Shown one piece after another: positions 1-64,000 of a DNA stretch of 64,000 bases (position 1 is its first letter; every line of letters begins with the position of its first letter). A program made the translations under genes and the position numbers. This stretch comes from Anaerolineae bacterium (GTDB lineage Bacteria > Chloroflexota > Anaerolineae > Anaerolineales > E44-bin32). Location of the stretch: assembly GCA_011174825.1 (NCBI GenBank), contig DUEZ01000077.1, positions 1-64,000 on the forward strand. Direction: 5' to 3'. A model generated the notes under the pieces. The model was not told the origin of the DNA. It saw only the letters and a list, made by a program, of their open reading frames with translations, and searched no databases.

Positions 1-159
1 TCCGACCCCCAACGCCAAATCCAACGCCAGTGAACCCGTCGGGACCGCCTCCACCATCAGGTGCTTCGCCTCACCCAACCTCATCACCGCACCATCCCCG
101 TAGCGTTTTGTGATTTGATTTACAGCCGCTTCAAGGGCTTTCTCGCGGTCGCTTTCCAT
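1..159 (-). CDS. recA: RecA recombinase, N-terminal part (runs off the left edge)
   Basis: Reading the minus strand from the ATG at 159 gives 53 codons with no stop up to base 1. The peptide begins MESDREKALEAAVNQI and continues through MRLGE and VPTGSLALDLALGVG, the highly conserved N-terminus of RecA just before the Walker A loop. RecA is the ATP-dependent strand-exchange protein of homologous recombination and triggers LexA self-cleavage. A purine-rich ribosome site (AAAGGTAG) lies just upstream of the ATG. The ORF track lacks it because the gene leaves the window. Identification rests on motif recognition, but the match is long and collinear. Confidence 0.93.
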   Translation of the reverse strand, partial: MESDREKALEAAVNQITKRYGDGAVMRLGEAKHLMVEAVPTGSLALDLALGVG

Positions 160-189
160 GCATCTACCTTTCGCACATATGATGAAATG

Positions 190-218
190 AGTCTACCTGA
201 GATCAGAACAGAGTGCAA
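190..218 (-). promoter_or_regulatory. Candidate recA promoter
   Basis: On the minus strand TTGCAC (213-218) and TAGACT (190-195) are separated by exactly 17 bases and lie about 30 bases before the recA ATG. Both boxes match the sigma-70 consensus only at four of six positions. I did not find a convincing LexA box. Confidence 0.35.
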
Positions 219-366
219 GAAACCTGATTCCTCCCATGAATTTTCAGGCTGAAAGTGGATAAAGTATGATGATCGATCGACCCCGATTCACCAAGTGCTG
301 ATCTCTATGGTAAAGATATCTAGTACAAAACTAGAGGGTCAAGGACCACGAAGACGATACTAAGGT

Positions 367-434
367 GTAGGGGCAATTCACCGTTCGTGCCGCGAAGACC
401 GGCCAGGGTGCGAGACGGCATGAATTGCCCCTAC
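367..434. repeat. 68 bp palindromic repeat, copy 1
   Basis: The element starts GTAGGGGCAATTCA and ends with its exact reverse complement TGAATTGCCCCTAC. Its interior (CGAAGACCGGCCAGGGTGCG) is not a simple stem. The whole unit reappears in the opposite orientation at 3353-3420 with about three mismatches, so it is a dispersed, probably mobile unit rather than a local terminator. Confidence 0.8.
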
Positions 435-722
435 CAACAGTTTGATTGACCATGAATCTGGTCTATATAGGGACGACGGGTCGGCCTCGCCGTGAGCTTG
501 CCGAACGGTCGCCCTTACGAATGTTTTAGCCATTAAGATCACCTTTGGAATCCAGCAGCTCTGCTGCTCACAGAGCCGATAGACTCCAAATGATCATAAC
601 GACGATGGGATTAAATGCCTGACCATGATCATAGCCTGGGGGCAGTTCGCGAAATGCCCCTATGCTACGGAGGGCAAAAAAACACACCGAAACAGTTGTG
701 GGATTTTGCCGAAGCTCAACAG

Positions 723-755
723 AAATAAAACAAGCGATAGGGCTGAGCCTATCGC
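723..755 (-). terminator. Rho-independent terminator after the 6S-like RNA
   Basis: On the minus strand an 8 bp stem (GCGATAGG with CCTATCGC, 734-755) is followed directly by TTGTTTTATTT. It would end the RNA transcript and any read-through from aspS. Confidence 0.7.
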
Positions 756-764
756 CATCTTAAA

Positions 765-938
765 AGAACACCCCGCTATGCCGTGTGCCGCATCGTTTTG
801 AACCTGCATTCGCAGGTGGGGCCCCGCTCTCGGGTTTCGCCTTGGCCGTAGCCTATCGCGGCCCCCAACGAAGTCAAGACCCCCTATTCAAAGTGTTGGC
901 TCAAAACCTTCTGCAACATCACGGACACAGCAGGGTCC
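765..938 (-). ncRNA. ssrS: Probable 6S RNA
   Basis: The minus-strand transcript of about 175 bases folds as expected for 6S RNA, the open-promoter mimic that binds RNA polymerase holoenzyme. ACCCTGCT near the 5' end pairs with AGCGGGGT near the 3' end, and CCGTG pairs with CACGG. GTTTTGAGCC on the 5' side pairs with GGTTCAAAAC on the 3' side over ten positions, with one G-U. The 3' half carries a small ACCTGC-GAAT-GCAGGT hairpin and the block CGGCACACGGCA. A promoter with a 17-base spacer lies at its 5' end and a terminator at its 3' end. The exact ends are estimates. The 6S name comes from structure and remembered consensus, not a covariance search. Confidence 0.72.
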
Positions 939-944
939 AAGCCA

Positions 945-973
945 TATATACCACGATCACACATCCTTGTCCA
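945..973 (-). promoter_or_regulatory. Promoter of the 6S-like RNA
   Basis: On the minus strand TGGACA (968-973) and TATATA (945-950) are separated by exactly 17 bases. Transcription would start near 938. The -35 box lies inside the small hairpin that follows the aspS stop codon, so the RNA gene begins where aspS ends. Confidence 0.6.
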
Positions 974-996
974 CAGCCCTCTGTGGCTATTTTTTG
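971..996 (+). terminator. Hairpin with T-run reading in the plus direction
   Basis: CCACAG-CCCT-CTGTGG is followed on the plus strand by CTATTTTTTG. The T-run is the complement of the last two Lys codons of aspS. On the minus strand there is no T-run after the hairpin, so it is not an aspS terminator. It could stop plus-strand transcription entering aspS from below. Confidence 0.4.
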
Positions 997-2762
997 TCGA
1001 TAAGACGGAGGTGTAATTCCTCCAGTTGCTCGGCCTCTGCGGGAGAAGGGGAGTCGGCCATCACATCGCGCGCAGCCTGATTCTTAGGAAAGGCGATCAC
1101 CTCCCGAATGTTGGGTTCTCCCGCCATGATCATCACCAAACGGTCAAGACCAGCAGCAATACCTCCATGCGGTGGCGCCCCAAATTCGAAGGCTTCTAGC
1201 ATGTGTCCAAAGCGCTCCCGTGCGACCTCTGGATCGAGTCCGATCAACTCGAAAATGCGCTCTTGCAGATCTCGATCGTGGATCCGTATGGATCCCCCAC
1301 TCACTTCATCGCCGTTCAGGACAACATCGTATTGCGTTCCACGCATTTTGCCAGGATCGGTATCCAAGAATTGGATATCTTCCAGCATCGGGGAAGTGAA
1401 CAGGTGTTGACTGGGTTCCCAACGAGCCTCTTCCTCATTCCAAAAGGCGTACGGGAAATCCACAATCCAGCAGAACGCCAAGATGTCGGGATCGCGTAAT
1501 CCCAAACGATCACCCATCAGCAACCTCAAACGACTCAAGGATTCGTTCACCACTTCCTCACGATCCGCCACAAACAGCAGTAGATCTCCTGGTTTTGCAG
1601 CCAGTCGTGTCCTAAGGCTCGCGATTATCTCCTCTGTTAAAAATTTTGCGATGGGAGAGCGGACACCACCATCCTCGTCCAGGATCAGGTAGGCCAATCC
1701 TTTTGCATCAAATTCTTTGACATATTCAGTGAGTTCATCGATGTCCTTCCGGCTATAGCTTCCACACCCGGAGGCGTTCAACCCACGCACAGTGCCCCCT
1801 TTACTCAGCGCCTTTTTAAAGACATTAAAATCCGAAGCTTGCACAATCTCACTCACGTCCGCCAGCTCAAGTTTAAAACGTAAATCTGGTCGGTCCGTAC
1901 CGAAACGTTCGATGGATTCAGCATACGTAAGCCGCGGCCACGGTGATTGAAGGATCTGCTTATGCGGCACGAGTGTCTCCACCATCTCCGTATACATCGG
2001 TTCGATAAGGTTCATGATGTCCTCTCGTTTGTTTACGAAGGACATCTCCAAATCAAGTTGTGTAAACTCGGGCTGGCGATTTCCACGCTGATCCTCGTCA
2101 CGAAAGCAGCGCGCAATTTGGAAGTATCGTTCAACGCCAGCCACCATGAGAAGCTGCTTCAATTGCTGGGGGGATTGAGGAAGTGCATAGAACTCACCAG
2201 GGTGTACCCGAGAAGGGACAAGGTAGTCCCGTGCTCCCTCCGGTGTGGTCTTGAAGAGGATCGGCGTTTCGATCTCCCAGAAACCGCGTTCGTCGAGGAA
2301 GTCCCGGATGAACTTAATGACCTGGTGGCGTAGTTCAAGATTGGACTGCAAACGCTGCCGCCTCAGATCTAGGTAGCGATACTTCAATCGCACCATCTCA
2401 TCGACCTCGGTCTCTTCATTGATCGGGAAAGGAGGGGTCAGAGCTGGGTTGAGCACATGGATCCCATCCGCTTCAACCTCCACTGCTCCTGTCGGCAAGG
2501 CTGGATTCTCCATATCCTTCGGTCGCCGCTGTACAATCCCTTCCACATGCAACACCCATTCGTTGCGGACATCTTCGACAACCCGATGTGCTTCAGGGGA
2601 GGTATCTGGGTTCGCGACGATTTGGATGATTCCTGAACGATCACGCAAATCTATGAAGGTTAAACCTCCATGATCTCGTCGTCGATTGACCCAGCCAGCA
2701 AGGGATACCCTCTGACCGATATCATCAGGACGCAATAATCCGCATGCGTGTGTCTTATACAT
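987..2762 (-). CDS. aspS: Aspartate--tRNA ligase
   Basis: This 591-residue class II synthetase charges tRNA-Asp with aspartate in the cytoplasm. It has an N-terminal anticodon-binding OB fold (GWVNRRRDHGG), class II motif 2 with FRDEDQRGNRQPEFTQLDLE, the bacterial GAD insertion, and motif 3 (GIAAGLDRLVMIMAG) near the C-terminus. The length is normal for the bacterial type. I place the start at the ATG at 2762, not the track start at 2801, because GGAGG lies seven bases upstream and the family begins MYKTHxCG. Whether it also charges tRNA-Asn cannot be read from the sequence. It is a single gene with its own promoter. Confidence 0.96.
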   Translation of the reverse strand: MYKTHACGLLRPDDIGQRVSLAGWVNRRRDHGGLTFIDLRDRSGIIQIVANPDTSPEAHRVVEDVRNEWVLHVEGIVQRRPKDMENPALPTGAVEVEADGIHVLNPALTPPFPINEETEVDEMVRLKYRYLDLRRQRLQSNLELRHQVIKFIRDFLDERGFWEIETPILFKTTPEGARDYLVPSRVHPGEFYALPQSPQQLKQLLMVAGVERYFQIARCFRDEDQRGNRQPEFTQLDLEMSFVNKREDIMNLIEPMYTEMVETLVPHKQILQSPWPRLTYAESIERFGTDRPDLRFKLELADVSEIVQASDFNVFKKALSKGGTVRGLNASGCGSYSRKDIDELTEYVKEFDAKGLAYLILDEDGGVRSPIAKFLTEEIIASLRTRLAAKPGDLLLFVADREEVVNESLSRLRLLMGDRLGLRDPDILAFCWIVDFPYAFWNEEEARWEPSQHLFTSPMLEDIQFLDTDPGKMRGTQYDVVLNGDEVSGGSIRIHDRDLQERIFELIGLDPEVARERFGHMLEAFEFGAPPHGGIAAGLDRLVMIMAGEPNIREVIAFPKNQAARDVMADSPSPAEAEQLEELHLRLIDKK

Positions 2763-2786
2763 CGTGCCTCCGGATGGATAAACATT

Positions 2787-2819
2787 TCGCCGCCCGGTCA
2801 AGATGACAGCGGGCGGCGA
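2787..2819 (-). promoter_or_regulatory. Strong hairpin in the aspS leader
   Basis: TCGCCGCCCG pairs perfectly with CGGGCGGCGA around a 13-base loop, inside the roughly 170-base leader of aspS and about 25 bases before the ATG. No T-run follows, and I could not find a T-box antiterminator motif. Its role, such as translational control, is therefore open. Confidence 0.5.
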
Positions 2820-2942
2820 TGAGATGCAAATGCAGATCGCTCATGTGGCAGACATGCCCTCCGCCCGATGGTCCACGCCATCAGCGATAGGATTATTATT
2901 GAGCAATATGTTTTTCTTGCCAATTAGATCCGGCATGGGTTG

Positions 2943-2972
2943 ATTATAGCATTCTGGCTGAATCCAGGTCAA
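2943..2972 (-). promoter_or_regulatory. aspS promoter
   Basis: TTGACC (2967-2972) and a perfect TATAAT (2943-2948) are separated by 18 bases on the minus strand. The predicted start would leave a leader of about 170 bases before the aspS ATG. Confidence 0.75.
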
Positions 2973-3164
2973 TGCGTGACATTTCTGGGGGTATTTTTAG
3001 ACATTTTTCATTCAAGGCTATGCAGGAGCTTGATCCCCCCAATTCAAGATTGCAGAGAAAAATCTCGAGACGATATACCTGGTTTGGGAGAGAGTTTTTC
3101 AACACCAGTCCAGTCAATCCTTCGCAAAGCTCAGGACAGGCAGGTTAATGCAGGTTCAGGATGA

Positions 3165-3345
3165 CATTCTATGATAAATGCCATTCTGAGGCGCGAAGCG
3201 CCGAAGAATCTCGTTGTTGGGAGAAAGCTGTATTGCAAATTGGAAAACGAGATCCTTCGCTTCACGGAGCCTGGCCTGAGCAAAGCCGAAGGGTTCCGTT
3301 CAGGATGACAAAAAAGAGAGTGTCATTCTGAGCGGTCATCCTTAC
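3165..3345. repeat. CATTCTGAG-type foldback repeat
   Basis: GACATTCTATG, GCCATTCTGAGGCGCGAAG, GAATCTCGTT, AACGAGATCC and GTGTCATTCTGAGCGG occur in order, with an imperfect inverted relationship between halves. It looks related to the cleaner TGTCATTCCGA foldback at 54458-54558. Confidence 0.5.
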
Positions 3346-3352
3346 CGACGTT

Positions 3353-3420
3353 GTAGGGGCAATTCATGCCGTCTCGCACCCTGGCCGGTGTTCGCGGCAC
3401 GGACGGTGAATTGCCCTTAC
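3353..3420. repeat. 68 bp palindromic repeat, copy 2 (inverted relative to copy 1)
   Basis: This unit is the reverse complement of 367-434 with about three substitutions over 68 bases, including the same non-palindromic interior. The pair flanks the recA/6S/aspS block at a distance of 3 kb. Confidence 0.8.
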
Positions 3421-3663
3421 TTTAGCTTGGTCCCGAGCCATATCCTAAGCATGCCGAAGGGTTGTCGAAGAGCTCAGGATGACTAACCTGAATTTGAGTC
3501 TGAGAGCACACGAGCTTGTCGAACGGGTGACTCTACGATGAGCTTGGGTTTCTAATGTCTTATCTGGGAAGTGATATCCAATGTAACCGCACCCTTCAGG
3601 ATGCGCTTGGAGTGCGCAAGCTCTGCTTGCGCCCAAGAAGCAGAGCTTCTGGATTCCAAAGAT

Positions 3664-3689
3664 GAGGGGCGGGGTCACCCCGCCCTTAC
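3664..3689. repeat. Short GGGGCGGGGT palindrome
   Basis: GAGGGGCGGGGTCACCCCGCCCTTAC is a near-perfect inverted repeat of the same general type as those at 62074 and 48417. It is in a non-coding region. Confidence 0.6.
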
Positions 3690-3753
3690 ATCAAGGATAA
3701 ATGGTCTCCTCTTGCACCTCCGAGACCATATGCGGTCACACTCTTTACGATGC

Positions 3754-3826
3754 GTAGCGCAGGCTAAAGTCTGCGGCTACAGCATGAGGTTTGAAGCTTG
3801 CGGCTTGCAGCTTGAAGCTGCCTTCA
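3754..3826. repeat. Composite repeat: GCAGGC palindrome plus AGCTTGN heptads
   Basis: GTAGCGCAGGCTAAAGTCTG is followed by CGGCTAC and then by several AGCTTG-containing heptads. The same two-part arrangement occurs near 41779, 48521, 51786, 51862 and 54672. Confidence 0.6.
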
Positions 3827-3889
3827 TATGACACCACATCACAAACAGAACTGGGCTCAGGATGAATTACAAAACGATAAAACCCAAAC

Positions 3890-4486
3890 TTATCCGTCGA
3901 GGTCCATCAATTTCCGATACGCTTCAGGGGTATCTAAGTCATAAAGAATACCAGGATCATCTACGGAGAGGTATGAAATCCCCTGCTCACGTTGACGTAA
4001 GAAATCACGTAGCGTCCGATCCTCTGCAAGTCGAAGAATCGCTTCCCACTCCGCCTTAGCGACGAGCACCGGGTGTCCGCGGCGTTTTTCGTAGCTAGGT
4101 GAAAGTATCGGCGGCGTATTTTTTTCCCAAGCTTGAATGATCCTCCGCACAGTCGCAGGATGTAACATCGGGAGATCAGCAGGAGAGATCAAGGCCGCTT
4201 GTATTGCTCGATCTTCAAGCGTTCGCAGTCCCACTTTGATAGAGCTCAACATCCCTCCAGTGGCGAAATCTGGGTTGTGGGCCAATTCGATCTCCTTTCC
4301 TCTGAGTGCTGCCTCAATTGCTTCTCTCATCCCTCCCGTCACGACCAAAACAGGTGATGCATCTGCCTGGAGGAAAACATCCACCACATGCGAAATGATC
4401 GATTGGCCATTTTTCCAAGGAAGTTCGAGCTTGGAACGCCCCATCCGGGTGGACTGCCCAGCCGCCAATAGAATTGCGGCGATCAT
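3890..4486 (-). CDS. mocA: MocA-like molybdenum cofactor cytidylyltransferase
   Basis: This 198-residue nucleotidyltransferase is of the MobA/MocA type. The N-terminal LLAAGQSTRMGRSK loop binds the nucleotide, SPADLPM is the metal-binding region, and YDLDTPE closes the domain. MocA proteins attach CMP to molybdopterin, giving the cytosine dinucleotide form used by hydroxylases of the xanthine dehydrogenase family. The start overlaps the stop of the upstream YqeC-MocA fusion by four bases, so they are translated together. It is the last gene of the long minus-strand Mo-hydroxylase run. It duplicates the C-terminal domain of its neighbour, so a different nucleotide or client enzyme is possible. 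Confidence 0.85.
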   Translation of the reverse strand: MIAAILLAAGQSTRMGRSKLELPWKNGQSIISHVVDVFLQADASPVLVVTGGMREAIEAALRGKEIELAHNPDFATGGMLSSIKVGLRTLEDRAIQAALISPADLPMLHPATVRRIIQAWEKNTPPILSPSYEKRRGHPVLVAKAEWEAILRLAEDRTLRDFLRQREQGISYLSVDDPGILYDLDTPEAYRKLMDLDG

Positions 4487-5820
4487 TCAAGCTCCTTCAA
4501 TCGCTCCAGATCTTCAGGTGTGTCTAAATCAAAGAGGATGGTTTCATCACACTCAACCCAAACCTTTGAGAACTGCTCTAACAAGATCCTACCACCTTGA
4601 TCACCACGGACGGCTTTCAGTGCACTGAAGGTGCTGCGGTCAAAGAGGACAGGATTGGTGCGGCGACCTCCAACTCGAGGAACGACCAGAGGTGAAAGGG
4701 TACGACGATGTTCCTTAATCAACGCCTCCACGAGTTCGGCCCGTACGAAAGGCATATCAGACAACAGCATAACAACCGCCTCCGAATTACCCTCAACAGA
4801 AGCTAAACCAGCTCGAACCGAGGAACTCAGACCCGTTGACCACGCCTCGTTTTCGACAATCAGGACGGGTTCGTTTTCCAACGCTTTTCGAACAGCCTCT
4901 CCTTCCGCACCGATGACCACCACAATCGGAGAAAGCTTCGCACCTTGCCCTGCTTGCACAGCGTGCATCACCAATGGTTTTCCCCTCCATAGGAGAAGCT
5001 GTTTGGGTTGACCTAATCGTTTCGAATCCCCGGCAGCCAGCACAACACCCGCTACGCGGCCAAACACCTCCTGTACCGGTTGATCTTGTGAGACACTGGC
5101 GATAACGGTTGCCCTCATCCTCGGCGCTGTTAGAAGAAGATTGGCGATCGCTCGCCCATGCTCCTGGCTCTCCCGGGTTTCGGCTTTGTTTAATAAAACA
5201 CGGACCTCAGCTTCATCCGGAATCCCTTTCAAACCACCGGATGGATGATTTAGTAGCGCAAAGACATGTTCTGGGAGGATGACCTCGCCTTCTGCCATTC
5301 CGAGGAGTATAGCGGCGCGTTCCGGACGGTGAACCCACTCATCATTTAATGGAGCGCCTATCGCATCAAGCCCGACTACCGGCACGACCAGGTCAGCAAA
5401 ATGAGGCACAACAGGTTCATGATCCGCGGGGGCTTTTATGGAACGCCCGCGTGCACCGTCCGCCTCGATCAGCAAGGTACCTGCGATCTTTTGGTTTATC
5501 GCATGTAGCGCTTCCAGTGTGGACGCATCCACTCCGACCCACTTGGGTTCTCCCTTCGCAGTATCGCCGGTGACAAGCACGGATGGAGATTCTTCAAGCA
5601 TGGAGGGCAAGGTGCCCAAATCATCTGGTGTTCGAGCAATGATATGCGAACGTGCAAGCGAGGACTGCCTGTGGTGCAACTTCGTTGTGGAAGTGAGGAT
5701 GACACGACCCTCATCGGAGAGCTCACGTGCAATTCGGCCGATGGCAGTTGATTTCCCACCAGCGCCTGTAAAAGCCACAACACTTTTTGAGGGGATTCGC
5801 AGAGCATCCGCCAACCGCAT
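4483..5820 (-). CDS. YqeC-like protein fused to a MocA-like nucleotidyltransferase
   Basis: The protein has 445 residues in two parts. Residues 1 to about 240 match YqeC, a family associated with selenium-dependent molybdenum hydroxylases, with a FTGAGGKST loop, IEADGARG and a conserved PADHEPVVP segment. From about residue 258 a second domain begins with VVLAAGDSKRLGQPKQ and ends with FDLDTPEDLERL, the pattern of MocA cytidylyltransferases. The two activities are separate genes in E. coli (yqeC and ygfJ/mocA). It begins one base after the yqeB stop and overlaps mocA by four bases. The fusion suggests that both functions act on the same cofactor, which is an inference. Confidence 0.88.
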   Translation of the reverse strand: MRLADALRIPSKSVVAFTGAGGKSTAIGRIARELSDEGRVILTSTTKLHHRQSSLARSHIIARTPDDLGTLPSMLEESPSVLVTGDTAKGEPKWVGVDASTLEALHAINQKIAGTLLIEADGARGRSIKAPADHEPVVPHFADLVVPVVGLDAIGAPLNDEWVHRPERAAILLGMAEGEVILPEHVFALLNHPSGGLKGIPDEAEVRVLLNKAETRESQEHGRAIANLLLTAPRMRATVIASVSQDQPVQEVFGRVAGVVLAAGDSKRLGQPKQLLLWRGKPLVMHAVQAGQGAKLSPIVVVIGAEGEAVRKALENEPVLIVENEAWSTGLSSSVRAGLASVEGNSEAVVMLLSDMPFVRAELVEALIKEHRRTLSPLVVPRVGGRRTNPVLFDRSTFSALKAVRGDQGGRILLEQFSKVWVECDETILFDLDTPEDLERLKELE

Positions 5821-5821
5821 C

Positions 5822-6640
5822 TCAGGTTCCTAAGAGCGTGCGAATCTCATGGCGAGATAGAATGGCTTCTAAAACACCCCCTCCCACTGCGAGCGATTTA
5901 TCTGAAATCTGATAGCAGTAGGACGTTTCACCTCTCGGATCTAAATCACCGACTTTCGTCCCTTCTTCTACTTCCAGGCCGCTATGGAGAAGCCCCCGCA
6001 GCGCGCCGGGAAAAGGTGCTTGCAGCGGGATCCAGTTCACCACCGCGATCACCTCTCCCTTCCTGACAATCGATCCCAACATCTTTTTCTCTTCAAATAT
6101 ACCTGATCTAGGGGATCGTAAAACCCGATCGAGATCGTAGTTCGCGACGCTTTCCGGAATGTTCGTGTCTGGTTCTGCGCTGCCTTCCCAATACACACGG
6201 CCCATGTAGTGACCACGATTGGTCTCGACCACGGCATGGCAGTCGCGTCCTGCCGTGAAACCTGGACCGAGTCCGATAACGAGCCGTGCCGCTTCCATGC
6301 CGATTTCCGGGGGCGTCTTTCTCATCCGCCCGTCCACCATCACCACCGGTTCAAGCTGATGTCTGCTTTCCGCCATGGGGTCTACCAGTACAGGGATTAC
6401 ACCTTCTTCCAGGGTAGGTTTTACGAGCTCCACATTCTCAATTCGTCGACCGCGGAAATCTTCAATTTCAACTTCTCCCGCATAGACCGCCTCGGCCAAG
6501 GCCACCAACCTTCGCACAGCAAGAGGTTTCTCGATCTCGATTACCACCACATCAAATCCACTGCGGTGTAGGCGAGCTGCCACACCAGTCGCCAGATCCC
6601 CCCCACCACGGATTAAGACAAGAGGGTGCGGCGGTCTCAT
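5822..6640 (-). CDS. yqeB: YqeB-type selenium-dependent Mo-hydroxylase maturation protein
   Basis: These 272 residues match the YqeB/EF2563 family. An N-terminal Rossmann-like segment (VLIRGGGDLATGVAARLHRSGF) is followed by a conserved IGLGPGFTAGRDCHAVVETNRGH block. YqeB and YqeC co-occur in genomes with molybdenum hydroxylases that carry a labile selenium, and are thought to mature or insert that cofactor. The start overlaps the Mo-subunit stop by four bases (ATGA), tying it to that enzyme. No selD is in the window, so use of selenium is unproven. Confidence 0.88.
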   Translation of the reverse strand: MRPPHPLVLIRGGGDLATGVAARLHRSGFDVVVIEIEKPLAVRRLVALAEAVYAGEVEIEDFRGRRIENVELVKPTLEEGVIPVLVDPMAESRHQLEPVVMVDGRMRKTPPEIGMEAARLVIGLGPGFTAGRDCHAVVETNRGHYMGRVYWEGSAEPDTNIPESVANYDLDRVLRSPRSGIFEEKKMLGSIVRKGEVIAVVNWIPLQAPFPGALRGLLHSGLEVEEGTKVGDLDPRGETSYCYQISDKSLAVGGGVLEAILSRHEIRTLLGT

Positions 6641-8865
6641 TGCTCTCCCGACTCACGTAAACCACGTAGTACCCGTTCTGGGGTGAGGGGAAATTCGTGA
6701 AACCATACACCAACCGCATCGCGGATTGCTGCCACCACAGCCGGCGCAAGGGGAATGTAAGGCATCTCTCCAACCCCTCGAGCACCCCATGGTCCAACGG
6801 GATCATCGTGTTCAAGAATGACCGACTCAATACGCTCCGGGATATCCAAAACAGTGGGGATTAAATAGGTCGATAGAAGGGTCGTCTGTACGTAACCCTG
6901 CTCCTGCTTGAAATCCTCAAGCAGGGCATAACCGCTAGCTTGAACAACCGCTCCCTCTATCTGACCCTGAACCAATTGTGGATTGATCGCCTTACCTACA
7001 TCGTCTGCACATACGATTTCCAGGAGACGGATTTGACCAGTCTCAACATCGACCTCCACTCTGGCCGCCTCGGCCACATAGCCGTAAGCGAAGTTAGGCT
7101 CCGATTTACCTGTTTGAGGGTCGTATGGAGTAGTTGGTGGCGGTCGATACTGGTATGTGCTAACAGCTGGTCGCTCCTCCTGGTTCCATTTCTCCAAGGC
7201 ATCTTTCGCCGCACCGCGAATCGCGTTTCCAGCCATTAATGTCATTCGCGAAGCTGAAGCCGATCCGGAATCTTCGGTGAACGCCGTATCAGAGGCGATC
7301 AAGCGCACCACCTCCATTGGTACACCGAGAGCCTCCGCAGCCATCTGGATCATCACAGTATGAGCTCCTTGGCCGACCTCCGCCCCAGCATGGTGTAAGA
7401 CCACCTCCTCGATTTCAGCTCCACCGTGCAACTCGATCGTCGCCCAACATTGTTCCGGGAATCCGAATGAGAAACCTACATTTTTATAACCGCAAGCGAA
7501 ACCTAGCCCGCGCTTCAGGTAGGGCTCGGGTGTCTCGCCTAATTTTGTCCGATCGGGTCGCTGCCACCCCGAGTCAGATCGTACCCAACCCGCTTTCTCA
7601 GCAGCTTTCTCCACCACTTCCCCGATCGTCACCCCCTTGGGCAACGGCGTACCGACAGAAAGGATGGAGTTTTCTCTAAGCACGTTCTGGATACGTATCT
7701 CTACTGGATCCATCCCCAGCTTCTCTGCCAGCTTGTTCATTTGACCTTCAGCAGCAAAAGCTCCTTGTGGCCCTCCAAATCCACGCATCGCTCCACCTGG
7801 CAGGTGATTGGTATAGACCGAATAAGCATCCACTACGACATTTGGGATCTCATAAGGACCGGTGCACATCAAGGTTGCGTTCCCGAGAACCTTGGTCGAA
7901 GTGTAAGCATAAGCGCCCCCATCTTGGATAACTTCCATCTCAGCCGCGATCACTTTCCCCGCTGCCGTGGCCCCCCATTTCGCACGGATAACGAAAGCAT
8001 GTCGTTTATGATGCCCAAGTATGGATTCCTCGCGCGACCAGATGATTTTTACTGGGCGGTTGATACCGCGTTGATGCAACCACCGCGCAGCCAGGGCGAG
8101 GACAATTTGGATCGACATATCCTCACGCCCGCCAAAAGCGCCTCCAATCGCGGGGTAAATCACCCGTACCTGATCCTTCTCGAGCCCCAGAGCGTGAGCT
8201 ATTTGAGCCTGGTCTTCGTGTGTCCATTGACCAGCGACCTCGATCGTTACCCTCCCTTCATCATCGATGTAACCTAAACCCGCCTCCGGCTGCAGATAGG
8301 CATGCTCCTGAACCGGGGTTCTGTACTCCGCCTCCACGATAATGTCAGCTTCCGAGAAAGCTCGCTCCACATCACCCTTGCGGATACGATAATGACAAAA
8401 AACATTGTTCCCTCTGTCCGGATGAAGGAGCAGAGCGTCCTTTGCCATAGCTGCCACCGGATCTGTGACCACAGGCAGGTCTTCGTACTCGACCTCGATC
8501 CTACTCACTGCTTCGCGTGCGATCTCCTCGCTCTCTGCCACAACGAGTGCGACTTGATCTCCGACAAACCGCACTCGATCCGCATAGGGTTTTGCAGAAC
8601 CCGGACCACATAGAACGGGTTGATCAGGCATGATGAGGCCATACTCATTTACCGGCACATCCTTGGCAGTGAAGACCCCGAGGACGCCCGTCATGCTCTC
8701 CGCACGCGATGTATCCAAATGCCTGATAATCGCGTGTGGGCGACCAGCAAACAGGATCTTCATATAAGTTTGATTCGGCTTGTTGATGTCACCTGGGAAA
8801 AGCGTTTCGCCCGTCACTTTGCCCAGCGCGTCCACCCGCTGGATGGATCGGCCGATCACAGACAT
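6637..8865 (-). CDS. xdhA: Xanthine dehydrogenase family, molybdenum-binding subunit
   Basis: This 742-residue protein is the molybdopterin-binding catalytic subunit of a xanthine dehydrogenase/aldehyde oxidase-type enzyme, which hydroxylates purines or related heterocycles using water. It begins with the hammerhead domain (RVDALGKVTGETLFPGD). It carries the GGAFGGRED loop and MRGFGGPQ, and near the end GARGVGEMP with the catalytic glutamate. GAGGAG precedes the ATG. FeS and FAD partners are not adjacent. The best partner is the FAD/2Fe-2S fusion at 11355-12767. The substrate cannot be fixed from sequence, but the deaminases, hydantoinase and importer nearby favour a purine. Confidence 0.9.
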   Translation of the reverse strand: MSVIGRSIQRVDALGKVTGETLFPGDINKPNQTYMKILFAGRPHAIIRHLDTSRAESMTGVLGVFTAKDVPVNEYGLIMPDQPVLCGPGSAKPYADRVRFVGDQVALVVAESEEIAREAVSRIEVEYEDLPVVTDPVAAMAKDALLLHPDRGNNVFCHYRIRKGDVERAFSEADIIVEAEYRTPVQEHAYLQPEAGLGYIDDEGRVTIEVAGQWTHEDQAQIAHALGLEKDQVRVIYPAIGGAFGGREDMSIQIVLALAARWLHQRGINRPVKIIWSREESILGHHKRHAFVIRAKWGATAAGKVIAAEMEVIQDGGAYAYTSTKVLGNATLMCTGPYEIPNVVVDAYSVYTNHLPGGAMRGFGGPQGAFAAEGQMNKLAEKLGMDPVEIRIQNVLRENSILSVGTPLPKGVTIGEVVEKAAEKAGWVRSDSGWQRPDRTKLGETPEPYLKRGLGFACGYKNVGFSFGFPEQCWATIELHGGAEIEEVVLHHAGAEVGQGAHTVMIQMAAEALGVPMEVVRLIASDTAFTEDSGSASASRMTLMAGNAIRGAAKDALEKWNQEERPAVSTYQYRPPPTTPYDPQTGKSEPNFAYGYVAEAARVEVDVETGQIRLLEIVCADDVGKAINPQLVQGQIEGAVVQASGYALLEDFKQEQGYVQTTLLSTYLIPTVLDIPERIESVILEHDDPVGPWGARGVGEMPYIPLAPAVVAAIRDAVGVWFHEFPLTPERVLRGLRESGEQ

Positions 8866-8893
8866 ACGTCTCTCCTCAATGCTCTTCTACGTA

Positions 8894-10633
8894 TCAACCA
8901 ATCTTTGGCGCCGGACGTGGCGCAGGCTCCCCTCGCAATCGACTGATTTCGAGTTCAAAGATACGACGCAAGATGGCTAAACTGGTCGCATAAGTTGGGT
9001 CCATTCCAAAATAGGAGAGCGAACCAGCCCCCAGGTTGCGACCTTTGCTGAGTGGCGTGTCGGATGCGTAATGGAGAATCCCAAGGTCAAAAGGAAGACC
9101 GTACAAATTCACAATCTCGTTATCCGGGTATCTCTTTGGACGATACACTTCGTAAATCGCAGATAAATAAGGACCGGCCTCCATCTCAATATCGGTGTAC
9201 CCCTCGCGATAGAAAACGTCCATATATCGTGGGTTCTGTAAGAAAGTGCCGCGCATGGCAACCGCTTTCTGATTATCAAGCACAGTTCCATAGGTTAGAT
9301 CATCACTGACATTTACAGCAGCGAAGGTATTCTCAAAAAGGTAGGTGTTTTGGGATTGCTCGTCATGAACAACTGAGGGGATCATCACATCCCCAACAAC
9401 ACCGTTCAACGTCGCCGCTTTCCCCATGATATACACCCCACGCAACTCCCCAACTCGCGTGGCAAGGTGCGAGAGAATCAGATAAGCAGCCATGCCTAAG
9501 GGGTAATCGATATTTACGATGAGCGCGTCACTTTCTTTCAGTTCTTCAATACCGGAGCTTCGAAGACGTGGGTCCATCCAGTCGGGGCGAATGCTTCTCA
9601 ACTCGATCACTTGCGCCTCGACATCGAAACTGTGCTCACTGGGTACACGAATAACACCGCACGCCTTTTCAGTCTCCTTGCGTGCAACCCTGAGATGTTC
9701 ACACTCACCGATGGCAAGGGCTTTCTTCAGTAAGTAGTAAAGGAAATTTTCACGGCTGGAAGGTACTTGCTCCGCTTCAATCTCACGCCATTCCTCCAAT
9801 AATTCCCAATTTGCAGGATTCTCCAGTATGCCTAACAGCTCCTCTTCCTGACGTAAAGCGAAACCGCTTAGGAGGTTAACCATGCTGTGTGTATTACTGG
9901 ACACAAAATAGACAGGTCGATGAAGGATCGATGGTTCCGCGCTTTCGATATACTCCCACCAAATTTGCGTTGCGCGTCGATAATCGTTCAGAGAACCCGC
10001 CAACAACCGCACCCGTAAGCGTTTCTTGCCATCCGAGATCGTTTTCATCATCGACCAGAATTCATCACCCCACACCTGTCGCAAATAAGAGAGATCCTCC
10101 AATTCAACTCCAATCCCATGCGCCAAGACAGCCAAGCCCTCCTCACCTTCCACCGGATTGGCTAAAAACGCCTTCACCTGTTCACCTTGCAGTAGAAGAG
10201 ATAGTTTGTTCCATTCGATTTGAAACGCGGTAAGCATCGGTAGTAAATCGTCGATGTCAGAACCGCTGGCGATATAGCACGCGAGGGCTTCCTTACCGTC
10301 ATAGAAGCTCCGTCGACGACGAGCTTTTGCCATCACAGATTGCCAGGCCTCGACATCACCCACTCCATGTTGAATGAACACCTCTTTGCTTTGACCCAGA
10401 ATCACCCTCTCAACTTCGGCGATGCAGGGTGGGAGACGTAGAATGGAGTAGATAAAGGCCGTTATATCAGGATGCGGTGATTTGGCGGATAAATGCAACG
10501 ATGAGCCCATACTGGCATGGGCCTCCTCCAAGGTCTTGATCTGAACATCAATCGTCGATCTTAAGAGCGAGTAATAGGTCCGGATGTAAAGCTCAATCTC
10601 CTCAGAACCCGTGCGCGGGACGGTGCGATCCAT
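8894..10633 (-). CDS. Uncharacterised 579-residue protein with a possible nucleoside-phosphorylase-like C-terminal half
   Basis: I do not recognise this protein with certainty. It is soluble, with no signal peptide or membrane segment. The N-terminal half is mostly helical and charged. The second half, from about residue 375, has a run of glycine-rich strands: YIMGKAATLNG, GDVMIPSVVHDE, then TDIEMEAGPYLSAIYE. The order of GDVxIP, a conserved Glu/Asp and an EMExA-like segment recalls the purine nucleoside phosphorylase/nucleosidase fold, but this is a weak resemblance. From memory it may fall in the DUF6909 group (unverified). It lies 28 bases upstream of the Mo subunit and 9 bases after a small membrane protein gene, so it is in the hydroxylase operon. 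A nucleosidase that feeds free bases to the enzyme is a reasonable but untested guess. Confidence 0.6.
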   Translation of the reverse strand: MDRTVPRTGSEEIELYIRTYYSLLRSTIDVQIKTLEEAHASMGSSLHLSAKSPHPDITAFIYSILRLPPCIAEVERVILGQSKEVFIQHGVGDVEAWQSVMAKARRRRSFYDGKEALACYIASGSDIDDLLPMLTAFQIEWNKLSLLLQGEQVKAFLANPVEGEEGLAVLAHGIGVELEDLSYLRQVWGDEFWSMMKTISDGKKRLRVRLLAGSLNDYRRATQIWWEYIESAEPSILHRPVYFVSSNTHSMVNLLSGFALRQEEELLGILENPANWELLEEWREIEAEQVPSSRENFLYYLLKKALAIGECEHLRVARKETEKACGVIRVPSEHSFDVEAQVIELRSIRPDWMDPRLRSSGIEELKESDALIVNIDYPLGMAAYLILSHLATRVGELRGVYIMGKAATLNGVVGDVMIPSVVHDEQSQNTYLFENTFAAVNVSDDLTYGTVLDNQKAVAMRGTFLQNPRYMDVFYREGYTDIEMEAGPYLSAIYEVYRPKRYPDNEIVNLYGLPFDLGILHYASDTPLSKGRNLGAGSLSYFGMDPTYATSLAILRRIFELEISRLRGEPAPRPAPKIG

Positions 10634-10642
10634 TGACTTGTC

Positions 10643-10999
10643 CTACCACCTTTCTTTGTCTCCACGTTTTAACGGAGGCACGTCCTTCTCCCCAGGATGG
10701 ATCGGGAATGCCACAGCGTAGATCACACTAAGAACGGTGAAGGTGAGAAGCATAAAGAGGAATGCGACCACCGCTTTAACGATCAGATCTTGAGGCAGCC
10801 AAGGCGCGAAAGGCGGGCGTCGGATCACAGGCGGGATATAGACATAATTCTTGCTGAGAAACCACCCAGCAAAGGCATAGCCTATAAAACCAAGAATTAC
10901 GATCAGTAAGCAGCCGACGCCTCGCCAAGCGGGATGTATACGGCCCTTCTTCCTTCGTTCTCTATCAAGTTCATGAAAGCGCCAAGTATCTCTACCCAT
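10643..10999 (-). CDS. Small two-helix membrane protein, unknown function
   Basis: The 118 residues have a basic N-terminus (RERRKKGRIHPAWRG), a first hydrophobic segment (GCLLIVILGFIGYAFAGWFL), a short outside loop rich in Pro, and a second segment (VVAFLFMLLTFTVLSVIYAV) before a charged tail. GGGAGAG precedes the ATG. I recognise no family. It is followed after 9 bases by the 579-residue orphan, so the pair are probably co-expressed. Confidence 0.65.
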   Translation of the reverse strand: MGRDTWRFHELDRERRKKGRIHPAWRGVGCLLIVILGFIGYAFAGWFLSKNYVYIPPVIRRPPFAPWLPQDLIVKAVVAFLFMLLTFTVLSVIYAVAFPIHPGEKDVPPLKRGDKERW

Positions 11000-11354
11000 C
11001 GTCTTCTCTCCCTTTGATCAGCTCGTCCTGTTGGAGCTTGTCCCACAGAAAGTTGTTTATCCGCTGTTCAATCGAATCAGGATCTTATACATGAGTACAC
11101 TGAAAACTACCCTCGAGGAATAGGAAGGGGTATATGTGGGGGTACGGGCGCTGCCCGCACCCCCACATATACCGCTCCTCTTCTCGTGGTTGACCTGTTT
11201 TCAGTATAGTCGTCCATAACTTACCTCGGCAAAAAATTCTCTACTTCGGATTCCATCTACGGTCGAATCGGCGACTTCTCCCACTTGATACCAAGATCAG
11301 CAATCAAGTCTTGCTTTAGCCTTCTCATTTCACCAATTTCCTTCCAGCCACCTC
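11000..11354. other. Gap interrupted by a foldback element
   Basis: The only structure seen is the 119 bp foldback element at 11093-11211. It separates the two halves of the Mo-hydroxylase operon. I see no clear promoter or gene. Confidence 0.6.
11093..11211. mobile_element. 119 bp foldback (MITE-like) element, copy 1
   Basis: The outer ends are inverted repeats (ACACTGAAAAC at one side, GTTTTCAGT at the other). The centre is a long palindrome, TATATGTGGGGGTACGGGC against GCCCGCACCCCCACATATA. Flanking segments CTCGAGGAATAGGAAGG and CTCTTCTCGTGGTTGACC are shared with copies at 19691-19806 and 26552-26670. No transposase is encoded. Confidence 0.75.
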
Positions 11355-12767
11355 CTACAGCGAAGCTGCACCCTCGATAGCTGAAATGATCTTGTAGTAT
11401 CCTGTACATCGGCAAAGGTTACCCGTGAGAGCTTGTTGTATCTCCTCACGACTGGGATGAGGACGCTCCTCAAGTAATTTGGCTCCCGACATCAGGAATC
11501 CGGGGGTGCAGTAGCCACACTGGACTGCTCCCTCAGCGATGAACGCTTGTTGAACCGGGTGAAGATCGTCGTCACGTGCTAAGCCCTCGATGGTTACAAT
11601 CTCTGCCTTATGTGCTCGAGGTGCAGGGACCAAGCAAGACATAACCGCCACACCGTCTAAAAATACAGTGCAAGCGCCACACTCCCCCTCCGCACAACCT
11701 TCCTTTGTTCCGATCAGTCCTGCTTCTTCCCTTAATAAGCGGAGCAATGTTTTCCTCCAACCCTTTTTAAAAACATAGGGACGACCATTGATTGAGGTCT
11801 CAATCGGTTGACCATTGTGATGTTCATAAGACGAGGAGAGGGCTTTTCTTACCTGTATCCCTTCTGATCCCCAGAGCATGATAGGATGTTCTGGGTAGCT
11901 CTCCCGCTCACGGGTTTCTGCTAAGGAGCGAAGCGCACGCATGGTGCAAATTCGAACCATCTCGGTTCGATATTCCGCTGAACCGCGTAGATCGTCAATC
12001 GGTTTCGCAGCAGCAGTTGCCCGATCGCCTACCTCAGCGATCACTTCCGATTTCAAGAGCTTACCCGCTAAGAATTGCTCCGCCTCCAGAGCTCGGATCA
12101 CCGTTGGCGCAACTGAGCCCAAGGCTATCTTGGCATCCTTTACCGTTTGTCCATCAGTTTCAATCATGAAGGCCACATTGACGACCGAAATCGCTTGTGC
12201 ACGTCGTAAGCCAAGCTTGATGAATGTGCTCCTCGAACGAGTTGGTTGGGCTGGGAACCTGATATCGGTCAGCAGCTCACCCTTCTGCATCACCGTTTGT
12301 CGTACGCCGGTGAAGAACTCCTCCAGCGGAACCACCCGCTCACCTTGGGCTGTCCGCAATGTCACCTGCGCCCCGAGGGTCATGAGTGGCGGTATCGAGT
12401 CGTTTGCAGGAGAAGCTGTGATCAGATTACCTGCTACCGTGCCCCGGTTACGGATCTGCGGGGCTCCTACTCCCCAACATGCCTGGGCTAATGCAAATGC
12501 GCGATCGATGATCAGCGGCGAACCAGCCACATGGTTGTGGGTTACCAGCGGTCCGAGATGGATCCATCCCCTCTCATCGATCTCGATACGATCAAGGCCA
12601 GGAATACGGGTTATGTCGATCAGGGTCTTTACCTCAGGTCGCAGGCCGCGCTCTAATTCGAGGATCAAATCCGTCGCACCAGCGACGATACGAGCATGAT
12701 CGCAATGCTCGTCAAGCAACGCCAAAGCAACTTCCATCGAAGCGGGGGTGAAATATCGCTCCCACAT
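11355..12767 (-). CDS. Mo-hydroxylase electron-transfer subunit: FAD domain fused to 2Fe-2S domain
   Basis: The protein has about 470 residues in two parts. The first 300 or so are a CoxM/XdhB-type FAD-binding domain (ARIVAGATDLILELERGL, RNRGTVAGNLITASPANDS). The last 150 are a CoxS/XdhC-type double 2Fe-2S domain with GCAEGECGACTVFLDG, GAVQCGYCTPGFL and NLCRCTGYYK. The track start at 12854 reads into xdhC. The ATG at 12767 begins 8 bases after the xdhC stop and opens with MWERYFTPAS, as in the family. FAD before FeS is the reverse of the eukaryotic XDH order, and these subunits are usually separate in bacteria. It should pass electrons from the Mo subunit at 6637-8865. Confidence 0.88.
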   Translation of the reverse strand: MWERYFTPASMEVALALLDEHCDHARIVAGATDLILELERGLRPEVKTLIDITRIPGLDRIEIDERGWIHLGPLVTHNHVAGSPLIIDRAFALAQACWGVGAPQIRNRGTVAGNLITASPANDSIPPLMTLGAQVTLRTAQGERVVPLEEFFTGVRQTVMQKGELLTDIRFPAQPTRSRSTFIKLGLRRAQAISVVNVAFMIETDGQTVKDAKIALGSVAPTVIRALEAEQFLAGKLLKSEVIAEVGDRATAAAKPIDDLRGSAEYRTEMVRICTMRALRSLAETRERESYPEHPIMLWGSEGIQVRKALSSSYEHHNGQPIETSINGRPYVFKKGWRKTLLRLLREEAGLIGTKEGCAEGECGACTVFLDGVAVMSCLVPAPRAHKAEIVTIEGLARDDDLHPVQQAFIAEGAVQCGYCTPGFLMSGAKLLEERPHPSREEIQQALTGNLCRCTGYYKIISAIEGAASL

Positions 12768-12774
12768 CTCCTGG

Positions 12775-13596
12775 CTATTTCTCCTGGGTTCCTTTTCTGG
12801 CTCGAGGTTGATGAGCCATCGGCTCACCTGTCCCTCCCCGGCGCAGCATGACAATCTGTGCCAGGATACTCACCGCAATCTCCTCGGGGGTTTCCGCGTT
12901 TATCTCTAATCCCATTGGAGAGATCACGCGTGCGATCTTCTCCTTTGGAACACCTCTTTCGATAAGTTCTTTCGCTGTCGTCTCCCATCGTCGGCGAGAG
13001 CCAATCACACCAATATATGCAGCTGGTGTGTCCAGCAGCTTCGGAAGACCATCAATATCTACATCCACGCCCCGTGTGGTGAGCACCAGGTACGTCTCCT
13101 CATGGATCTTCATCTTCTCCGGCAACTGACCTAACTCGCAGTGGATGTACTCATCCGCATCTGGCACAGCCTGGGAAGATACATATTCCAGACGATCGTC
13201 CGATACCACGATTCTAAATCCCAGCCAACTCGCCAGGTGAACGACCGCTTTCCCAACATGCCCACCCCCAACAACCACCAGAGTAGAGCTTGGACGTAAC
13301 GCTTCCACGAAAACCTCCATTTCTCCACCACATACACCAACATCCCCCTGTTCGGGATCTCGGAAAGCGTATTCCAGAATTCGGGGCTTCCCGTCCTTCA
13401 ATACCTGGAGCGCCTCCTCGATCACGCGCTTCTCAAGTTCGCCACCACCGATCGTCCCTTCAATTCCGCCTCCCGGGAAGATCAGCATTTTGCTCCCTTC
13501 GTGCCTGGGAACGGATCCTTGAGCACGGATGACGGTGGCGATGGCAACGGCCTCGCCTTCACGTTCTAAGCCCGCTAACCGTTCAAAGATCCTCAT
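12775..13596 (-). CDS. xdhC: XdhC/CoxI family Mo-cofactor insertion protein
   Basis: This 273-residue protein has the N-terminal XdhC/CoxI domain (TVIRAQGSVPRHEGSKML, GTIGGGELE, CGGEMEVFVE) and a C-terminal Rossmann domain (LVVVGGGHVGKAVVHLASWLGF, IGVIGSRRRWE). XdhC proteins bind the finished molybdenum cofactor, help sulfurate it and hand it to the apo-hydroxylase. The start has a strong AGGAGGAG site. It sits between the XdhD-like enzyme and the FAD/FeS fusion, so it may serve both hydroxylases. Note that E. coli uses the name xdhC for the FeS subunit; here the Rhodobacter sense is meant. Confidence 0.9.
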   Translation of the reverse strand: MRIFERLAGLEREGEAVAIATVIRAQGSVPRHEGSKMLIFPGGGIEGTIGGGELEKRVIEEALQVLKDGKPRILEYAFRDPEQGDVGVCGGEMEVFVEALRPSSTLVVVGGGHVGKAVVHLASWLGFRIVVSDDRLEYVSSQAVPDADEYIHCELGQLPEKMKIHEETYLVLTTRGVDVDIDGLPKLLDTPAAYIGVIGSRRRWETTAKELIERGVPKEKIARVISPMGLEINAETPEEIAVSILAQIVMLRRGGTGEPMAHQPRARKGTQEK

Positions 13597-13689
13597 TTAC
13601 TCCTCCTGCAAAGCGAGAACCACCGGCAACAATTGCATCTTACACGAAACAACGCCTCGAGTGTCCACGATCCCATCCGTAGATCTTAC

Positions 13690-16689
13690 TTATTTCTCTC
13701 GCAATGCCCTCCAAACACGCTCCGGTGTGATCGGAGCCTCAAGGATGTTCGCTCCACAAGCGTCCATTACAGCATTTCCCACGGCCGGCGCCACCCCATC
13801 CATCGGAATCTCAGCTACGGCTTTCACCCCGAAGGGATGCGATGGTTCCACCGTTTCCACAAAAACCGTGCTCAATTCCGGCATTTCGTGAGCAGCAAAT
13901 ATATGATAATCCCGGAAATCGACCTCGCGTAATCGACCGTTTTTGTCGTAGACCATTTCCTCGCATAAGGCATAACCTAGCGCTTGCGTCATACCACCCT
14001 CAACCTGCCCGGATGCGGTGAGAGGGTTCACAATCACGCCCGCGTCGACGGCCATGATTAATGTATCGGCAGTTACTTGACCTGTTTCAATATCGACGGT
14101 CACCTCAGCAAATTGAGCCGCGAACGGTGGTGGTGATACTGGCGACACAAAGGAGGCCACGCCCATGATCTGCTCTTGGTTTTCATGATGAAGCGCGTTC
14201 AAGGCGACTTCGGCTAGAGAAACTGAACGCCCATCAGGCGCTCGAGCCAAGCGATCCACAAGCTGGATTTCATCAGGCGCGATCGTCTCACCAGTCTCCT
14301 TACCAAGCATTCGTGCTGCACGAATCCGAATACGGTCGGCTACTTGTTGGGCCGCCTTCACGACCGCTCCACCCGAGATATAGGTCGTGCTGGAGGCATA
14401 AGCGCCCTTGTCAAATGGTGTGAAGTCAGTGTCTGAAGAGTAGATGACGACATCTTCCAGAGGCACACCGAGCACTTCCGCTGCCTGCTGAGCCAAGACG
14501 GTATCCGACCCAGTCCCTAGATCTGTGGCGCCTACGAGCAGGTTGAAGGAACCGTCATCGTTGATCTTGATACTGGCACCACCCATATCCAGATAAGGGA
14601 TGGCGGTGCCCTGCATGACGAGCGCCACCCCAATCCCGCGACGTAAATGCGGTTTGCCGGACACATGATGCCAGTCAAGGTTGCCGTACTTCTCTGCCCA
14701 CCCAATGGCCGCCGATCCTTGCTCCACACAATCCGCTAATCCGCATGTGTTGATCGTCTCCGGTCGAGGTTCGCGCCCCTCCGACCACGCGGTACTGAAA
14801 GGATGGAGCTCTCCCGCCCGCAGCGCGTTTTTCAACCTGAAAGCCAGCGGATCTACTCCAAGTCGCCGAGCGATGATTTCCATATGCCGCTCGACGGCCC
14901 AGAAGCCTTGAGGAACACCATACCCACGGTATGCGCCACTAGGGGCAGTGTTGGTGTAAACAATGTCCGCGTAGAAACGTATGTTAGGAGAAACACGATA
15001 GCGACCATCCCCAACGTAAAGCGCCATCGACTTATGCCCGGTGTTCCCAGTCACGGTGAGGGCATGACAGCCATAAGCGCCCGTGTCGCTTAAGACTACC
15101 ATCTCGTTGGCGGTGATCGTACCGTCACGCTTTACCCCGGTCTTCATGCGGATACGCATCGGATGACGGGAGCGGGAGGCGAAAAACTCCTCCGCCCGTG
15201 TGTATTCGAAACGCACCGGTCTTCCTGTCGCGATCGTTAGGTGTGCAGCTACGTCCTCGATCAAGACCTCTTGTTTACCACCGAACCCGCCACCTATGCG
15301 GGGCTTGATCACGCGGATTCGTTTCGGTGGCAGACCTAGCACCGGAGCCAATTGACGGCGCAGGTGGAACGGAACCTGTGTGCTGGTGCGAATGACTAAA
15401 CGATCATCCTCATCCCAATAGGTGACCACAACATGCGGCTCGATATGGGCTTGCTGTACTTTGGGAACATGGTATGTGCCTTCGATGATCAAATCTGCCT
15501 CGGTGAATCCCACCTCCACATCACCGATGTCAATGCGAATCTCCGCCGCGAGGTTGCGCTTTGGATCCGATTCAGCGAATCCAACGTACTCCGGCTCATC
15601 GTGAATTCGGGGCGCGTCTCCTGCCAACGCCTGCTCGGAATCGAGGATCGCCGGCAAAGGTTCATACTCAACTTCGATCAATTCGAGGGCGTGCTTTGCA
15701 ATACTTTCGGTCTCAGCTGCGACAAACGCAACGCGATCACCAACAAAACGGACTTTGGTATCCAAGGAGAAAGAATCGAGAGGTCCCGGTATCGGATCCG
15801 ATTGACCGGCAGTTGAATAGATAACTCTGGGTATATCCTCCCATGTAAGCACAGCAGCGACGCCAGGCAGCGCACGTGCATTGGTAATGTCAATGCGCTT
15901 GATCCGAGCATGGGCGATGGGGCTATACAGCACTTTGGCGATTAACATACCTCGCATCTCAATGTCCGCGGTGAAGGCTGGCTTTCCCTGCACTAACTTA
16001 ACAGCATCTACTTTCGCCTCCGGGTGGCCAACGACAGTGTGCGGTTTGATTTGTGGTGCAACATGAATGCGCGGCATCACACCGGTACGGGTGAGCACCT
16101 CCGGGCCACCTAGGATGGTCTCACCTCGTTCAGGATCTTCAGAGGGCACTTGGAAGAGCTCAGGAGGAACAGGAATGGGACCTTCAATGGGTTGGACCGC
16201 CTCACCGCGTAAAACCGCTGCTGCTCGAAGGACAGCCTGAACGGGTTTTAGATATCCAGTACATCGACAGAGCACACCTGAAAGCGCTTCCCGAACCTGT
16301 TCCTCGGAGGGATCAGGAATACGATTGATTAACGCCCGGGCTGCCAGAATCATCGCCGGCGTACAATAACCACACTGGACGGCACCCGTTTCAACGAAGG
16401 CCTGCTGGATGGGATCTAATCCATCCGTATGACGCCAACCACGCTCCGGATGCTCACCAAGCGTCTCAATTGTGGTCACTTCATGGCCATCCGCCTGTGC
16501 GGTCAACATCACGCATGTGTTGACTGGCACCCCATCAAGTAAGATGGCACAGGCTCCACATTCCCCAGTCTCACAACCATGTTTTACTCCGAACAGACCT
16601 AATTCTTCACGTAGAACTGAAAGCAGGGTTCTATCGGGAGATACCTCAAGCTCGACCGACTCACCATTAAGCATGAATTGAATACGCAT
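13690..16689 (-). CDS. xdhD: XdhD-like hydroxylase: 2Fe-2S domain fused to molybdenum-binding domain
   Basis: The protein has 999 residues. Residues 1 to about 160 form a double 2Fe-2S module (GCETGECGACAILLDG, GAVQCGYCTPAMI, GVLCRCTGYLKP). After a linker, the hammerhead segment AKVDAVKLVQGKPAFTADI opens the Mo-cofactor part, with GGGFGGKQE, a YRGYGVPQG loop and a C-terminal AVAEIPMDG in the place of the catalytic Glu segment. This FeS-Mo fusion with a separate FAD partner matches E. coli XdhD/YgfM in size and order. The start overlaps the FAD subunit stop (TGATG), so the two are coupled. It is a second molybdenum hydroxylase, probably of a different purine or heterocycle. The exact substrate is unknown. 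Confidence 0.9.
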   Translation of the reverse strand: MRIQFMLNGESVELEVSPDRTLLSVLREELGLFGVKHGCETGECGACAILLDGVPVNTCVMLTAQADGHEVTTIETLGEHPERGWRHTDGLDPIQQAFVETGAVQCGYCTPAMILAARALINRIPDPSEEQVREALSGVLCRCTGYLKPVQAVLRAAAVLRGEAVQPIEGPIPVPPELFQVPSEDPERGETILGGPEVLTRTGVMPRIHVAPQIKPHTVVGHPEAKVDAVKLVQGKPAFTADIEMRGMLIAKVLYSPIAHARIKRIDITNARALPGVAAVLTWEDIPRVIYSTAGQSDPIPGPLDSFSLDTKVRFVGDRVAFVAAETESIAKHALELIEVEYEPLPAILDSEQALAGDAPRIHDEPEYVGFAESDPKRNLAAEIRIDIGDVEVGFTEADLIIEGTYHVPKVQQAHIEPHVVVTYWDEDDRLVIRTSTQVPFHLRRQLAPVLGLPPKRIRVIKPRIGGGFGGKQEVLIEDVAAHLTIATGRPVRFEYTRAEEFFASRSRHPMRIRMKTGVKRDGTITANEMVVLSDTGAYGCHALTVTGNTGHKSMALYVGDGRYRVSPNIRFYADIVYTNTAPSGAYRGYGVPQGFWAVERHMEIIARRLGVDPLAFRLKNALRAGELHPFSTAWSEGREPRPETINTCGLADCVEQGSAAIGWAEKYGNLDWHHVSGKPHLRRGIGVALVMQGTAIPYLDMGGASIKINDDGSFNLLVGATDLGTGSDTVLAQQAAEVLGVPLEDVVIYSSDTDFTPFDKGAYASSTTYISGGAVVKAAQQVADRIRIRAARMLGKETGETIAPDEIQLVDRLARAPDGRSVSLAEVALNALHHENQEQIMGVASFVSPVSPPPFAAQFAEVTVDIETGQVTADTLIMAVDAGVIVNPLTASGQVEGGMTQALGYALCEEMVYDKNGRLREVDFRDYHIFAAHEMPELSTVFVETVEPSHPFGVKAVAEIPMDGVAPAVGNAVMDACGANILEAPITPERVWRALREK

Positions 16690-17471
16690 CAGCCTGTAAT
16701 CTCCATGGCTAAACGTCTTACCAAGACACTTGCGCTATGTGCACGGTATTCGTCGCTTGCCCATACGTCACCAGCCGTAGCGTATGCACGACGAGCAGCC
16801 TCGGCCGCGGTGTTAATGTCTTCACCTTCGGATAGATACGTTTCGGCTTTCTTGATCCGTATCGGTGATGATCCGAATCCCCCAAGTACAACTCGATACC
16901 CTTTTTTAGTCCCATCACCCGGGAGCCTTGCCATCGCAACGCAGACCAGGGGACGATCTGCGGGTGCTCGGGAGACCTGCTCATACCGTAAAAATCCAGG
17001 CAGCTTCAGCCTGATTTCAGTGATCAAGCCGTGGAAGTCATCCCGATCCCGTCGATCAAGTAATTCCTCAAGCGATAGCGTTTCACTTCCTGGCTCAAGA
17101 ATGGCTATGGCGTCCATCGCTAGCAAAACTGTAACAACTGGCGATCGACCGTCGGCAGACATGACTGTGCCACCAAGCGTAGCCATATTTCGCAGATTTA
17201 AACTCGCTTCTGAACGACACGCTTCCCTCAGTGTGGATGGTAATTGTTCTTCATTTTCAACCATCGTCTGGAGCTTTACAGCTGCTCCTATTGCGATAAC
17301 GTCGTCCCGCGATTCCATAGTATCCAAACCAAGATCTTGCAGATCGATAACTGCCGGAACCTGATCGCGACGGGGTGTCAACTCCGTCCCACCAGCAAGC
17401 GGTACACCGCGATCTAGAAGCTCGAGAGCTTTGGCTACTGTCTTCGGACGGTGATATTCAAAAGGGCACAT
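16689..17471 (-). CDS. ygfM: YgfM-like FAD-binding subunit of a Mo hydroxylase
   Basis: This 260-residue CoxM-type FAD domain has PLAGGTELTPRRDQVPAVIDL near the N-terminus and LRNMATLGGTVMSADGRSP at the FAD pyrophosphate site, followed by the CO dehydrogenase flavoprotein C-terminal region. It accepts electrons from the 2Fe-2S clusters of the fused subunit encoded directly downstream. The length equals that of E. coli YgfM. Its stop overlaps the next start by one base. It begins 26 bases after the thioesterase gene. Confidence 0.86.
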   Translation of the reverse strand: MCPFEYHRPKTVAKALELLDRGVPLAGGTELTPRRDQVPAVIDLQDLGLDTMESRDDVIAIGAAVKLQTMVENEEQLPSTLREACRSEASLNLRNMATLGGTVMSADGRSPVVTVLLAMDAIAILEPGSETLSLEELLDRRDRDDFHGLITEIRLKLPGFLRYEQVSRAPADRPLVCVAMARLPGDGTKKGYRVVLGGFGSSPIRIKKAETYLSEGEDINTAAEAARRAYATAGDVWASDEYRAHSASVLVRRLAMEITG

Positions 17472-17496
17472 TGCTCCAACCTATCTTCGTCCAGGG

Positions 17497-17973
17497 TCAA
17501 TCTGGGTAGACCTTCCAGCCGAGCGCTTCGAGTTGTTCTGAGTCCATGGTTTGGTCAGGTACCTCGGCCATCATACCCTTCGCTTCCGCGGCTATGCTGC
17601 CGTCAGCCAACCTTAACTCCGCGGTGGCGAAGGAAAACCTACCTCGTCTACGATCAACCTTGCCGTGAATTTGTAGCGGTTCACCAGTAGGGACCGGTTT
17701 ACGAAATCGAACCTCAACCTTCGCGGTCATCGTGAACTTGGCAGGATCACCAACCATAGTAACCCGCCCTAAGACCTCGTCGAGCATGGTAAACACGATC
17801 CCCCCATGTACAACACCGGGATAACCTTGGTAGACATCGGGCACTGAGTATTCGGCGATAACACGCCCAACCCCGATCTCGTAAAATGTCATGCCGAGGC
17901 CGTAGGTGTTTTCCACACCACAGGCAAAGCAATGACGTGAATTGGGTTGTTTCGTCCTTACTTTGCTAGACAA
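17497..17973 (-). CDS. PaaI/hotdog-fold thioesterase family protein
   Basis: About 158 residues form a single hotdog domain with GVVHGGIVFTMLDEVLG, the helix that carries the catalytic residues in PaaI-type acyl-CoA thioesterases, preceded by a short HCFACG segment. I prefer the TTG at 17973, which has AGGAGA seven bases upstream. The track start (18015) has no such site. It lies between the F420-type oxidoreductase and the YgfM subunit. Nothing in the sequence fixes the acyl substrate, and its link to purine breakdown is unclear. Confidence 0.75.
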   Translation of the reverse strand: MSSKVRTKQPNSRHCFACGVENTYGLGMTFYEIGVGRVIAEYSVPDVYQGYPGVVHGGIVFTMLDEVLGRVTMVGDPAKFTMTAKVEVRFRKPVPTGEPLQIHGKVDRRRGRFSFATAELRLADGSIAAEAKGMMAEVPDQTMDSEQLEALGWKVYPD

Positions 17974-18025
17974 TTTCTTCTCTCCTAGCGAATTGATATC
18001 TTTGCAAAAGTGCATTCAAACCCAG

Positions 18026-19030
18026 TTAAGCCACCGGGCTGAACGTATTGATCAGTAGTTTTACATCGCCTCCCACCGGATAAAGGATTGGGCAGGTTGC
18101 ACCATGATCGAAATATTCTCTCACCTTTTCCTTCGCCTCCTTAGGTGTACCAGAGGCGGTGATCCTGGTTATAAGTTCATCTGGCACCAAGTGCTTCGCA
18201 TGTTGGATTTGCTCGTGGGTCGCCGGCCAGCCCAATATCGATTGGATCTGCCCTACGATATCCTGAGATACACCGCTGGCCTTGGCGATGTGAGGTTGTT
18301 GAGCTAAGTATTGTGTGAGTAACTCTCGACTCGTATCAAGCGCTTTTTCGCGGTCATGATCTACTGAGCATACCACCAGCTGCGGACGGTCAATGTCTTC
18401 GAGCTTTTTCCCTGCTTTCTTTGCTCCAGCTTCGAGCCGTTCCATCGCTTGGTCGTTGTACTCTGGGGGAACACAATAATTCAACACCACTCCATCAGCG
18501 ATCTCTCCTGCTAATTCCATCATTTTAGGACCTGTTGCACCGATGTAAATAGGAACGTGACGAGGTTCCCGACGTCCGTGAACCACATCAAGCTCGATCC
18601 CATCTACATGGTGGAACTCTCCATGAAAGGTCACGCGTTCCATTGCCATCAGGCGGCGAAAGACCTCGATGGTTTCACGCATCGCTAGTAGTGGTTTTCG
18701 CCTCTCGATGCCAACGTTTATTGCCAGTGGGTCCCACCAAGCACCGATGCCACATAAAATCCGATTTGGGGCAAGGTCATCAAGCGTAAGGAAGGTAGCC
18801 GCAAGCAATCCAATATTCCGAGTCCAATTATTTATGACCCCAGATCCGACCTTGATACGCTCAGTAACAGCGGCATAGGCCGCCATCGGTACAATGGCAT
18901 CCCGAACGAGCCGTGATTCTGCCTGCCAGACGGCGTCAAATCCCCGCTCTTCAGCGTAGCGTACAAAATCCAACCCGTCCCTCAAATCGTGGGCATCCTG
19001 TAGATAGAGCGCGACATGTTCCATGGTCAT
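18026..19030 (-). CDS. F420-dependent LLM-class (luciferase-like) oxidoreductase
   Basis: The 334-residue TIM-barrel protein of the bacterial luciferase-like family begins [30 protein letters not shown]. It contains [12 protein letters not shown] and [24 protein letters not shown], as in F420-dependent enzymes related to methylenetetrahydromethanopterin reductase (Mer). These use F420H2 for hydride transfer. It starts three bases after the cofC stop, at the end of a run of F420-biosynthesis genes, which supports F420 rather than FMN as cofactor. The substrate is unknown. GGAG precedes the ATG. Confidence 0.82.
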
Positions 19031-19033
19031 GAT

Positions 19034-19660
19034 TTACTCCTCACTGGATGAGGCGAGTTTGTTAAAACGTCCCTCCTGAAAGGCTTCAAGGTCCTCGGGT
19101 ATATCAATATCTAAGCTGAAAGAAGGCAAGTTACAAATCTCAACTCGGACACCGGCAGCTCTTGCGTTGGAGAGGTGGCTAGAAAAACTATCGGGTCCGA
19201 AATCATATTCTATCAAACCTGGAGGGGACGATAAGAGTGCATTGGTCCCCTTTTGGTGACGATCGGGGGCGATCACCACAACAGGTGGATCCGTGGCCAT
19301 GGAGATGAGTTGGTCAATTCCTTCCTTCGTGAGCAAGGGTAGATCAGCGGGTAAAACCAACACACCTGATACGCCATACCCTCGCGCCAACAGGGTCGCT
19401 CGAACCAAGGCTTGATTCAACTGTGGTGAACCGCGCTCTGTGACCGTTCTCGCATTATGTTCGCGCGCCAAAGCCAGAGCGCGTAAATCTCTGCTGATCA
19501 CAAGGGTCCGTTCAAGGCTTGGTACTTGTGACAGCACATCAAGCGTGTGGATAAGCATTTGTTGACTCAGGCTAGCTCTCTCCTCTCGAGAGAGTACAGA
19601 GGACAACCTGGATTTCGCCCGATGGAGTGGTTTTACAGGTACAATCGCCCAGATTGTCAT
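19034..19660 (-). CDS. cofC: CofC/FbiD guanylyltransferase of F420 synthesis
   Basis: The 208-residue nucleotidyltransferase begins IWAIVPVKPLHRAKSRLSSVLS, has LVLPADLPLLTKEGID in the metal-binding region and DRHQKGTNALLSSPP, all characteristic of CofC. It activates 2-phospholactate or phosphoenolpyruvate with GTP to make the donor used by CofD. A foldback element lies between cofC and the upstream cofD. A purine-rich site (AAGGGTG) precedes the ATG. Confidence 0.9.
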   Translation of the reverse strand: MTIWAIVPVKPLHRAKSRLSSVLSREERASLSQQMLIHTLDVLSQVPSLERTLVISRDLRALALAREHNARTVTERGSPQLNQALVRATLLARGYGVSGVLVLPADLPLLTKEGIDQLISMATDPPVVVIAPDRHQKGTNALLSSPPGLIEYDFGPDSFSSHLSNARAAGVRVEICNLPSFSLDIDIPEDLEAFQEGRFNKLASSSEE

Positions 19661-19690
19661 CTTGCACCCTTTTTCATCATCATCTCCATT

Positions 19691-19806
19691 GACTCCACTG
19701 AAAAAAGGCCAACCAAGAGAAGAGAGCCGGTATACGTGAAGGTGCGGGGTACGCCCCCCACTTTTTCCCCTCCCTACTCCTCGAGGGTAGTTATCTCAGT
19801 GTACTC
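19691..19806. mobile_element. 116 bp foldback element, copy 3, overlapping the 3' end of cofD
   Basis: Its left end GACTCCACTGAAAAAAGG and right segment CTCGAGGGTAGTTATCTC align with the copies at 11093-11211 (reversed) and 26552-26670. The central palindrome is degraded (TATACGTGAAGGTGCGGGG / CCCCCCACTTTTTCC). Bases 19774-19806 are also the last eleven codons of cofD, stop included. Confidence 0.7.
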
Positions 19807-20733
19807 ATCCATTGCGAATTCTAGGACTTCTACTGCCAACCTCATCCGATCCTGCAGATTAGTCATTATCGTATTTGTAACACGCACTTGAATATCTAAG
19901 GCCTGGATATCAGGCGCAAGGTGTTCATCCTGCGTATCGATCACCACCCCTTTCAATATATGTTGATAATGCACAACCACGGTAAGCGCAGAGGGCTGGA
20001 TGCCTAATTCGGAATACATCTTAGCTGCTGGCCCTTTAATCGCCTTCCCACCCACGATCGGCGAAACACCAACAACTGGCTTCTCAACGACTGCGTCCCG
20101 AATTCCCTTCACAGCTAAGATAGGATCTAAGCTTACCCATGGATTTGAAGGACAAAGGACGACGAGATCTGCCGCCGAAAGTGCCTCCATCACACCTGGA
20201 GCCGGGGAGGCCGTTTCAACACCGGCAAAATGAAACCCCTTCACATGTGGTTCACAACGGCGAGCGACAAAGTAATCTTGGAAAGCCAACTCCCCGTCAT
20301 ACGTGTCCACAATCGTTCGTACAGGATGATCCGACATGGGAAGAAGATGAACCGATACACCAAGCGCCTGGCAGACATGCATCGTGATCTCGCTGAGCGA
20401 CTGACCTTCTTTTAAGCGCCGTGTTCGTTCATGATGCAACGCGAGGTCACGATCTCCTAGTTGAAACCAAGTTGGGCCCCCAAACCCTTCGAGTGTCTCA
20501 AGGAAATCCCATGTCTCATCCACTCGCCCCCATCCCGTTTGAGGGTTGGCCAACCCCGCCAGGGTGTAGACCAAGGTGTCCAAATCGGGACAGATGGTGA
20601 GACCAAGGTGTTCGAAATCGTCCCCCGTGTTTGCAATCACGGTTAATTGGCCCTTTGGCAATATCTCAGCCAACCCGCTGACTAACTTAGATCCACCGAC
20701 ACCGCCGGCGAGCGCGACGACATTTAGCGCCAT
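19774..20733 (-). CDS. cofD: CofD/FbiA, (dehydro)F420-0 synthase
   Basis: This 319-residue transferase joins the phospholactyl or phosphoenolpyruvyl group to the deazaflavin Fo. It starts VVALAGGVGGSKLVSGLAEI, the family's N-terminal glycine loop. It also has NTGDDFEHLGLTICPDLDT, ALSAADLVVLCPSNPWVSLDP and VSPIVGGKAIKGPAAK. It overlaps the upstream nitroreductase gene by ten bases. The last ten residues (EYTEITTLEE) and the stop come from a dispersed foldback element, so the original C-terminus was probably replaced after insertion. Confidence 0.93.
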   Translation of the reverse strand: MALNVVALAGGVGGSKLVSGLAEILPKGQLTVIANTGDDFEHLGLTICPDLDTLVYTLAGLANPQTGWGRVDETWDFLETLEGFGGPTWFQLGDRDLALHHERTRRLKEGQSLSEITMHVCQALGVSVHLLPMSDHPVRTIVDTYDGELAFQDYFVARRCEPHVKGFHFAGVETASPAPGVMEALSAADLVVLCPSNPWVSLDPILAVKGIRDAVVEKPVVGVSPIVGGKAIKGPAAKMYSELGIQPSALTVVVHYQHILKGVVIDTQDEHLAPDIQALDIQVRVTNTIMTNLQDRMRLAVEVLEFAMDEYTEITTLEE

Positions 20734-21371
20734 AATACGACCCTGTCTAATGGCATCCTGCTACGATCTCGTCCTTCCTGAGCGGGATGACCCAGGATGA
20801 TCAAACCTTGTGGTTCCCAGGATGAAGGAAGGTCTAAAATCTCTGTCACGATATCCTGTGTAAACAACGGCGCACACATCCAACAAGCCCCAAGCCCTTC
20901 GGTATGCGCCATAAGAAGAAGGTTTTCTCCTGCCATAGCCACGCTTTGGACAGCCATCAAATATTCTGCATGAGCACGAGGTTCGTCGAGATAACGGTCC
21001 ATGTCCTCCATGGTGAGACAGATGACAATGACAACGGGTGCTCCGGTTAAACGATCATAAGATCGATGGACCTCCGCCTGAGCCTCATCCGGATCAATGC
21101 CATCGGATAAACGATCAATCCTTAACACCTCACCCATCGACCGTGCAAGCCTATCTTTATACGATTCGTCGAGGATCACACAAAAACGCCAAGGTTGTCG
21201 GTTATGAGCCGAGGGGGCGGAGCAAGCAGCGGTAAGTAAGCGTTCGATAACTTCCGTCGCTATTGGCACTGATTCGAAATCGCGAATGGATCGTCGTGCG
21301 GTGAGGGTATCGAAAAACCATCTTGCGTCTACAGGCGGACTTCCATTAAGTTCTTGAAATGAATGAGTCAT
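20724..21371 (-). CDS. Nitroreductase-family flavoprotein in the F420 operon (FbiB C-domain-like)
   Basis: The nitroreductase domain of about 215 residues has TARRSIRDFESVPI, SAPSAHNRQPWRF, a VAMAGENLLLMAHTEGLGACWM helix and a C-terminal GLIILGHPAQE. I choose the ATG at 21371 because GAGAGG stands just upstream; the longer track start lacks one. In mycobacterial FbiB the C-terminal nitroreductase domain reduces dehydro-F420-0 with FMNH2. Here that domain is a separate gene between cofE and cofD, so it is a good candidate for that reductase. Another flavin-dependent role cannot be excluded. Confidence 0.82.
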   Translation of the reverse strand: MTHSFQELNGSPPVDARWFFDTLTARRSIRDFESVPIATEVIERLLTAACSAPSAHNRQPWRFCVILDESYKDRLARSMGEVLRIDRLSDGIDPDEAQAEVHRSYDRLTGAPVVIVICLTMEDMDRYLDEPRAHAEYLMAVQSVAMAGENLLLMAHTEGLGACWMCAPLFTQDIVTEILDLPSSWEPQGLIILGHPAQEGRDRSRMPLDRVVLWR

Positions 21372-21410
21372 CTTGCCTCTCTGTACTGAAAGAGGGACTT
21401 TTGGACTGAT

Positions 21411-21448
21411 ACAAAACAAGTAGTTCAGGGTGCTCTTCTTGAACTACT
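21411..21448 (-). terminator. Hairpin with T-rich tail between cofE and the nitroreductase gene
   Basis: On the minus strand AGTAGTTCA pairs with TGAACTACT around a 12-base loop and is followed by TGTTTTGT. It lies after cofE and before the nitroreductase gene in the 147-base gap. It may be a partial terminator that sets the ratio of the two halves of the operon. Confidence 0.45.
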
Positions 21449-21518
21449 TTCAACCATAACCTCTCTGTGATGATCGCGATTGTCTTGCGAACGCCTTACA
21501 TCCTGGTGACTTCACCTT

Positions 21519-22292
21519 CTAGCGAAACAAATCCAACTCCTTCGGCCTCAGAATCTCACTCAAAGATCCCTCACGCAGATCGTATGGCAACCCTCTCACA
21601 TGGATCACAGGACGGCATTCGTCCGCTTGACCCATTAGAACGGAAGCCGCAGCAGCGACCTCATCCGCCAATCCCACTTGGGTAGTTTGGAGGGGATCAC
21701 CATAGAGATCTGGTCGGCCTCTCAGGTCAAGCAGTGCCGGAAAACCAGCAACGCCAATAACAGCCCCTACCGTACCGAGCCGCCAGGCGCGACCCTGAGA
21801 ATCGATGATCAAAACGCCGATATCGGCTCCCGTGGCATCATGGATCCGCTGACGGATACCTTGAGCGGAGGCATCAGGGTTTTCGGGCAGCACAGAGACC
21901 CACTCACTTGGTTTTTCTCCCATACCCCGAACATTGGAGTGGTCAACCCCAGCATTGGCGCAGATAAAACCCAATTTGTGTTCGACGATGATCAGATCGA
22001 CCCGTTTCCGTACCACGTGATTGCTTTCTCGAAGGATGACTTCAACCAATCTCGGGTCTTTTTCAGTCTCCTCAGCCAGAAGGAGGGCTTCTGCTGAAGG
22101 AGTAACGTCTTCCAAGTTTATCAGCCGCGCCTCAGCTTTGGAGACGACCTTTTGGCCCACCACGAGCACATCACCGTTTTGTAAAACCAAAGAGGTGCGC
22201 TCAAGACCCTCCAGGATCATTGCAGCGAGGTCGTCCCCCGGTTGGATGAGGGGAAGCCCTGGTAAGGCTGTATAAATCATTTGTGAGGTCAT
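21519..22292 (-). CDS. cofE: CofE/FbiB-type F420 gamma-glutamyl ligase
   Basis: This 257-residue protein adds glutamates to F420-0 using GTP. It shows GDVLVVGQKVVSKAEARLIN, then IIVEHKLGFICANAGVDHSNV, ADIGVLIIDSQGRAWRLGTVGAVIG and a LADEVAAAASVLMGQADE segment, all typical of CofE. It has the size of archaeal CofE and lacks the nitroreductase domain found in mycobacterial FbiB. It follows npdG by two bases. Confidence 0.93.
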   Translation of the reverse strand: MTSQMIYTALPGLPLIQPGDDLAAMILEGLERTSLVLQNGDVLVVGQKVVSKAEARLINLEDVTPSAEALLLAEETEKDPRLVEVILRESNHVVRKRVDLIIVEHKLGFICANAGVDHSNVRGMGEKPSEWVSVLPENPDASAQGIRQRIHDATGADIGVLIIDSQGRAWRLGTVGAVIGVAGFPALLDLRGRPDLYGDPLQTTQVGLADEVAAAASVLMGQADECRPVIHVRGLPYDLREGSLSEILRPKELDLFR

Positions 22293-22294
22293 GC

Positions 22295-22987
22295 TTACGA
22301 GCTGGATCGATCCTCCACCGGATCACCTGTGACGCGAATACCAGCCCCTTTGATCTTGTAGCGTTCGTTGATGCCGATCAGAATGGATGAAAGACCTTCA
22401 ACGATAGCAGCGTTTTGAAGCGGCCCTGCATCCCACCCCACGAGTTTCGCCGCTGCCACCAAGCGTAGGACTTGTTCGCGCGCATCTTCACTGTTCCCAC
22501 AAACGAGCACGTCGCACGGGATCGGGTGGTCTTCCTTCAGATGCACTTCGGCGACGTTTTGAAAAGCGGCCACCACATTAACCCCTTCGCCGAGGGTTTC
22601 TTGCGCCTCTTTTGTTGCACTACCCGCCTCTGGTAACTGCACTAAGCTCACATTGGGCGGCACAAGGGGCACAGTAGTAACCACAAGCACCTTTCCTTGA
22701 AGACGATCCTTTAGCGTTTCGAGCGTTGCTTTTTGTGCTTCATATGGAACTGTGAGCACAGCGATATCGCAAGCCTCAACGGCTTCCTCATTGGCCATGC
22801 CATGGACCACATCACGATTCAAGCGTTCATTGACCTCCTGCGCCACCCGCTTCGCTTTTTCCGGTGTGCGTGAACCGATGATCACATGGTAGCCAGCCTT
22901 GGACCATCGATAGGCCAGACCAGGGCCAACTCTTCCGGTTCCCCCTAAAATAGCTAATGTGAGAATTAGTCGCTCGCTCATATTCAC
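22295..22987 (-). CDS. npdG: F420H2:NADP+ oxidoreductase
   Basis: This 230-residue Rossmann protein opens with LAILGGTGRVGPGLAYRWSKAGYHVIIGSR, an NADP-binding GGTGxxG loop followed by the Ser-Arg that contacts the 2'-phosphate. It continues with the NPDP-dependent reductase pattern (VVAAFQNVAE, DVLVCGN, GPLQNAAIVEGLSSILI). It moves hydride between F420 and NADP, so it links the cofactor made by the adjacent genes to the NADPH pool. It lies 24 bases after the SsnA-like gene and 2 bases before cofE. Confidence 0.9.
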   Translation of the reverse strand: MNMSERLILTLAILGGTGRVGPGLAYRWSKAGYHVIIGSRTPEKAKRVAQEVNERLNRDVVHGMANEEAVEACDIAVLTVPYEAQKATLETLKDRLQGKVLVVTTVPLVPPNVSLVQLPEAGSATKEAQETLGEGVNVVAAFQNVAEVHLKEDHPIPCDVLVCGNSEDAREQVLRLVAAAKLVGWDAGPLQNAAIVEGLSSILIGINERYKIKGAGIRVTGDPVEDRSSS

Positions 22988-23010
22988 TCCAGCTTGATTG
23001 GTGCCGGTGA

Positions 23011-24366
23011 TCAGTCATCCGGCACGAAAGATTGATAACGTTCCCAAACATTGGGCACAATTTCTTGTGCTCGGGTGGAGACTGCCTTTTCGTCTAATGT
23101 CAACAACAGGCGATCACGCATCAGAAGCCGCCCTGCCACGATGGTCGTGGTTACCATTGAATCATGGAAACCAAAGAGGATGTGCCAAGGTAGATTCCCT
23201 TCAGTTAACGGTGTGGTTGGGTTGTAATCTACCAAGATGAGGTCTGCATACGCTCCTGGCTTGATCACGCCGATTGGGGCTTCGGGGAAGAACAAACCTG
23301 CTAAGGCCGCATTATTTTCGACGGCCATTTCGACGATCTTTTCCCCAGACATCCTTCTTGGATCGCGATGCCACACCTTGTGAACTAAATAGGCCGTCTT
23401 CCATTCCTCCCACATGGCATTCGAAAAACCGTCATTCCCTAAACAAACTCGAACACCTGCCCGCATCATCGATTCTACATCTGAGATACCGACAGCGTTA
23501 TTCATGTTGGATCGAGGTTGATGGGTCACCCAAGTCCTGCTGTCAGCTAAGAGCTCGATCTCGCGGGTATCAACATGCACCGCGTGCACCACAATTGTAC
23601 GATCGCCCAAGATACCGTGTTTTTGCAAACGATCGACAACCCTCATCCCCGATTTCGCAAGGCTATCGTACTCGTCTACGGGATGTTCCGCAACATGTAA
23701 GTGGAAACCAGTGCCACCGGGAGCTGCCGCTCGACATGCGTCAAGTGTTTCATCAGATACCGTCAGGCTGGCATGCAAGCCAAATGTAGCCGCCATGCGA
23801 CCATCGGCGACTTTTCCCTCGCGACACCGCTTGATGAAACGCACATTCTCCTGGATACCCGCTTTCGCCTTTTCAATCCCGTCTCTATCTGTAACCTCAT
23901 AGCAAAGGACACCCCTCAACCCGGCTTCATCCACCGTATCAGCGATGACATCCAGTGAGCCTTCGATCGCGTTCGGAGATGCATGATGATCGATCAATGT
24001 CGTGGTGCCGTGTTTGATCGCATCGATCAGACAAACTAACGCCGAGTAACGGATGTCCTCCTCGGTTAGCGATTTGTCCAGCGGCCACCAAAGTTTTGCC
24101 AAGATATCAGGAAAATCTTTCGGTGGTCGCCCCGGTATCGCCATCCCTCGTGCAAACGCTCCATAGAAGTGAGTATGTGCACAGATGTTGCCTGGCATAA
24201 GCAACTGGCCTTGAGCATCCAATTTCTCAGAGTCCGGATGTCCAGCCACTACTTCCTGTGTTGGACCTAGCTCGGTAATGAGACCATCCTCCAGAACAAT
24301 CGCGTGATCTTTCAGGATTTGATTTGGCGTTCCCCAAGTGATGATGCGGGCGTTATGAATTAACAT
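23011..24366 (-). CDS. ssnA: SsnA-like amidohydrolase/aminohydrolase
   Basis: The 451-residue metal-dependent hydrolase of the amidohydrolase superfamily has MPGNICAHTHFYGAFARGM, with the HxH metal site, then FHLHVAEHPVDEYDS, IVVHAVHVD and CLGNDGFSNAMWEEWK with the catalytic Asp. The NICAHTHFYG pattern and overall length are those of SsnA, encoded in the E. coli purine region next to ygfK/ygfM. Members deaminate or hydrolyse purine-like rings; the exact substrate of SsnA is not settled as far as I know. It sits between the NUDIX gene and the F420 genes. Confidence 0.85.
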   Translation of the reverse strand: MLIHNARIITWGTPNQILKDHAIVLEDGLITELGPTQEVVAGHPDSEKLDAQGQLLMPGNICAHTHFYGAFARGMAIPGRPPKDFPDILAKLWWPLDKSLTEEDIRYSALVCLIDAIKHGTTTLIDHHASPNAIEGSLDVIADTVDEAGLRGVLCYEVTDRDGIEKAKAGIQENVRFIKRCREGKVADGRMAATFGLHASLTVSDETLDACRAAAPGGTGFHLHVAEHPVDEYDSLAKSGMRVVDRLQKHGILGDRTIVVHAVHVDTREIELLADSRTWVTHQPRSNMNNAVGISDVESMMRAGVRVCLGNDGFSNAMWEEWKTAYLVHKVWHRDPRRMSGEKIVEMAVENNAALAGLFFPEAPIGVIKPGAYADLILVDYNPTTPLTEGNLPWHILFGFHDSMVTTTIVAGRLLMRDRLLLTLDEKAVSTRAQEIVPNVWERYQSFVPDD

Positions 24367-24380
24367 TTACAACTCCAAGA

Positions 24381-25037
24381 TCAATCAAAACCCGTTGCGC
24401 GAATTGGATCATGGTACGAAGCTACCGCATCATCGAGATGACGGGGCAGAGTTCGATGAGCTGACAATGGATGGGGCAGGTCATCGAAGGGAAAGAAGCC
24501 CACCTCACTGGTCTCACTGCTCGTTGAGAGTTCATCTGAAAGAGGTTCACAGAGAAAGACGAGTTTATAAGCATGATACAAGGGAAGTGCTGTTTCAATG
24601 CGGTTTGCATCGTACACGCCAACGAGCTTGGTGGCCCTTACCGACAGTCCAGCTTCTTCCAAGACCTCACGCTCGACGGCTACGCGCGGTGATTCACCCA
24701 CATCAGCCCATCCACCAGGGAGAGTCCAGCTATCATCCAATCTTTCACGAACCAAGAGAATCTTCTCCTCACGAAAAACCGCACCCCGCACATCGACCTT
24801 AGGCGTTATGTACCCTGGTTGTGCGGAGAAAGCAACTTCAACCTCCTGCTTCGACATCACACTGTGAGTGGATACAATCTCGGCCGCGATCTCACGTAAT
24901 CGCTCGGCACGAGTGCGTTCGAAGGTATTCTTAGCATAATGGAGACTGGTTTCCGCCAGGGCATGTATCTCGCGGGCCCATTCCAACCAGCGTGATACAC
25001 CCTCAGACATCCCGCCCCCCAAACTGATCCTGTCCAT
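24381..25037 (-). CDS. NUDIX hydrolase with N-terminal helical domain
   Basis: The 218 residues comprise an N-terminal helical part of about 70 residues, which resembles the extra domain of some nucleoside-diphosphate-type NUDIX proteins, and a complete NUDIX box, GWADVGESPRVAVEREVLEE, that fits the GX5EX7REUXEEXGU rule. NUDIX enzymes cleave nucleoside diphosphates linked to another group. Lying between the hydantoinase and SsnA-like genes, it may clean up nucleotides or sanitise the pool. An alternative ATG nine codons later is also preceded by a G-rich run, so the start is uncertain. Confidence 0.83.
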   Translation of the reverse strand: MDRISLGGGMSEGVSRWLEWAREIHALAETSLHYAKNTFERTRAERLREIAAEIVSTHSVMSKQEVEVAFSAQPGYITPKVDVRGAVFREEKILLVRERLDDSWTLPGGWADVGESPRVAVEREVLEEAGLSVRATKLVGVYDANRIETALPLYHAYKLVFLCEPLSDELSTSSETSEVGFFPFDDLPHPLSAHRTLPRHLDDAVASYHDPIRATGFD

Positions 25038-25052
25038 GCGTTTCCATCTTCG

Positions 25053-26474
25053 TTAGATCACCCCGCCGGTCGGTTGTCTCATGATATACCGCCCCATCCC
25101 GGCTCTGCCAAACCACTGCTCATCATCAACGATGATCTGCCCGCGGAGGAATACCTTCTCGGGATATCCAACCAACTCCCATCCCTCATAAAGGTTGTAA
25201 TCCGTACGGTGATGAGCGTGTGCTAACCCATATTTAAGTGGTCGATGGGGATCCCAGATCACGATGTCAGCGTCGGATCCAGGGAGCAGCGCACCTTTTT
25301 GGGGATAAAGTCCAAAGATCTTCGCCGGGTTTGTGCTGGTTAACGCTACGAACTGATTAGGGGTTAGCCTCCCTTTGCCGACCCCATATGTCCACATGAT
25401 CGGTAATCTATCGCCAACGCCAGGCAAACCGTTCGGGATTTTCGTGAAGTCTTCGCTCCCTAATTCCTTTCCCGGAATCGCAATCCATTCACCCTCATAC
25501 TCAATTGCGCGCGTACCGTCAAAGAAAAATGGACAATGATCCGTGCCAATGGTTTGAAGCCCTCCATCAACCAACCCATCCCACAGCGCTTCGTTGTCCT
25601 CTTCCTTTCTAAGCGGTGGTGAGCAGATCCACTTCGCTCCATCCGGTCTTTCTAGATATTCTTCAGTGAAGAAGAGGTACTGCGGACAAGTTTCACCCAT
25701 CACAGGCAATCCCCTCGCTTGTCCATAGCGGATCTGGTCCAAGCCACCAGCGGTGTTGACATGTACGATGTATAGTGAGGCATTGGCCTGTTCCGCTAAC
25801 GCGATCCCGCGCAAAACGGATTCCACTGCCCCCCAAGCCGGTCGGGTGTAGGCATGCCAAATGGGTTCGGTATGACCCGCAGCTAAGGCATCGGCGGTAA
25901 GGACCTCGATCACGTCCCCGTTCTCAGCGTGCATCATGGTCAGGATGCTGTGCTTCGAACATAAGCGCATGACCTTTAAGATCTCACCGTCCTGCAACCT
26001 CAGTCGATCGTTGTAGGCCGTGAACACCTTAACCGATGCGATCCCCTCGTCAATCAAACGCGGGATCTCTGAAATAATATTCTCATCCAGGCGAGTGATG
26101 TTCATGTGGAAGCTGAAGTCGACGGTCGCCTTTAGGTCAGCCTTTTCGTGCCAGGCATCGATGGATTCCTGGAGTGTGGGATGATCTTGAGGGACGAAAT
26201 CGATAACGGTCGTCGTGCCTCCAAATGCGGCTGCCTTCAGGCCGGTATAGTGATCATCCGAGCAGACGGTGTCAAACATCGGTAGGTCAAAATGTGTGTG
26301 GGGATCGATACCGCCGGGCATCACGAACTTCCCGGAGGCGTCGATGATCTCAGCATCAGGCACATCCATTTCTTGACCTGTGGCGACGATCTTCTCGCCC
26401 TCGATCAAAAGGTCTGCCTTGATCGTCCCTCCAGTACCAATCAACATTCCCGAACGAATAAGTTTATATACCAA
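25053..26474 (-). CDS. hyuA: Dihydropyrimidinase / hydantoinase family cyclic amidohydrolase
   Basis: This 473-residue cyclic amidohydrolase opens the rings of dihydropyrimidines, hydantoins or related compounds. It shows MPGGIDPHTHFDLPM with the HxH metal pair, ASVKVFTAY with the carboxylated Lys bridge, MMHAENGD, YIVHVNTAGG and IGTDHCPF with the catalytic Asp. The start is a TTG with AGGGG nine bases upstream; the family N-terminus (LIRSGMLIGTGGT) requires it. It heads the minus-strand run. E. coli hyuA (ygeZ) occupies a similar place in the purine region. The true substrate could be allantoin-like or a hydantoin. Confidence 0.9.
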   Translation of the reverse strand: MVYKLIRSGMLIGTGGTIKADLLIEGEKIVATGQEMDVPDAEIIDASGKFVMPGGIDPHTHFDLPMFDTVCSDDHYTGLKAAAFGGTTTVIDFVPQDHPTLQESIDAWHEKADLKATVDFSFHMNITRLDENIISEIPRLIDEGIASVKVFTAYNDRLRLQDGEILKVMRLCSKHSILTMMHAENGDVIEVLTADALAAGHTEPIWHAYTRPAWGAVESVLRGIALAEQANASLYIVHVNTAGGLDQIRYGQARGLPVMGETCPQYLFFTEEYLERPDGAKWICSPPLRKEEDNEALWDGLVDGGLQTIGTDHCPFFFDGTRAIEYEGEWIAIPGKELGSEDFTKIPNGLPGVGDRLPIMWTYGVGKGRLTPNQFVALTSTNPAKIFGLYPQKGALLPGSDADIVIWDPHRPLKYGLAHAHHRTDYNLYEGWELVGYPEKVFLRGQIIVDDEQWFGRAGMGRYIMRQPTGGVI

Positions 26475-26739
26475 AGTTGCTTACCCCTGGTCATACGGCT
26501 TGTATGTTGATGTCTACTGACAACTTTCAATTATAGTCGTGAATAGATAATGACTCCACCGATAAAAGGTCCTCCACGCGAGGAGGACTAATATATGTGG
26601 GGGTGCGGGCTTCGCTCGCACCCCCACATGTACCCCTACCCACTCCTCGAGTGTGTTTTCCAGTGAAGTCAGATAATGGAAAAAAAAGCGGGAAATTGCG
26701 TTTAGGGACGAAAAACGAAAAATCGGCAGGCATAATTCC
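26475..26739. other. Upstream region of the hyuA run, holding a foldback element
   Basis: Apart from the 119 bp element at 26552-26670 I find no gene. A promoter for hyuA should lie here, but I cannot single out a convincing pair of boxes. Confidence 0.5.
26552..26670. mobile_element. 119 bp foldback element, copy 2
   Basis: GACTCCACCGATAAAAGG at the left and CTCGAGTGTGTTTTCCAGTG at the right match the ends of the other two copies. The central palindrome TATATGTGGGGGTGCGGGC / GCTCGCACCCCCACATGTA is well kept. It lies upstream of hyuA in the same orientation as copy 3. Confidence 0.75.
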
Positions 26740-27201
26740 CTAAGGTTTCGTGCCCCTTTCTCGCAACAGCAGATCGCGAGTCTGGGATGACGACACTCGT
26801 AAATCCTTGATCTCGTGCGCTCCTAGAAGACGTCCGCCGGTAGTGTAGAGAAATGTAAGCCGTCGCCATCGCCGGGAAGGTATCGGCATCGGCAATTGTA
26901 CAAGCGGTCCCAACTGAATTTTAAAATATGGCTCATCCGTGCGCAGGTGATCTGGTTCGTCGCGAAGCAGTTCGCGACGCCTTACCAGTTCATGCCCCCT
27001 GACGCGCGCCAGGTAGCGGATAGACCATTTCTCGTCCCCAAAAGCGCTTGTCAAATAGAACGCGATCCAATCCACGCGCAATGTCTTGGGAGCCGACGCC
27101 ACCGGAATCCGATACCAGCCCAACACACGCGCGATCTCGAGATCGCGCGGATCAGTCATTACAGCTACAAGTATAAGATCGTCGGGGTGGATTTCGGTCA
27201 T
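26740..27201 (-). CDS. Conserved-looking hypothetical protein, 153 residues
   Basis: I do not recognise a family. The protein is soluble, with an Arg-rich C-terminal half. It contains DPRDLEIARVLGWYRIPV, WIAFYLTSAFGDEKWSIRYLA and PYFKIQLGPLVQLP. The mixed strand/aromatic pattern could be a PUA/EVE-like small beta domain, a guess from shape only. It has the strand and coding character of its neighbours. A T-rich -10-like site lies upstream. Confidence 0.65.
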   Translation of the reverse strand: MTEIHPDDLILVAVMTDPRDLEIARVLGWYRIPVASAPKTLRVDWIAFYLTSAFGDEKWSIRYLARVRGHELVRRRELLRDEPDHLRTDEPYFKIQLGPLVQLPMPIPSRRWRRLTFLYTTGGRLLGAHEIKDLRVSSSQTRDLLLRERGTKP

Positions 27202-27269
27202 CTCTCCCCCTTTCCATGACCGTTTTTACATCCTGGGATGAGGCTCGATCGTAGAGATCAAGCTCATTG

Positions 27270-27278
27270 TAGCACAGG
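27270..27278 (-). promoter_or_regulatory. Candidate extended -10 upstream of the 153-residue gene
   Basis: On the minus strand TGCTACAAT fits the extended -10 pattern about 70 bases before the ATG at 27201. No good -35 box is at the right distance. Confidence 0.3.
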
Positions 27279-27364
27279 CTATGTCCAAGGACGCTCCCAA
27301 CCACCTCCCAAACACAGAAATTGCGGCGCCTTCACAATTAGTGTATTCGAGAGAAACACAAATT

Positions 27365-28828
27365 CTAAGGAAGTAAACCTACCCTCTCGTTGAACGAAAT
27401 GATCAAATCATCGATCTCTGGAACCTGACCTTGAATGTTCGTCCAATACTCCCGAAGATACCACTGGTCCATGATCTCTTCGTAGGTTTTACCTTGTTGT
27501 TCAACCCAGGTGAAATATTTTAGGTTGTGAATGCGGCGCTGATCCGTAAAACGTAAATCAAGTAGATTATCTGTGGTCAAGCCTAGAAGGTAGCGGGCAT
27601 GATCAGCTGCGGCTTCACACTCAGTGTACTCACCGTGTTCCTCGTGCATCTCCCGCAATCTACTCTGATAGAGTTCCATTGAATCTGTAAATACCGTCAA
27701 TATGACGTCATGTGGGCCTAATTCATAATACTTGGCAAACTTGATCGCCATCGATAGGTTGGCAATACTCGAAAAACCTAGTAAGTCCAATTGTTCAGTA
27801 AAGGTTTCTGGAACGCCCTGATTTACCAGGTATGCTTTCCCAGTCGGTTCGTTGAACAACCGAGCCAGATTCACGATCACGTTGTCATCAAGTGCCATCA
27901 CGATGTCGGTGTTCTTGACGTTGTGGATCCAAGGTACATGCTTGTCACCAATCCCCTCAATGCGGTGTGCCCCGAAGCCATTCTCGATAAGCGTCGGGCA
28001 TTGAAGAGCTTCTCCGGCTGCGATCTTACTGGTGGGAAAGATTTGCTTCATATAATCGCCGCAACCGATCGTGCCTGCAGAGCCTGTGGTCAACACCACA
28101 CCTCGGTATGCGTCCTGCGGACCTAGCTCAGCTTCCAGCACCTCTTCCATCGCGTGTCCCGTAACCTCATAGTGCCAGAGATAATTGCCGAACTCATCAA
28201 ATTGATTGAAAACAACGATGTCTTGCCGTGTTTGCTTTAACTCCCATGTCTTGTCGAAGATCTCCTTGACATTGGACTCGCTTCCCGGGGTGGCGATCAC
28301 TTCCCCGGCTACCTTTGAAAGCCATTCGAAACGCTCACGGCTCATACCTTCCGGAAGGATGGCGATCGATTCACAAGCTAACAAAGATGCATCATACGCT
28401 CCGCCACGGCAGTAATTTCCGGTCGATGGCCATACCGCTTTATCGGTCGTTGGGTCGAACTGGCCTGTAACCAAGCGAGGGACGAGGCAGCCGAAGGTCG
28501 CTCCGACCTTGTGAGATCCAGTGGGAAACCACTTTCCCACCAAGGCGATAATTCGGGCTTCTACTCCCGTCAGGCTTGTAGGGATTTCGAGGTAGTTCGC
28601 CCCTCCAAAAGAACCGCCCTTGGATACGGGCTCGTTCTTCCATGTGATACGGAAAAGGTTGCGGGACCCCAAATCCCAAAGCCCAATGCCCCGCAACTCC
28701 TCCTTGATCCTTTCGGGGATTAATGCTGGATCTTTCATTTGTGCGAAGGTGGGGATGATGATATCTCGCTCACGTGCCCGCTCAACCGTTCGTTCTAACC
28801 GCTCTTCAGAAACCGAAAGATCAATCAT
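27365..28828 (-). CDS. PLP-dependent lyase/synthase of the cysteine synthase/tryptophan synthase-beta fold
   Basis: The protein has about 487 residues from the ATG at 28828, which follows AGGAAAGGAG; the track start is a TTG. It is a fold-type II PLP enzyme: GSHKVGATFG has the Schiff-base Lys, STGNYCRGGAYDAS forms the substrate/phosphate loop, and TTGSAGTIGCGDYMKQIFP the glycine-rich PLP phosphate cup. It is longer than diaminopropionate ammonia-lyase (YgeX), the PLP enzyme of the E. coli purine region, and is not clearly that protein. It may release ammonia from an amino acid made in ring breakdown, but the substrate is unknown. Confidence 0.75.
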   Translation of the reverse strand: MIDLSVSEERLERTVERARERDIIIPTFAQMKDPALIPERIKEELRGIGLWDLGSRNLFRITWKNEPVSKGGSFGGANYLEIPTSLTGVEARIIALVGKWFPTGSHKVGATFGCLVPRLVTGQFDPTTDKAVWPSTGNYCRGGAYDASLLACESIAILPEGMSRERFEWLSKVAGEVIATPGSESNVKEIFDKTWELKQTRQDIVVFNQFDEFGNYLWHYEVTGHAMEEVLEAELGPQDAYRGVVLTTGSAGTIGCGDYMKQIFPTSKIAAGEALQCPTLIENGFGAHRIEGIGDKHVPWIHNVKNTDIVMALDDNVIVNLARLFNEPTGKAYLVNQGVPETFTEQLDLLGFSSIANLSMAIKFAKYYELGPHDVILTVFTDSMELYQSRLREMHEEHGEYTECEAAADHARYLLGLTTDNLLDLRFTDQRRIHNLKYFTWVEQQGKTYEEIMDQWYLREYWTNIQGQVPEIDDLIISFNERVGLLP

Positions 28829-28857
28829 TTGACCGACGGGCTCCTTTCCTGGTCTAC

Positions 28858-29811
28858 TCAATCAGATTCAATCGCTTCATGCGTTTCGCGCACAATATAC
28901 AGCGGTCTTCCTTTTACCTCATCATATAACCGACCCACATACTCCCCTAGGATGCCGAGTGAAATCAATTGGACTCCACCTAAGAAGAGTACGGCGATCA
29001 ATGTGGTTGCTTGGCCAAAGAAAGCCTGATTTCCTGCCAGTCTCAGCACAATCACGACCGGAATGGCGAGTGCACTGATACCAGCGCAAACAAATCCGAA
29101 GTATGTCGCAAGTTGGAGAGGGAAGTACGAGAAACCTGTGATGGCGTTCAGCGCGAGGCGCAGCATCTTTCTAAATGGATACTTGGTTTCCCCTGCATAG
29201 CGCGCCGCACGTTTATAGGGTACACCAATTTGTCTGAAGCCTACCCAGGCCGCCATTCCGCGGGGGAACCGATGACGCTCCCGCATGGTATTTAAAGTGT
29301 CCACAACCTTACGATCTAATAGTCGAAAATCACCCGTGTCGAGTGGAATGCTCACATCTGTTATTTGGTTAATCAACCGGTAGAAAAATGCAGCTGTGAT
29401 CTTTTTAAACCAGGATTCTCCTACCCTCTCTTCACGCACCGCGTAGACAACCTCATATCCTTCTCGCCATTTTGTTACCAGGTCGGTGATCACCTCGGGC
29501 GGGTCCTGTAAATCAGCATCCATGATGATGACCACCTCGCCCCGGGAATAATCCAATCCTGCAGTGATGGCGATCTGATGGCCAAAGTTGCGAGCAAAGA
29601 TGACCGCTCGAACACGATTGTCTTCAGCGGACAACGATCGGATGACCTCAGTCGAACCGTCTGTACTGCCATCGTCGACGAGAATCAACTCCCAATGTTC
29701 GCCTAAGTTTTCCATCACTGCACGAACCCGGGGGTAGAGTTCGGGTAGAGATTCAACCTCGTTGTATACGGGAACCGCGATCGAGAAAGTCACAGGTCTT
29801 TTCGAATCCAT
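28858..29811 (-). CDS. Family 2 glycosyltransferase, DPM1/GtrB-like membrane protein
   Basis: About 317 residues. The GT-A domain has [41 protein letters not shown] and a [11 protein letters not shown] loop. Two C-terminal membrane segments follow ([20 protein letters not shown] and [20 protein letters not shown]). This type transfers a sugar from a nucleotide sugar to polyprenyl phosphate at the cytoplasmic membrane. I use the ATG at 29811, which follows GAGGGGCGG. It looks out of place between PLP enzymes and may have been inserted there. Confidence 0.85.
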
Positions 29812-29838
29812 TTTTCCGCCCCTCACAAAAAGCATAGG

Positions 29839-31107
29839 CTAAAGCAAAGCCTTTTCAAGAGCCTCCAGTTTTGGTTCAATGATAATTGCCTCACCGGCTG
29901 CCTTCATCGCGGCGTTTACATCCTTCAATCCACTTCCGGTGTTGAGAACGACGATATTTTCCATCGGTCCAACATGACCGTCGGATAAAGCCCTGATCAA
30001 TCCAGCATACGAGGCTGCACCCGCTGGCTCTGCAAAGACCGCTGCTTTTTGGGCCAATTCCCGCACTGCCTCTAGGATATCCTCATCTTGCACCGCGAGG
30101 AAAGCCCCTCCCGTCTCGGTCGCTGCTCGTACGGCACGTAATCCGTCTCGGGGCAGATCCACAGAGATGCTATCCGCCAAAGTCTGCGCCTTTACAGGCT
30201 TGATCTCTTCTGTCCCGCTTGTGAAGGCATTGTAAATCGCTGCCGATCCATGCGATTGGACCCCATACAATCGGGGAACACGTCCAATCCATCCTAGTTC
30301 GTATAAATCTTTAAACCCTTTATGCAACCCAGAGATGATGTTGCCATCACCGACAGAAACGAACACCACATCGGGAGTCTCCCATTGTAGAGGCGGTTCG
30401 CGAACCATCCCTTCAGCGCGGGTTAATTGCTCACAAATTTCAAAAGCGGCCGTCTTTTTTCCCTCGGCTGTAAAGGGGTTATATCCGGTATTGCGACAGT
30501 ACCACCCGAAAGCCTCAGCGGCTTCCAGGGTGAGGTCAAAGGCTTGATCGTAACTGCCTTCGATCAGGAACACTCGGGCACCAAAGATCAGCAATTGGGC
30601 TACCTTAGCTTGAGGCGCGGTTTGAGGAGCAAGGATCACCGCCGGCATCCCGACTGCCGCAGCCATCCCAGCCAGCGCTGCGCCGGCGTTCCCGGTGGAG
30701 GCCGTGACCACCACCTCTGCTCCGATGGCCTGTGCTCTTGCGACAACGACTGCGCTGGCACGGTCTTTGAACGACGCGGTGGGGTTTCGCCCATCGTCTT
30801 TCAACCACAGATTGGACAAACCCAGTTCCTCCGCCAATCTGGAGGGAGCAAAGAGCGGTGTCCAGCCAACGGCGCGCAAGGGAGTGTCGAGATGGCCAGG
30901 ATCATCCACAGGGAGAAGCGGCAAGTAACGCCAAATTGAGCTCTCTGTCGAAGCCATCAAATCTGAAAGTTTAGTCCGATCACGGATGCGCTCATAATCG
31001 AGGGTGATATCGAGGTTACCGCCATCTACTGGACAGGTGTAGGTAACCGCATCCGGATCGTACTCTGCACCGCACATTGAACAGCGATAGCCCAGGAAGG
31101 TGCCCAA
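29839..31107 (-). CDS. thrC: Threonine synthase-like PLP enzyme with N-terminal zinc ribbon
   Basis: The 422 residues begin with a four-Cys ribbon (CSMCGAEY, then TCPVD). The PLP fold follows, with NPTASFKDRA carrying the Schiff-base Lys, TASTGNAGAALAGMAA and VSVGDGNIISGLHKGF. These fit threonine synthase, which makes threonine from O-phosphohomoserine. The start is a TTG with GGAGGGG six bases upstream. No other threonine genes are nearby. In this context it could serve a related lyase reaction, so the gene name is tentative. Confidence 0.8.
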   Translation of the reverse strand: MGTFLGYRCSMCGAEYDPDAVTYTCPVDGGNLDITLDYERIRDRTKLSDLMASTESSIWRYLPLLPVDDPGHLDTPLRAVGWTPLFAPSRLAEELGLSNLWLKDDGRNPTASFKDRASAVVVARAQAIGAEVVVTASTGNAGAALAGMAAAVGMPAVILAPQTAPQAKVAQLLIFGARVFLIEGSYDQAFDLTLEAAEAFGWYCRNTGYNPFTAEGKKTAAFEICEQLTRAEGMVREPPLQWETPDVVFVSVGDGNIISGLHKGFKDLYELGWIGRVPRLYGVQSHGSAAIYNAFTSGTEEIKPVKAQTLADSISVDLPRDGLRAVRAATETGGAFLAVQDEDILEAVRELAQKAAVFAEPAGAASYAGLIRALSDGHVGPMENIVVLNTGSGLKDVNAAMKAAGEAIIIEPKLEALEKALL

Positions 31108-31108
31108 T

Positions 31109-32098
31109 CTATTCCCCTCCCGATTCGCCGGGGATGAACAAAGTGCCTAAAGCACCAGGAGGTCTTACTCTGAGCAGCTGCCGTAATCGAGATTGGAACC
31201 TTCGAGGCGCAAGTACGATGAGACGATCGGTTGCGTCACTGCCAACCAACAACAAGACCGCGATCATCAACACCCAGGGTGTGGCATTGAATACAACCAC
31301 TGATTCTTCAGGGAAGCTTCGTTGTAGAGCCGCCGCCAAAGCTTTGCTCGCACCAAATAGCAACGCGCCAAAAGCTCCACGAATAGGTGACCAACCCCCA
31401 AAGATGACAATTGCCAAAGCGATCCAACCAAGACCACGGGTGTGGCCTTCGCTCCAGCCGAGTTTGATGTCAAGGGAATACGCTGCACCAGCGATACCAA
31501 CCAACGATCCGCCAACCAAAGTATAGATATAGCGTAATCGATTGACGTTAATGCCCCGCACAAAGCCCGCCTCAGGCCGCTCACCTGCGCTACGTAATCG
31601 AAGGCCATGTTGGGTTCGGAACATCCACCACCAAGTTATACCTACCAGAATGAATGCAAAGTAGACCACCGGATCGTGGTCAAAAAATATAGGGCCAAGG
31701 ATGGGGATGTCCTTCAACAGCGGAATGCCAAGATGCGAAACTTTCTGGCCAGGGATTCGAGTATAGTTTTGACCCAGGAAGGCACTAAGTTCATCACCAA
31801 GCAATGTCAATACAAAGCCAACAGCAAATTGATCCTTGCGTAGACGAATAGAGCCAAAGGCGATGATAAAGGCGAACAGGGCGCCCACCCCAGCTGCCGC
31901 TAGAAATCCCACCCATACACTCTCGCTAAGCAGACCTGCGACAAAACCAACCATAGCGGACAGTAGCATGGTGCCATCAAGCGAAAGGTTCACCACCCCT
32001 GCTCGTTCTGTAATGGTCTCCCCGCAGACTGCAATCGCGAGAGGGGTGGATTGCAGCACGATCGATGATAGTATCCTTACTAATTCCGAATCACTCAT
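31109..32098 (-). CDS. BMP-family (nucleoside-type) ABC importer, permease 2
   Basis: The 329 residues are almost entirely hydrophobic segments, with GETITERAGVVNLSLDGTMLL near the N-terminus, a hallmark of the YufQ/NupQ group, and ALAIVIFGGWSPIRGAFGALLFGA near the end. Together with its partner permease it forms the membrane channel. It overlaps the upstream permease gene by eight bases, and its stop is one base before the threonine synthase-like gene. Confidence 0.9.
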   Translation of the reverse strand: MSDSELVRILSSIVLQSTPLAIAVCGETITERAGVVNLSLDGTMLLSAMVGFVAGLLSESVWVGFLAAAGVGALFAFIIAFGSIRLRKDQFAVGFVLTLLGDELSAFLGQNYTRIPGQKVSHLGIPLLKDIPILGPIFFDHDPVVYFAFILVGITWWWMFRTQHGLRLRSAGERPEAGFVRGINVNRLRYIYTLVGGSLVGIAGAAYSLDIKLGWSEGHTRGLGWIALAIVIFGGWSPIRGAFGALLFGASKALAAALQRSFPEESVVVFNATPWVLMIAVLLLVGSDATDRLIVLAPRRFQSRLRQLLRVRPPGALGTLFIPGESGGE

Positions 32099-33146
32099 CT
32101 GGTCTTGAGCCTACCCTCCTCTCATCAAACCTTTTTAATTGTCGAAGCTCACCAAAAAGCAACACCATCAAAACCAATACACCGGTGAGAATACCGCCTA
32201 AGGACGAATGTAGCTGAGTCCTAAGTTGAAGCGTAATACTGCCATTGAGCACAGCTGAGAAGAAAAACGCAATGAATGGGATTAGCAGAACACGAAAAGC
32301 ACTCAACATAACCACTAAAAGAGCAAGATAACCGATCCCACCCGAGATGCTCTGCCGTAGACTATCAAACCAACTCGTCACACGAACGGCACCAGCCAAT
32401 CCAGCCAATGCCCCGCAGAACATTAACGCCAGGATCGTCTCCCTTTCACTGGAAACCCCTAGCAAAAAAGCGGATGACGGGTTTTTACCAAGGGCCTTCA
32501 GCTTTAGTCCCCAATAACTTCCTCGCAAGAGGAGAAAGACGACAACAACCGCAGCGATCAGCATCACAACCGAGATTGGGCTCAGACGCGAATCACCGTA
32601 CAAGGGTAAAAGGGCTTTGGCCGGGAACGGCACTGTGCCGCGAAATGTGCCGCCCTCCGGCGGCTGCCATGGTCCTGAGATCAAATAATTGGTAAAGATG
32701 ATGGCGAGGTTGTTGAGTGCCAAACCGCCGAAGATCTCGTGAACCTTACCGCGTGTCTTCAGGATAGCGGTTACACCCGCCCAGATTGCACCCGCGAACA
32801 TTGCAGCCAGGATTTCGAAGGTAATCTGCATCGGACCGGGGAAATTAAATTTCAGCGCCACCCAGCTTGCGGCGATTGCGCCAATGACAATTTGCCCTTC
32901 CACACCGATGTTCCATAATCCTGCAGTGAATGTCACCACGAGACCTACAGAGGCAAGGGCAATCGGTACCCAGAAGGCAGCCACGCTCAGCACCCTCGAT
33001 GGGTCACCAAAAGCACCCTGTAACATTGCCCCAAATCCTACTTGGGGGCTGACACCGAACACAACCAATAGCAGTCCCGTGATGACAAGCGCGATAAGGA
33101 CTGGCACCGTCGGCCACAGATGACGAGCAATCCGACCTAGACTCAT
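32091..33146 (-). CDS. BMP-family (nucleoside-type) ABC importer, permease 1
   Basis: This 351-residue multi-helix membrane protein of the YufP/NupP type has ALASVGLVVTFTAGLWNIGVEGQ and an EIFGGLALNNLAIIFTNYLI segment, then a LKALGKNPSSAFLLGVS coupling region that contacts the ATPase. It starts four bases inside the ATPase gene, so ATPase and permeases are translationally coupled. Confidence 0.9.
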   Translation of the reverse strand: MSLGRIARHLWPTVPVLIALVITGLLLVVFGVSPQVGFGAMLQGAFGDPSRVLSVAAFWVPIALASVGLVVTFTAGLWNIGVEGQIVIGAIAASWVALKFNFPGPMQITFEILAAMFAGAIWAGVTAILKTRGKVHEIFGGLALNNLAIIFTNYLISGPWQPPEGGTFRGTVPFPAKALLPLYGDSRLSPISVVMLIAAVVVVFLLLRGSYWGLKLKALGKNPSSAFLLGVSSERETILALMFCGALAGLAGAVRVTSWFDSLRQSISGGIGYLALLVVMLSAFRVLLIPFIAFFFSAVLNGSITLQLRTQLHSSLGGILTGVLVLMVLLFGELRQLKRFDERRVGSRPDE

Positions 33147-34606
33147 TGCTCCCCTCCGATGAGATGACCGATCTCGTCGGCCGTCGTCTCGGTTGCGGTG
33201 ACAATACGTGACATCATACCTCCAGAAAAAGCTGCAATCCGATCACTACGTTCCACCAACTCGTCAAGATCCGCGGAGTAGAACAAGATGGAGCCACCCT
33301 CTTCAACCCGATTAACTAACAGCTGCCAGATCCATTGTGCGGAAAGGACATCCAAACCCCGTGTCGGATGTTCGAGTAAAAGAAGCTTCAATGGGCTCCG
33401 TAGTAGCGCAAAAAGGGCTCGCTGCTGGTTTCCACCGGAGAGCTCATGAACTAGCGTCTCGGGCCGCCCGACGATTTGATACTTGTCAATTTGTGACTGC
33501 GTTTCCCTTTGGAAATAATTCCAATCCACCACAAAACCCTGTTGGGGTCTAGCTAGAGCCATATGTTCTGTTAAACTTAAGCCGGCAACCAATCCCTCCT
33601 CCAGACGACCGGCGGGCAGGTAGGCGACACTTGCTGCTCGCATTTGGTGATAGGAAAAGCGTGTCACGTCTTCCCTGTCCAAGATGATCTTACCCCGTTT
33701 AGGCTGGATCAAACCAGCACAAGCTTGTAAAAGTAATTTTTGACCGCTACCTTCTAATCCCGCCAGTCCAAAGACCTCCCCCGCTCGAACGTTCAGATTG
33801 ATCTCGGTCACAGTGAGTCGTTCACCTTCGAACTCAACTTGACTCAGCTCGAGCAGATTCTGCTCACGGATATATGAGACGCGTGAACTACGCGGAGGTA
33901 TCTCTTTGAACATCAACTGCACCAAACGCTCGGTTGAACATGGGATATCCACTGCACCCACAAATTTCCCTTTACACAACACCAAGACATGATCACATAA
34001 TTCCTGAACTTCCGAGAGCTTATGAGAAACTAGAATGACGGTCTTGCCTGATTCCTTAGCAAGCTTCCGAATGGACGTGAAAAGACCTTCCTTTTGATCC
34101 GCACTGATACCTGTGGTGGGCTCATCTAAGATGAGCACTTCTGCACCTAGAGCCAGCAAACGCAGGAGTTCGAGTTGTTGGCGTTCACCGATGGACAGCG
34201 TATCGATGAAGGCTTGAGGGTCGATCTCAAAACCCAACTGAGAGGCATTCTCGATCATCTCCGAGGTTGCCCCGGAGTACGCAAGATTGATCCTTGAATC
34301 ACGTCCTAAAAGATAATTCTCCACCGCTCGCATCGAGGGCACATCGAGAGGATCCTGATAGATCATACCCACACCATTTGCGAGGGCTTCTGCTGGGGAG
34401 CTAAACTTCACATCTTTGTCATCAAGTTCGATTTGTCCACTATCCGGTTGATGATACCCGGATAGAATCTTCATCAACGTGGATTTACCTGCCCCGTTCT
34501 CACCAAGCAACCCGTAAATCTGGCCCGGTTCAAGAACGAGGCTGATCCCATCATTGGCTTTCACTTGACCAAAATACTTGCGGATATCGCGAATTGCTAC
34601 TTTCAT
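33143..34606 (-). CDS. BMP-family (nucleoside-type) ABC importer, double ATPase
   Basis: The 487 residues hold two ATPase halves. The first has a full Walker A (GLLGENGAGKSTLMK), the signature LSIGERQQ and Walker B VLILDEPTTGI. The second has GLEGSGQK in place of a normal Walker A, the signature LSGGNQQRA and LLLLEHPTRGLD. A degenerate second site is usual in nucleoside and ribose importers of this class. It powers uptake through the two permeases encoded downstream. With hydantoinase and purine deaminases nearby, purine nucleosides are the likely cargo. Confidence 0.92.
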   Translation of the reverse strand: MKVAIRDIRKYFGQVKANDGISLVLEPGQIYGLLGENGAGKSTLMKILSGYHQPDSGQIELDDKDVKFSSPAEALANGVGMIYQDPLDVPSMRAVENYLLGRDSRINLAYSGATSEMIENASQLGFEIDPQAFIDTLSIGERQQLELLRLLALGAEVLILDEPTTGISADQKEGLFTSIRKLAKESGKTVILVSHKLSEVQELCDHVLVLCKGKFVGAVDIPCSTERLVQLMFKEIPPRSSRVSYIREQNLLELSQVEFEGERLTVTEINLNVRAGEVFGLAGLEGSGQKLLLQACAGLIQPKRGKIILDREDVTRFSYHQMRAASVAYLPAGRLEEGLVAGLSLTEHMALARPQQGFVVDWNYFQRETQSQIDKYQIVGRPETLVHELSGGNQQRALFALLRSPLKLLLLEHPTRGLDVLSAQWIWQLLVNRVEEGGSILFYSADLDELVERSDRIAAFSGGMMSRIVTATETTADEIGHLIGGEQ

Positions 34607-34649
34607 GTCGTCTTAATTCTTTCACCACATTGACTGGAATCGGGGTAGA

Positions 34650-34675
34650 GGAGAGCGACGAGTATGTCGCTCTCC
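34650..34675 (-). terminator. Hairpin between the binding-protein gene and the ATPase gene
   Basis: GGAGAGCGAC pairs perfectly with GTCGCTCTCC around six bases. No strong T-run follows on the minus strand. Such a stem after a binding-protein gene commonly protects the upstream mRNA or lowers downstream transcription. Confidence 0.45.
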
Positions 34676-34700
34676 ATCCCACCCTTTATAAATTTCTTAC

Positions 34701-35909
34701 CTATTCGCTGGATCCCTCCATGCCCTCAAGCAACTTTGGCAAGTACCAGATCTGCTTGTCTGATGCTATTTCACCATCTGCCAAGTAAGGCGTGCCATCC
34801 TGAAGGTTAATCGGGCCTTTCCAGATCACAATATCGCCCGAGGCTAGTCCAGAAATAAAGTCATCGAGATCAGCCTTCATCTCTGCCGTCAGTCCAGGGC
34901 CATCGACCCAACCGACGTGGCTCTTATCCTCATCGGTCAGATTATCCCAATAGGCCGGGTTCCATTCCCAAGATTGGGTAAAGGTACCGTCACTAACTGC
35001 TTGGGCAGTTGCGAGGTAAGCAGGGCCCCAATTGAAGAAGGGCACTCCGAGGCAGATCTCCGGTTTTTCCTCGCAACCACCCTCATAGTCATAGGGAACC
35101 GCCCACACCTTCTCGCCTTGGTCAGCACGCTGACCCGCGACGACAATCCCTTCGGTGGTGTCGATCCCGCTGATCACGACATCTACTCCGCCATCAAAGA
35201 AACCAGTGACGACTTCCGTGGGATCCAATGTCACACCTGGAATGTTGAACCAGAATCCGATCCAGGTTACCTCGTACCCCAGGTCATCCGGATCCAAACC
35301 ACGATAGTTTTCATAGCAATAGCGTGCGCCGAGGTATGCAGAGGCGGTCAAACGTCGGGTTTCAAAGTTGATCAAGGGACCTAAATAGGCGATCTTGCCG
35401 GTTTCGGTCGCCAAGGAGGCAGCGCAACCAGCAATGGCCTTCATATCTGGCATGCGCCCCATGATATTACCCTCATTCGATGGCGCTTTGCCCGCATCCA
35501 TTCCATCAGACCATGCATCGTCGCCGGAGATGCTGATGAAGGTGACATCTGGATACTTATTCGCTGCTCCTATAGTGTCTTCCTCGAACTCATCGGAAGT
35601 GGTAAAGATTAAAGTCGCGCCCTGATCAACCATGTCGTCCACAACGCCTTCCAGTGTTGCCTCGGGTTTGTCGGCAGGGTTGAGGCTTTCGAAGACAATC
35701 ATGCGCGCCCCTGGCAGGCTCTCTTCAACATAGAGACCTCCCTCATAATGGGCTTGGCTCCATCCTCGATCGTTTTTGGGTCCAACCAAGATCACGCCGA
35801 AGGCGAACTCCTCGGGGGGAGCTTCGGTTGCTGGGGTACCACATGCCGTGGCAAGCAACGCGAAAATCGTCACAAGGAAGGCGACTCGTCCCATCTTAGA
35901 ATGCAACAT
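34701..35909 (-). CDS. BMP-family substrate-binding lipoprotein of the ABC importer
   Basis: This 402-residue lipoprotein has signal peptide VAFLVTIFALLATACGTP with a lipobox Cys at about 23. The mature part shows FGVILVGPKNDRGWSQAHYEGG, ATLIFTTSDEFEEDTIGAANKYPDV and GGVDVVISGIDTTEGIV, the PnrA/BMP pattern of purine-nucleoside-binding proteins. It is anchored on the outer face of the membrane and delivers substrate to the permeases. AGGAGGAGG gives a very strong ribosome site. It is transcribed ahead of the ATPase gene. Confidence 0.92.
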   Translation of the reverse strand: MLHSKMGRVAFLVTIFALLATACGTPATEAPPEEFAFGVILVGPKNDRGWSQAHYEGGLYVEESLPGARMIVFESLNPADKPEATLEGVVDDMVDQGATLIFTTSDEFEEDTIGAANKYPDVTFISISGDDAWSDGMDAGKAPSNEGNIMGRMPDMKAIAGCAASLATETGKIAYLGPLINFETRRLTASAYLGARYCYENYRGLDPDDLGYEVTWIGFWFNIPGVTLDPTEVVTGFFDGGVDVVISGIDTTEGIVVAGQRADQGEKVWAVPYDYEGGCEEKPEICLGVPFFNWGPAYLATAQAVSDGTFTQSWEWNPAYWDNLTDEDKSHVGWVDGPGLTAEMKADLDDFISGLASGDIVIWKGPINLQDGTPYLADGEIASDKQIWYLPKLLEGMEGSSE

Positions 35910-36047
35910 CTTATCCTCCTCCTACAGAAAGAATGTTTTGGGATTGAAGAGTTTCACGAACTCACTGAGTAAAGTTCAATAAGCACCTCCTGAAAAAGTG
36001 CGGATTTGATAAGAATTCTGTAACCAGATTCATCCCAATCCTACATC

Positions 36048-37028
36048 TCAGCGCATCGTTAGCGCCATCACCGCTTTCTGAACATGCAGTCGGTTCTCGG
36101 CCTCATCGAAGACAACGCTATGTGGTCCATCGATCACCCCATCGGTGACCTCAATGTTGCGATCGGCTGGAAGAGGATGCATGTAGATTGCATTCTCTTT
36201 AGCAAGGGCCACCTTTCGCTCGTCCGTGATCCAGTCCTGATACTGATCTTGGATTCGCTTGCCTTCATCAGGATCGGTGGTTGTACACAATGGACCCCAA
36301 GACTTTGCATAAAGGATATCGGCGTCCTTGAACGCCGTCTCCATGTCATCCACTACCTCGAAGGCTGTGTTGTACTTCCGTGCTTGTTCTCGCGCCTGAT
36401 CCATAACCTCAGGCATAAGCTTGAATTCAGGCGGGTGCGCCAGCACGAGATCCAAGCCGAAGCGCGGCATCTGTAGGATGAGTGATTGTGGTACCGAAAT
36501 CGGTTTCAAATAGGAGGCCGCATAAGCCCAGGAGACCACCATCCGCTTTCCCTGCAGATCACGACCCTTCTTCTCCATGATGGTCAATAGATCGGCCAGA
36601 ATCTGAAAGGGATGATAGAAGTCACATTGCATATTGAGGACTGGAACGCGAGATGCCTCTGCAACAAGATTGAGATAACGATTGCCAATTCCCCAGTCAA
36701 CATGCCGGATCGCGATCCCATCGAAATAGCGACCGAAGATGTCTCCCATTTCCTTTTCGGTATCGCCGTGTGATATCTGCGTGGTCCTCGACTCAATGAA
36801 GGCGGCATGCCCACCGAGTTGAGCCATCCCCGCTTCGAAGGAGCCACGTGTACGGGTGCTGGAAAAGAAGAACAACATCGCCAGCACCTTATCGCGCAAG
36901 TATGGATGGGGCTCACCCAAGGCGCGCTTACGCTTCAAATCAAAGGCCACATCGATCACAGTCTCGACTTCTTCTTTGCTGAAATCAAGATCGCTGATGA
37001 GGTTTCTACCTCGAAGGTCGGTTTGCAT
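36048..37028 (-). CDS. Ornithine-carbamoyltransferase-like enzyme (YgeW-type candidate)
   Basis: This 326-residue transcarbamylase has FFSSTRTRGSFEAGMAQLGG, the carbamoyl-phosphate loop, CDFYHPFQILADLLTI at the second phosphate contact and MHPLPADRNIEV near the C-terminus. The HPFQ in place of HPCQ and the RGSFE loop depart from housekeeping OTCase. A carbamoyltransferase (YgeW) of unknown substrate lies in the E. coli purine region. Here the enzyme may act in the breakdown direction, giving carbamoyl phosphate from a ureido compound. No other arginine genes are near. It lies next to a second transcarbamylase. Confidence 0.8.
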   Translation of the reverse strand: MQTDLRGRNLISDLDFSKEEVETVIDVAFDLKRKRALGEPHPYLRDKVLAMLFFFSSTRTRGSFEAGMAQLGGHAAFIESRTTQISHGDTEKEMGDIFGRYFDGIAIRHVDWGIGNRYLNLVAEASRVPVLNMQCDFYHPFQILADLLTIMEKKGRDLQGKRMVVSWAYAASYLKPISVPQSLILQMPRFGLDLVLAHPPEFKLMPEVMDQAREQARKYNTAFEVVDDMETAFKDADILYAKSWGPLCTTTDPDEGKRIQDQYQDWITDERKVALAKENAIYMHPLPADRNIEVTDGVIDGPHSVVFDEAENRLHVQKAVMALTMR

Positions 37029-37063
37029 TTGGATCCACTCTCCTAAATCTTATATGCGAAAGA

Positions 37064-37220
37064 TAGGGATCTGGGATCAGGGACTAGGGATGAGTAAGGT
37101 GCTTGGGCGCTTTGGCACCACGGCACCTAGGTGTCATCAGGATCAACCCAGGTGCCCTGGTGCCCATGTGACCTGGTGCCCTATCAGTTCCTGATCCCTA
37201 ATCCCCGATCCCTAATCCCA
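37064..37220. repeat. Inverted TAGGGATC repeats flanking GGTGCC tandem segments
   Basis: TAGGGATCTGGGATCAGGGA on the left is mirrored by TCCCTAATCCCCGATCCCTA on the right. Between them GGCACC/GGTGCC units recur six or more times. It sits exactly between the two transcarbamylase genes and is non-coding. Confidence 0.6.
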
Positions 37221-37223
37221 TCC

Positions 37224-38174
37224 TCACTCCATCGCTCCCAGAACCAATGCCAGAAGACCCATTCGCATCACCACGCCGTTATAGGCTTCAACCCAATATC
37301 GAGCATGACGCGTGTAATCAACCTCTTCTAATAACTCATCCATCCGAGGGAGTGAATGCAGGATGATCGAATCCGGTTTGGCGCCTCGCATTAGTTTCTT
37401 GGTGACTTGATAGTTAGCCGGCGTGAGCGCCACATCACCAGCCCGCTCGTCTCGACTCTTCGTATAGTCAGGCTGAACCACTGGTTCCATGTAGATCACA
37501 TCGGCATCCGCGATGGCCTGCTCGATATGCTCCACCTCACGATAACGTAGATTAAGCTCATCGATCTCCACCTTGAACTCGTCGGTTAAGGACATCTCTG
37601 GTGGAGCGATGTAGGTCGCCTCAATATCAAATTGCGCCATCGCGTAGCTCATCGAATGCATGGTGCGCATACGCATATCACCCACAAGCAGGAAATGTAA
37701 TCCATCCAAGCGACCCAATTCCTTGAAAATCGTATACATATCGGTCAACACCTGTGTGGGGTGTTCTCCCCAACCATCTCCAGCGTTGATAACGGGTACG
37801 CTTGCCCAGCGAGCAGCTTCCGCTGGCGCACCTTGCTGAAAATGCCGCATGACGATCACGTCGCCATAGTATTCCAACATGTGGACGGTGTCTTTAATGG
37901 ACTCTTGGTAGAAATCACCGGCTCGAGTCATTCTGACATCGGAAAAGCCCGTTACTCGACCGCCCAATCGAAGCATCGCAGCCTCATGCGCTAGGCGAGT
38001 ACGGGTGCTCGGTTGATAAAAAGCGGTTACTAAGATTTTGTTCGCCAGTAAATCTGAGTTCAGGCGATCACGCGCAATCGGTGCCAACTTATCACAGACT
38101 TCAAAAACTCGGAAATATTCTTCACGCTCAAACCCCTTCAAAGAAAGGATATCGCGTCCTGCAAAACTACGCAT
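37224..38174 (-). CDS. pyrB: Aspartate-carbamoyltransferase-like enzyme
   Basis: The 316 residues have FYQPSTRTRLAHEAAMLRLGG, AGDFYQESIKDTVHMLEYYG with the catalytic-loop Lys, INAGDGWGEHPTQVLTDMYTI and ILHSLPRMDEL. This is the aspartate transcarbamylase pattern, which starts pyrimidine synthesis from carbamoyl phosphate and aspartate. The substitution HSLPR for the usual HPLPR is unusual. With no pyrimidine genes around and an OTC-like gene next to it, a catabolic role is possible. GAGGAGG precedes the ATG. Confidence 0.8.
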   Translation of the reverse strand: MRSFAGRDILSLKGFEREEYFRVFEVCDKLAPIARDRLNSDLLANKILVTAFYQPSTRTRLAHEAAMLRLGGRVTGFSDVRMTRAGDFYQESIKDTVHMLEYYGDVIVMRHFQQGAPAEAARWASVPVINAGDGWGEHPTQVLTDMYTIFKELGRLDGLHFLLVGDMRMRTMHSMSYAMAQFDIEATYIAPPEMSLTDEFKVEIDELNLRYREVEHIEQAIADADVIYMEPVVQPDYTKSRDERAGDVALTPANYQVTKKLMRGAKPDSIILHSLPRMDELLEEVDYTRHARYWVEAYNGVVMRMGLLALVLGAME

Positions 38175-38511
38175 CGCTTAACCTCCTCGTCGTTCCAATT
38201 TGTTTATCGTTAGGAACAACTCCATAAAACTTGATCGTGTTAAAGAACACTTTGTTCGTTTTTTACATCCCCCACCTACGGTGCTGTGTAGAAGCATAAG
38301 AATTCAGTAAAACCGATGCGAGAGACTCCCTTCTATGATGTCTAGACCAGTTCGGAAGGCAGAAAAGTTCTAGGTTCCATGCCCTTAAAGATCGTTAAGA
38401 GATTAGCTCCGATATGCGGAGAAGATATATGAGCTTCAAGATTGATGTGATCTCGTTCGCTGGTTATATTTGCTTTTGTCTTCAAGATCCTCCAAGCAAC
38501 AGATTCAGATT
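38175..38511. other. Gap of 337 bases upstream of the pyrB-like gene
   Basis: It should hold the promoter of the pyrB-like/OTC-like genes and the end of the adenine deaminase transcript. I see AT-rich sequence (GTTCGTTTTTTACATC) but no clear box pair, hairpin or gene. Confidence 0.5.
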
Positions 38512-40308
38512 TCAGGTCTCGCCTTCAATAATCGGGATGATCTCAAATCGATTGACATCGACCAGACCTTTGTCGGAAATCCGAAGATCAGGGATGACCA
38601 CCAAAGCTAAGAGACTTAGTTGCATATTAGCATTGTTTAACATGCAGCCACATTGGCGAAAGCCTTCTAAAATCTTTTCGGCTTTCTCAGCTACGATCTC
38701 TGCATGTTCATCGGACATCAATCCAGCAATGGGCAACTCAACCAGGGCGAGGATCTCACCCTCACGAATGACGATTTGCCCTCCCCCAACTCGGGCCAGT
38801 TCATTGGCAGCCAACGCCATATCTGACTCATCCGTTCCCACAACGATCATATGGTGGGAATCATGAGCAACGGTCGAACCAACGGCGCATGGAACATCAA
38901 ATCCAAATCCTTGGACCAGAGCGACTCTGACCTCCCCGGTACCACGATGACGCTCGACGAGAGCGACCTTGGCCAGATCGCGTCCCATGTCCACCGATAA
39001 TTGACCATCCTCAGCTTGAAGCTTGAGCTTTACATGTTTTGTGGGCGCTTGATTCTCAACCACTCCGATGACATTAACCTCCACCTCACCCTCGCGAGAT
39101 GATGGAAGTACAAAATCCTCACGAGATAACGTTCGGCCAACGTGTACGGATGATTTAATTTCTGGTGGATATTCGAATTCTGGCAGGTCAATCAATAACT
39201 CATCGTTCTCCACTGCCAGGTCTCCGCGAGCGAAAACCATGTCGATGACCAAGTTGGGCAGATCACTCACAAGAAGGATGTCGGCGAAACGTCCGGGGGC
39301 GATCTGTCCCACATCACGTGCAACGCCAAAATGCTCGGCTGTGTTGAGTGTAGCCATCTGAATAGCTGTTATCGGGCTCACACCCTGTTCAATGGTGTGG
39401 CGTACGACCCGATCCATGTGTCCTTCCTGGACTAAGGTGCCGGAATGAATGTCATCGGTCACGAGGATGAAATGTCTCGGATCCAGGCCCAACTCGGTCA
39501 CCGCTTTGATTTGGGCGGCGACGTCAAGCCAACCGGAACCATAACGCAGCATGGCCTTCATCCCTTGGCGGACGCGAGCGACGGCGTCCTCCAATCGTGT
39601 ACCCTCATGGTCGTCTTCCGGTCCTCCAGCCACATACCCATGGAACGGCAACCCAAGATCAGGAGAGGCATAATGCCCCCCAATCACTTTTTTCGCGGCT
39701 CGGGTTTTCGCCATTTCGTCATGCATTTTCACATCGCTGAGGAAGACACCCGGGAAGTTCATCATCTCACCTAGCCCGATGATGCCCGGCCAGTTCATCG
39801 CTTCAGCCACCTCCGCTGGCCCTATCTCAGCTCCAGGCGTCTCCAACCCAGGGGCAGAGGGCACACATGATGGCATTTGAACCCACACATGAATGGGTTG
39901 GATCGCAGCTTCATCAACCATCATCCGCACCCCCCTCAATCCAAATACATTCGCAATTTCATGGGGGTCGACAAACATCCCCGTCGTTCCATGAGGCAGG
40001 ACTGCGCGTACAAACTCGGTCACTGTCAACATCCCCGACTCGATATGCACATGACCATCCAGCAGACCCGGAACGATATGACGACCTTGAGCCTCAATGA
40101 TCTTTGTCTCTGGACCGATGGTATGGCTAGCGTCGGGACCGACGTAGGCGATACGCTCGCCCATAATGGCGATATCGGTGGCCTCGATGATTTCACCCGA
40201 CTGAACGCAAACCCAACGCCCACCTTTGATGACCAAAGTGGCGGGCTTTCGACCCATGGCTACATCCACCAAGCCACGACTAATCTCGCTCCAAGATTCT
40301 GAACCCAT
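38512..40308 (-). CDS. ade: Adenine deaminase
   Basis: This 598-residue amidohydrolase converts adenine to hypoxanthine and ammonia. It has VPGLLDGHVHIESGMLTVTEF with the metal HxH, GTTGMFVDPHEIANVFG, GHYASPD, FILVTDDIHSGTLVQEGHMD and the long C-terminal adenine deaminase domain ending in VAHDSHHMIVVGTDESDM. Length and motifs match the bacterial AdeC group. GGGAGG precedes the ATG. It supplies hypoxanthine to the Mo hydroxylases and follows the 8-oxoguanine-deaminase-like gene on the same strand. Confidence 0.95.
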   Translation of the reverse strand: MGSESWSEISRGLVDVAMGRKPATLVIKGGRWVCVQSGEIIEATDIAIMGERIAYVGPDASHTIGPETKIIEAQGRHIVPGLLDGHVHIESGMLTVTEFVRAVLPHGTTGMFVDPHEIANVFGLRGVRMMVDEAAIQPIHVWVQMPSCVPSAPGLETPGAEIGPAEVAEAMNWPGIIGLGEMMNFPGVFLSDVKMHDEMAKTRAAKKVIGGHYASPDLGLPFHGYVAGGPEDDHEGTRLEDAVARVRQGMKAMLRYGSGWLDVAAQIKAVTELGLDPRHFILVTDDIHSGTLVQEGHMDRVVRHTIEQGVSPITAIQMATLNTAEHFGVARDVGQIAPGRFADILLVSDLPNLVIDMVFARGDLAVENDELLIDLPEFEYPPEIKSSVHVGRTLSREDFVLPSSREGEVEVNVIGVVENQAPTKHVKLKLQAEDGQLSVDMGRDLAKVALVERHRGTGEVRVALVQGFGFDVPCAVGSTVAHDSHHMIVVGTDESDMALAANELARVGGGQIVIREGEILALVELPIAGLMSDEHAEIVAEKAEKILEGFRQCGCMLNNANMQLSLLALVVIPDLRISDKGLVDVNRFEIIPIIEGET

Positions 40309-40344
40309 TCAAGTCCTCCCATTAAGAGGAAAAAGCTGTCGCCA

Positions 40345-41724
40345 TTAACCGCCATTAACAAGACGATCAGCTGATTGATTGTGTGCCTCGATAAGAACTT
40401 CCAGATCGCTTGTTACCAATCGACCCTCAACCACCACTGGATTGCCATGAACGTAGTTGAAATCAACCGGTACGGATGCGCAGAAAACAAGGGAAGCGAC
40501 CGGGTCGTGTAATCCACCCGCGAACTCCACCCGGTTGAGGTCGATTGCGATGAAATCAGCGCATTTACCAGGCTCAAGCGAGCCAATGTCCTTCCTGCCG
40601 AGGACCGCTGCCCCTCCGCGTGTTGCCATCTCGAGCGCTTGACGAGCCGTTAGCAGCTTACCCTGGCCGTTAATTTCTGGGGCCGTAACAGCTCCAACTC
40701 TCGAGATCAACATCGCTTGACGCGCCTCAGCCAGTAGATGGGAGCCATCATTGCTGGCCGATCCATCCACTCCTATCCCGACCTTCACGCCCGCAGCAAG
40801 ATAGCGTCGAATCGGAGCGATCCCCGATGCCAGTCGCATATTGGATGAGGGACAGTGGGCAACACCAATGCCACTGGTTGCCATTCTGCCCACTTCCTTT
40901 GGGTTGATATGCACTGCGTGGGCGAACCATACGTCCTCGCCTGCCCAATCAAGTTCCTCGGCGTATGCTAAGGGGCGATGCCCAAATTGCTCAAGGCAAA
41001 ATTTCTCTTCATCGAGCGTTTCTGCTAAGTGAGTATGCAAAGGAACGTCATAGGATCTTGCCAGAGCTGCTGCCTGACGCATCAGGTCCGGGGTAACCGA
41101 GAAAGGTGAGCAAGGAGCGACGACGATCCGGGTCATGGCTCCCGGCTGAGGATCATGATACGTTTCGATCACCCTTCGAGTGTCTTCTAAAATGTCCTCC
41201 TCTTTTTCTACCACACTATCGGGAGGTAACCCACCTTGACTCTCTCCAAGGCTCATCGAACCACGCGAGGCATGCAGGCGTAACCCCAATTCCCTCGCAG
41301 CTTCGATTTCATCATCAAGACGACATCCGTTTGGAAAGATGTAGAGATGGTCGGAAGCTGTCGTACAGCCGGAAAGCGCTAATTCTGCCAGGGCAAGTTT
41401 GGTGGAGATTTGGACGTCCTCTGGCAACAAGCCGGCCCAAATAGGATAATGTGTTTTTAGCCAGTGGAAAAGATTGGCATCTTGTGCCGCTGGAAGGGCT
41501 CGTGTGAGCGTTTGATAGAAATGGTGGTGGGTGTTTACCAATCCAGGGAGTACCAGATGGCCAGTCAAATCGATGACATTGTCGGCTTCATTTGGGAGCG
41601 TAGCGGTAAGTCCAACTTGTTCAATCCAGCCATCTCGAGCGAGGAGAGCACCGTCATGGATCTCCCTTCGTTCTCCATCCATCGTGACCAGCACGGTGGC
41701 GTGTCTTATGAGGAGCGTGGCCAT
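40345..41724 (-). CDS. 8-oxoguanine deaminase-like amidohydrolase
   Basis: The 459 residues from the ATG at 41724 follow GGGAGG. The track start is too long. The zinc site is in LPGLVNTHHHFYQTLTRALP, and NLFHWLKTHYPIWAGL, LHTHLAETLDEE, FAHAVHI and GVDGSASNDGSHLL complete the pattern. The HFYQTLTR and PIWAGL segments are those of 8-oxoguanine deaminase (Pa0142 type), within the atrazine chlorohydrolase/guanine deaminase group. The product would be urate. Isocytosine or guanine are alternative substrates. It lies 36 bases upstream of adenine deaminase. Confidence 0.85.
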   Translation of the reverse strand: MATLLIRHATVLVTMDGERREIHDGALLARDGWIEQVGLTATLPNEADNVIDLTGHLVLPGLVNTHHHFYQTLTRALPAAQDANLFHWLKTHYPIWAGLLPEDVQISTKLALAELALSGCTTASDHLYIFPNGCRLDDEIEAARELGLRLHASRGSMSLGESQGGLPPDSVVEKEEDILEDTRRVIETYHDPQPGAMTRIVVAPCSPFSVTPDLMRQAAALARSYDVPLHTHLAETLDEEKFCLEQFGHRPLAYAEELDWAGEDVWFAHAVHINPKEVGRMATSGIGVAHCPSSNMRLASGIAPIRRYLAAGVKVGIGVDGSASNDGSHLLAEARQAMLISRVGAVTAPEINGQGKLLTARQALEMATRGGAAVLGRKDIGSLEPGKCADFIAIDLNRVEFAGGLHDPVASLVFCASVPVDFNYVHGNPVVVEGRLVTSDLEVLIEAHNQSADRLVNGG

Positions 41725-41778
41725 CGATCCTCCCTTCGCTCGGTGCGTGAAGTCTAACATCGCTAGGAATGAGCGTCA

Positions 41779-41880
41779 ATTGATGGAAGCTTCAAGCTTC
41801 AAGTCGCAGGCTTCAAGCTGCAAGTCGTAAGTCAGAAGTCGTAAAATGTAGCCGCAGGCTTTCGCCTGCGCATCTATGCA
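41779..41880. repeat. Composite AGCTT heptad / GCAGGC palindrome repeat
   Basis: Heptads AAGCTTC/CAAGCTG repeat on the left, followed by GTAGCCGCAGGCTTTCGCCT. It is the inverse of the 3754 and 48521 copies and has the same order of parts as the 51786 copy. Confidence 0.6.
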
Positions 41881-41969
41881 TACCCTGAAGGATTCAGCTA
41901 GAGTAGGCTTTAGTGTCATCACTACAGCCGTAAATTTCTAACTTCAAGCAAGCAATCGTAGATTGATGA

Positions 41970-42025
41970 GGTGGGTTAAACCTATAGTTTAACCCACCGC
42001 ACCGCTCGACGAATGAGCGGTGCGG
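41970..42025. terminator. Two adjoining hairpins downstream of folD
   Basis: GGTGGGTTAAAC pairs with GTTTAACCCACC (41970-41998), and CCGCACCGCTC pairs with GAGCGGTGCGG (41997-42025); the two stems share a base. They lie about 25 bases after the folD stop on the minus strand. They lack a T-run, so they may be mRNA 3'-end stabilisers or a repeat rather than classic terminators. Confidence 0.5.
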
Positions 42026-42048
42026 CAATTGGACACGCTTACGACATC

Positions 42049-42927
42049 TCAAGTCATCGAGCGACGCGCAGAACGCAGGGTGTTTTGCATCAAACCAGCA
42101 ATGGTCATCGGTCCAACCCCGCCCGGCACAGGTGTGATCGCCTCAGCGATCTCCACCGCCTCATCAAAGGCCACATCACCCACCAAACGGTATCCTCGTT
42201 TTGCCTCTGGATCGTCCACTCGATTGATCCCAACATCAATCACATACGCTCCCGGTTTGATCCAATCACCGCGGATCATTTGCGGACGTCCGATGGCAGC
42301 AATGAGGACATCAGCCTCACGGCATACGGATGCTAAGTCGCGGGTGCGTGAATGGCAAATCGTCACCGTAGCATTTTCTTTCACGAGTAAGAGTGCCGCT
42401 GGCATACCAACAATGTTTGAACGACCAGCTACAACCGCGCTTGCGCCATCTAATTCTGCCCCGGCCTTCTTGAGCAGCGTGATACACCCCGCGGGGGTAC
42501 AGGGGACAAACAAGGGATCGCGTCCTTTCTGCGCCAGTCGACCGATGTTCACGGGATGGAACCCGTCCACATCTTTCTCAATCTCGATCGCTCTTAGAAT
42601 CGCTTCCTCATCCAGACCGGCGGGCAACGGCAATTGGACCAGAATACCGTGGACCTTCCGGTCCGCGTTGAGCTCTTTAACCAATGCCTCGACCTCCTCC
42701 TGGGATGCATCAGCAGAAAGCTCGTGCCCAAAGGATTCGATACCCAACTCATTACAAGCCTTACGTTTCATCCGGACATAAGTTTGAGAGGCAGGGTTTT
42801 CACCTACCAGAACCGTTGCCAAGCCAGGTCGCGGTCCTCCTGCGGCGATCAGCTTCTCAACGCCTTCGCCAACTTCTTGCCGAATTTCTGCTGCGACTGC
42901 CTTTCCGTCAATCAATCTTGCTGTCAT
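42049..42927 (-). CDS. folD: FolD bifunctional methylenetetrahydrofolate dehydrogenase/cyclohydrolase
   Basis: The 292 residues interconvert methylene-, methenyl- and formyl-tetrahydrofolate. Motifs include [21 protein letters not shown] with the catalytic Lys region, [38 protein letters not shown] for NADP binding and [18 protein letters not shown]. Length is normal. GGGAG precedes the ATG. Formyl-folate supply is relevant both to purine synthesis and to one-carbon units released in purine breakdown, but the gene is probably housekeeping. Confidence 0.96.
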
Positions 42928-43143
42928 GATACGCTCCCGTTCATTCTCCGTAGATCAGCGGTTTGATCACACGCACTTGATTGAATTCCCTTTGTAGCAA
43001 TAGAAGGTCCCCAGACACATCGATTATGCAACAAGCAACAAAATGCATCAAGTACAGAGTTCCACACCCTACCTGACACTCTTCCTCATTGCTTGTAAGA
43101 TGTAACAATTGAAAAGAGAACAACGCTAAGAACCCACCGTCGG

Positions 43144-45231
43144 TTAAGGTAGAGGGCGCCAAGCGGGATCATAGTCTCGTGCGGGATTGAAAGTTATTTC
43201 TGTAAATTCTGTGCAGTCGTTGGTGACAATGCCGATATTGTGGTTTTTGCCATCCGGCCAAGTCTCAAAGATGATCCACCATCCATCTGGGGACCAACCA
43301 GGTTCCGCCATCGGATAACCGGAAACCCTACCACTCTGGCAGAGGCGAGACTCATATCGTTCTTGTTTGAATCGTCCTGTAATCAAGTATGGATAAGAGC
43401 CTTCTCTGCGTTGAAATACGATCAACTCGCCATCCCCGGACCAATCCGCAGAGGTGTCTTCTACCCCTTCGCCGTAGGCAAATTGTGCCTCATCGCCACC
43501 AGTTGCAGGCATGATCCAAATCTTATAAATCCCGCCGCGGCTGGAGGTGAAAGCCAACCTTGTCCCATCCGGAGACCACGTTGGTTGGCGGTTAAACGCT
43601 TTGTTCTCATTCAAGTTAAGTAAACCCGAACCATCTGCGACGTTCACGACGTAGATTTGTGGTATGCCATCTCGTCGCGAGGTAAAGGCGATGCGCTCTC
43701 CGTCAGGAGCCCATGCTGGATCGTAATCCCCACCCGCTCCTGGCCCTGTTGGTACAGGCTCCGGATCAGAAGGGTCGTCAGCCTCATCGAATGATATGAG
43801 CCACAAACCGGACCCCGGATACTCTTCCACGTTGTCCTGACAGGGGGAGGTATACACCAATTGCATTCCATTGGGTGACCACGCTGGTTGACAAGCGCCG
43901 TCGTTGGTGAACGTTAACTGTATCTCCCCCGTTCCGTCCACATTGATGAGATAAATTTGTGGGACACCACTTTTCTCGGACACGTACGCGATTTGACCTA
44001 CCCCACCACCTTGAGGGGTATCAAATGGAACAAGCGGTGAAGTTTCGGTCCCGTTCGCAGGTGGAGCTAGAGTCGGCGCCTCGTTGGCCTCTGGGCTTGG
44101 TGACTCAGGAAAAAGGGAAAGTTCACTTGAAGGGGCAGGAGACACTTCCGGCGTTAGGGTCTCTACTACACCCCCCGGGGAGGAATCGGTGGCCTTGGGG
44201 GAAAATAAATCAGCCAATCGAGGGATCAGATCTGGTACCGCAAATCTCGCTCCGACACCGATCAAAACGATCGTGAGGGCGATGACAATGAATAATGGTA
44301 AACGACGCCATCGACTGCTCTTCTTCAATCTCCGATCAACCAGTTCCCTCTCTAATCCTTGAACCGGCGTTACCTTGGTGCGCTCGAGGTAAGGATAACT
44401 TCTCACGACGGTGGGTTGTGCAGCCCCAGCAACCGATCTCAACGCGTTTGCCATCTCTCTCACAGATTGATAGCGATCTTCTGGGTGGACAGCGAGTGCC
44501 TTCTCGATCACTCTTGCCACACCCGAAGACACTTCGGGAACGCGTTTACGAATCGGGGTGAGTTTCTCACGCCCCATCGCGCGTTGGATCGAGTCCTCCG
44601 GAATAGCAGCGGTCAAGGCCGCGTACATCGTCGCCCCTAATGAATAAACATCCGTCCGACGTTCCGTACGACCGGTTCCGTATTGTTCAGGTGGAGAAAA
44701 GCCAGGGGTCATCGCCTTCGCCCCTGTACTTGTCGTTCCGCCATCTTCGACCACCTTCGCCAATCCGAAGTCGACGAGCATCGCTCGACCACCGGACATG
44801 ACTTTTATGTTTCCTGGTTTGATGTCTCTATGGAGGATAGGAGGTTTGCGGCTGTGTAAATACGCTAGCGCATCAGAGATGGCAAGGAACCATGGCAGCG
44901 CCTCGTCCTCTGGAATGGGGCCACCTTTTTCAAGCCTTTCGCGCAGGTCCATCCCTTCGACGAAATCCATCACCAAGTACTGACCTTCGCCCTCGATGAC
45001 GAAATGGTCCGTCACGCGCGGCAAATTGGGATGTCGTAAACTCGCGAGTATCGTGGCTTCACGACGGAATTGCCGTGCATACTCCTCAGTGGTGAAGAGA
45101 TTCTCTTTAACCGCTACCTTCATGCCAAGGTTAACATCGAACGCTTCATAGACAGCGCCCATACCACCCTGTCCAAGGACGCTCTCAATACGGTAGCGGT
45201 TCTTGAGATAAGAGCCAGATTGGAGGGGCAT
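43144..45231 (-). CDS. Membrane Ser/Thr protein kinase with extracellular TolB-like beta-propeller
   Basis: The 695 residues begin with a Hanks-type kinase domain: VLGQGGMGAVYEA loop, VAVKE Lys, HRDIKPGNIKV catalytic loop, DFGLAK and a PPEQYG segment, complete and probably active. A juxtamembrane basic stretch (KKSSRWRR) is followed by one membrane helix (LFIVIALTIVLIGVGARFAV, about 315). A Pro/Ser/Thr-rich linker and then PD40/WD40-like blades follow, each with an AWSPDG-type motif repeated five or six times. The propeller outside the cell is likely a sensor. It is divergent from an M14-type peptidase lipoprotein gene. Confidence 0.9.
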   Translation of the reverse strand: MPLQSGSYLKNRYRIESVLGQGGMGAVYEAFDVNLGMKVAVKENLFTTEEYARQFRREATILASLRHPNLPRVTDHFVIEGEGQYLVMDFVEGMDLRERLEKGGPIPEDEALPWFLAISDALAYLHSRKPPILHRDIKPGNIKVMSGGRAMLVDFGLAKVVEDGGTTSTGAKAMTPGFSPPEQYGTGRTERRTDVYSLGATMYAALTAAIPEDSIQRAMGREKLTPIRKRVPEVSSGVARVIEKALAVHPEDRYQSVREMANALRSVAGAAQPTVVRSYPYLERTKVTPVQGLERELVDRRLKKSSRWRRLPLFIVIALTIVLIGVGARFAVPDLIPRLADLFSPKATDSSPGGVVETLTPEVSPAPSSELSLFPESPSPEANEAPTLAPPANGTETSPLVPFDTPQGGGVGQIAYVSEKSGVPQIYLINVDGTGEIQLTFTNDGACQPAWSPNGMQLVYTSPCQDNVEEYPGSGLWLISFDEADDPSDPEPVPTGPGAGGDYDPAWAPDGERIAFTSRRDGIPQIYVVNVADGSGLLNLNENKAFNRQPTWSPDGTRLAFTSSRGGIYKIWIMPATGGDEAQFAYGEGVEDTSADWSGDGELIVFQRREGSYPYLITGRFKQERYESRLCQSGRVSGYPMAEPGWSPDGWWIIFETWPDGKNHNIGIVTNDCTEFTEITFNPARDYDPAWRPLP

Positions 45232-45300
45232 TTAGAACTCAGTCGAAGGAAATAAGAATAGCGCCATACCGGATCAATTTTAGCAAATGGCATACGATTT

Positions 45301-45318
45301 GACTACCGTATAGTAGTC
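45301..45318. promoter_or_regulatory. Small inverted repeat in the kinase/peptidase divergent region
   Basis: GACTAC-CGTATA-GTAGTC is a 6 bp inverted repeat about 70 bases upstream of the kinase ATG, between the two divergent genes. It could be an operator for a dimeric repressor. There is no second copy to support it. Confidence 0.3.
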
Positions 45319-45412
45319 CTGGTCTTTGATGCATAATGATCCCACGTATATTCAAATTACTTCTATATGAAACCTCTTCTCGCAGTTGACGGTTTTTTCG
45401 TGGAGTCAGCCA

Positions 45413-45421
45413 TGCTATAGT
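45413..45421 (+). promoter_or_regulatory. Extended -10 promoter of the peptidase gene
   Basis: TGCTATAGT fits an extended -10 element, 51 bases before the chosen ATG. A TTGACG lies upstream, but at a spacing of about 24, too far to be a normal -35. Confidence 0.4.
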
Positions 45422-45472
45422 ATGCTGATCAGATCCTGAGTATGAGGGATCGTGAAGGCCAGGAGGCGATCG

Positions 45473-46471
45473 ATGAGATCACTGTGGTCCATCGTCAGGA
45501 CCACCCGCAAAACTTCATGGCTGAAACGGATGATAAGCAATCGATATCTAAGGGTTTTTCCTTCAAGATTGATCCCATTGCCCCTGATAACGATCGCTCT
45601 CACATCGTGCTCCATCCCTCTTATTTTAAGCCCAGAGGCAAAACGATCGGCTGGGATTTCACAACCCATCGTCACGGGTCAACCCACCTCGCCAGCTCCT
45701 CCGAGTGAAACACCCACGGTTATCCCGACACCAAATCCAGGTCCCATTTCAACAGAGACCCAGACCCCTTTCAGTTTGGGTCCGATGATCATCGGCTATT
45801 CTGTTGAGGGGCGTCCTTTGGAGGTATATCAATTCGGTTCAGGGCCGATCAAGCGGATGATCATCGCTGGAATACACGGCGGTTATGAATGGAATACCAT
45901 CGCTTTGGCAGACCAGCTGATCACCATCCTTCCCGGACGAACGGACCTCGTCCCACAAGATGTGACACTTTATATCCTCCGCTCCCTGAATCCAGATGGG
46001 GATCATCGTGCGCGTGGGATCTATGGACGCACGAACGAGAATGAGGTCGACCTGAACAGAAATTGGCCTGCGTATTGGCAAGCAGAATGGCCTTTGCCGG
46101 GCTGTTGGAATCTTCTGCCCACCACTGCAGGTCCCTCACCCGCTTCGGAACCTGAAACCCAGGCTTTGATGCAATTCCTGCTCAGTCAGCATGTGGACGC
46201 TCTGATCAACTACCACAGCGCCGCTTTGGGTATCTTTCCTGGAGGTCAGCCGCCTGATCCTGCTTCTCTCAGTCTCGCTGAAACCATCGCTGGAGTGAGT
46301 GACTACCCCTACCCACCCGTTGACACCGGTTGTCAGTACACAGGCCAACTGATCGACTGGGCCTCCTTGAACGGCATCGCAGCGATCGATATCGAGCTCA
46401 GTACCCACTCCTCCACAGATCTCAGGCAGAACTTGAGAATTCTCACCGCGTTTCTCATTTGGCGTCGCTAG
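45473..46471 (+). CDS. M14-family zinc carboxypeptidase-like lipoprotein
   Basis: About 332 residues. I set the ATG at 45473 because AGGAGG stands six bases upstream; the track start is a GTG. An N-terminal hydrophobic stretch ends in LITIALTSC, a lipobox, followed by a Pro/Thr-rich linker. The M14 domain shows IIAGIHGGYEWNT as the first metal region, SLNPDGDHRARG, NENEVDLNRNWP, INYHSAALG with a metal His and AIDIELSTH with the catalytic Glu. Such enzymes trim C-terminal residues of peptides, often from cell wall. It is likely anchored outside the membrane. Confidence 0.82.
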   Translation: MRSLWSIVRTTRKTSWLKRMISNRYLRVFPSRLIPLPLITIALTSCSIPLILSPEAKRSAGISQPIVTGQPTSPAPPSETPTVIPTPNPGPISTETQTPFSLGPMIIGYSVEGRPLEVYQFGSGPIKRMIIAGIHGGYEWNTIALADQLITILPGRTDLVPQDVTLYILRSLNPDGDHRARGIYGRTNENEVDLNRNWPAYWQAEWPLPGCWNLLPTTAGPSPASEPETQALMQFLLSQHVDALINYHSAALGIFPGGQPPDPASLSLAETIAGVSDYPYPPVDTGCQYTGQLIDWASLNGIAAIDIELSTHSSTDLRQNLRILTAFLIWRR

Positions 46472-46794
46472 AACTGCTGCTATCGCGCACGTTGCTTGTC
46501 ACGATTCTCGTGAAAACCTATTCAGATAAATAACACCCAGTGAAATCCTTCAAATCTTTTACGAAAGATTCTGTATCTTCCAACCAAAAACCTTGACAAA
46601 TCGATGAAGATCATGGAAAATAAAACCTTGTTATATTGAATTCAATAATATTGACTGTAACAACTGAAGCAAACAGATAGATACTGCAGAACTGTCGTTG
46701 TAAGATGTGAGAGAAGACCCAATCCAAATCTTTACTCCTAATGATTGCAGTTCCTGTCAGCAGACACAACTTAGATTCCGAAAAGGAAGCGAAC
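46472..46794. other. Gap upstream of the PadR gene
   Basis: Besides the palindrome and a TTGACA box (46593-46598, without a good -10 partner), nothing else is visible. The region is AT-rich, as expected for a regulated promoter. Confidence 0.5.
46634..46647. promoter_or_regulatory. Perfect 14 bp palindrome upstream of padR
   Basis: TATTGAATTCAATA lies about 150 bases before the PadR ATG and about 35 bases after a TTGACA box. A perfect AT-rich palindrome in front of a dimeric repressor gene suggests an autoregulatory operator; this is an inference. Confidence 0.45.
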
Positions 46795-47373
46795 ATGTGC
46801 TCCCATCGAAAAAAACCAATGGATGAGACTCCCTTTTGGCATGATTGGCACCAACGCCGCCGTGGCCGTCGTCATCCTCCCCACAAGCTGAGGGAGATGT
46901 GGCGGAATCATTTCCGTGAGTTCTTCGGTACAGAGCCGGAGGAACACTGGTTCTTCAGGGGACGAAGATTCAAAGGATGGGCATCTTCAGATCCCGGAAC
47001 CTTTAACCCTTTCGTCGGTCTGATGTTGGCCAAAGGTGGCGGCTTGCTCCCCCTCTTAGTGCTCCACTTATTAGAAGAACAACCCCGATATGGAAACGAG
47101 ATCATGAAGGCGCTTCAAGAGCGTACAAATGGCCGTTGGGTCAGCAATCCAGGTGTGATTTACCCCATGCTCAATATTATGGAGGAGCACGATCTTGTCG
47201 AGGGGGAATGGGAAGATGAAGACCGTCGCACACGTCGTTTCTACCGCATCACTCAACAAGGGATTGAGGAATTGGCGCGATTGAAAGACGTCATGAGACC
47301 AAGACTGAAAGAAGCGTCGGAAATCCTGCAAAGCCTGCTAGATGAATTGTACGCTGAATATGACACCATATGA
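46795..47373 (+). CDS. PadR-family transcriptional regulator with a His/Arg-rich N-terminal extension
   Basis: The 192 residues start at the ATG at 46795, preceded by AAGGAAG. Residues 1 to about 75 are rich in His, Arg and Trp (HDWHQRRRGRRHPPH), an extension not found in minimal PadR proteins. The winged-helix domain follows: LLVLHLLEEQPRYGNEIMK, WVSNPGVIYPMLNIMEEHDL and TRRFYRITQQGIEEL, then a dimerising helix. PadR repressors usually respond to small ligands. The extension might bind metal. It lies upstream of nfuA, an iron-sulfur protein gene, on the same strand. Confidence 0.88.
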   Translation: MCSHRKKPMDETPFWHDWHQRRRGRRHPPHKLREMWRNHFREFFGTEPEEHWFFRGRRFKGWASSDPGTFNPFVGLMLAKGGGLLPLLVLHLLEEQPRYGNEIMKALQERTNGRWVSNPGVIYPMLNIMEEHDLVEGEWEDEDRRTRRFYRITQQGIEELARLKDVMRPRLKEASEILQSLLDELYAEYDTI

Positions 47374-47529
47374 GAGATATGAAATCTCTATTCCCTGCAC
47401 TGGGCTAAATTAAACATTGATGGTGAACCGCCATCAAACCGCATCTGGCGAGCTTGCTGCCGATACAAACCTGATAAATTTATCTCTGAGAGCTGAAGAA
47501 GGTCACCTTATCGGCTCCTATTTGTCAAG

Positions 47530-47535
47530 TATAAT
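47530..47535 (+). promoter_or_regulatory. Candidate -10 box of nfuA
   Basis: A perfect TATAAT lies 39 bases before the nfuA ATG. The -35 region (CTTATC at 17-base spacing) is poor, so it may need an activator. Confidence 0.4.
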
Positions 47536-47573
47536 GTTGCATAATGACAGAAGATCGTTTTGAGGAGAAACGA

Positions 47574-48167
47574 ATGATAACAATCACGGATTCAGCGAAG
47601 GAGAAAATCCTTGCGACCATGGAATCCAACGATGCGAAGGGCATGGCTTTGCGCTTAGCGATCGTTGGACGCGGACCTGTAGGCTTTCGGTACTCTATGG
47701 CCTTTGTCCCTCTAATAGAGAAAGACTCAGATGACGTCATTGGAGACTTTGGAGAACTTCAGGTGTTTGTGGATCCCGAGAGTGCATCCAAACTAGAAGG
47801 TTCCACGGTAGATTACATCGAGGACAACTTCCGACAAGGGTTTATGATTGATAACCCAAACCCACTATGGGATGACCCACTTGCTCAAGCAGTGCAAGAT
47901 GTGCTCGACTCTCAAGTCAATCCTGGCATTGCGATGCATAGGGGGTTCGTCACCTTACTCGATGTCAAAGACGGTGTGGCGTACATAACCTTTGGCGGTG
48001 GCTGTCAGGGATGCGGTATGGTCGATGTGACCTTAAAACAAGGTGTTGAAGTTCAGATCAGAGAAGCTATTCCAGAGATAAAACAAGTCCTCGATACAAC
48101 CGATCACGCTGGAGGGACCAACCCCTACTACCAACCAGGTGGACCTGGCCAATCACCAATGGGATAG
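47574..48167 (+). CDS. nfuA: NfuA-type iron-sulfur carrier: degenerate A-type domain plus NifU C-domain
   Basis: About 197 residues from the ATG at 47574, which has GAGGAG six bases upstream. The N-terminal half has the HesB/IscA fold (ITITDSAKEKILATMES, LRLAIVGRGPVGFRYSMAF) but no cluster cysteines at its end, as in NfuA. The C-terminal half is a NifU-like domain with the CxxC in FGGGCQGCGMVDVTLKQG. A pair of such domains binds a 4Fe-4S cluster and passes it to apoproteins. A Gly/Pro tail follows. It could serve the many Fe-S proteins nearby. Confidence 0.9.
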   Translation: MITITDSAKEKILATMESNDAKGMALRLAIVGRGPVGFRYSMAFVPLIEKDSDDVIGDFGELQVFVDPESASKLEGSTVDYIEDNFRQGFMIDNPNPLWDDPLAQAVQDVLDSQVNPGIAMHRGFVTLLDVKDGVAYITFGGGCQGCGMVDVTLKQGVEVQIREAIPEIKQVLDTTDHAGGTNPYYQPGGPGQSPMG

Positions 48168-48240
48168 CTCGACATCTCGTGCATGCATGATTCTCATCAT
48201 GTAGGCAAAAATTAAAAAAACTTCAAGACAACTCATGGAT

Positions 48241-48279
48241 CAACCGCCAGTTGATGATTTAAAAGCTAGCTGGCGGTTG
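48241..48279 (+). terminator. Hairpin downstream of nfuA
   Basis: CAACCGCCAG pairs perfectly with CTGGCGGTTG around a 19-base loop, 74 bases after the nfuA stop. It lacks a T-run, so terminator function is uncertain. Confidence 0.45.
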
Positions 48280-48416
48280 GTGATTCAATAGGATGTCCAT
48301 GTAGAAGCTCAAGACAGCCTCCCACGAAGCAGATATTCAGACTGAAGCCCGTGATAAAAGAAAAACGACTTGAGATGAGTGATACTCACTAGCATTGCAG
48401 GAAGATATTACACTCT

Positions 48417-48444
48417 GTAGGGGCGCATGGCCATGCGCCCCTAC
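48417..48444. repeat. Perfect 28 bp GTAGGGGC palindrome
   Basis: GTAGGGGCGCATGG and its exact complement CCATGCGCCCCTAC abut with no loop. It belongs to the family seen at 54311, 62074, 62204 and 62263. Confidence 0.75.
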
Positions 48445-48520
48445 GATGATCTTGTATTACATGCGGTCTTTCGGATAGGTGATATCCAATGTGGTCGCAA
48501 CGTGTAACGTGTGCAGTCAC

Positions 48521-48651
48521 GCAGGCAAAGCCTGCGGCTACAGCTTGTTGCTTGAAGCTTGTAGTTTGCAGCTTGAGATTTCTGACTTGCAGCTTGTAGC
48601 ATGTAGCTTGAAGCTTGGGGCTTGCAGCTTGCAGCTTGTGACTTGCGATTT
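48521..48651. repeat. Long AGCTTGN heptad array with GCAGGC palindrome
   Basis: CGCAGGCAAAGCCTGCGGCTAC opens the array and is followed by about a dozen seven-base units built on AGCTTG, with drift toward ACTTG. It ends at the last base before the gyrB stop codon and is the longest of the composite repeats in the window. Confidence 0.65.
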
Positions 48652-50610
<1,959 letters not shown>

Positions 50611-50683
50611 TCAACATTAGGGGTTCTACTATTCTCTTGGTTTAAAGTCTTAGGTGCAACAGTAGATTACTCGCTCTTTCACC

Positions 50684-51766
50684 TCATGAAATATCAGACG
50701 TAGACTGATCCTGGGCACTTTCCACTTTAGCAGCTAACAAAGCCTGAATTCTCAGCAGCCAAGTACGCCTGCTTTGATAGAAAATGTAACTGGCCGCGAT
50801 GAGTGTTGTGCTAACAAAGGCATGTCCGATCAAAGCAAGGATGCTATACCACGTTTCCTCATCGGGTCGGATCCATATTTGTGAACCGAACGATGTGATG
50901 ATGAAACAAATGAATAAAAATCCGACAGAACTAAGCAAGTTCAGACGTACGACCCGAGCGCTCTCTAACATTGCCTTTACAACACGAAAACGATAGAGCA
51001 CAATCCCGTGCGCCGTAAATGCAAAGTAAACCGTAACCCAAAATAAGAAGACCAGCAACAGCATGGGCACGATCCCACTGATGAAGGGCAACAGCAGCCC
51101 AATAATCATTGTCAAAAAACCTGTAACCATCAGCAGGAGAAATCCACCAATATAGACTGCCAAGAAAAGAAGTATCATCCGACCCCATGCTTGCCATCCA
51201 GAAAGCAATTCGGCGTCAGGAGATGTCTGCTGTGCAAGCCATCGATGGTAAAAGGCGCCTAATCCAAGACCGATCGAGATCAATACGACCCATATGGTCA
51301 CGACCTCAGGCAAACTCCCCAAGGGGATAATTTGTGGCTGACCGAGCGGTGTGAGGACGGGCATACGTCCTGCCATCACACTCGGTAATCCCGCTGGTAG
51401 GCTTGTGATGTTGAGAAGAAGATTAAACGGTGTTCCCCAGGGTAGACTGCTTAACGCACTCATCACGTTGTAGCGCTCGATAATAGAAGTCAACATCAGT
51501 TGAACAGCGGTCATGTCGGCAATAATCCCCGAATCGGGCCCAATCATATCCCCCAACGCTGACAGTGTTTCCGGTACCATTTGCGCCAGAAATGGGAGAG
51601 TAAGGTGGGGACCAAACCAAAGGAACAGATCTAAAACAAGCGGCGGCAAGATTAAGATCGGCTTCGCTGCGACACGATCAAACCCGGCAACAAAGGCTGC
51701 CAGCACACCGATCGGCTTGACTGGGGCCTTGCTAAGGGGATCGTCCACAAACCTTGATTCTACCAT
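50684..51766 (-). CDS. Polytopic membrane protein, unknown function
   Basis: The 360 residues have about five or six hydrophobic segments, including VTIWVVLISIGLGLGAFYH, MILLFLAVYIGGFLLLMVTG, IVPMLLLVFLFWVTVYFAF and VGFLFICFIITSFG. A charged loop follows the third, and the C-terminus is an acidic tail. I know no family name. It is upstream of gyrB on the same strand with a 106-base gap, perhaps in the same transcript. Confidence 0.75.
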   Translation of the reverse strand: MVESRFVDDPLSKAPVKPIGVLAAFVAGFDRVAAKPILILPPLVLDLFLWFGPHLTLPFLAQMVPETLSALGDMIGPDSGIIADMTAVQLMLTSIIERYNVMSALSSLPWGTPFNLLLNITSLPAGLPSVMAGRMPVLTPLGQPQIIPLGSLPEVVTIWVVLISIGLGLGAFYHRWLAQQTSPDAELLSGWQAWGRMILLFLAVYIGGFLLLMVTGFLTMIIGLLLPFISGIVPMLLLVFLFWVTVYFAFTAHGIVLYRFRVVKAMLESARVVRLNLLSSVGFLFICFIITSFGSQIWIRPDEETWYSILALIGHAFVSTTLIAASYIFYQSRRTWLLRIQALLAAKVESAQDQSTSDIS

Positions 51767-51785
51767 AGGGGGCCATTTCAGACCT

Positions 51786-51845
51786 CATGTTACAAGCCTC
51801 AAGCTGCAAGCCTTATAATGTAGTCGCAGGCTTTAGCCTGCGCTG
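51786..51845. repeat. Composite repeat unit
   Basis: TACAAGCCTCAAGCTGCAAG heptads are followed by TAATGTAGTCGCAGGCTTTA and GCCTGCG. The next unit at 51862 repeats the same order. Confidence 0.6.
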
Positions 51846-51861
51846 GATTACGAAATAGCGA

Positions 51862-51925
51862 GAACAAGCCACAAGCTTCAAGCTACAAGCCTTATTATGT
51901 AGATCCGGGCTTTAGCCTGCGTATT
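51862..51925. repeat. Composite repeat unit, tandem to the previous one
   Basis: CACAAGCTTCAAGCTACAAG is followed by TTATGTAGATCCGGGCTTTA and GCCTGCG. The palindrome has decayed (CCGGGC for CGCAGGC). It is in the same orientation as 51786-51845. Confidence 0.6.
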
Positions 51926-52087
51926 TGTGGGAGTCTCAATGATTGCGATCTGCGGAGCCATCCCAACCGTCGCAGGTTTTTCAAGAGGCTTCAGAAGGTG
52001 GTTTTGAGAGAGCTTCTGCCCCATATTTCATAACCTAAAGGGCTTGATACTGCGCTCCGCAGATCGCCATTGTCCAAAAACTGGGGT

Positions 52088-52116
52088 TTGACCCCCTCAA
52101 ATACCTTCGCTAGAAT
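52088..52116 (+). promoter_or_regulatory. Promoter of the SAM hydrolase-murA pair
   Basis: TTGACC (52088-52093) and TAGAAT (52111-52116) are separated by exactly 17 bases, with the ATG 22 bases further on. The leader would be short, about 15 bases, but holds GGGAG. Confidence 0.65.
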
Positions 52117-52137
52117 TGCAGTCGGGAGTGGACCTTG

Positions 52138-52974
52138 ATGGCAACAATCGCTCTTCTAACAGACTTTGGCGAACAGGATGTATATGTCGGCATTTTGAAG
52201 GGTGTCATCAGCGGTATCGCTCCACACGCCCAAATGATCGACCTGGCCCACAGCGTTCCTCCGGGGGATATCGCGAAGGCAGCTTTTGAGCTCCATCGAT
52301 CGATCCCGTACTTCCCATTGGGGACCATCTTCCTCGCGGTTGTCGATCCGGGAGTCGGCACTGATCGCCGTCCTGTCGCCATTTCGTGGCCTGAAAGGAT
52401 GTGCGTCGGTCCAGACAATGGGATCTTCACCTATCTTTTAGCGACCGGAGGGGAACCGACTGCCGTTGAACTCAGTTCCAGTGCGCATCGATTGGAGCAG
52501 GTCGGCAACACCTTCCACGGTCGGGATATCTTTGCCCCAGCGGCTGCGTATCTCGCACGTGGGGTGAAATTAGAAGAACTCGGTCCTCCGGTGAAGGATC
52601 TGGTTCGGCTTCCCCTGCCCCGGCTGGAGCTTATCGAAGGACCGTTAGTAAAGGGTGAAATTCTACATACCGACCGATTTGGGAATCTAATCACCAGTAT
52701 TGGTGTATTGCGGCTTGAAGGCGATGATGTGCTGCTCGAACCTTGGCTACCGCACTGCCCACCTGCCCGACTTCCAGCTACTGGTTTGCGTCTACGTCTC
52801 CCAAATGGTGCTTATTTATCGATCAGCTCCACTTATGCTGATGTCTCCCCAGGTGAAGCAGTTGCCTACATCGGAAGCTTAGGACTTCTTGAGATCGCTG
52901 TGAATCAAGCGCGCGCTGTTGACGTCTTGCCTGTCACGACCGGTCAAGAAGTCGTACTAAGCTATAAAGGATGA
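52138..52974 (+). CDS. SAM hydrolase (SAM hydroxide adenosyltransferase, DUF62 family)
   Basis: 278 residues from the ATG at 52138; the track start is the TTG before it. ALLTDFGEQDVYVGILKGVI, DLAHSVPPGDIAKAAFEL, FLAVVDPGVGTDRRPVAI and GNTFHGRDIFAPAAAYLARG match the family that splits S-adenosylmethionine into adenosine and methionine with water. Relatives with a halide loop make chlorinated or fluorinated adenosine, but I do not see that insertion. It is followed three bases later by murA. The adenosine formed could feed purine metabolism. Confidence 0.9.
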   Translation: MATIALLTDFGEQDVYVGILKGVISGIAPHAQMIDLAHSVPPGDIAKAAFELHRSIPYFPLGTIFLAVVDPGVGTDRRPVAISWPERMCVGPDNGIFTYLLATGGEPTAVELSSSAHRLEQVGNTFHGRDIFAPAAAYLARGVKLEELGPPVKDLVRLPLPRLELIEGPLVKGEILHTDRFGNLITSIGVLRLEGDDVLLEPWLPHCPPARLPATGLRLRLPNGAYLSISSTYADVSPGEAVAYIGSLGLLEIAVNQARAVDVLPVTTGQEVVLSYKG

Positions 52975-52977
52975 CAC

Positions 52978-54264
52978 ATGCCCAGCTTTCTAATTGAAGG
53001 CGGTCACCCGCTCCAAGGCGAAGTCACCCCATCAGGAAACAAAAACGCGGCTTTGCCCTTGTTGACCGCCTGTCTCCTTACAGACGAACCCGTGATCCTA
53101 AACAATATCCCCAACATCGGCGATGTGCAAACCATGCGTCACCTGTTGGAGAGTTTGGGAATGTCGGTCGAGGTGCTCAATCGCCATTCATGGCGACTGC
53201 ATGCAGGTCAGATTCGGCGAGCTGATCTCGACCCCGAACTTTGCCGTCGGATCCGAGCCTCGATTCTACTTGCTGGTCCGATGTTGGGACGCAACGAAGG
53301 CATCGATCTTCCTCCACCGGGTGGTGATGTGATCGGACGTCGGCGCGTAGACACACACTTACTCGCCCTCACTGCTCTCGGTGCTGAGGTAAGCTACAGC
53401 GGACGAGAGTTACATCTGAACGCACCAAAGGGTCTCCAGGGAGCCGAAGTACTCCTGGATGAGGCCAGCGTGACTGCGACGGAAAACGCCATCATGGCGG
53501 CGGTCAAAGCCCAAGGGCAATCGATCATACGCAACGCGGCTTCCGAACCACATGTCCAAGATCTGTGTAATTTCTTGAATACGCTTGGGGCCAATATCGA
53601 TAACATCGGCTCTAACACCCTCCATATTCAAGGAGTCGATAAATTTTATGGGGGTGAATTTACGATCGGTCCGGACTATTTGGAGGTCGTCAGCTTTATC
53701 GGAGCGGCGGTTGTCACAGGAGGGGAACTCCGCATCCGACAGGCTGCGCCACACCATCTGGACATGGTTCGTCTCGTGCTCGGACGTCTTGGGGTATCGT
53801 GGCAGGTAGAGGGCGAGGATATCTTCATCCCCGACAAACAGAAACTTGACATCAAACCTGATGTGGGGGGGAAAATCCCACAGATCAACGTCATGCCCTG
53901 GCCTGCCTTTCCCACAGATCTGATGAGCATCGCCATCGTCATCGCCACCCAATCCAACGGCACGGTGCTCTTTCACGATTGGATGTATGAAACACGGATG
54001 TTCTTTATCGATAAATTGGTCTCGATGGGAGCCCGCATCATCCTCTGCGATCCTCATCGTTCCATCGTACAAGGACCCAGCCGGCTCATTGGCGAGACCC
54101 TTGAGAGTCCCGATATCCGTGCAGGATTGGCGCTCACCCTTGCTGCATTAGCTGCAGAAGGGACCTCACAGATTCGTAATATCGGTCAAATCGAACGTGG
54201 CTACGAGCGGATCGACGAGAAGCTGCGTGACCTCGGCGCTCATATCCAACGCCTTGAGGAGTAG
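52978..54264 (+). CDS. murA: MurA, UDP-GlcNAc enolpyruvyltransferase, with Asp at the active-site Cys position
   Basis: This 428-residue enzyme catalyses the first committed step of peptidoglycan synthesis. The N-terminus has SGNKNAALPLLTACLLTDEP with the conserved Lys 22 and Asn. RRIRASILLAGPMLGR is typical. In the catalytic loop it reads PPPGGDVIGRRRVDTH, so residue 117 is Asp where most MurA proteins have Cys (GGCAIG). Asp at this place is known in mycobacteria and chlamydiae and makes the enzyme insensitive to fosfomycin. It follows SAM hydrolase by three bases and shares its promoter. Confidence 0.95.
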   Translation: MPSFLIEGGHPLQGEVTPSGNKNAALPLLTACLLTDEPVILNNIPNIGDVQTMRHLLESLGMSVEVLNRHSWRLHAGQIRRADLDPELCRRIRASILLAGPMLGRNEGIDLPPPGGDVIGRRRVDTHLLALTALGAEVSYSGRELHLNAPKGLQGAEVLLDEASVTATENAIMAAVKAQGQSIIRNAASEPHVQDLCNFLNTLGANIDNIGSNTLHIQGVDKFYGGEFTIGPDYLEVVSFIGAAVVTGGELRIRQAAPHHLDMVRLVLGRLGVSWQVEGEDIFIPDKQKLDIKPDVGGKIPQINVMPWPAFPTDLMSIAIVIATQSNGTVLFHDWMYETRMFFIDKLVSMGARIILCDPHRSIVQGPSRLIGETLESPDIRAGLALTLAALAAEGTSQIRNIGQIERGYERIDEKLRDLGAHIQRLEE

Positions 54265-54310
54265 GTGTCGAGTTGAAAAAGCCTGTGGCTACAGATGATT
54301 GATCAGCGAG

Positions 54311-54338
54311 GTAGGGGCGCAATGAATTACGCCCCTAC
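54311..54338. repeat. GTAGGGGCG palindrome
   Basis: GTAGGGGCG and CGCCCCTAC flank a 10-base spacer, about 46 bases after the murA stop. Its position would allow it to act as a murA transcript end structure. Confidence 0.65.
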
Positions 54339-54457
54339 GATGTTCTTGGGCTAGGAGCATCCTCTTGGAGAGGTATTATTCAACATAGTCGCACCCTTTA
54401 GGTTACACTTTGAGCATAGGCTAAGGCCTGCGGATACATTGGCTTTGTCTCCCCCGG

Positions 54458-54558
54458 TGTCATTCCGATCGCCGATAGGCGAGAGGAATCCCTATGATGT
54501 CTCGACTTCACAAGTTACATCATAGGGATTCCTCGTCGCAAGGCTCCTCGGAATGACA
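54458..54558. repeat. 101 bp foldback repeat TGTCATTCCGA...TCGGAATGACA
   Basis: The outer arms TGTCATTCCGA/TCGGAATGACA and the inner arms CGAGAGGAATCCCTATGATG / CATCATAGGGATTCCTCG form a long hairpin with an asymmetric bulge and a short loop. The unit has the form of a small non-autonomous element. Confidence 0.75.
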
Positions 54559-54671
54559 TCTAAAATGAAAGGGACGATCAGCCGGTGAAGTCGTTAGCTT
54601 GTTGAAAGGTTACCCTTACATTTTCAACACTCTGAAGCAGCGCTCTCCTAATTACATGTACTACCAACCTT

Positions 54672-54775
54672 TAGAGTACCTCAGCGCAGGTTAAAGCCTG
54701 TGGTTCCTTTAAATGGCTTGTAGCATGCAGCTTGAAGCCTGAAGCTTGCAGCTTACGACTTGCGACTTGCGATCT
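54672..54775. repeat. Composite repeat unit near the rpmH promoter
   Basis: CAGCGCAGGTTAAAGCCTGT is followed by GGTTCC and then by CAGCTTGAAGCCTGAAGCTT-type heptads that stop nine bases before the rpmH -35 box. Confidence 0.6.
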
Positions 54776-54783
54776 GACTAAAA

Positions 54784-54812
54784 TTGACCGACCCCCAGCC
54801 ATAGGGTATAAT
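54784..54812 (+). promoter_or_regulatory. rpmH promoter
   Basis: TTGACC (54784-54789) and a perfect TATAAT (54807-54812) with a 17-base spacer. It should drive the whole rpmH-rnpA-yidD-yidC-jag run. This is the best sigma-70-type promoter in the window. Confidence 0.8.
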
Positions 54813-54845
54813 CGGCCAGCAAATTATGAACGTGGATTGGTTATT

Positions 54846-55022
54846 ATGCCGAAGCGAACATACCAACCGAAAAAACGACGTCGATTGCGGGTGCATGGTT
54901 TTCGTGCCCGCATGTCATCTCGTGGGGGACGAGCCGTCATTAAGGCAAGGCGCCGGAAGAAGCGTAGTCGCTTATCCGTCCGCATGAACGAGCACGTCAA
55001 GAAGATCAATTGGAAGTCTTAA
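54846..55022 (+). CDS. rpmH: 50S ribosomal protein L34 with extended C-terminus
   Basis: 58 residues beginning [20 protein letters not shown], the L34 signature, and [20 protein letters not shown]. Typical bacterial L34 ends at RLSV after 44-46 residues. Here about 13 further residues ([13 protein letters not shown]) follow. The track start at 54732 reads through the promoter and is wrong; the ATG at 54846 gives the family start. It is the first gene of the run with rnpA. Confidence 0.94.
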
Positions 55023-55082
55023 CGAAGCCGGTATTTTGTGATTGGAAGCCAACCCGATGGACGCTCTTGGCCGACCAAGTGG

Positions 55083-55427
55083 ATGAACCGCAAATATCGG
55101 CTCACCAGCTCGACCGACTTCAAGCGGGTGCGGCGTACAGGAAAGTCCTATGCCCACCCGCTAGCTATTCTGCTCGTAAGCCCCAACGGTCTGACCATCT
55201 CTCGCTTTGGCGTTACAGCTGGTCGGGCACTGGGAAACGCAGTACGACGTAACCGAGCGAAGCGGCGACTACGAGAAGCACTAGGCAGGTATAGGCCAAG
55301 AATATTAAGCGGACAAGATGTCGTGCTTATCGCTCGCCCGGCGCTTAATCAAGCGGAATGGTCCGATGTGCTCAACGCATTAGCAACCCTTCTAGGGCAC
55401 GCCGGATTGCTAGAAGAAGAAAAATGA
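55083..55427 (+). CDS. rnpA: RNase P protein component
   Basis: 114 residues from the ATG at 55083. [20 protein letters not shown], then [20 protein letters not shown] with the RNR motif that contacts the P RNA. It assists the RNA enzyme in maturing tRNA 5' ends. The longer track start lacks a ribosome site. The stop overlaps the yidD start (ATGA). Confidence 0.93.
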
Positions 55428-55711
55428 CCGTTGAACTCGATCATCAGAATGTTTCAGAGCCAGCTTTGAGCGAGATACCCTTTACATGGAAAAATCTCGC
55501 TCGCTTACCTGCCTTGGCGCTGATCCGCTTTTATCAAAAAACGATCGGCCGTGCGATACCCGTTGATGTCTGCCGCTTCACGCCATCCTGTTCACATTAC
55601 GGCTACCAGGCGATCGCAAAATACGGTTTGTTAAAAGGCGGCTGGCTCGCTTTCCGCCGCATCCTACGCTGTCAACCATTCAATCCCGGGGGTTACGACC
55701 CAGTACCTTAG
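55424..55711 (+). CDS. yidD: YidD membrane protein insertion efficiency factor
   Basis: 95 residues from the ATG at 55424, which overlaps the rnpA stop by four bases. The family core is [15 protein letters not shown], then [19 protein letters not shown] and [24 protein letters not shown], with three conserved cysteines. YidD is a small membrane-associated protein that helps YidC-mediated insertion. The track start at 55358 lies inside rnpA and is rejected. Confidence 0.94.
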
Positions 55712-55718
55712 GAGTCTT

Positions 55719-56837
55719 ATGTCGACCTTACCACATCCAACTCGGAGATCGATCTTGCTTTTGGGTCTTATCCTGATCTCATCCGTCCTTCTGGCCGGTT
55801 GTGGATCTGGGGGTGCGCTTACCGCAGCGAGCTGGCCCGGTTTGTCGATCGACGACACGAACGCTTACTTGGCTTATGGCCCGACTGTGTATGCCATCGA
55901 CCTGACCACCAACAGGGAAAGTTGGCATTACCCTCCAGAACCGAATCGAACTGCATCGTTCTTCGCTTCCCCCGCACCTTCTGAAGGTGGTTTAGTTATC
56001 GTTGGCGGGTATGACAACATCGTTTACGCGCTGGATCCAAGCACAGGTGGCGATGTGCGTTCAGCCTGGATCTTTGAGGACGCTTCGGGCAACATCATTG
56101 GTGGGACAGTGGTTGCCGAAGACATCGTTCTGGTTCCCTCCGCTGACAGCAATCTGTATGCGCTCGATCTATCGACCGGTGACCCGGTCTGGACACAACC
56201 CTTCAACACAGATGAAGCCCTGTGGTCAGCACCTTTGGTGGACGGGAATGTCATTTATCTCGCATCTCTCGATCACCGAGTGTACGCCATTGATCTTCCT
56301 ACTGGGAGGGAACTTTGGAAGACGGAGCCCCTTAACGGCGCGATCGCGGATACACCAACGCTGGCTGGAGATCTGATCCTGGTCGGTACTTTTAATTCAC
56401 AAATTGTTGCAGTGGACACAGAAAGAAGGGGGGAGATAGCCTGGGCTTTCGACACATCAGGTTGGGTTTGGGGCAGCCCCGCGGTCGCTGACGATCTTGC
56501 CTTCTTCGGTGATTATATGGGATTGGCGTACGCTGTGGACATCACAAATGGCCAGGAAGTATGGCGGGTGACAGTAGATGGTCCCGTCACTACCACACCA
56601 GCGCATAGAGATGGCGTTATCTTCTTCGTCACAGAAGCAGGTACAGTCTACGCCTTCGAAACCGACTCAGGAAAACCATTTTGGACCAGCAATCCAATCC
56701 TGAATGGCAGACTGCTTTCTGATCCAGTGTTATCCGGCGACACACTGCTCGTCGCCACGATGGACAACCCATGCGTCATCTCCGCAATAGAGACAGAGAC
56801 AAGCGCCACACGTTGCTTGCTCCAGTTTGAGGAATAG
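55719..56837 (+). CDS. PQQ-type beta-propeller lipoprotein (BamB-like)
   Basis: The 372 residues have a lipoprotein signal (ILLLGLILISSVLLAGCGSG) with the lipid-bearing Cys at about 28. The mature part is a seven- or eight-blade propeller with recurring VYALD/LYALDLSTG and A-x-D-x-x-TG-x-x-x-W units of the PQQ-binding repeat type. It is likely exposed outside the membrane. It sits between yidD and yidC, where such a gene is not usual. A role in assisting membrane protein insertion, as BamB does at outer membranes, is an attractive guess only. Confidence 0.85.
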   Translation: MSTLPHPTRRSILLLGLILISSVLLAGCGSGGALTAASWPGLSIDDTNAYLAYGPTVYAIDLTTNRESWHYPPEPNRTASFFASPAPSEGGLVIVGGYDNIVYALDPSTGGDVRSAWIFEDASGNIIGGTVVAEDIVLVPSADSNLYALDLSTGDPVWTQPFNTDEALWSAPLVDGNVIYLASLDHRVYAIDLPTGRELWKTEPLNGAIADTPTLAGDLILVGTFNSQIVAVDTERRGEIAWAFDTSGWVWGSPAVADDLAFFGDYMGLAYAVDITNGQEVWRVTVDGPVTTTPAHRDGVIFFVTEAGTVYAFETDSGKPFWTSNPILNGRLLSDPVLSGDTLLVATMDNPCVISAIETETSATRCLLQFEE

Positions 56838-56852
56838 TTAGGGTTAAAAACC

Positions 56853-57638
56853 ATGTGGAATACACTCATTCTTGATCCAATGATTAACGCACTGCTATGG
56901 ATCTATCAGCTGTTTGGGGCAGGTCCAAATTCCTTTGGATTTGCCATCATCATCTTCACCGCCTTGATACGGGTGATCACGCTGCCCTTGACATACAGGC
57001 AGACGAAGAGCTCGATGGTGATGGCTGAAATACAACAATCCAAGAAATGGCAGAAGATCCAAGAAAAGTACAAGGACAATAAACAAAAGCTGCAGGAAGA
57101 ACAAATGAAGCTTTATCAGGAGCTGGGCATTAATCCTCTCGGCGGCTGTCTACCTTTGCTAATCCAGTTCCCCATCATCATCGGCCTCTACCAGGCTATC
57201 ATCCGCACCATGGCTGCAGCACCGCTCCAACTGCTCGACCTTTCCAGCCATATCTACTCCATCATTCCTAGCTCGCTTATCCCTCTCAATAACCAATTCC
57301 TGGGTTACATGAACCTGGGTCAACCGGAACGTTTGCCCCTCCCTTTCATCCCGTCGGACATCCCGATCATCGGCGAAGGTCTACCTGTGCTGGCTATCCT
57401 GGTCGTGATTACCAGTTATCTACAAACCAAGCTCACCACACCACCCTCGACGGACGGACAAGGCGCAGCTATGGGACAAATGATGTCCCTCTACATGCCG
57501 CTGTTCATTGGCTACCTGGCTTACAGCTTCGCGTCCGGTTTGGCTCTCTACTTCGTCGCTTCAAACCTGCTCGGGATCATTCAGGGATTTGTTATGCGTA
57601 GGATGCGTCAGACCGCCGCTGGACAACCGACTAAATAA
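56853..57638 (+). CDS. yidC: YidC/Oxa1-family membrane insertase (short form)
   Basis: 261 residues with five hydrophobic segments. The first membrane helix is preceded by a short outside segment, without the large P1 domain of Gram-negative YidC. PLTYRQTKSSMVMAEIQQSK begins the cytoplasmic coiled hairpin, GINPLGGCLPLLIQFPIIIG is the family signature, and a basic tail (RRMRQTAAGQ) ends it. It inserts proteins into the cytoplasmic membrane with or without SecYEG. The short form suits a cell without a typical outer membrane. Confidence 0.95.
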   Translation: MWNTLILDPMINALLWIYQLFGAGPNSFGFAIIIFTALIRVITLPLTYRQTKSSMVMAEIQQSKKWQKIQEKYKDNKQKLQEEQMKLYQELGINPLGGCLPLLIQFPIIIGLYQAIIRTMAAAPLQLLDLSSHIYSIIPSSLIPLNNQFLGYMNLGQPERLPLPFIPSDIPIIGEGLPVLAILVVITSYLQTKLTTPPSTDGQGAAMGQMMSLYMPLFIGYLAYSFASGLALYFVASNLLGIIQGFVMRRMRQTAAGQPTK

Positions 57639-57671
57639 CGGGACTTCCAACGTCGATCGAATAAGAAGGGC

Positions 57672-58406
57672 ATGAAGATGTCGGAAATGAAAACTAGCCT
57701 GGAAGTGATCGCTCCAAGCGTCGAAGAGGCGATAGCCCAAGGGGTCGAAGAGCTTGGCTTGCCGGAAGAAGAACTCGAAGTCGAGGTGTTGGACGAAGGC
57801 AGCAAAGGTTTCCTTGGTTTAGGTACCCGCCAGGTTCGCGTACGATTGACCGTTCGCTTCCAAGAGCCACCCAAAGAAATCCCTCAATATGAAGAACCAC
57901 CTCAAGATGAAGAAGCCCCGGAAATGGACGACGAGGAAGCCGTCCGCATCGCTCATGAAACGATTGAAGAGCTGCTGAATCGAATGGGCATCAAGGCGAA
58001 CGTTGCTGCCCAATGGGGGGAGTTGGAGCCACCGGGCAGAATCCGACCCTTGTTGATCGATATCCGAGGGGACGATTTGAGCATTTTAATCGGTCGTCGA
58101 GGCGAGACTCTTTCCGCGCTGCAGTACATCACACGCCTGATCGTCGGCAAGGAGCTCAAACGCCCCGTGGCTGTGGTGATCGATATTGAAGGCTACCGCG
58201 CCCGCAGAGAAGGTCAATTACGGCGTTTAGCGCGCAAGATCGCTGAACAGGCGATCGAGACCGGCCGCACGATGAACCTGGAGCCGATGCCGGCTAACGA
58301 GCGACGCATCATCCATGTCGAACTTAAAGACAATCCGAAGGTTGAGACCCTCAGCATCGGCGAGGGCAATCGGCGCAAAGTCACCGTTGTCCCCCTGCAA
58401 GAGTAG
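57672..58406 (+). CDS. khpB: Jag/KhpB RNA-binding protein
   Basis: The 244 residues have a Jag N-terminal domain (SLEVIAPSVEEAIAQGVEEL, GSKGFLGLGTRQVRV), an acidic linker, a KH domain with IGRRGETLSALQYITRLIVG, and a C-terminal R3H domain with LEPMPANERRIIHVEL. It binds RNA and often works with KhpA. Its place directly after yidC is conserved in many bacteria. Confidence 0.93.
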   Translation: MKMSEMKTSLEVIAPSVEEAIAQGVEELGLPEEELEVEVLDEGSKGFLGLGTRQVRVRLTVRFQEPPKEIPQYEEPPQDEEAPEMDDEEAVRIAHETIEELLNRMGIKANVAAQWGELEPPGRIRPLLIDIRGDDLSILIGRRGETLSALQYITRLIVGKELKRPVAVVIDIEGYRARREGQLRRLARKIAEQAIETGRTMNLEPMPANERRIIHVELKDNPKVETLSIGEGNRRKVTVVPLQE

Positions 58407-58421
58407 GAAAAGCAGCCCTCA

Positions 58422-58450
58422 TTGGTCCTCAGGCGACCCTGATATATAAT
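58422..58450 (+). promoter_or_regulatory. Promoter placing the start of transcription at the pfkB ATG
   Basis: TTGGTC (58422-58427) and a perfect TATAAT (58445-58450) are separated by 17 bases. The ATG is at 58458, seven bases after the -10 box, so transcription would start at or within a base of the first codon. No ribosome site precedes the ATG. Confidence 0.65.
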
Positions 58451-58457
58451 CCCACGT

Positions 58458-59297
58458 ATGACCGATCCCTCAATCTATTATCTCGTTATCGGTCACGTCT
58501 CCAATGACTTAACACCGAACGGTCCCATCTTGGGCGGAACTGTGGCCTACGCAGGGCGAACGGCTCAGGCTCTCGGTGTAAGGGTCAGGGCTATCACCGC
58601 TGCAGAAAAAGGTATCGATCTTAGCCAGTTGGAGAACATCGAGACCCACCAAATGCCATCGACACAATCGACCACCTTTGAGAACCGCTACACATCAGAA
58701 GGTCGAGTTCAGATCCTCCATGGGCGGGCATCAGACATTAGCACTAAGGACGTGCCCCGAGGGTGGCAGCGTGCCGATATCGTGCACCTTGGTCCCATCG
58801 CGGATGAGGTCGACACAACCCTGATAGAATCCTTCCCCGACGCACTGATGTGCATTACACCGCAAGGCTGGTTGCGGTATTGGGATGAGAAGGGAAGGGT
58901 CCAGATGAAGGGCTGGGATCAGATCAGCGACCTACTTCCGACCGCCAACGCGGTCGTGATCAGCATGGAAGATCTGGCCGACGACCTTCGATCTGCACAG
59001 GAGATGGCTGATCGCTGTGAGATCTTGGCAGTAACAGATGCCGCAAGAGGAGCGCAGGTGTTTTGGAATGGCCAACAACACGACGTGCCAGCACCGGTGG
59101 TCGAGGAGATAGATCCAACCGGATCAGGAGACATCTTCGCGGCTGCGTTTTTTGTGCGCCTCTACCAAACCAACAATCCGGTTGAGGCCGCTCGCTTTGC
59201 CAATGTTCTGGCTGCTGCCTCCGTTACTCGTCAAGGCTTGGCTGGCACGCCAACGATGGATGAGATCCAGGGTGCCTACCATCAGGTGACGACATGA
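58458..59297 (+). CDS. PfkB-family carbohydrate/nucleoside kinase
   Basis: 279 residues. GPILGGTVAYAGRTAQALG is the substrate-binding glycine region, and DPTGSGDIFAAAFFVRL near the C-terminus is PfkB signature 2 with the catalytic Asp. Members phosphorylate sugars or nucleosides such as ribose, fructose phosphate, adenosine or inosine; the sequence does not choose. It overlaps parA by four bases. Its mRNA may be leaderless. Confidence 0.87.
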   Translation: MTDPSIYYLVIGHVSNDLTPNGPILGGTVAYAGRTAQALGVRVRAITAAEKGIDLSQLENIETHQMPSTQSTTFENRYTSEGRVQILHGRASDISTKDVPRGWQRADIVHLGPIADEVDTTLIESFPDALMCITPQGWLRYWDEKGRVQMKGWDQISDLLPTANAVVISMEDLADDLRSAQEMADRCEILAVTDAARGAQVFWNGQQHDVPAPVVEEIDPTGSGDIFAAAFFVRLYQTNNPVEAARFANVLAAASVTRQGLAGTPTMDEIQGAYHQVTT

Positions 59298-60109
59298 CAA
59301 GGACTTACGCCCTCGTCAATCAAAAGGGTGGCGTGGGTAAGACGACCACCGCGATCAATATCGCAGCCTACATGGCCGAGATGGGGCAAAAAACCTTGAT
59401 CATCGACCTCGACCCACAGGCAAATGCAACCTCCTGTCTCGGTGTTAACCACGTCACGATCAACTCTGGAACATACGACGCGTTGATCGGCAGGATTCCG
59501 GCTCCCGAGATCATCCTTCACAACCCGAAATTAAAACTGTCATTACTTCCGTCCTCCACGGCTTTAGCCGGTGCTCAAGTAGAGATGGTAGGGATCCCAG
59601 ATCGTGAGAGGTTATTACGCCAAGCCTTGAACCCGATCAATGGCCTTTATGATTACATCTTGATCGATTGCCCTCCCTCTCTAGGTTTACTTACGTTAAA
59701 TGGTCTTCTGGCCGCCTTTGATGGTGTACTTATCCCTGTACAATGTGAGTACCTGGCCTTAGAAGGTCTAACGCAATTGATCCATACCCTCAGGCGAGTG
59801 CAGTCCAATCTCTTCCCCGATCTTTCGATACGTGGACTGATACTAACCATGTTCGACCGTCGGACAAATTTAGCTCGGGATGTAGCTGGTGAGGTCAGAC
59901 GCCACTTCCCGGGAATGGTTTTTCGCACCGTAATACCGCGCAGTGTTCGAATAGCTGAAGCTCCCTCGCATGGAATACCGATCTCGCGTTACAGTCCATC
60001 ATCATCGGGAGCCATCGCGTATCGAGCACTGGCTGAAGAACTTCTCCACGGGGATGGCATCCCCACTCGCGAGCCGATCACCAGTGTTGAGGAGAGAGAT
60101 GAGCCGTAA
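59294..60109 (+). CDS. parA: ParA/Soj chromosome-partition ATPase
   Basis: The 271 residues have the deviant Walker A box NQKGGVGKTTTAINIAAYMA, IIDLDPQANATSCLG, LIDCPPSLGLLTLNGL and PVQCEYLALEGLTQL. ParA binds DNA non-specifically in the ATP state and moves ParB-parS complexes to segregate new origins. Overlap with the upstream kinase and with parB shows one transcript. Together with rpmH-rnpA-yidC-jag it marks an origin-type neighbourhood. Confidence 0.95.
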   Translation: MTRTYALVNQKGGVGKTTTAINIAAYMAEMGQKTLIIDLDPQANATSCLGVNHVTINSGTYDALIGRIPAPEIILHNPKLKLSLLPSSTALAGAQVEMVGIPDRERLLRQALNPINGLYDYILIDCPPSLGLLTLNGLLAAFDGVLIPVQCEYLALEGLTQLIHTLRRVQSNLFPDLSIRGLILTMFDRRTNLARDVAGEVRRHFPGMVFRTVIPRSVRIAEAPSHGIPISRYSPSSSGAIAYRALAEELLHGDGIPTREPITSVEERDEP

Positions 60110-60968
60110 AAGTGGTTTGGGAAAAGGACTCGATGCCCTCATCCCTGCTGGAGAGGAATTTCCCGCTCCAACAGGGGGTGTGCTTCAAGTATCGACAGAC
60201 GATATTCGACCCAACCCGCGCCAGCCGCGGTCGGATATCAATGCCGAAGGCCTGAAGGAATTGGCGGACTCGATTGAGGAACATGGCGTGCTTCAACCGT
60301 TGATCGTCGCCAAACCTAAATCAGGTCCAGGTTATCTGCTCATCGCAGGTGAACGACGACTCGAAGCCGCCCGGATAGCCGGGCTGAGCAGGGTGCCTGT
60401 TATCGTACGTCAAGCTGACGAACGCCAAGGACTCGAGTGGGCATTGGTCGAAAACTTACAGCGAGCCGATCTCAACCCCCTTGAAGCCGCCGAGGGATAC
60501 CGACAACTCGCAAAAGACTTCGGTCTTTCACATGAAGAGATCGCCGCCCGAATAGGAAAAAGTCGGACGACGGTCACCAACACGTTGCGGCTACTGAATC
60601 TCTCCCCTGCCGTGCGTCAGGCGTTAGCGGAGGGGGTTGTTCGCGAGGGGCATGCCCGCGCCTTGCTGGCGCTGTCTTCTCACCAGGCACAATCGGCGGC
60701 ATTGCAAACGGTTATCAAGCGCGGCTTAAACGTCCGTCAAACGGAGGAGCTGGTCCGACGTTTGAGTGGAGAACGCAGACCTTCTCGTCCACCCCCTTCT
60801 CGATCCCCTGAAGAGATCGACCTTGAAGATCAACTAAGTGGATTCCTGGGAACCCGCGTCACAGTCAAGCGTGGTCGGAGAGGTGGCAGTCTGGTCATCC
60901 ATTTCTACTCGGACGAGGAATTGAATGCCATCGTCGACCGTTTACTGAGCGACTCGTCAGGATCCTGA
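60099..60968 (+). CDS. parB: ParB/Spo0J chromosome-partition protein
   Basis: 289 residues starting at the ATG at 60099 with GAGGAGAG upstream; the track start at 59970 lies in parA and is rejected. N-terminal SRKSGLGKGLDALIP is a ParA-contact segment. DIRPNPRQPRSDI and YLLIAGERRLEAARIAGL form the CTP-binding ParB domain. HEEIAARIGKSRTTVTNTLR is the helix-turn-helix that reads parS, and a C-terminal dimer domain follows. I see no parS (TGTTTCACGTGAAACA) in the window. Confidence 0.95.
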   Translation: MSRKSGLGKGLDALIPAGEEFPAPTGGVLQVSTDDIRPNPRQPRSDINAEGLKELADSIEEHGVLQPLIVAKPKSGPGYLLIAGERRLEAARIAGLSRVPVIVRQADERQGLEWALVENLQRADLNPLEAAEGYRQLAKDFGLSHEEIAARIGKSRTTVTNTLRLLNLSPAVRQALAEGVVREGHARALLALSSHQAQSAALQTVIKRGLNVRQTEELVRRLSGERRPSRPPPSRSPEEIDLEDQLSGFLGTRVTVKRGRRGGSLVIHFYSDEELNAIVDRLLSDSSGS

Positions 60969-60969
60969 A

Positions 60970-62010
60970 GTGCACTACCTGGTCTTTGGAACCGGGGCTG
61001 TTGGGGGATTGTTCGGCGTTCGATTAGCGTTGGCAGGACAACATGTAACGTTCCTCGCTCGACCAAAGTTGGCTCGAGTGATGCAGGTTGAAGGGATAAC
61101 GATCATCGGAGATGGTCCTGCGGGACGATTACAAACACCAACTGTAGTCACCAGTTTAGAACAGGCTTTTGATCCTCATCCACCGGATGTCATCCTTCTT
61201 GCTGTGAAAGCGTACGATTGCCAAGAAGCGGCTGAACTCATCCGTGAAACGACACCCCAGACACCAGCTGTAATCTGCTTATTGAATGGCATCGGCAATG
61301 AAGCCACACTTGCGTCCGCCATCGGGGCTGAGCGAGTAATTCCTGCCACATTGACGACCGCGGTTCAAATGATCGAACCCGGAATTCTTCGCGTGGAACG
61401 TCAACGCGGTTGTGGTCTGGCTGATGGTCACCCACTTCTTCCGAAGCTCCTAAGCGAGATGTCGATGGCTGGTTTAAACCCTCACCGCTATCCCAATCCG
61501 GATCGGATGAAGTGGTCCAAGCTGCTGACCAACATTGTCACCAACGCCACCTCGGCCATCATGGGATGGCTTCCAGCGCAGATCCTCACTCATCCGGAGC
61601 TTTTCCGGGTAGAGATCGAGGCTTTGCGAGAAGCCGTACGTGTCATGCGTCGGGTGGGCTTCTCACCGCAAAACCTGCCTGATGTCCCAGTGGGTTTATT
61701 AGGGCGGGCGATATTCCTCCCCGACTCACTCATCCAACCTTTCCTTCGTCGCGTGGTATCCACCGGTCGAGGCGATAAGCTCCCCTCCTTTAACTACGAC
61801 ATCGCCCGTGGTCGAAGCGAAGTTGGTTGGCTTAATGGTGCGGTGGTTCGCCAGGGTGCTCACGCAGGTGTGCCGACACCCGCCAACTACATCCTCACGG
61901 AGATCATGCTCGGCCTTGTCGAGGGCAGAGTAGCACATGATCAATTTCGCGATCGACCCGAGCAATTGATCCAACGGGCGGTGGAGGTCGGTGTTCCAGG
62001 GCTGCGGTGA
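60970..62010 (+). CDS. panE: 2-dehydropantoate 2-reductase (ketopantoate reductase) family
   Basis: This 346-residue NADP-dependent reductase has the N-terminal loop YLVFGTGAVGGLFGVRLALAG, VILLAVKAYDC and LLNGIGNE, and in the C-terminal helical domain KWSKLLTNIVTNATSAIMGW with the catalytic Lys. It would reduce ketopantoate to pantoate for coenzyme A synthesis. Family members with other substrates exist. The start is GTG, one base after the parB stop. Confidence 0.87.
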   Translation: MHYLVFGTGAVGGLFGVRLALAGQHVTFLARPKLARVMQVEGITIIGDGPAGRLQTPTVVTSLEQAFDPHPPDVILLAVKAYDCQEAAELIRETTPQTPAVICLLNGIGNEATLASAIGAERVIPATLTTAVQMIEPGILRVERQRGCGLADGHPLLPKLLSEMSMAGLNPHRYPNPDRMKWSKLLTNIVTNATSAIMGWLPAQILTHPELFRVEIEALREAVRVMRRVGFSPQNLPDVPVGLLGRAIFLPDSLIQPFLRRVVSTGRGDKLPSFNYDIARGRSEVGWLNGAVVRQGAHAGVPTPANYILTEIMLGLVEGRVAHDQFRDRPEQLIQRAVEVGVPGLR

Positions 62011-62073
62011 ATCCCTTAGCTTCATTCGGGCAGTGTCCTGAGCCATGTCCTGAGCTAGTGAAAGGCCATCGAT

Positions 62074-62100
62074 GCAGGGGCGGGGTAACCCCGCCCCTAC
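62074..62100. repeat. GGGGCGGGGT palindrome
   Basis: AGGGGCGGGGT and ACCCCGCCCCT flank a single base. It is 63 bases after the panE stop and could fold in the panE transcript. Confidence 0.65.
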
Positions 62101-62203
62101 GATTTCGGACATGGGTGAGTAGATCTTTGGAATGAATTTCTAATCATCTTACGTCAGCAAGCATGATTAATGGCCCCAAAGGATGATACTGCATAATTTT
62201 TGT

Positions 62204-62231
62204 GCAGGGGCGACCGGCCGGTCGCCCTTAC
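62204..62231. repeat. GGGGCGACCGG palindrome
   Basis: GCAGGGGCGACCGG is followed at once by CCGGTCGCCCTTAC. The frame of the arms is the same as in its neighbours, but the interior differs. Confidence 0.65.
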
Positions 62232-62262
62232 TTCTCCAGGGGATTAATCCTGACACGAGAAT

Positions 62263-62317
62263 GTAGGGGCGCACGGGCAGGGAAGATCACCCTGCAATTT
62301 CGACCGTGCGTCCCTAC
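62263..62317. repeat. GTAGGGGCGCACGG palindrome with longer spacer
   Basis: GTAGGGGCGCACGG and CCGTGCGTCCCTAC are separated by a 27-base spacer that contains its own small CAGGG/CCCTG pair. Confidence 0.65.
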
Positions 62318-62384
62318 GTCTAATTGGGAATAGTCCTCAACACAGCAAAGGTTTTTTCTCAAAACGTCCTTACCTATTTCTGGG

Positions 62385-62390
62385 TATAAT
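62385..62390 (+). promoter_or_regulatory. -10 box of fabG
   Basis: A perfect TATAAT lies 47 bases before the fabG ATG. The -35 region is weak (AAACGT at 17 bases). Confidence 0.5.
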
Positions 62391-62436
62391 CCCCAAAGTG
62401 GCGGGGAGCAACCCACATAAGTTGGAAGGAGAAGAA

Positions 62437-63192
62437 ATGAAGTTTGATGGCAAAATCGCTGTCGTCACCGGGGCTTCACGGGGCATCGGTCGCGCGATCG
62501 CCATAGAACTTGCGAAAGGCGGCGCTCAGGTCGTTGTGAACTATCACACGAACGATGAGGCAGCAGACGAGGTCGTTCAAACCATCAACGCTTCCGGAGG
62601 TCAAGCGGTTGCCTTCCAAGCGGATGTAGGCGAGTTTGATCAAGCCGAGAAGTTGATAAAATTCGCGATCCAACAATTCGACGACCTACATATTCTTGTG
62701 AACAACGCGGGGATCACTCGCGACGGCTTGATTATGACCATGCGGGAGCAGGATTGGGATCATGTGATCCAAACCAACCTCAAATCAGCTTTCAACTGCT
62801 CTAAGATTGCTGTGCGTCATATGATGCGTCACCGCTACGGCCGGATCATCAACATCACCTCCGTATCAGGCCAGATGGGCAACGCGGGGCAGACAAATTA
62901 TTCAGCCTCAAAGGCAGGGCAAATAGGTTTCACCAAGGCCTTAGCACGCGAGGTGGCGCGAAGGAACATTACCGTCAACGCCATCGCAGCCGGTTTTATT
63001 GAAACCGACATCTGGGCCTCTGTCCCTGATGCAATTCAAGAACATTTGGATACCATGCAGGAATTGATTCCACTCAATCGTGTGGGTCAACCAGAGGATA
63101 TCGCCAAGGCTGTTGCCTTTCTAGCCTCCGACGACGCAGCTTATATCACTGGGCATGTCCTGACCGTAGACGGTGGATTGGGTATGTACTAA
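62437..63192 (+). CDS. fabG: 3-oxoacyl-ACP reductase (FabG), SDR family
   Basis: 251 residues from the ATG at 62437, which follows AAGGAG; the track start at 62398 is at the likely transcription start. VVTGASRGIGRAIAIELAKG binds NADP(H). NNAGITRD, the Ser of ITSVSGQMGNAGQTNYSASK with its YSASK, and the C-terminal HVLTVDGGLGMY are all FabG-like. It reduces 3-ketoacyl-ACP in fatty acid elongation. Acetoacetyl-CoA reductase (PhaB) is the main alternative. No other fatty acid genes are adjacent. Confidence 0.87.
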   Translation: MKFDGKIAVVTGASRGIGRAIAIELAKGGAQVVVNYHTNDEAADEVVQTINASGGQAVAFQADVGEFDQAEKLIKFAIQQFDDLHILVNNAGITRDGLIMTMREQDWDHVIQTNLKSAFNCSKIAVRHMMRHRYGRIINITSVSGQMGNAGQTNYSASKAGQIGFTKALAREVARRNITVNAIAAGFIETDIWASVPDAIQEHLDTMQELIPLNRVGQPEDIAKAVAFLASDDAAYITGHVLTVDGGLGMY

Positions 63193-63286
63193 AGGAATAT
63201 CCCATGCATGACCATCCACCCTTCATGGGGTGACAAGGGCAGGTACGGATAAATATCTTGCTTAAAGACCCAGAGGGAGAAAACTG

Positions 63287-63652
63287 ATGGACAAGAAGGG
63301 TCAGAATTCCGGTCGAGCCCCCGGAACCACCACCATCGCACCGGGCGTACTGATAACCATCGCCCGCTTGACAGCCTTAAGTGTTCCGGGTGTTGCCATG
63401 ATTGCGTCAGTGCCCGGAGGGGTCAACCGGCTATTCAGGCGCGGCTCAGGCGAGGGAGTGCGTATTGAGGTCGAAGAAGATGCGGTGTCTGTTGATCTTT
63501 ATCTAATCTTGGCACGAAATACCAATGTGCGTGAGGTCAGTAGAAAGGTACAGGCAGAGGTCGGTCGAGCGATTGAGGACATGGTTGGGATGCAGGTCCA
63601 GCGCATAGACGTTCATATCGAAGACATCGATTACGATTACGAGGTCAGCTAG
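63287..63652 (+). CDS. Asp23/Gls24 family protein
   Basis: 121 residues. TTTIAPGVLITIARLTALSVPGVAMI opens the domain, and a VRIEVEEDAVSVDLYLILA strand and a VDVHIED-type C-terminus close it. Asp23/Gls24 proteins are membrane-associated or stress-linked in Firmicutes. Their gene stands upstream of nusB in many bacteria, as here. GGGAG precedes the ATG. Confidence 0.88.
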   Translation: MDKKGQNSGRAPGTTTIAPGVLITIARLTALSVPGVAMIASVPGGVNRLFRRGSGEGVRIEVEEDAVSVDLYLILARNTNVREVSRKVQAEVGRAIEDMVGMQVQRIDVHIEDIDYDYEVS

Positions 63653-63668
63653 GTTTGACCCAACCGCG

Positions 63669-64000
63669 ATGAAACGCGAACGACGACGAGCACGGAGTCT
63701 TGCGCTCCAAGCACTTTACGAAGTGGATAGTGTTGACCACCCAGCTGAGGAGGTGATTGCATTTCACCTCGAGAAGAACGAGTCACTCGGGGAGGAGGCA
63801 CAAGCATTCATGCAACGCTTAGTTCTTGGTGCCATAGAATATGCATCTGAGCTAGACGATCTCATTGCTAGTTGCGCACCAGAATGGCCGGTGGATGAAT
63901 TAGCGATCCTTGACCGAAATATCCTCCGTCTTGCGTTGTGGGAGTTCGCTGCTGCAGGGGAGACGCCTCTAAAAGTGGCGATCAACGAGGCCGTCGAACT
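63669..64000 (+). CDS. nusB: NusB transcription antitermination factor (runs off the right edge)
   Basis: From the ATG at 63669 the frame is open for 110 codons to the window edge. It reads KRERRRARSLALQALYEVD at the start and later PVDELAILDRNILRLALWE and TPLKVAINEAVE, the NusB family core. NusB with NusE binds boxA of rRNA leaders to help antitermination. The ORF track lacks it because the gene is cut. It follows the Asp23-like gene by 16 bases, a common arrangement. Confidence 0.94.
   Translation, partial: MKRERRRARSLALQALYEVDSVDHPAEEVIAFHLEKNESLGEEAQAFMQRLVLGAIEYASELDDLIASCAPEWPVDELAILDRNILRLALWEFAAAGETPLKVAINEAVE

Follow-up and report, generated by a model that had tools for sequence, protein, structure and literature searches.

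Introduction

Small mobile repeats such as BOX, QMITE and RU-1 are already known to provide genes with their ends, and the family described here adds to them. Rickettsia palindromic elements are inserted in frame within ORFs without ending them. The present element differs from these in that it brings stops and the ORFs terminate inside it.

The pneumococcal BOX repeats encode the stop codon at the extreme 3′ end of 36 genes, with no strong evidence of polypeptide truncation, and ISSpn2 has been proposed as their mobiliser (PMC3049150). Like BOX, the present element is a small non-autonomous repeat that supplies gene ends. The two differ in that BOX is built of A/B/C modules and has another host and mobiliser, and in that the replacement of native residues is evident here from an empty site.

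The Coxiella QMITE1 and QMITE2 overlap the 3′ ends of functional genes, and QMITE2 gives EnhC 33 C-terminal residues in one strain (PMC5896051). The enterobacterial RU-1/ERIC, a 127-bp repeat, adds C-terminal residues beyond the conserved domain, for example in the amidase ECA3499 (PMC2759123). Compared by description, QMITE1/QMITE2 share with our family that they are MITEs at gene 3′ ends, and RU-1 that it extends the C-terminus past the conserved domain, whereas both have other hosts. In the literature we found no paper on this MITE family or on Chloroflexota MITEs in gene ends.

Here, we examined a window, the whole stretch of 64,000 nucleotides at the start of contig DUEZ01000077.1, from a genome of the order Anaerolineales. 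This genome is a fragmented draft of 3.85 Mb in 102 contigs, 92% complete with 6% estimated contamination. It was compared with relatives in a search of 61 genomes and a second, shallower search of 395 other genomes of the class. The closest relative compared is CP070708.1 (Anaerolineaceae bacterium bin52, also G004), whose CofD is 87% identical over residues 1-309; G001 belongs to the same genus and G014 to the same family.

With high confidence, we assign a segment at the cofD end to a palindromic, non-autonomous MITE family of this Chloroflexota lineage, of which it is one copy; an IS1182-family transposase most likely moved it in trans. The copy was inserted in the last cofD codons with duplication of ATGGA, and acts as a ready-made gene end.

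The insertion at the end of cofD

The features of the locus and the other copies in the window are as follows, cofD and cofC being read on the minus strand.

20733-19774, minus: cofD, 2-phospho-L-lactate transferase, 319 aa (TIGR01819, 8.2e-95, residues 5-304; PF01933)
19812-19808, minus: target-site duplication ATGGA, cofD side
19807-19690, minus: MITE copy in the 3′ end of cofD, 118 bp (TGA...TCA)
19806-19774, minus: element-derived cofD end, EYTEITTLEE and the TAG stop
19689-19685, minus: target-site duplication ATGGA, cofC side
19689-19657, minus: displaced original cofD end (ATGGAGATGATGATGAAAAAGGGTGCAAGATGA, MEMMMKKGAR and stop), its TGA overlapping the cofC start
19660-19034, minus: cofC, 2-phospho-L-lactate guanylyltransferase (TIGR03552, 9e-50), with the ATG start at 19658-19660
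11092-11211, plus: second window copy of the MITE, intergenic, with a strong hairpin
26671-26551, minus: third window copy, intergenic, with the perfect 5-bp duplication TTATC
45371-45408, plus: solo right-end MITE fragment (profile positions 86-123, E 1.5e-4)

CofD scores 317.2 bits against TIGR01819, above the curated cut-off of 257.45, and hence is a member of that family. Its product as read now ends in LEFAMDEYTEITTLEE and the stop. An earlier note on this DNA had derived the last ten residues and the stop from an element with two other copies near 11093 and 26552. Both readings hold, as EYTEITTLEE and TAG lie wholly inside the 118-bp copy and the other two copies are real. A 2-base indel that the note had seen against copy 1 is real as well, but the deletion is in copy 1, and the cofD copy has the family's usual length there. 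The Asp codon before EYTE (19807-19809) is a hybrid of the element's T and the duplicated GA.

The cofD copy shares 78% identity with copy 1 and 85% with the family consensus. Its hairpin has decayed, with 39 of 51 pairs kept and a DNA fold z of -1.07, compared with -9.0 and -6.6 for the other two window copies.

Empty site and native CofD end

The flanks were rejoined with one ATGGA before comparison with the relatives. Removal of the element and the other ATGGA gives a 317-codon cofD that ends in LEFAMEMMMKKGAR with its TGA overlapping the cofC ATG. CP070708.1 has the same cofD-cofC junction without the element, 12 bp shorter, and its cofD end, LEFGTEMMAR, overlaps cofC too.

The ends read LEFAM-E-MMMKKGAR in the rejoined sequence, LEFGT-E-MMAR in CP070708.1 and LEFAM-D-EYTEITTLEE here, so that they part at the residue before EYTE, where the earlier note had placed the divergence. 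The cofD genes of G002 and G001 have other endings, likewise without the element. The note had further named EYTEITTLEE-like ends in other CofD proteins as counter-evidence. EYTE, ECTE, TTLE and TLEE are all absent from the last 40 residues in the 107 other CofD genes with a complete end, several of these loci being one gene present in two collections.

As read from the DNA, nine native residues (EMMMKKGAR) were lost and eleven (D and EYTEITTLEE) gained, and the insertion has set cofD and cofC 113 bp apart. The empty junction in CP070708.1 and the lack of the motif in all 107 CofD tails indicate that the window's lineage most likely acquired the insertion once it had diverged from CP070708.1.

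The MITE family

The copies have the marks of a MITE: a length of 114-124 bp (short is below about 500 bp) without a transposase gene, the terminal inverted repeats TGAGTGCACTGAAAA and TGACTCCACTGAAAA, target-site duplications of 4-5 bp, and dispersed multiple copies with empty sites. The family consensus is TGAGTGCACTGAAAAAACTACCCTCGAGGAGTAGGGAGGGGTATATGTGGGGGTGCGGGCTGCGCCCGCACCCCCACATATACCGGTCCTCTTCTCGCGGTTGACCTTTTTTCAGTGGAGTCA, which as RNA forms a single long hairpin.

BLAST of the own genome gave about 40 copies, and the 15-bp end pattern had 173 matches against 19 for the reversed control. In a profile search of selected stretches, full-length copies numbered at least 62 in the own genome, and 132 in five genomes of the genus together. 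Of 53 copies, 18 are flanked by perfect direct repeats of 4 or 5 bp, while 1.0 is expected with shuffled flanks (at most 5 in 500 shuffles), and the flanks of the copies are mutually unrelated. The many copies, variable flanks, target duplications and empty site in a relative all bear out the earlier suggestion of a small mobile element without a transposase.

Among the 132 copies, 158 doubly compensated cells keep the pairing, against a mean of 54 and a maximum of 67 in shuffles that ignore kinship among the copies. This pattern indicates that the hairpin is maintained by compensatory changes across copies.

The element was found in 11 of the 61 genomes of the relatives search, which comprise every one of the five genus members and some genomes from the family and the order, and in none of the 395 other genomes of the class in the shallower one. 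Mean identity to the consensus is 90% for the G001 copies and 83% for those of the own genome.

Solo element ends of 40-45 bp abut unrelated gene sequence, many of them in G003 (L181-L185, L192 and L193) and one in the window (45371-45408); either deletion at the palindrome or an assembly artefact may have given such ends. Other MITE subfamilies of about 120 bp and about 265-280 bp, with the same 15-bp ends and different interiors, occur in the genus, family and order (L282, L291, L295, L298, L296, L188 and L190).

Candidate mobiliser

The own genome, at 92% completeness, yielded no transposase of the DDE_Tnp_1, rve, IS1380 or IS1182 type, and the mobiliser proposed below thus comes from relatives. 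An IS1380-type DDE transposase (PF13701) is absent in ten genomes, rve matches come without a matching pair of ends, and the single ends of about 40 bp in G003 and G012 gave no autonomous element.

G014 carries an 1838-bp insertion sequence with the ends TGAGTCCGCTGAAATAA and TGAGTCCCCTGAAAAAAGG, the duplication TGTA and a 576-aa ORF with PF13751, PF01609 and PF05598. In G019, G055 and G024, homologues lie between TGACTYYACTGCAA-type ends, and the duplications TGATG and ATAA were read from the flanks of the first two. For the G014 element, the putative mobiliser L309, NF033551 (IS1182) is the best NCBIfam model at 133.9 bits, below its cut-off of 270, while the Pfam models DDE_Tnp_1_6, DDE_Tnp_1 and DUF772 are above theirs. 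IS1182-like is therefore the safe wording for it.

The MITE and the relatives' IS1182-family elements (1.8 kb; transposase of NF033551/PF13751/PF05598 type) have nearly the same ends of about 15 bp and the same 4-5-bp duplications. The insertion sequences end in TGAGTCCCCTGAAAAAAGG or TGACTCCACTGCAAAAA with duplications TGTA, TGATG and ATAA, and the MITE right end, TGACTCCACTGAAAAAAGG, matches these closely, although the agreement is imperfect and spans only about 15-20 bp. L309/L316, L317, L318 and L319 are flanked by ends that match at 12-14 of 15 bp. The insertion sequence carries the 576-aa transposase, whereas the MITE has only the ends and a palindromic middle. From these shared ends and duplications, the relatives' IS1182-family insertion sequences are likely the mobiliser of the MITE.

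Decayed or partial IS1182-family copies occur in G001, G026, G045 and others. Two transposase remnants lie in G001 (C87:11567-13365, L332; C96:10383-10589, L333), whose MITE copies are the closest to the consensus.

Gene ends and copy placement

The cofD case is not unique, as at least nine other genes in the own genome are ended likewise. Of the 53 copies that were examined first, 10 have a real gene end within them or at their tip. The genes are dnaE, a histidine kinase, a GH57 branching enzyme, an MFS transporter, a response-regulator cyclase, a glycosyltransferase, cofD, tatD, a CYTH protein and a HAD hydrolase. All ten have known domains that finish before the tail. Five have a common tail read in one frame (consensus ECTEKTTLEE and stop), four stop at the element tip, and the MFS gene enters the element by three codons.

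Where relatives lack the element, their orthologues either have a different end or stop at the same codon. Both the own genome and CP070708.1 have the tatD, glycosyltransferase and cyclase insertions. The tatD end is WNHEYTEKTTFEE in CP070708.1 and WNHECTENNLEE here, and WNHENENSHIL in an element-free relative. At GH57 and dnaE, the gene overlaps the next one by ATGA in the relatives; here the TGA of the element gives the gene its stop back, and a start is rebuilt from the duplicated target.

On reconstructed empty sites, 63 of 86 copies fall between genes (15% under the null), 10 within the final 40 bp of an ORF (3%) and 6 in mid-gene positions (74%). This placement is what purifying selection predicts.

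Alternatively, the element might prefer gene ends or stop/start overlaps (xATGA) as its target rather than being purged elsewhere, which we consider improbable. As such a preference predicts, its position at L016 and L194 coincides exactly with an ATGA overlap present in relatives. The mostly intergenic copies and the depletion in gene interiors fit purifying selection instead, and the cleaner test of orientation between co-directional genes gave no significant bias (19:10, p = 0.14).

That test used the plain strands of the neighbouring genes. A tight criterion had given 14:0 for the sense orientation in the own genome, but it is biased because antisense frames stay open longer, and we do not claim an orientation bias. 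Old copies (own genome) and young ones (G001) likewise showed no significant difference (Fisher p 0.17-0.44). An antisense terminator was also considered and dropped, as the folding energies differ just modestly (-2.85 and -0.64 kcal/mol).

At L016, L005 (with L242 in G004), L194 and L344, the right tip GGAGTCA and a 4-bp duplication put GGAG 6 nt before a rebuilt downstream start, and the left tip closes the upstream gene. The downstream genes at those loci are glgA-like, polyprenyl-synthase-like and pfkA-like, named by eye. By a speculative and rather unlikely extension, the MITE would be compatible with gene junctions: the upstream gene would be closed by the left tip (TGA, or TAG after ten codons), and the right tip with a 4-5-bp duplication would set a GGAG resembling a Shine-Dalgarno sequence about 6 nt ahead of the rebuilt start. 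Insertion in overlapping operon genes would then do little harm and the family would persist by capping genes.

Consequences for CofD and cofC

The CofD profile match stops at residue 304 and the solved structure 3c3d aligns to residue 306. The predicted structure has a mean pLDDT of 91, with residues 313-319 below 50 and thus disordered. As the tail is past both the profile and the 3c3d alignment and has low pLDDT, it is probably inert. That the element is now part of cofD, as the earlier note held, is correct insofar as the tail is in the ORF, which is probably a neutral change rather than a recruitment. To call the cofactor essential goes beyond the evidence, since F420 need not be essential.

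It is very improbable that the tail was recruited, with the element residues or the cofD-cofC hairpin selected for CofD stability, mRNA processing or the cofD/cofC ratio. Five genes do share the tail frame, it has persisted in tatD and the glycosyltransferase since the split from CP070708.1, and the compensated cells of the family hairpin (158 against 54) speak for selection. At cofD, however, the tail is outside the domain and disordered in the model, the hairpin of this very copy has decayed, and the relatives manage without the tail.

In 63 of the 107 relatives, cofD ends in ATGA, GTGA or TTGA, compatible with a cofC overlap. Without the stop/start overlap, translation of cofC may be less tightly coupled to that of cofD; cofC retains AAAAAGGGTGCAAG before its ATG. 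The displaced cofD end (19657-19689) is itself a 10-codon ORF, MEMMMKKGAR, with the duplicated ATG as its start and a stop that overlaps the cofC start; a role as coupled leader of cofC is conceivable.

Discussion

An immobile conserved RNA or DNA motif, such as a terminator or attenuator, that overlaps the cofD end by chance would explain the strong palindrome and its many compensatory changes, but the target duplications and the closest relative's empty site refute it. It is further opposed by the unrelated flanks, the absence from 50 of the 61 genomes and from the 395 others searched less deeply, and the lack of an Rfam match for the element (the one Rfam match, 6S RNA, is unrelated), so we give it hardly any credence.

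In the favoured course of a MITE insertion, an IS1182-family transposase would have moved the MITE in trans, and the MITE entered the last cofD codons with ATGGA duplicated. In the frame entering from cofD, the left end codes for about ten residues and then TAG, a ready-made gene end. The old stop/start overlap was displaced, with cofC keeping its own start and upstream bases. Such insertions would survive at gene ends, as interiors are purged and the last few codons tolerate change.

In summary, the empty site, the target duplication and the orthologous shared insertions make a clean case of non-autonomous mobile DNA that rewrites C-termini and separates overlapping genes in an uncultured Chloroflexota lineage. 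The MITE family is tied to a plausible mobiliser, an IS1182-type insertion sequence. Moreover, the insertions in the ten genes can be assigned to the time before or after divergence from a relative, so one can ask how freely bacterial C-termini are replaceable.
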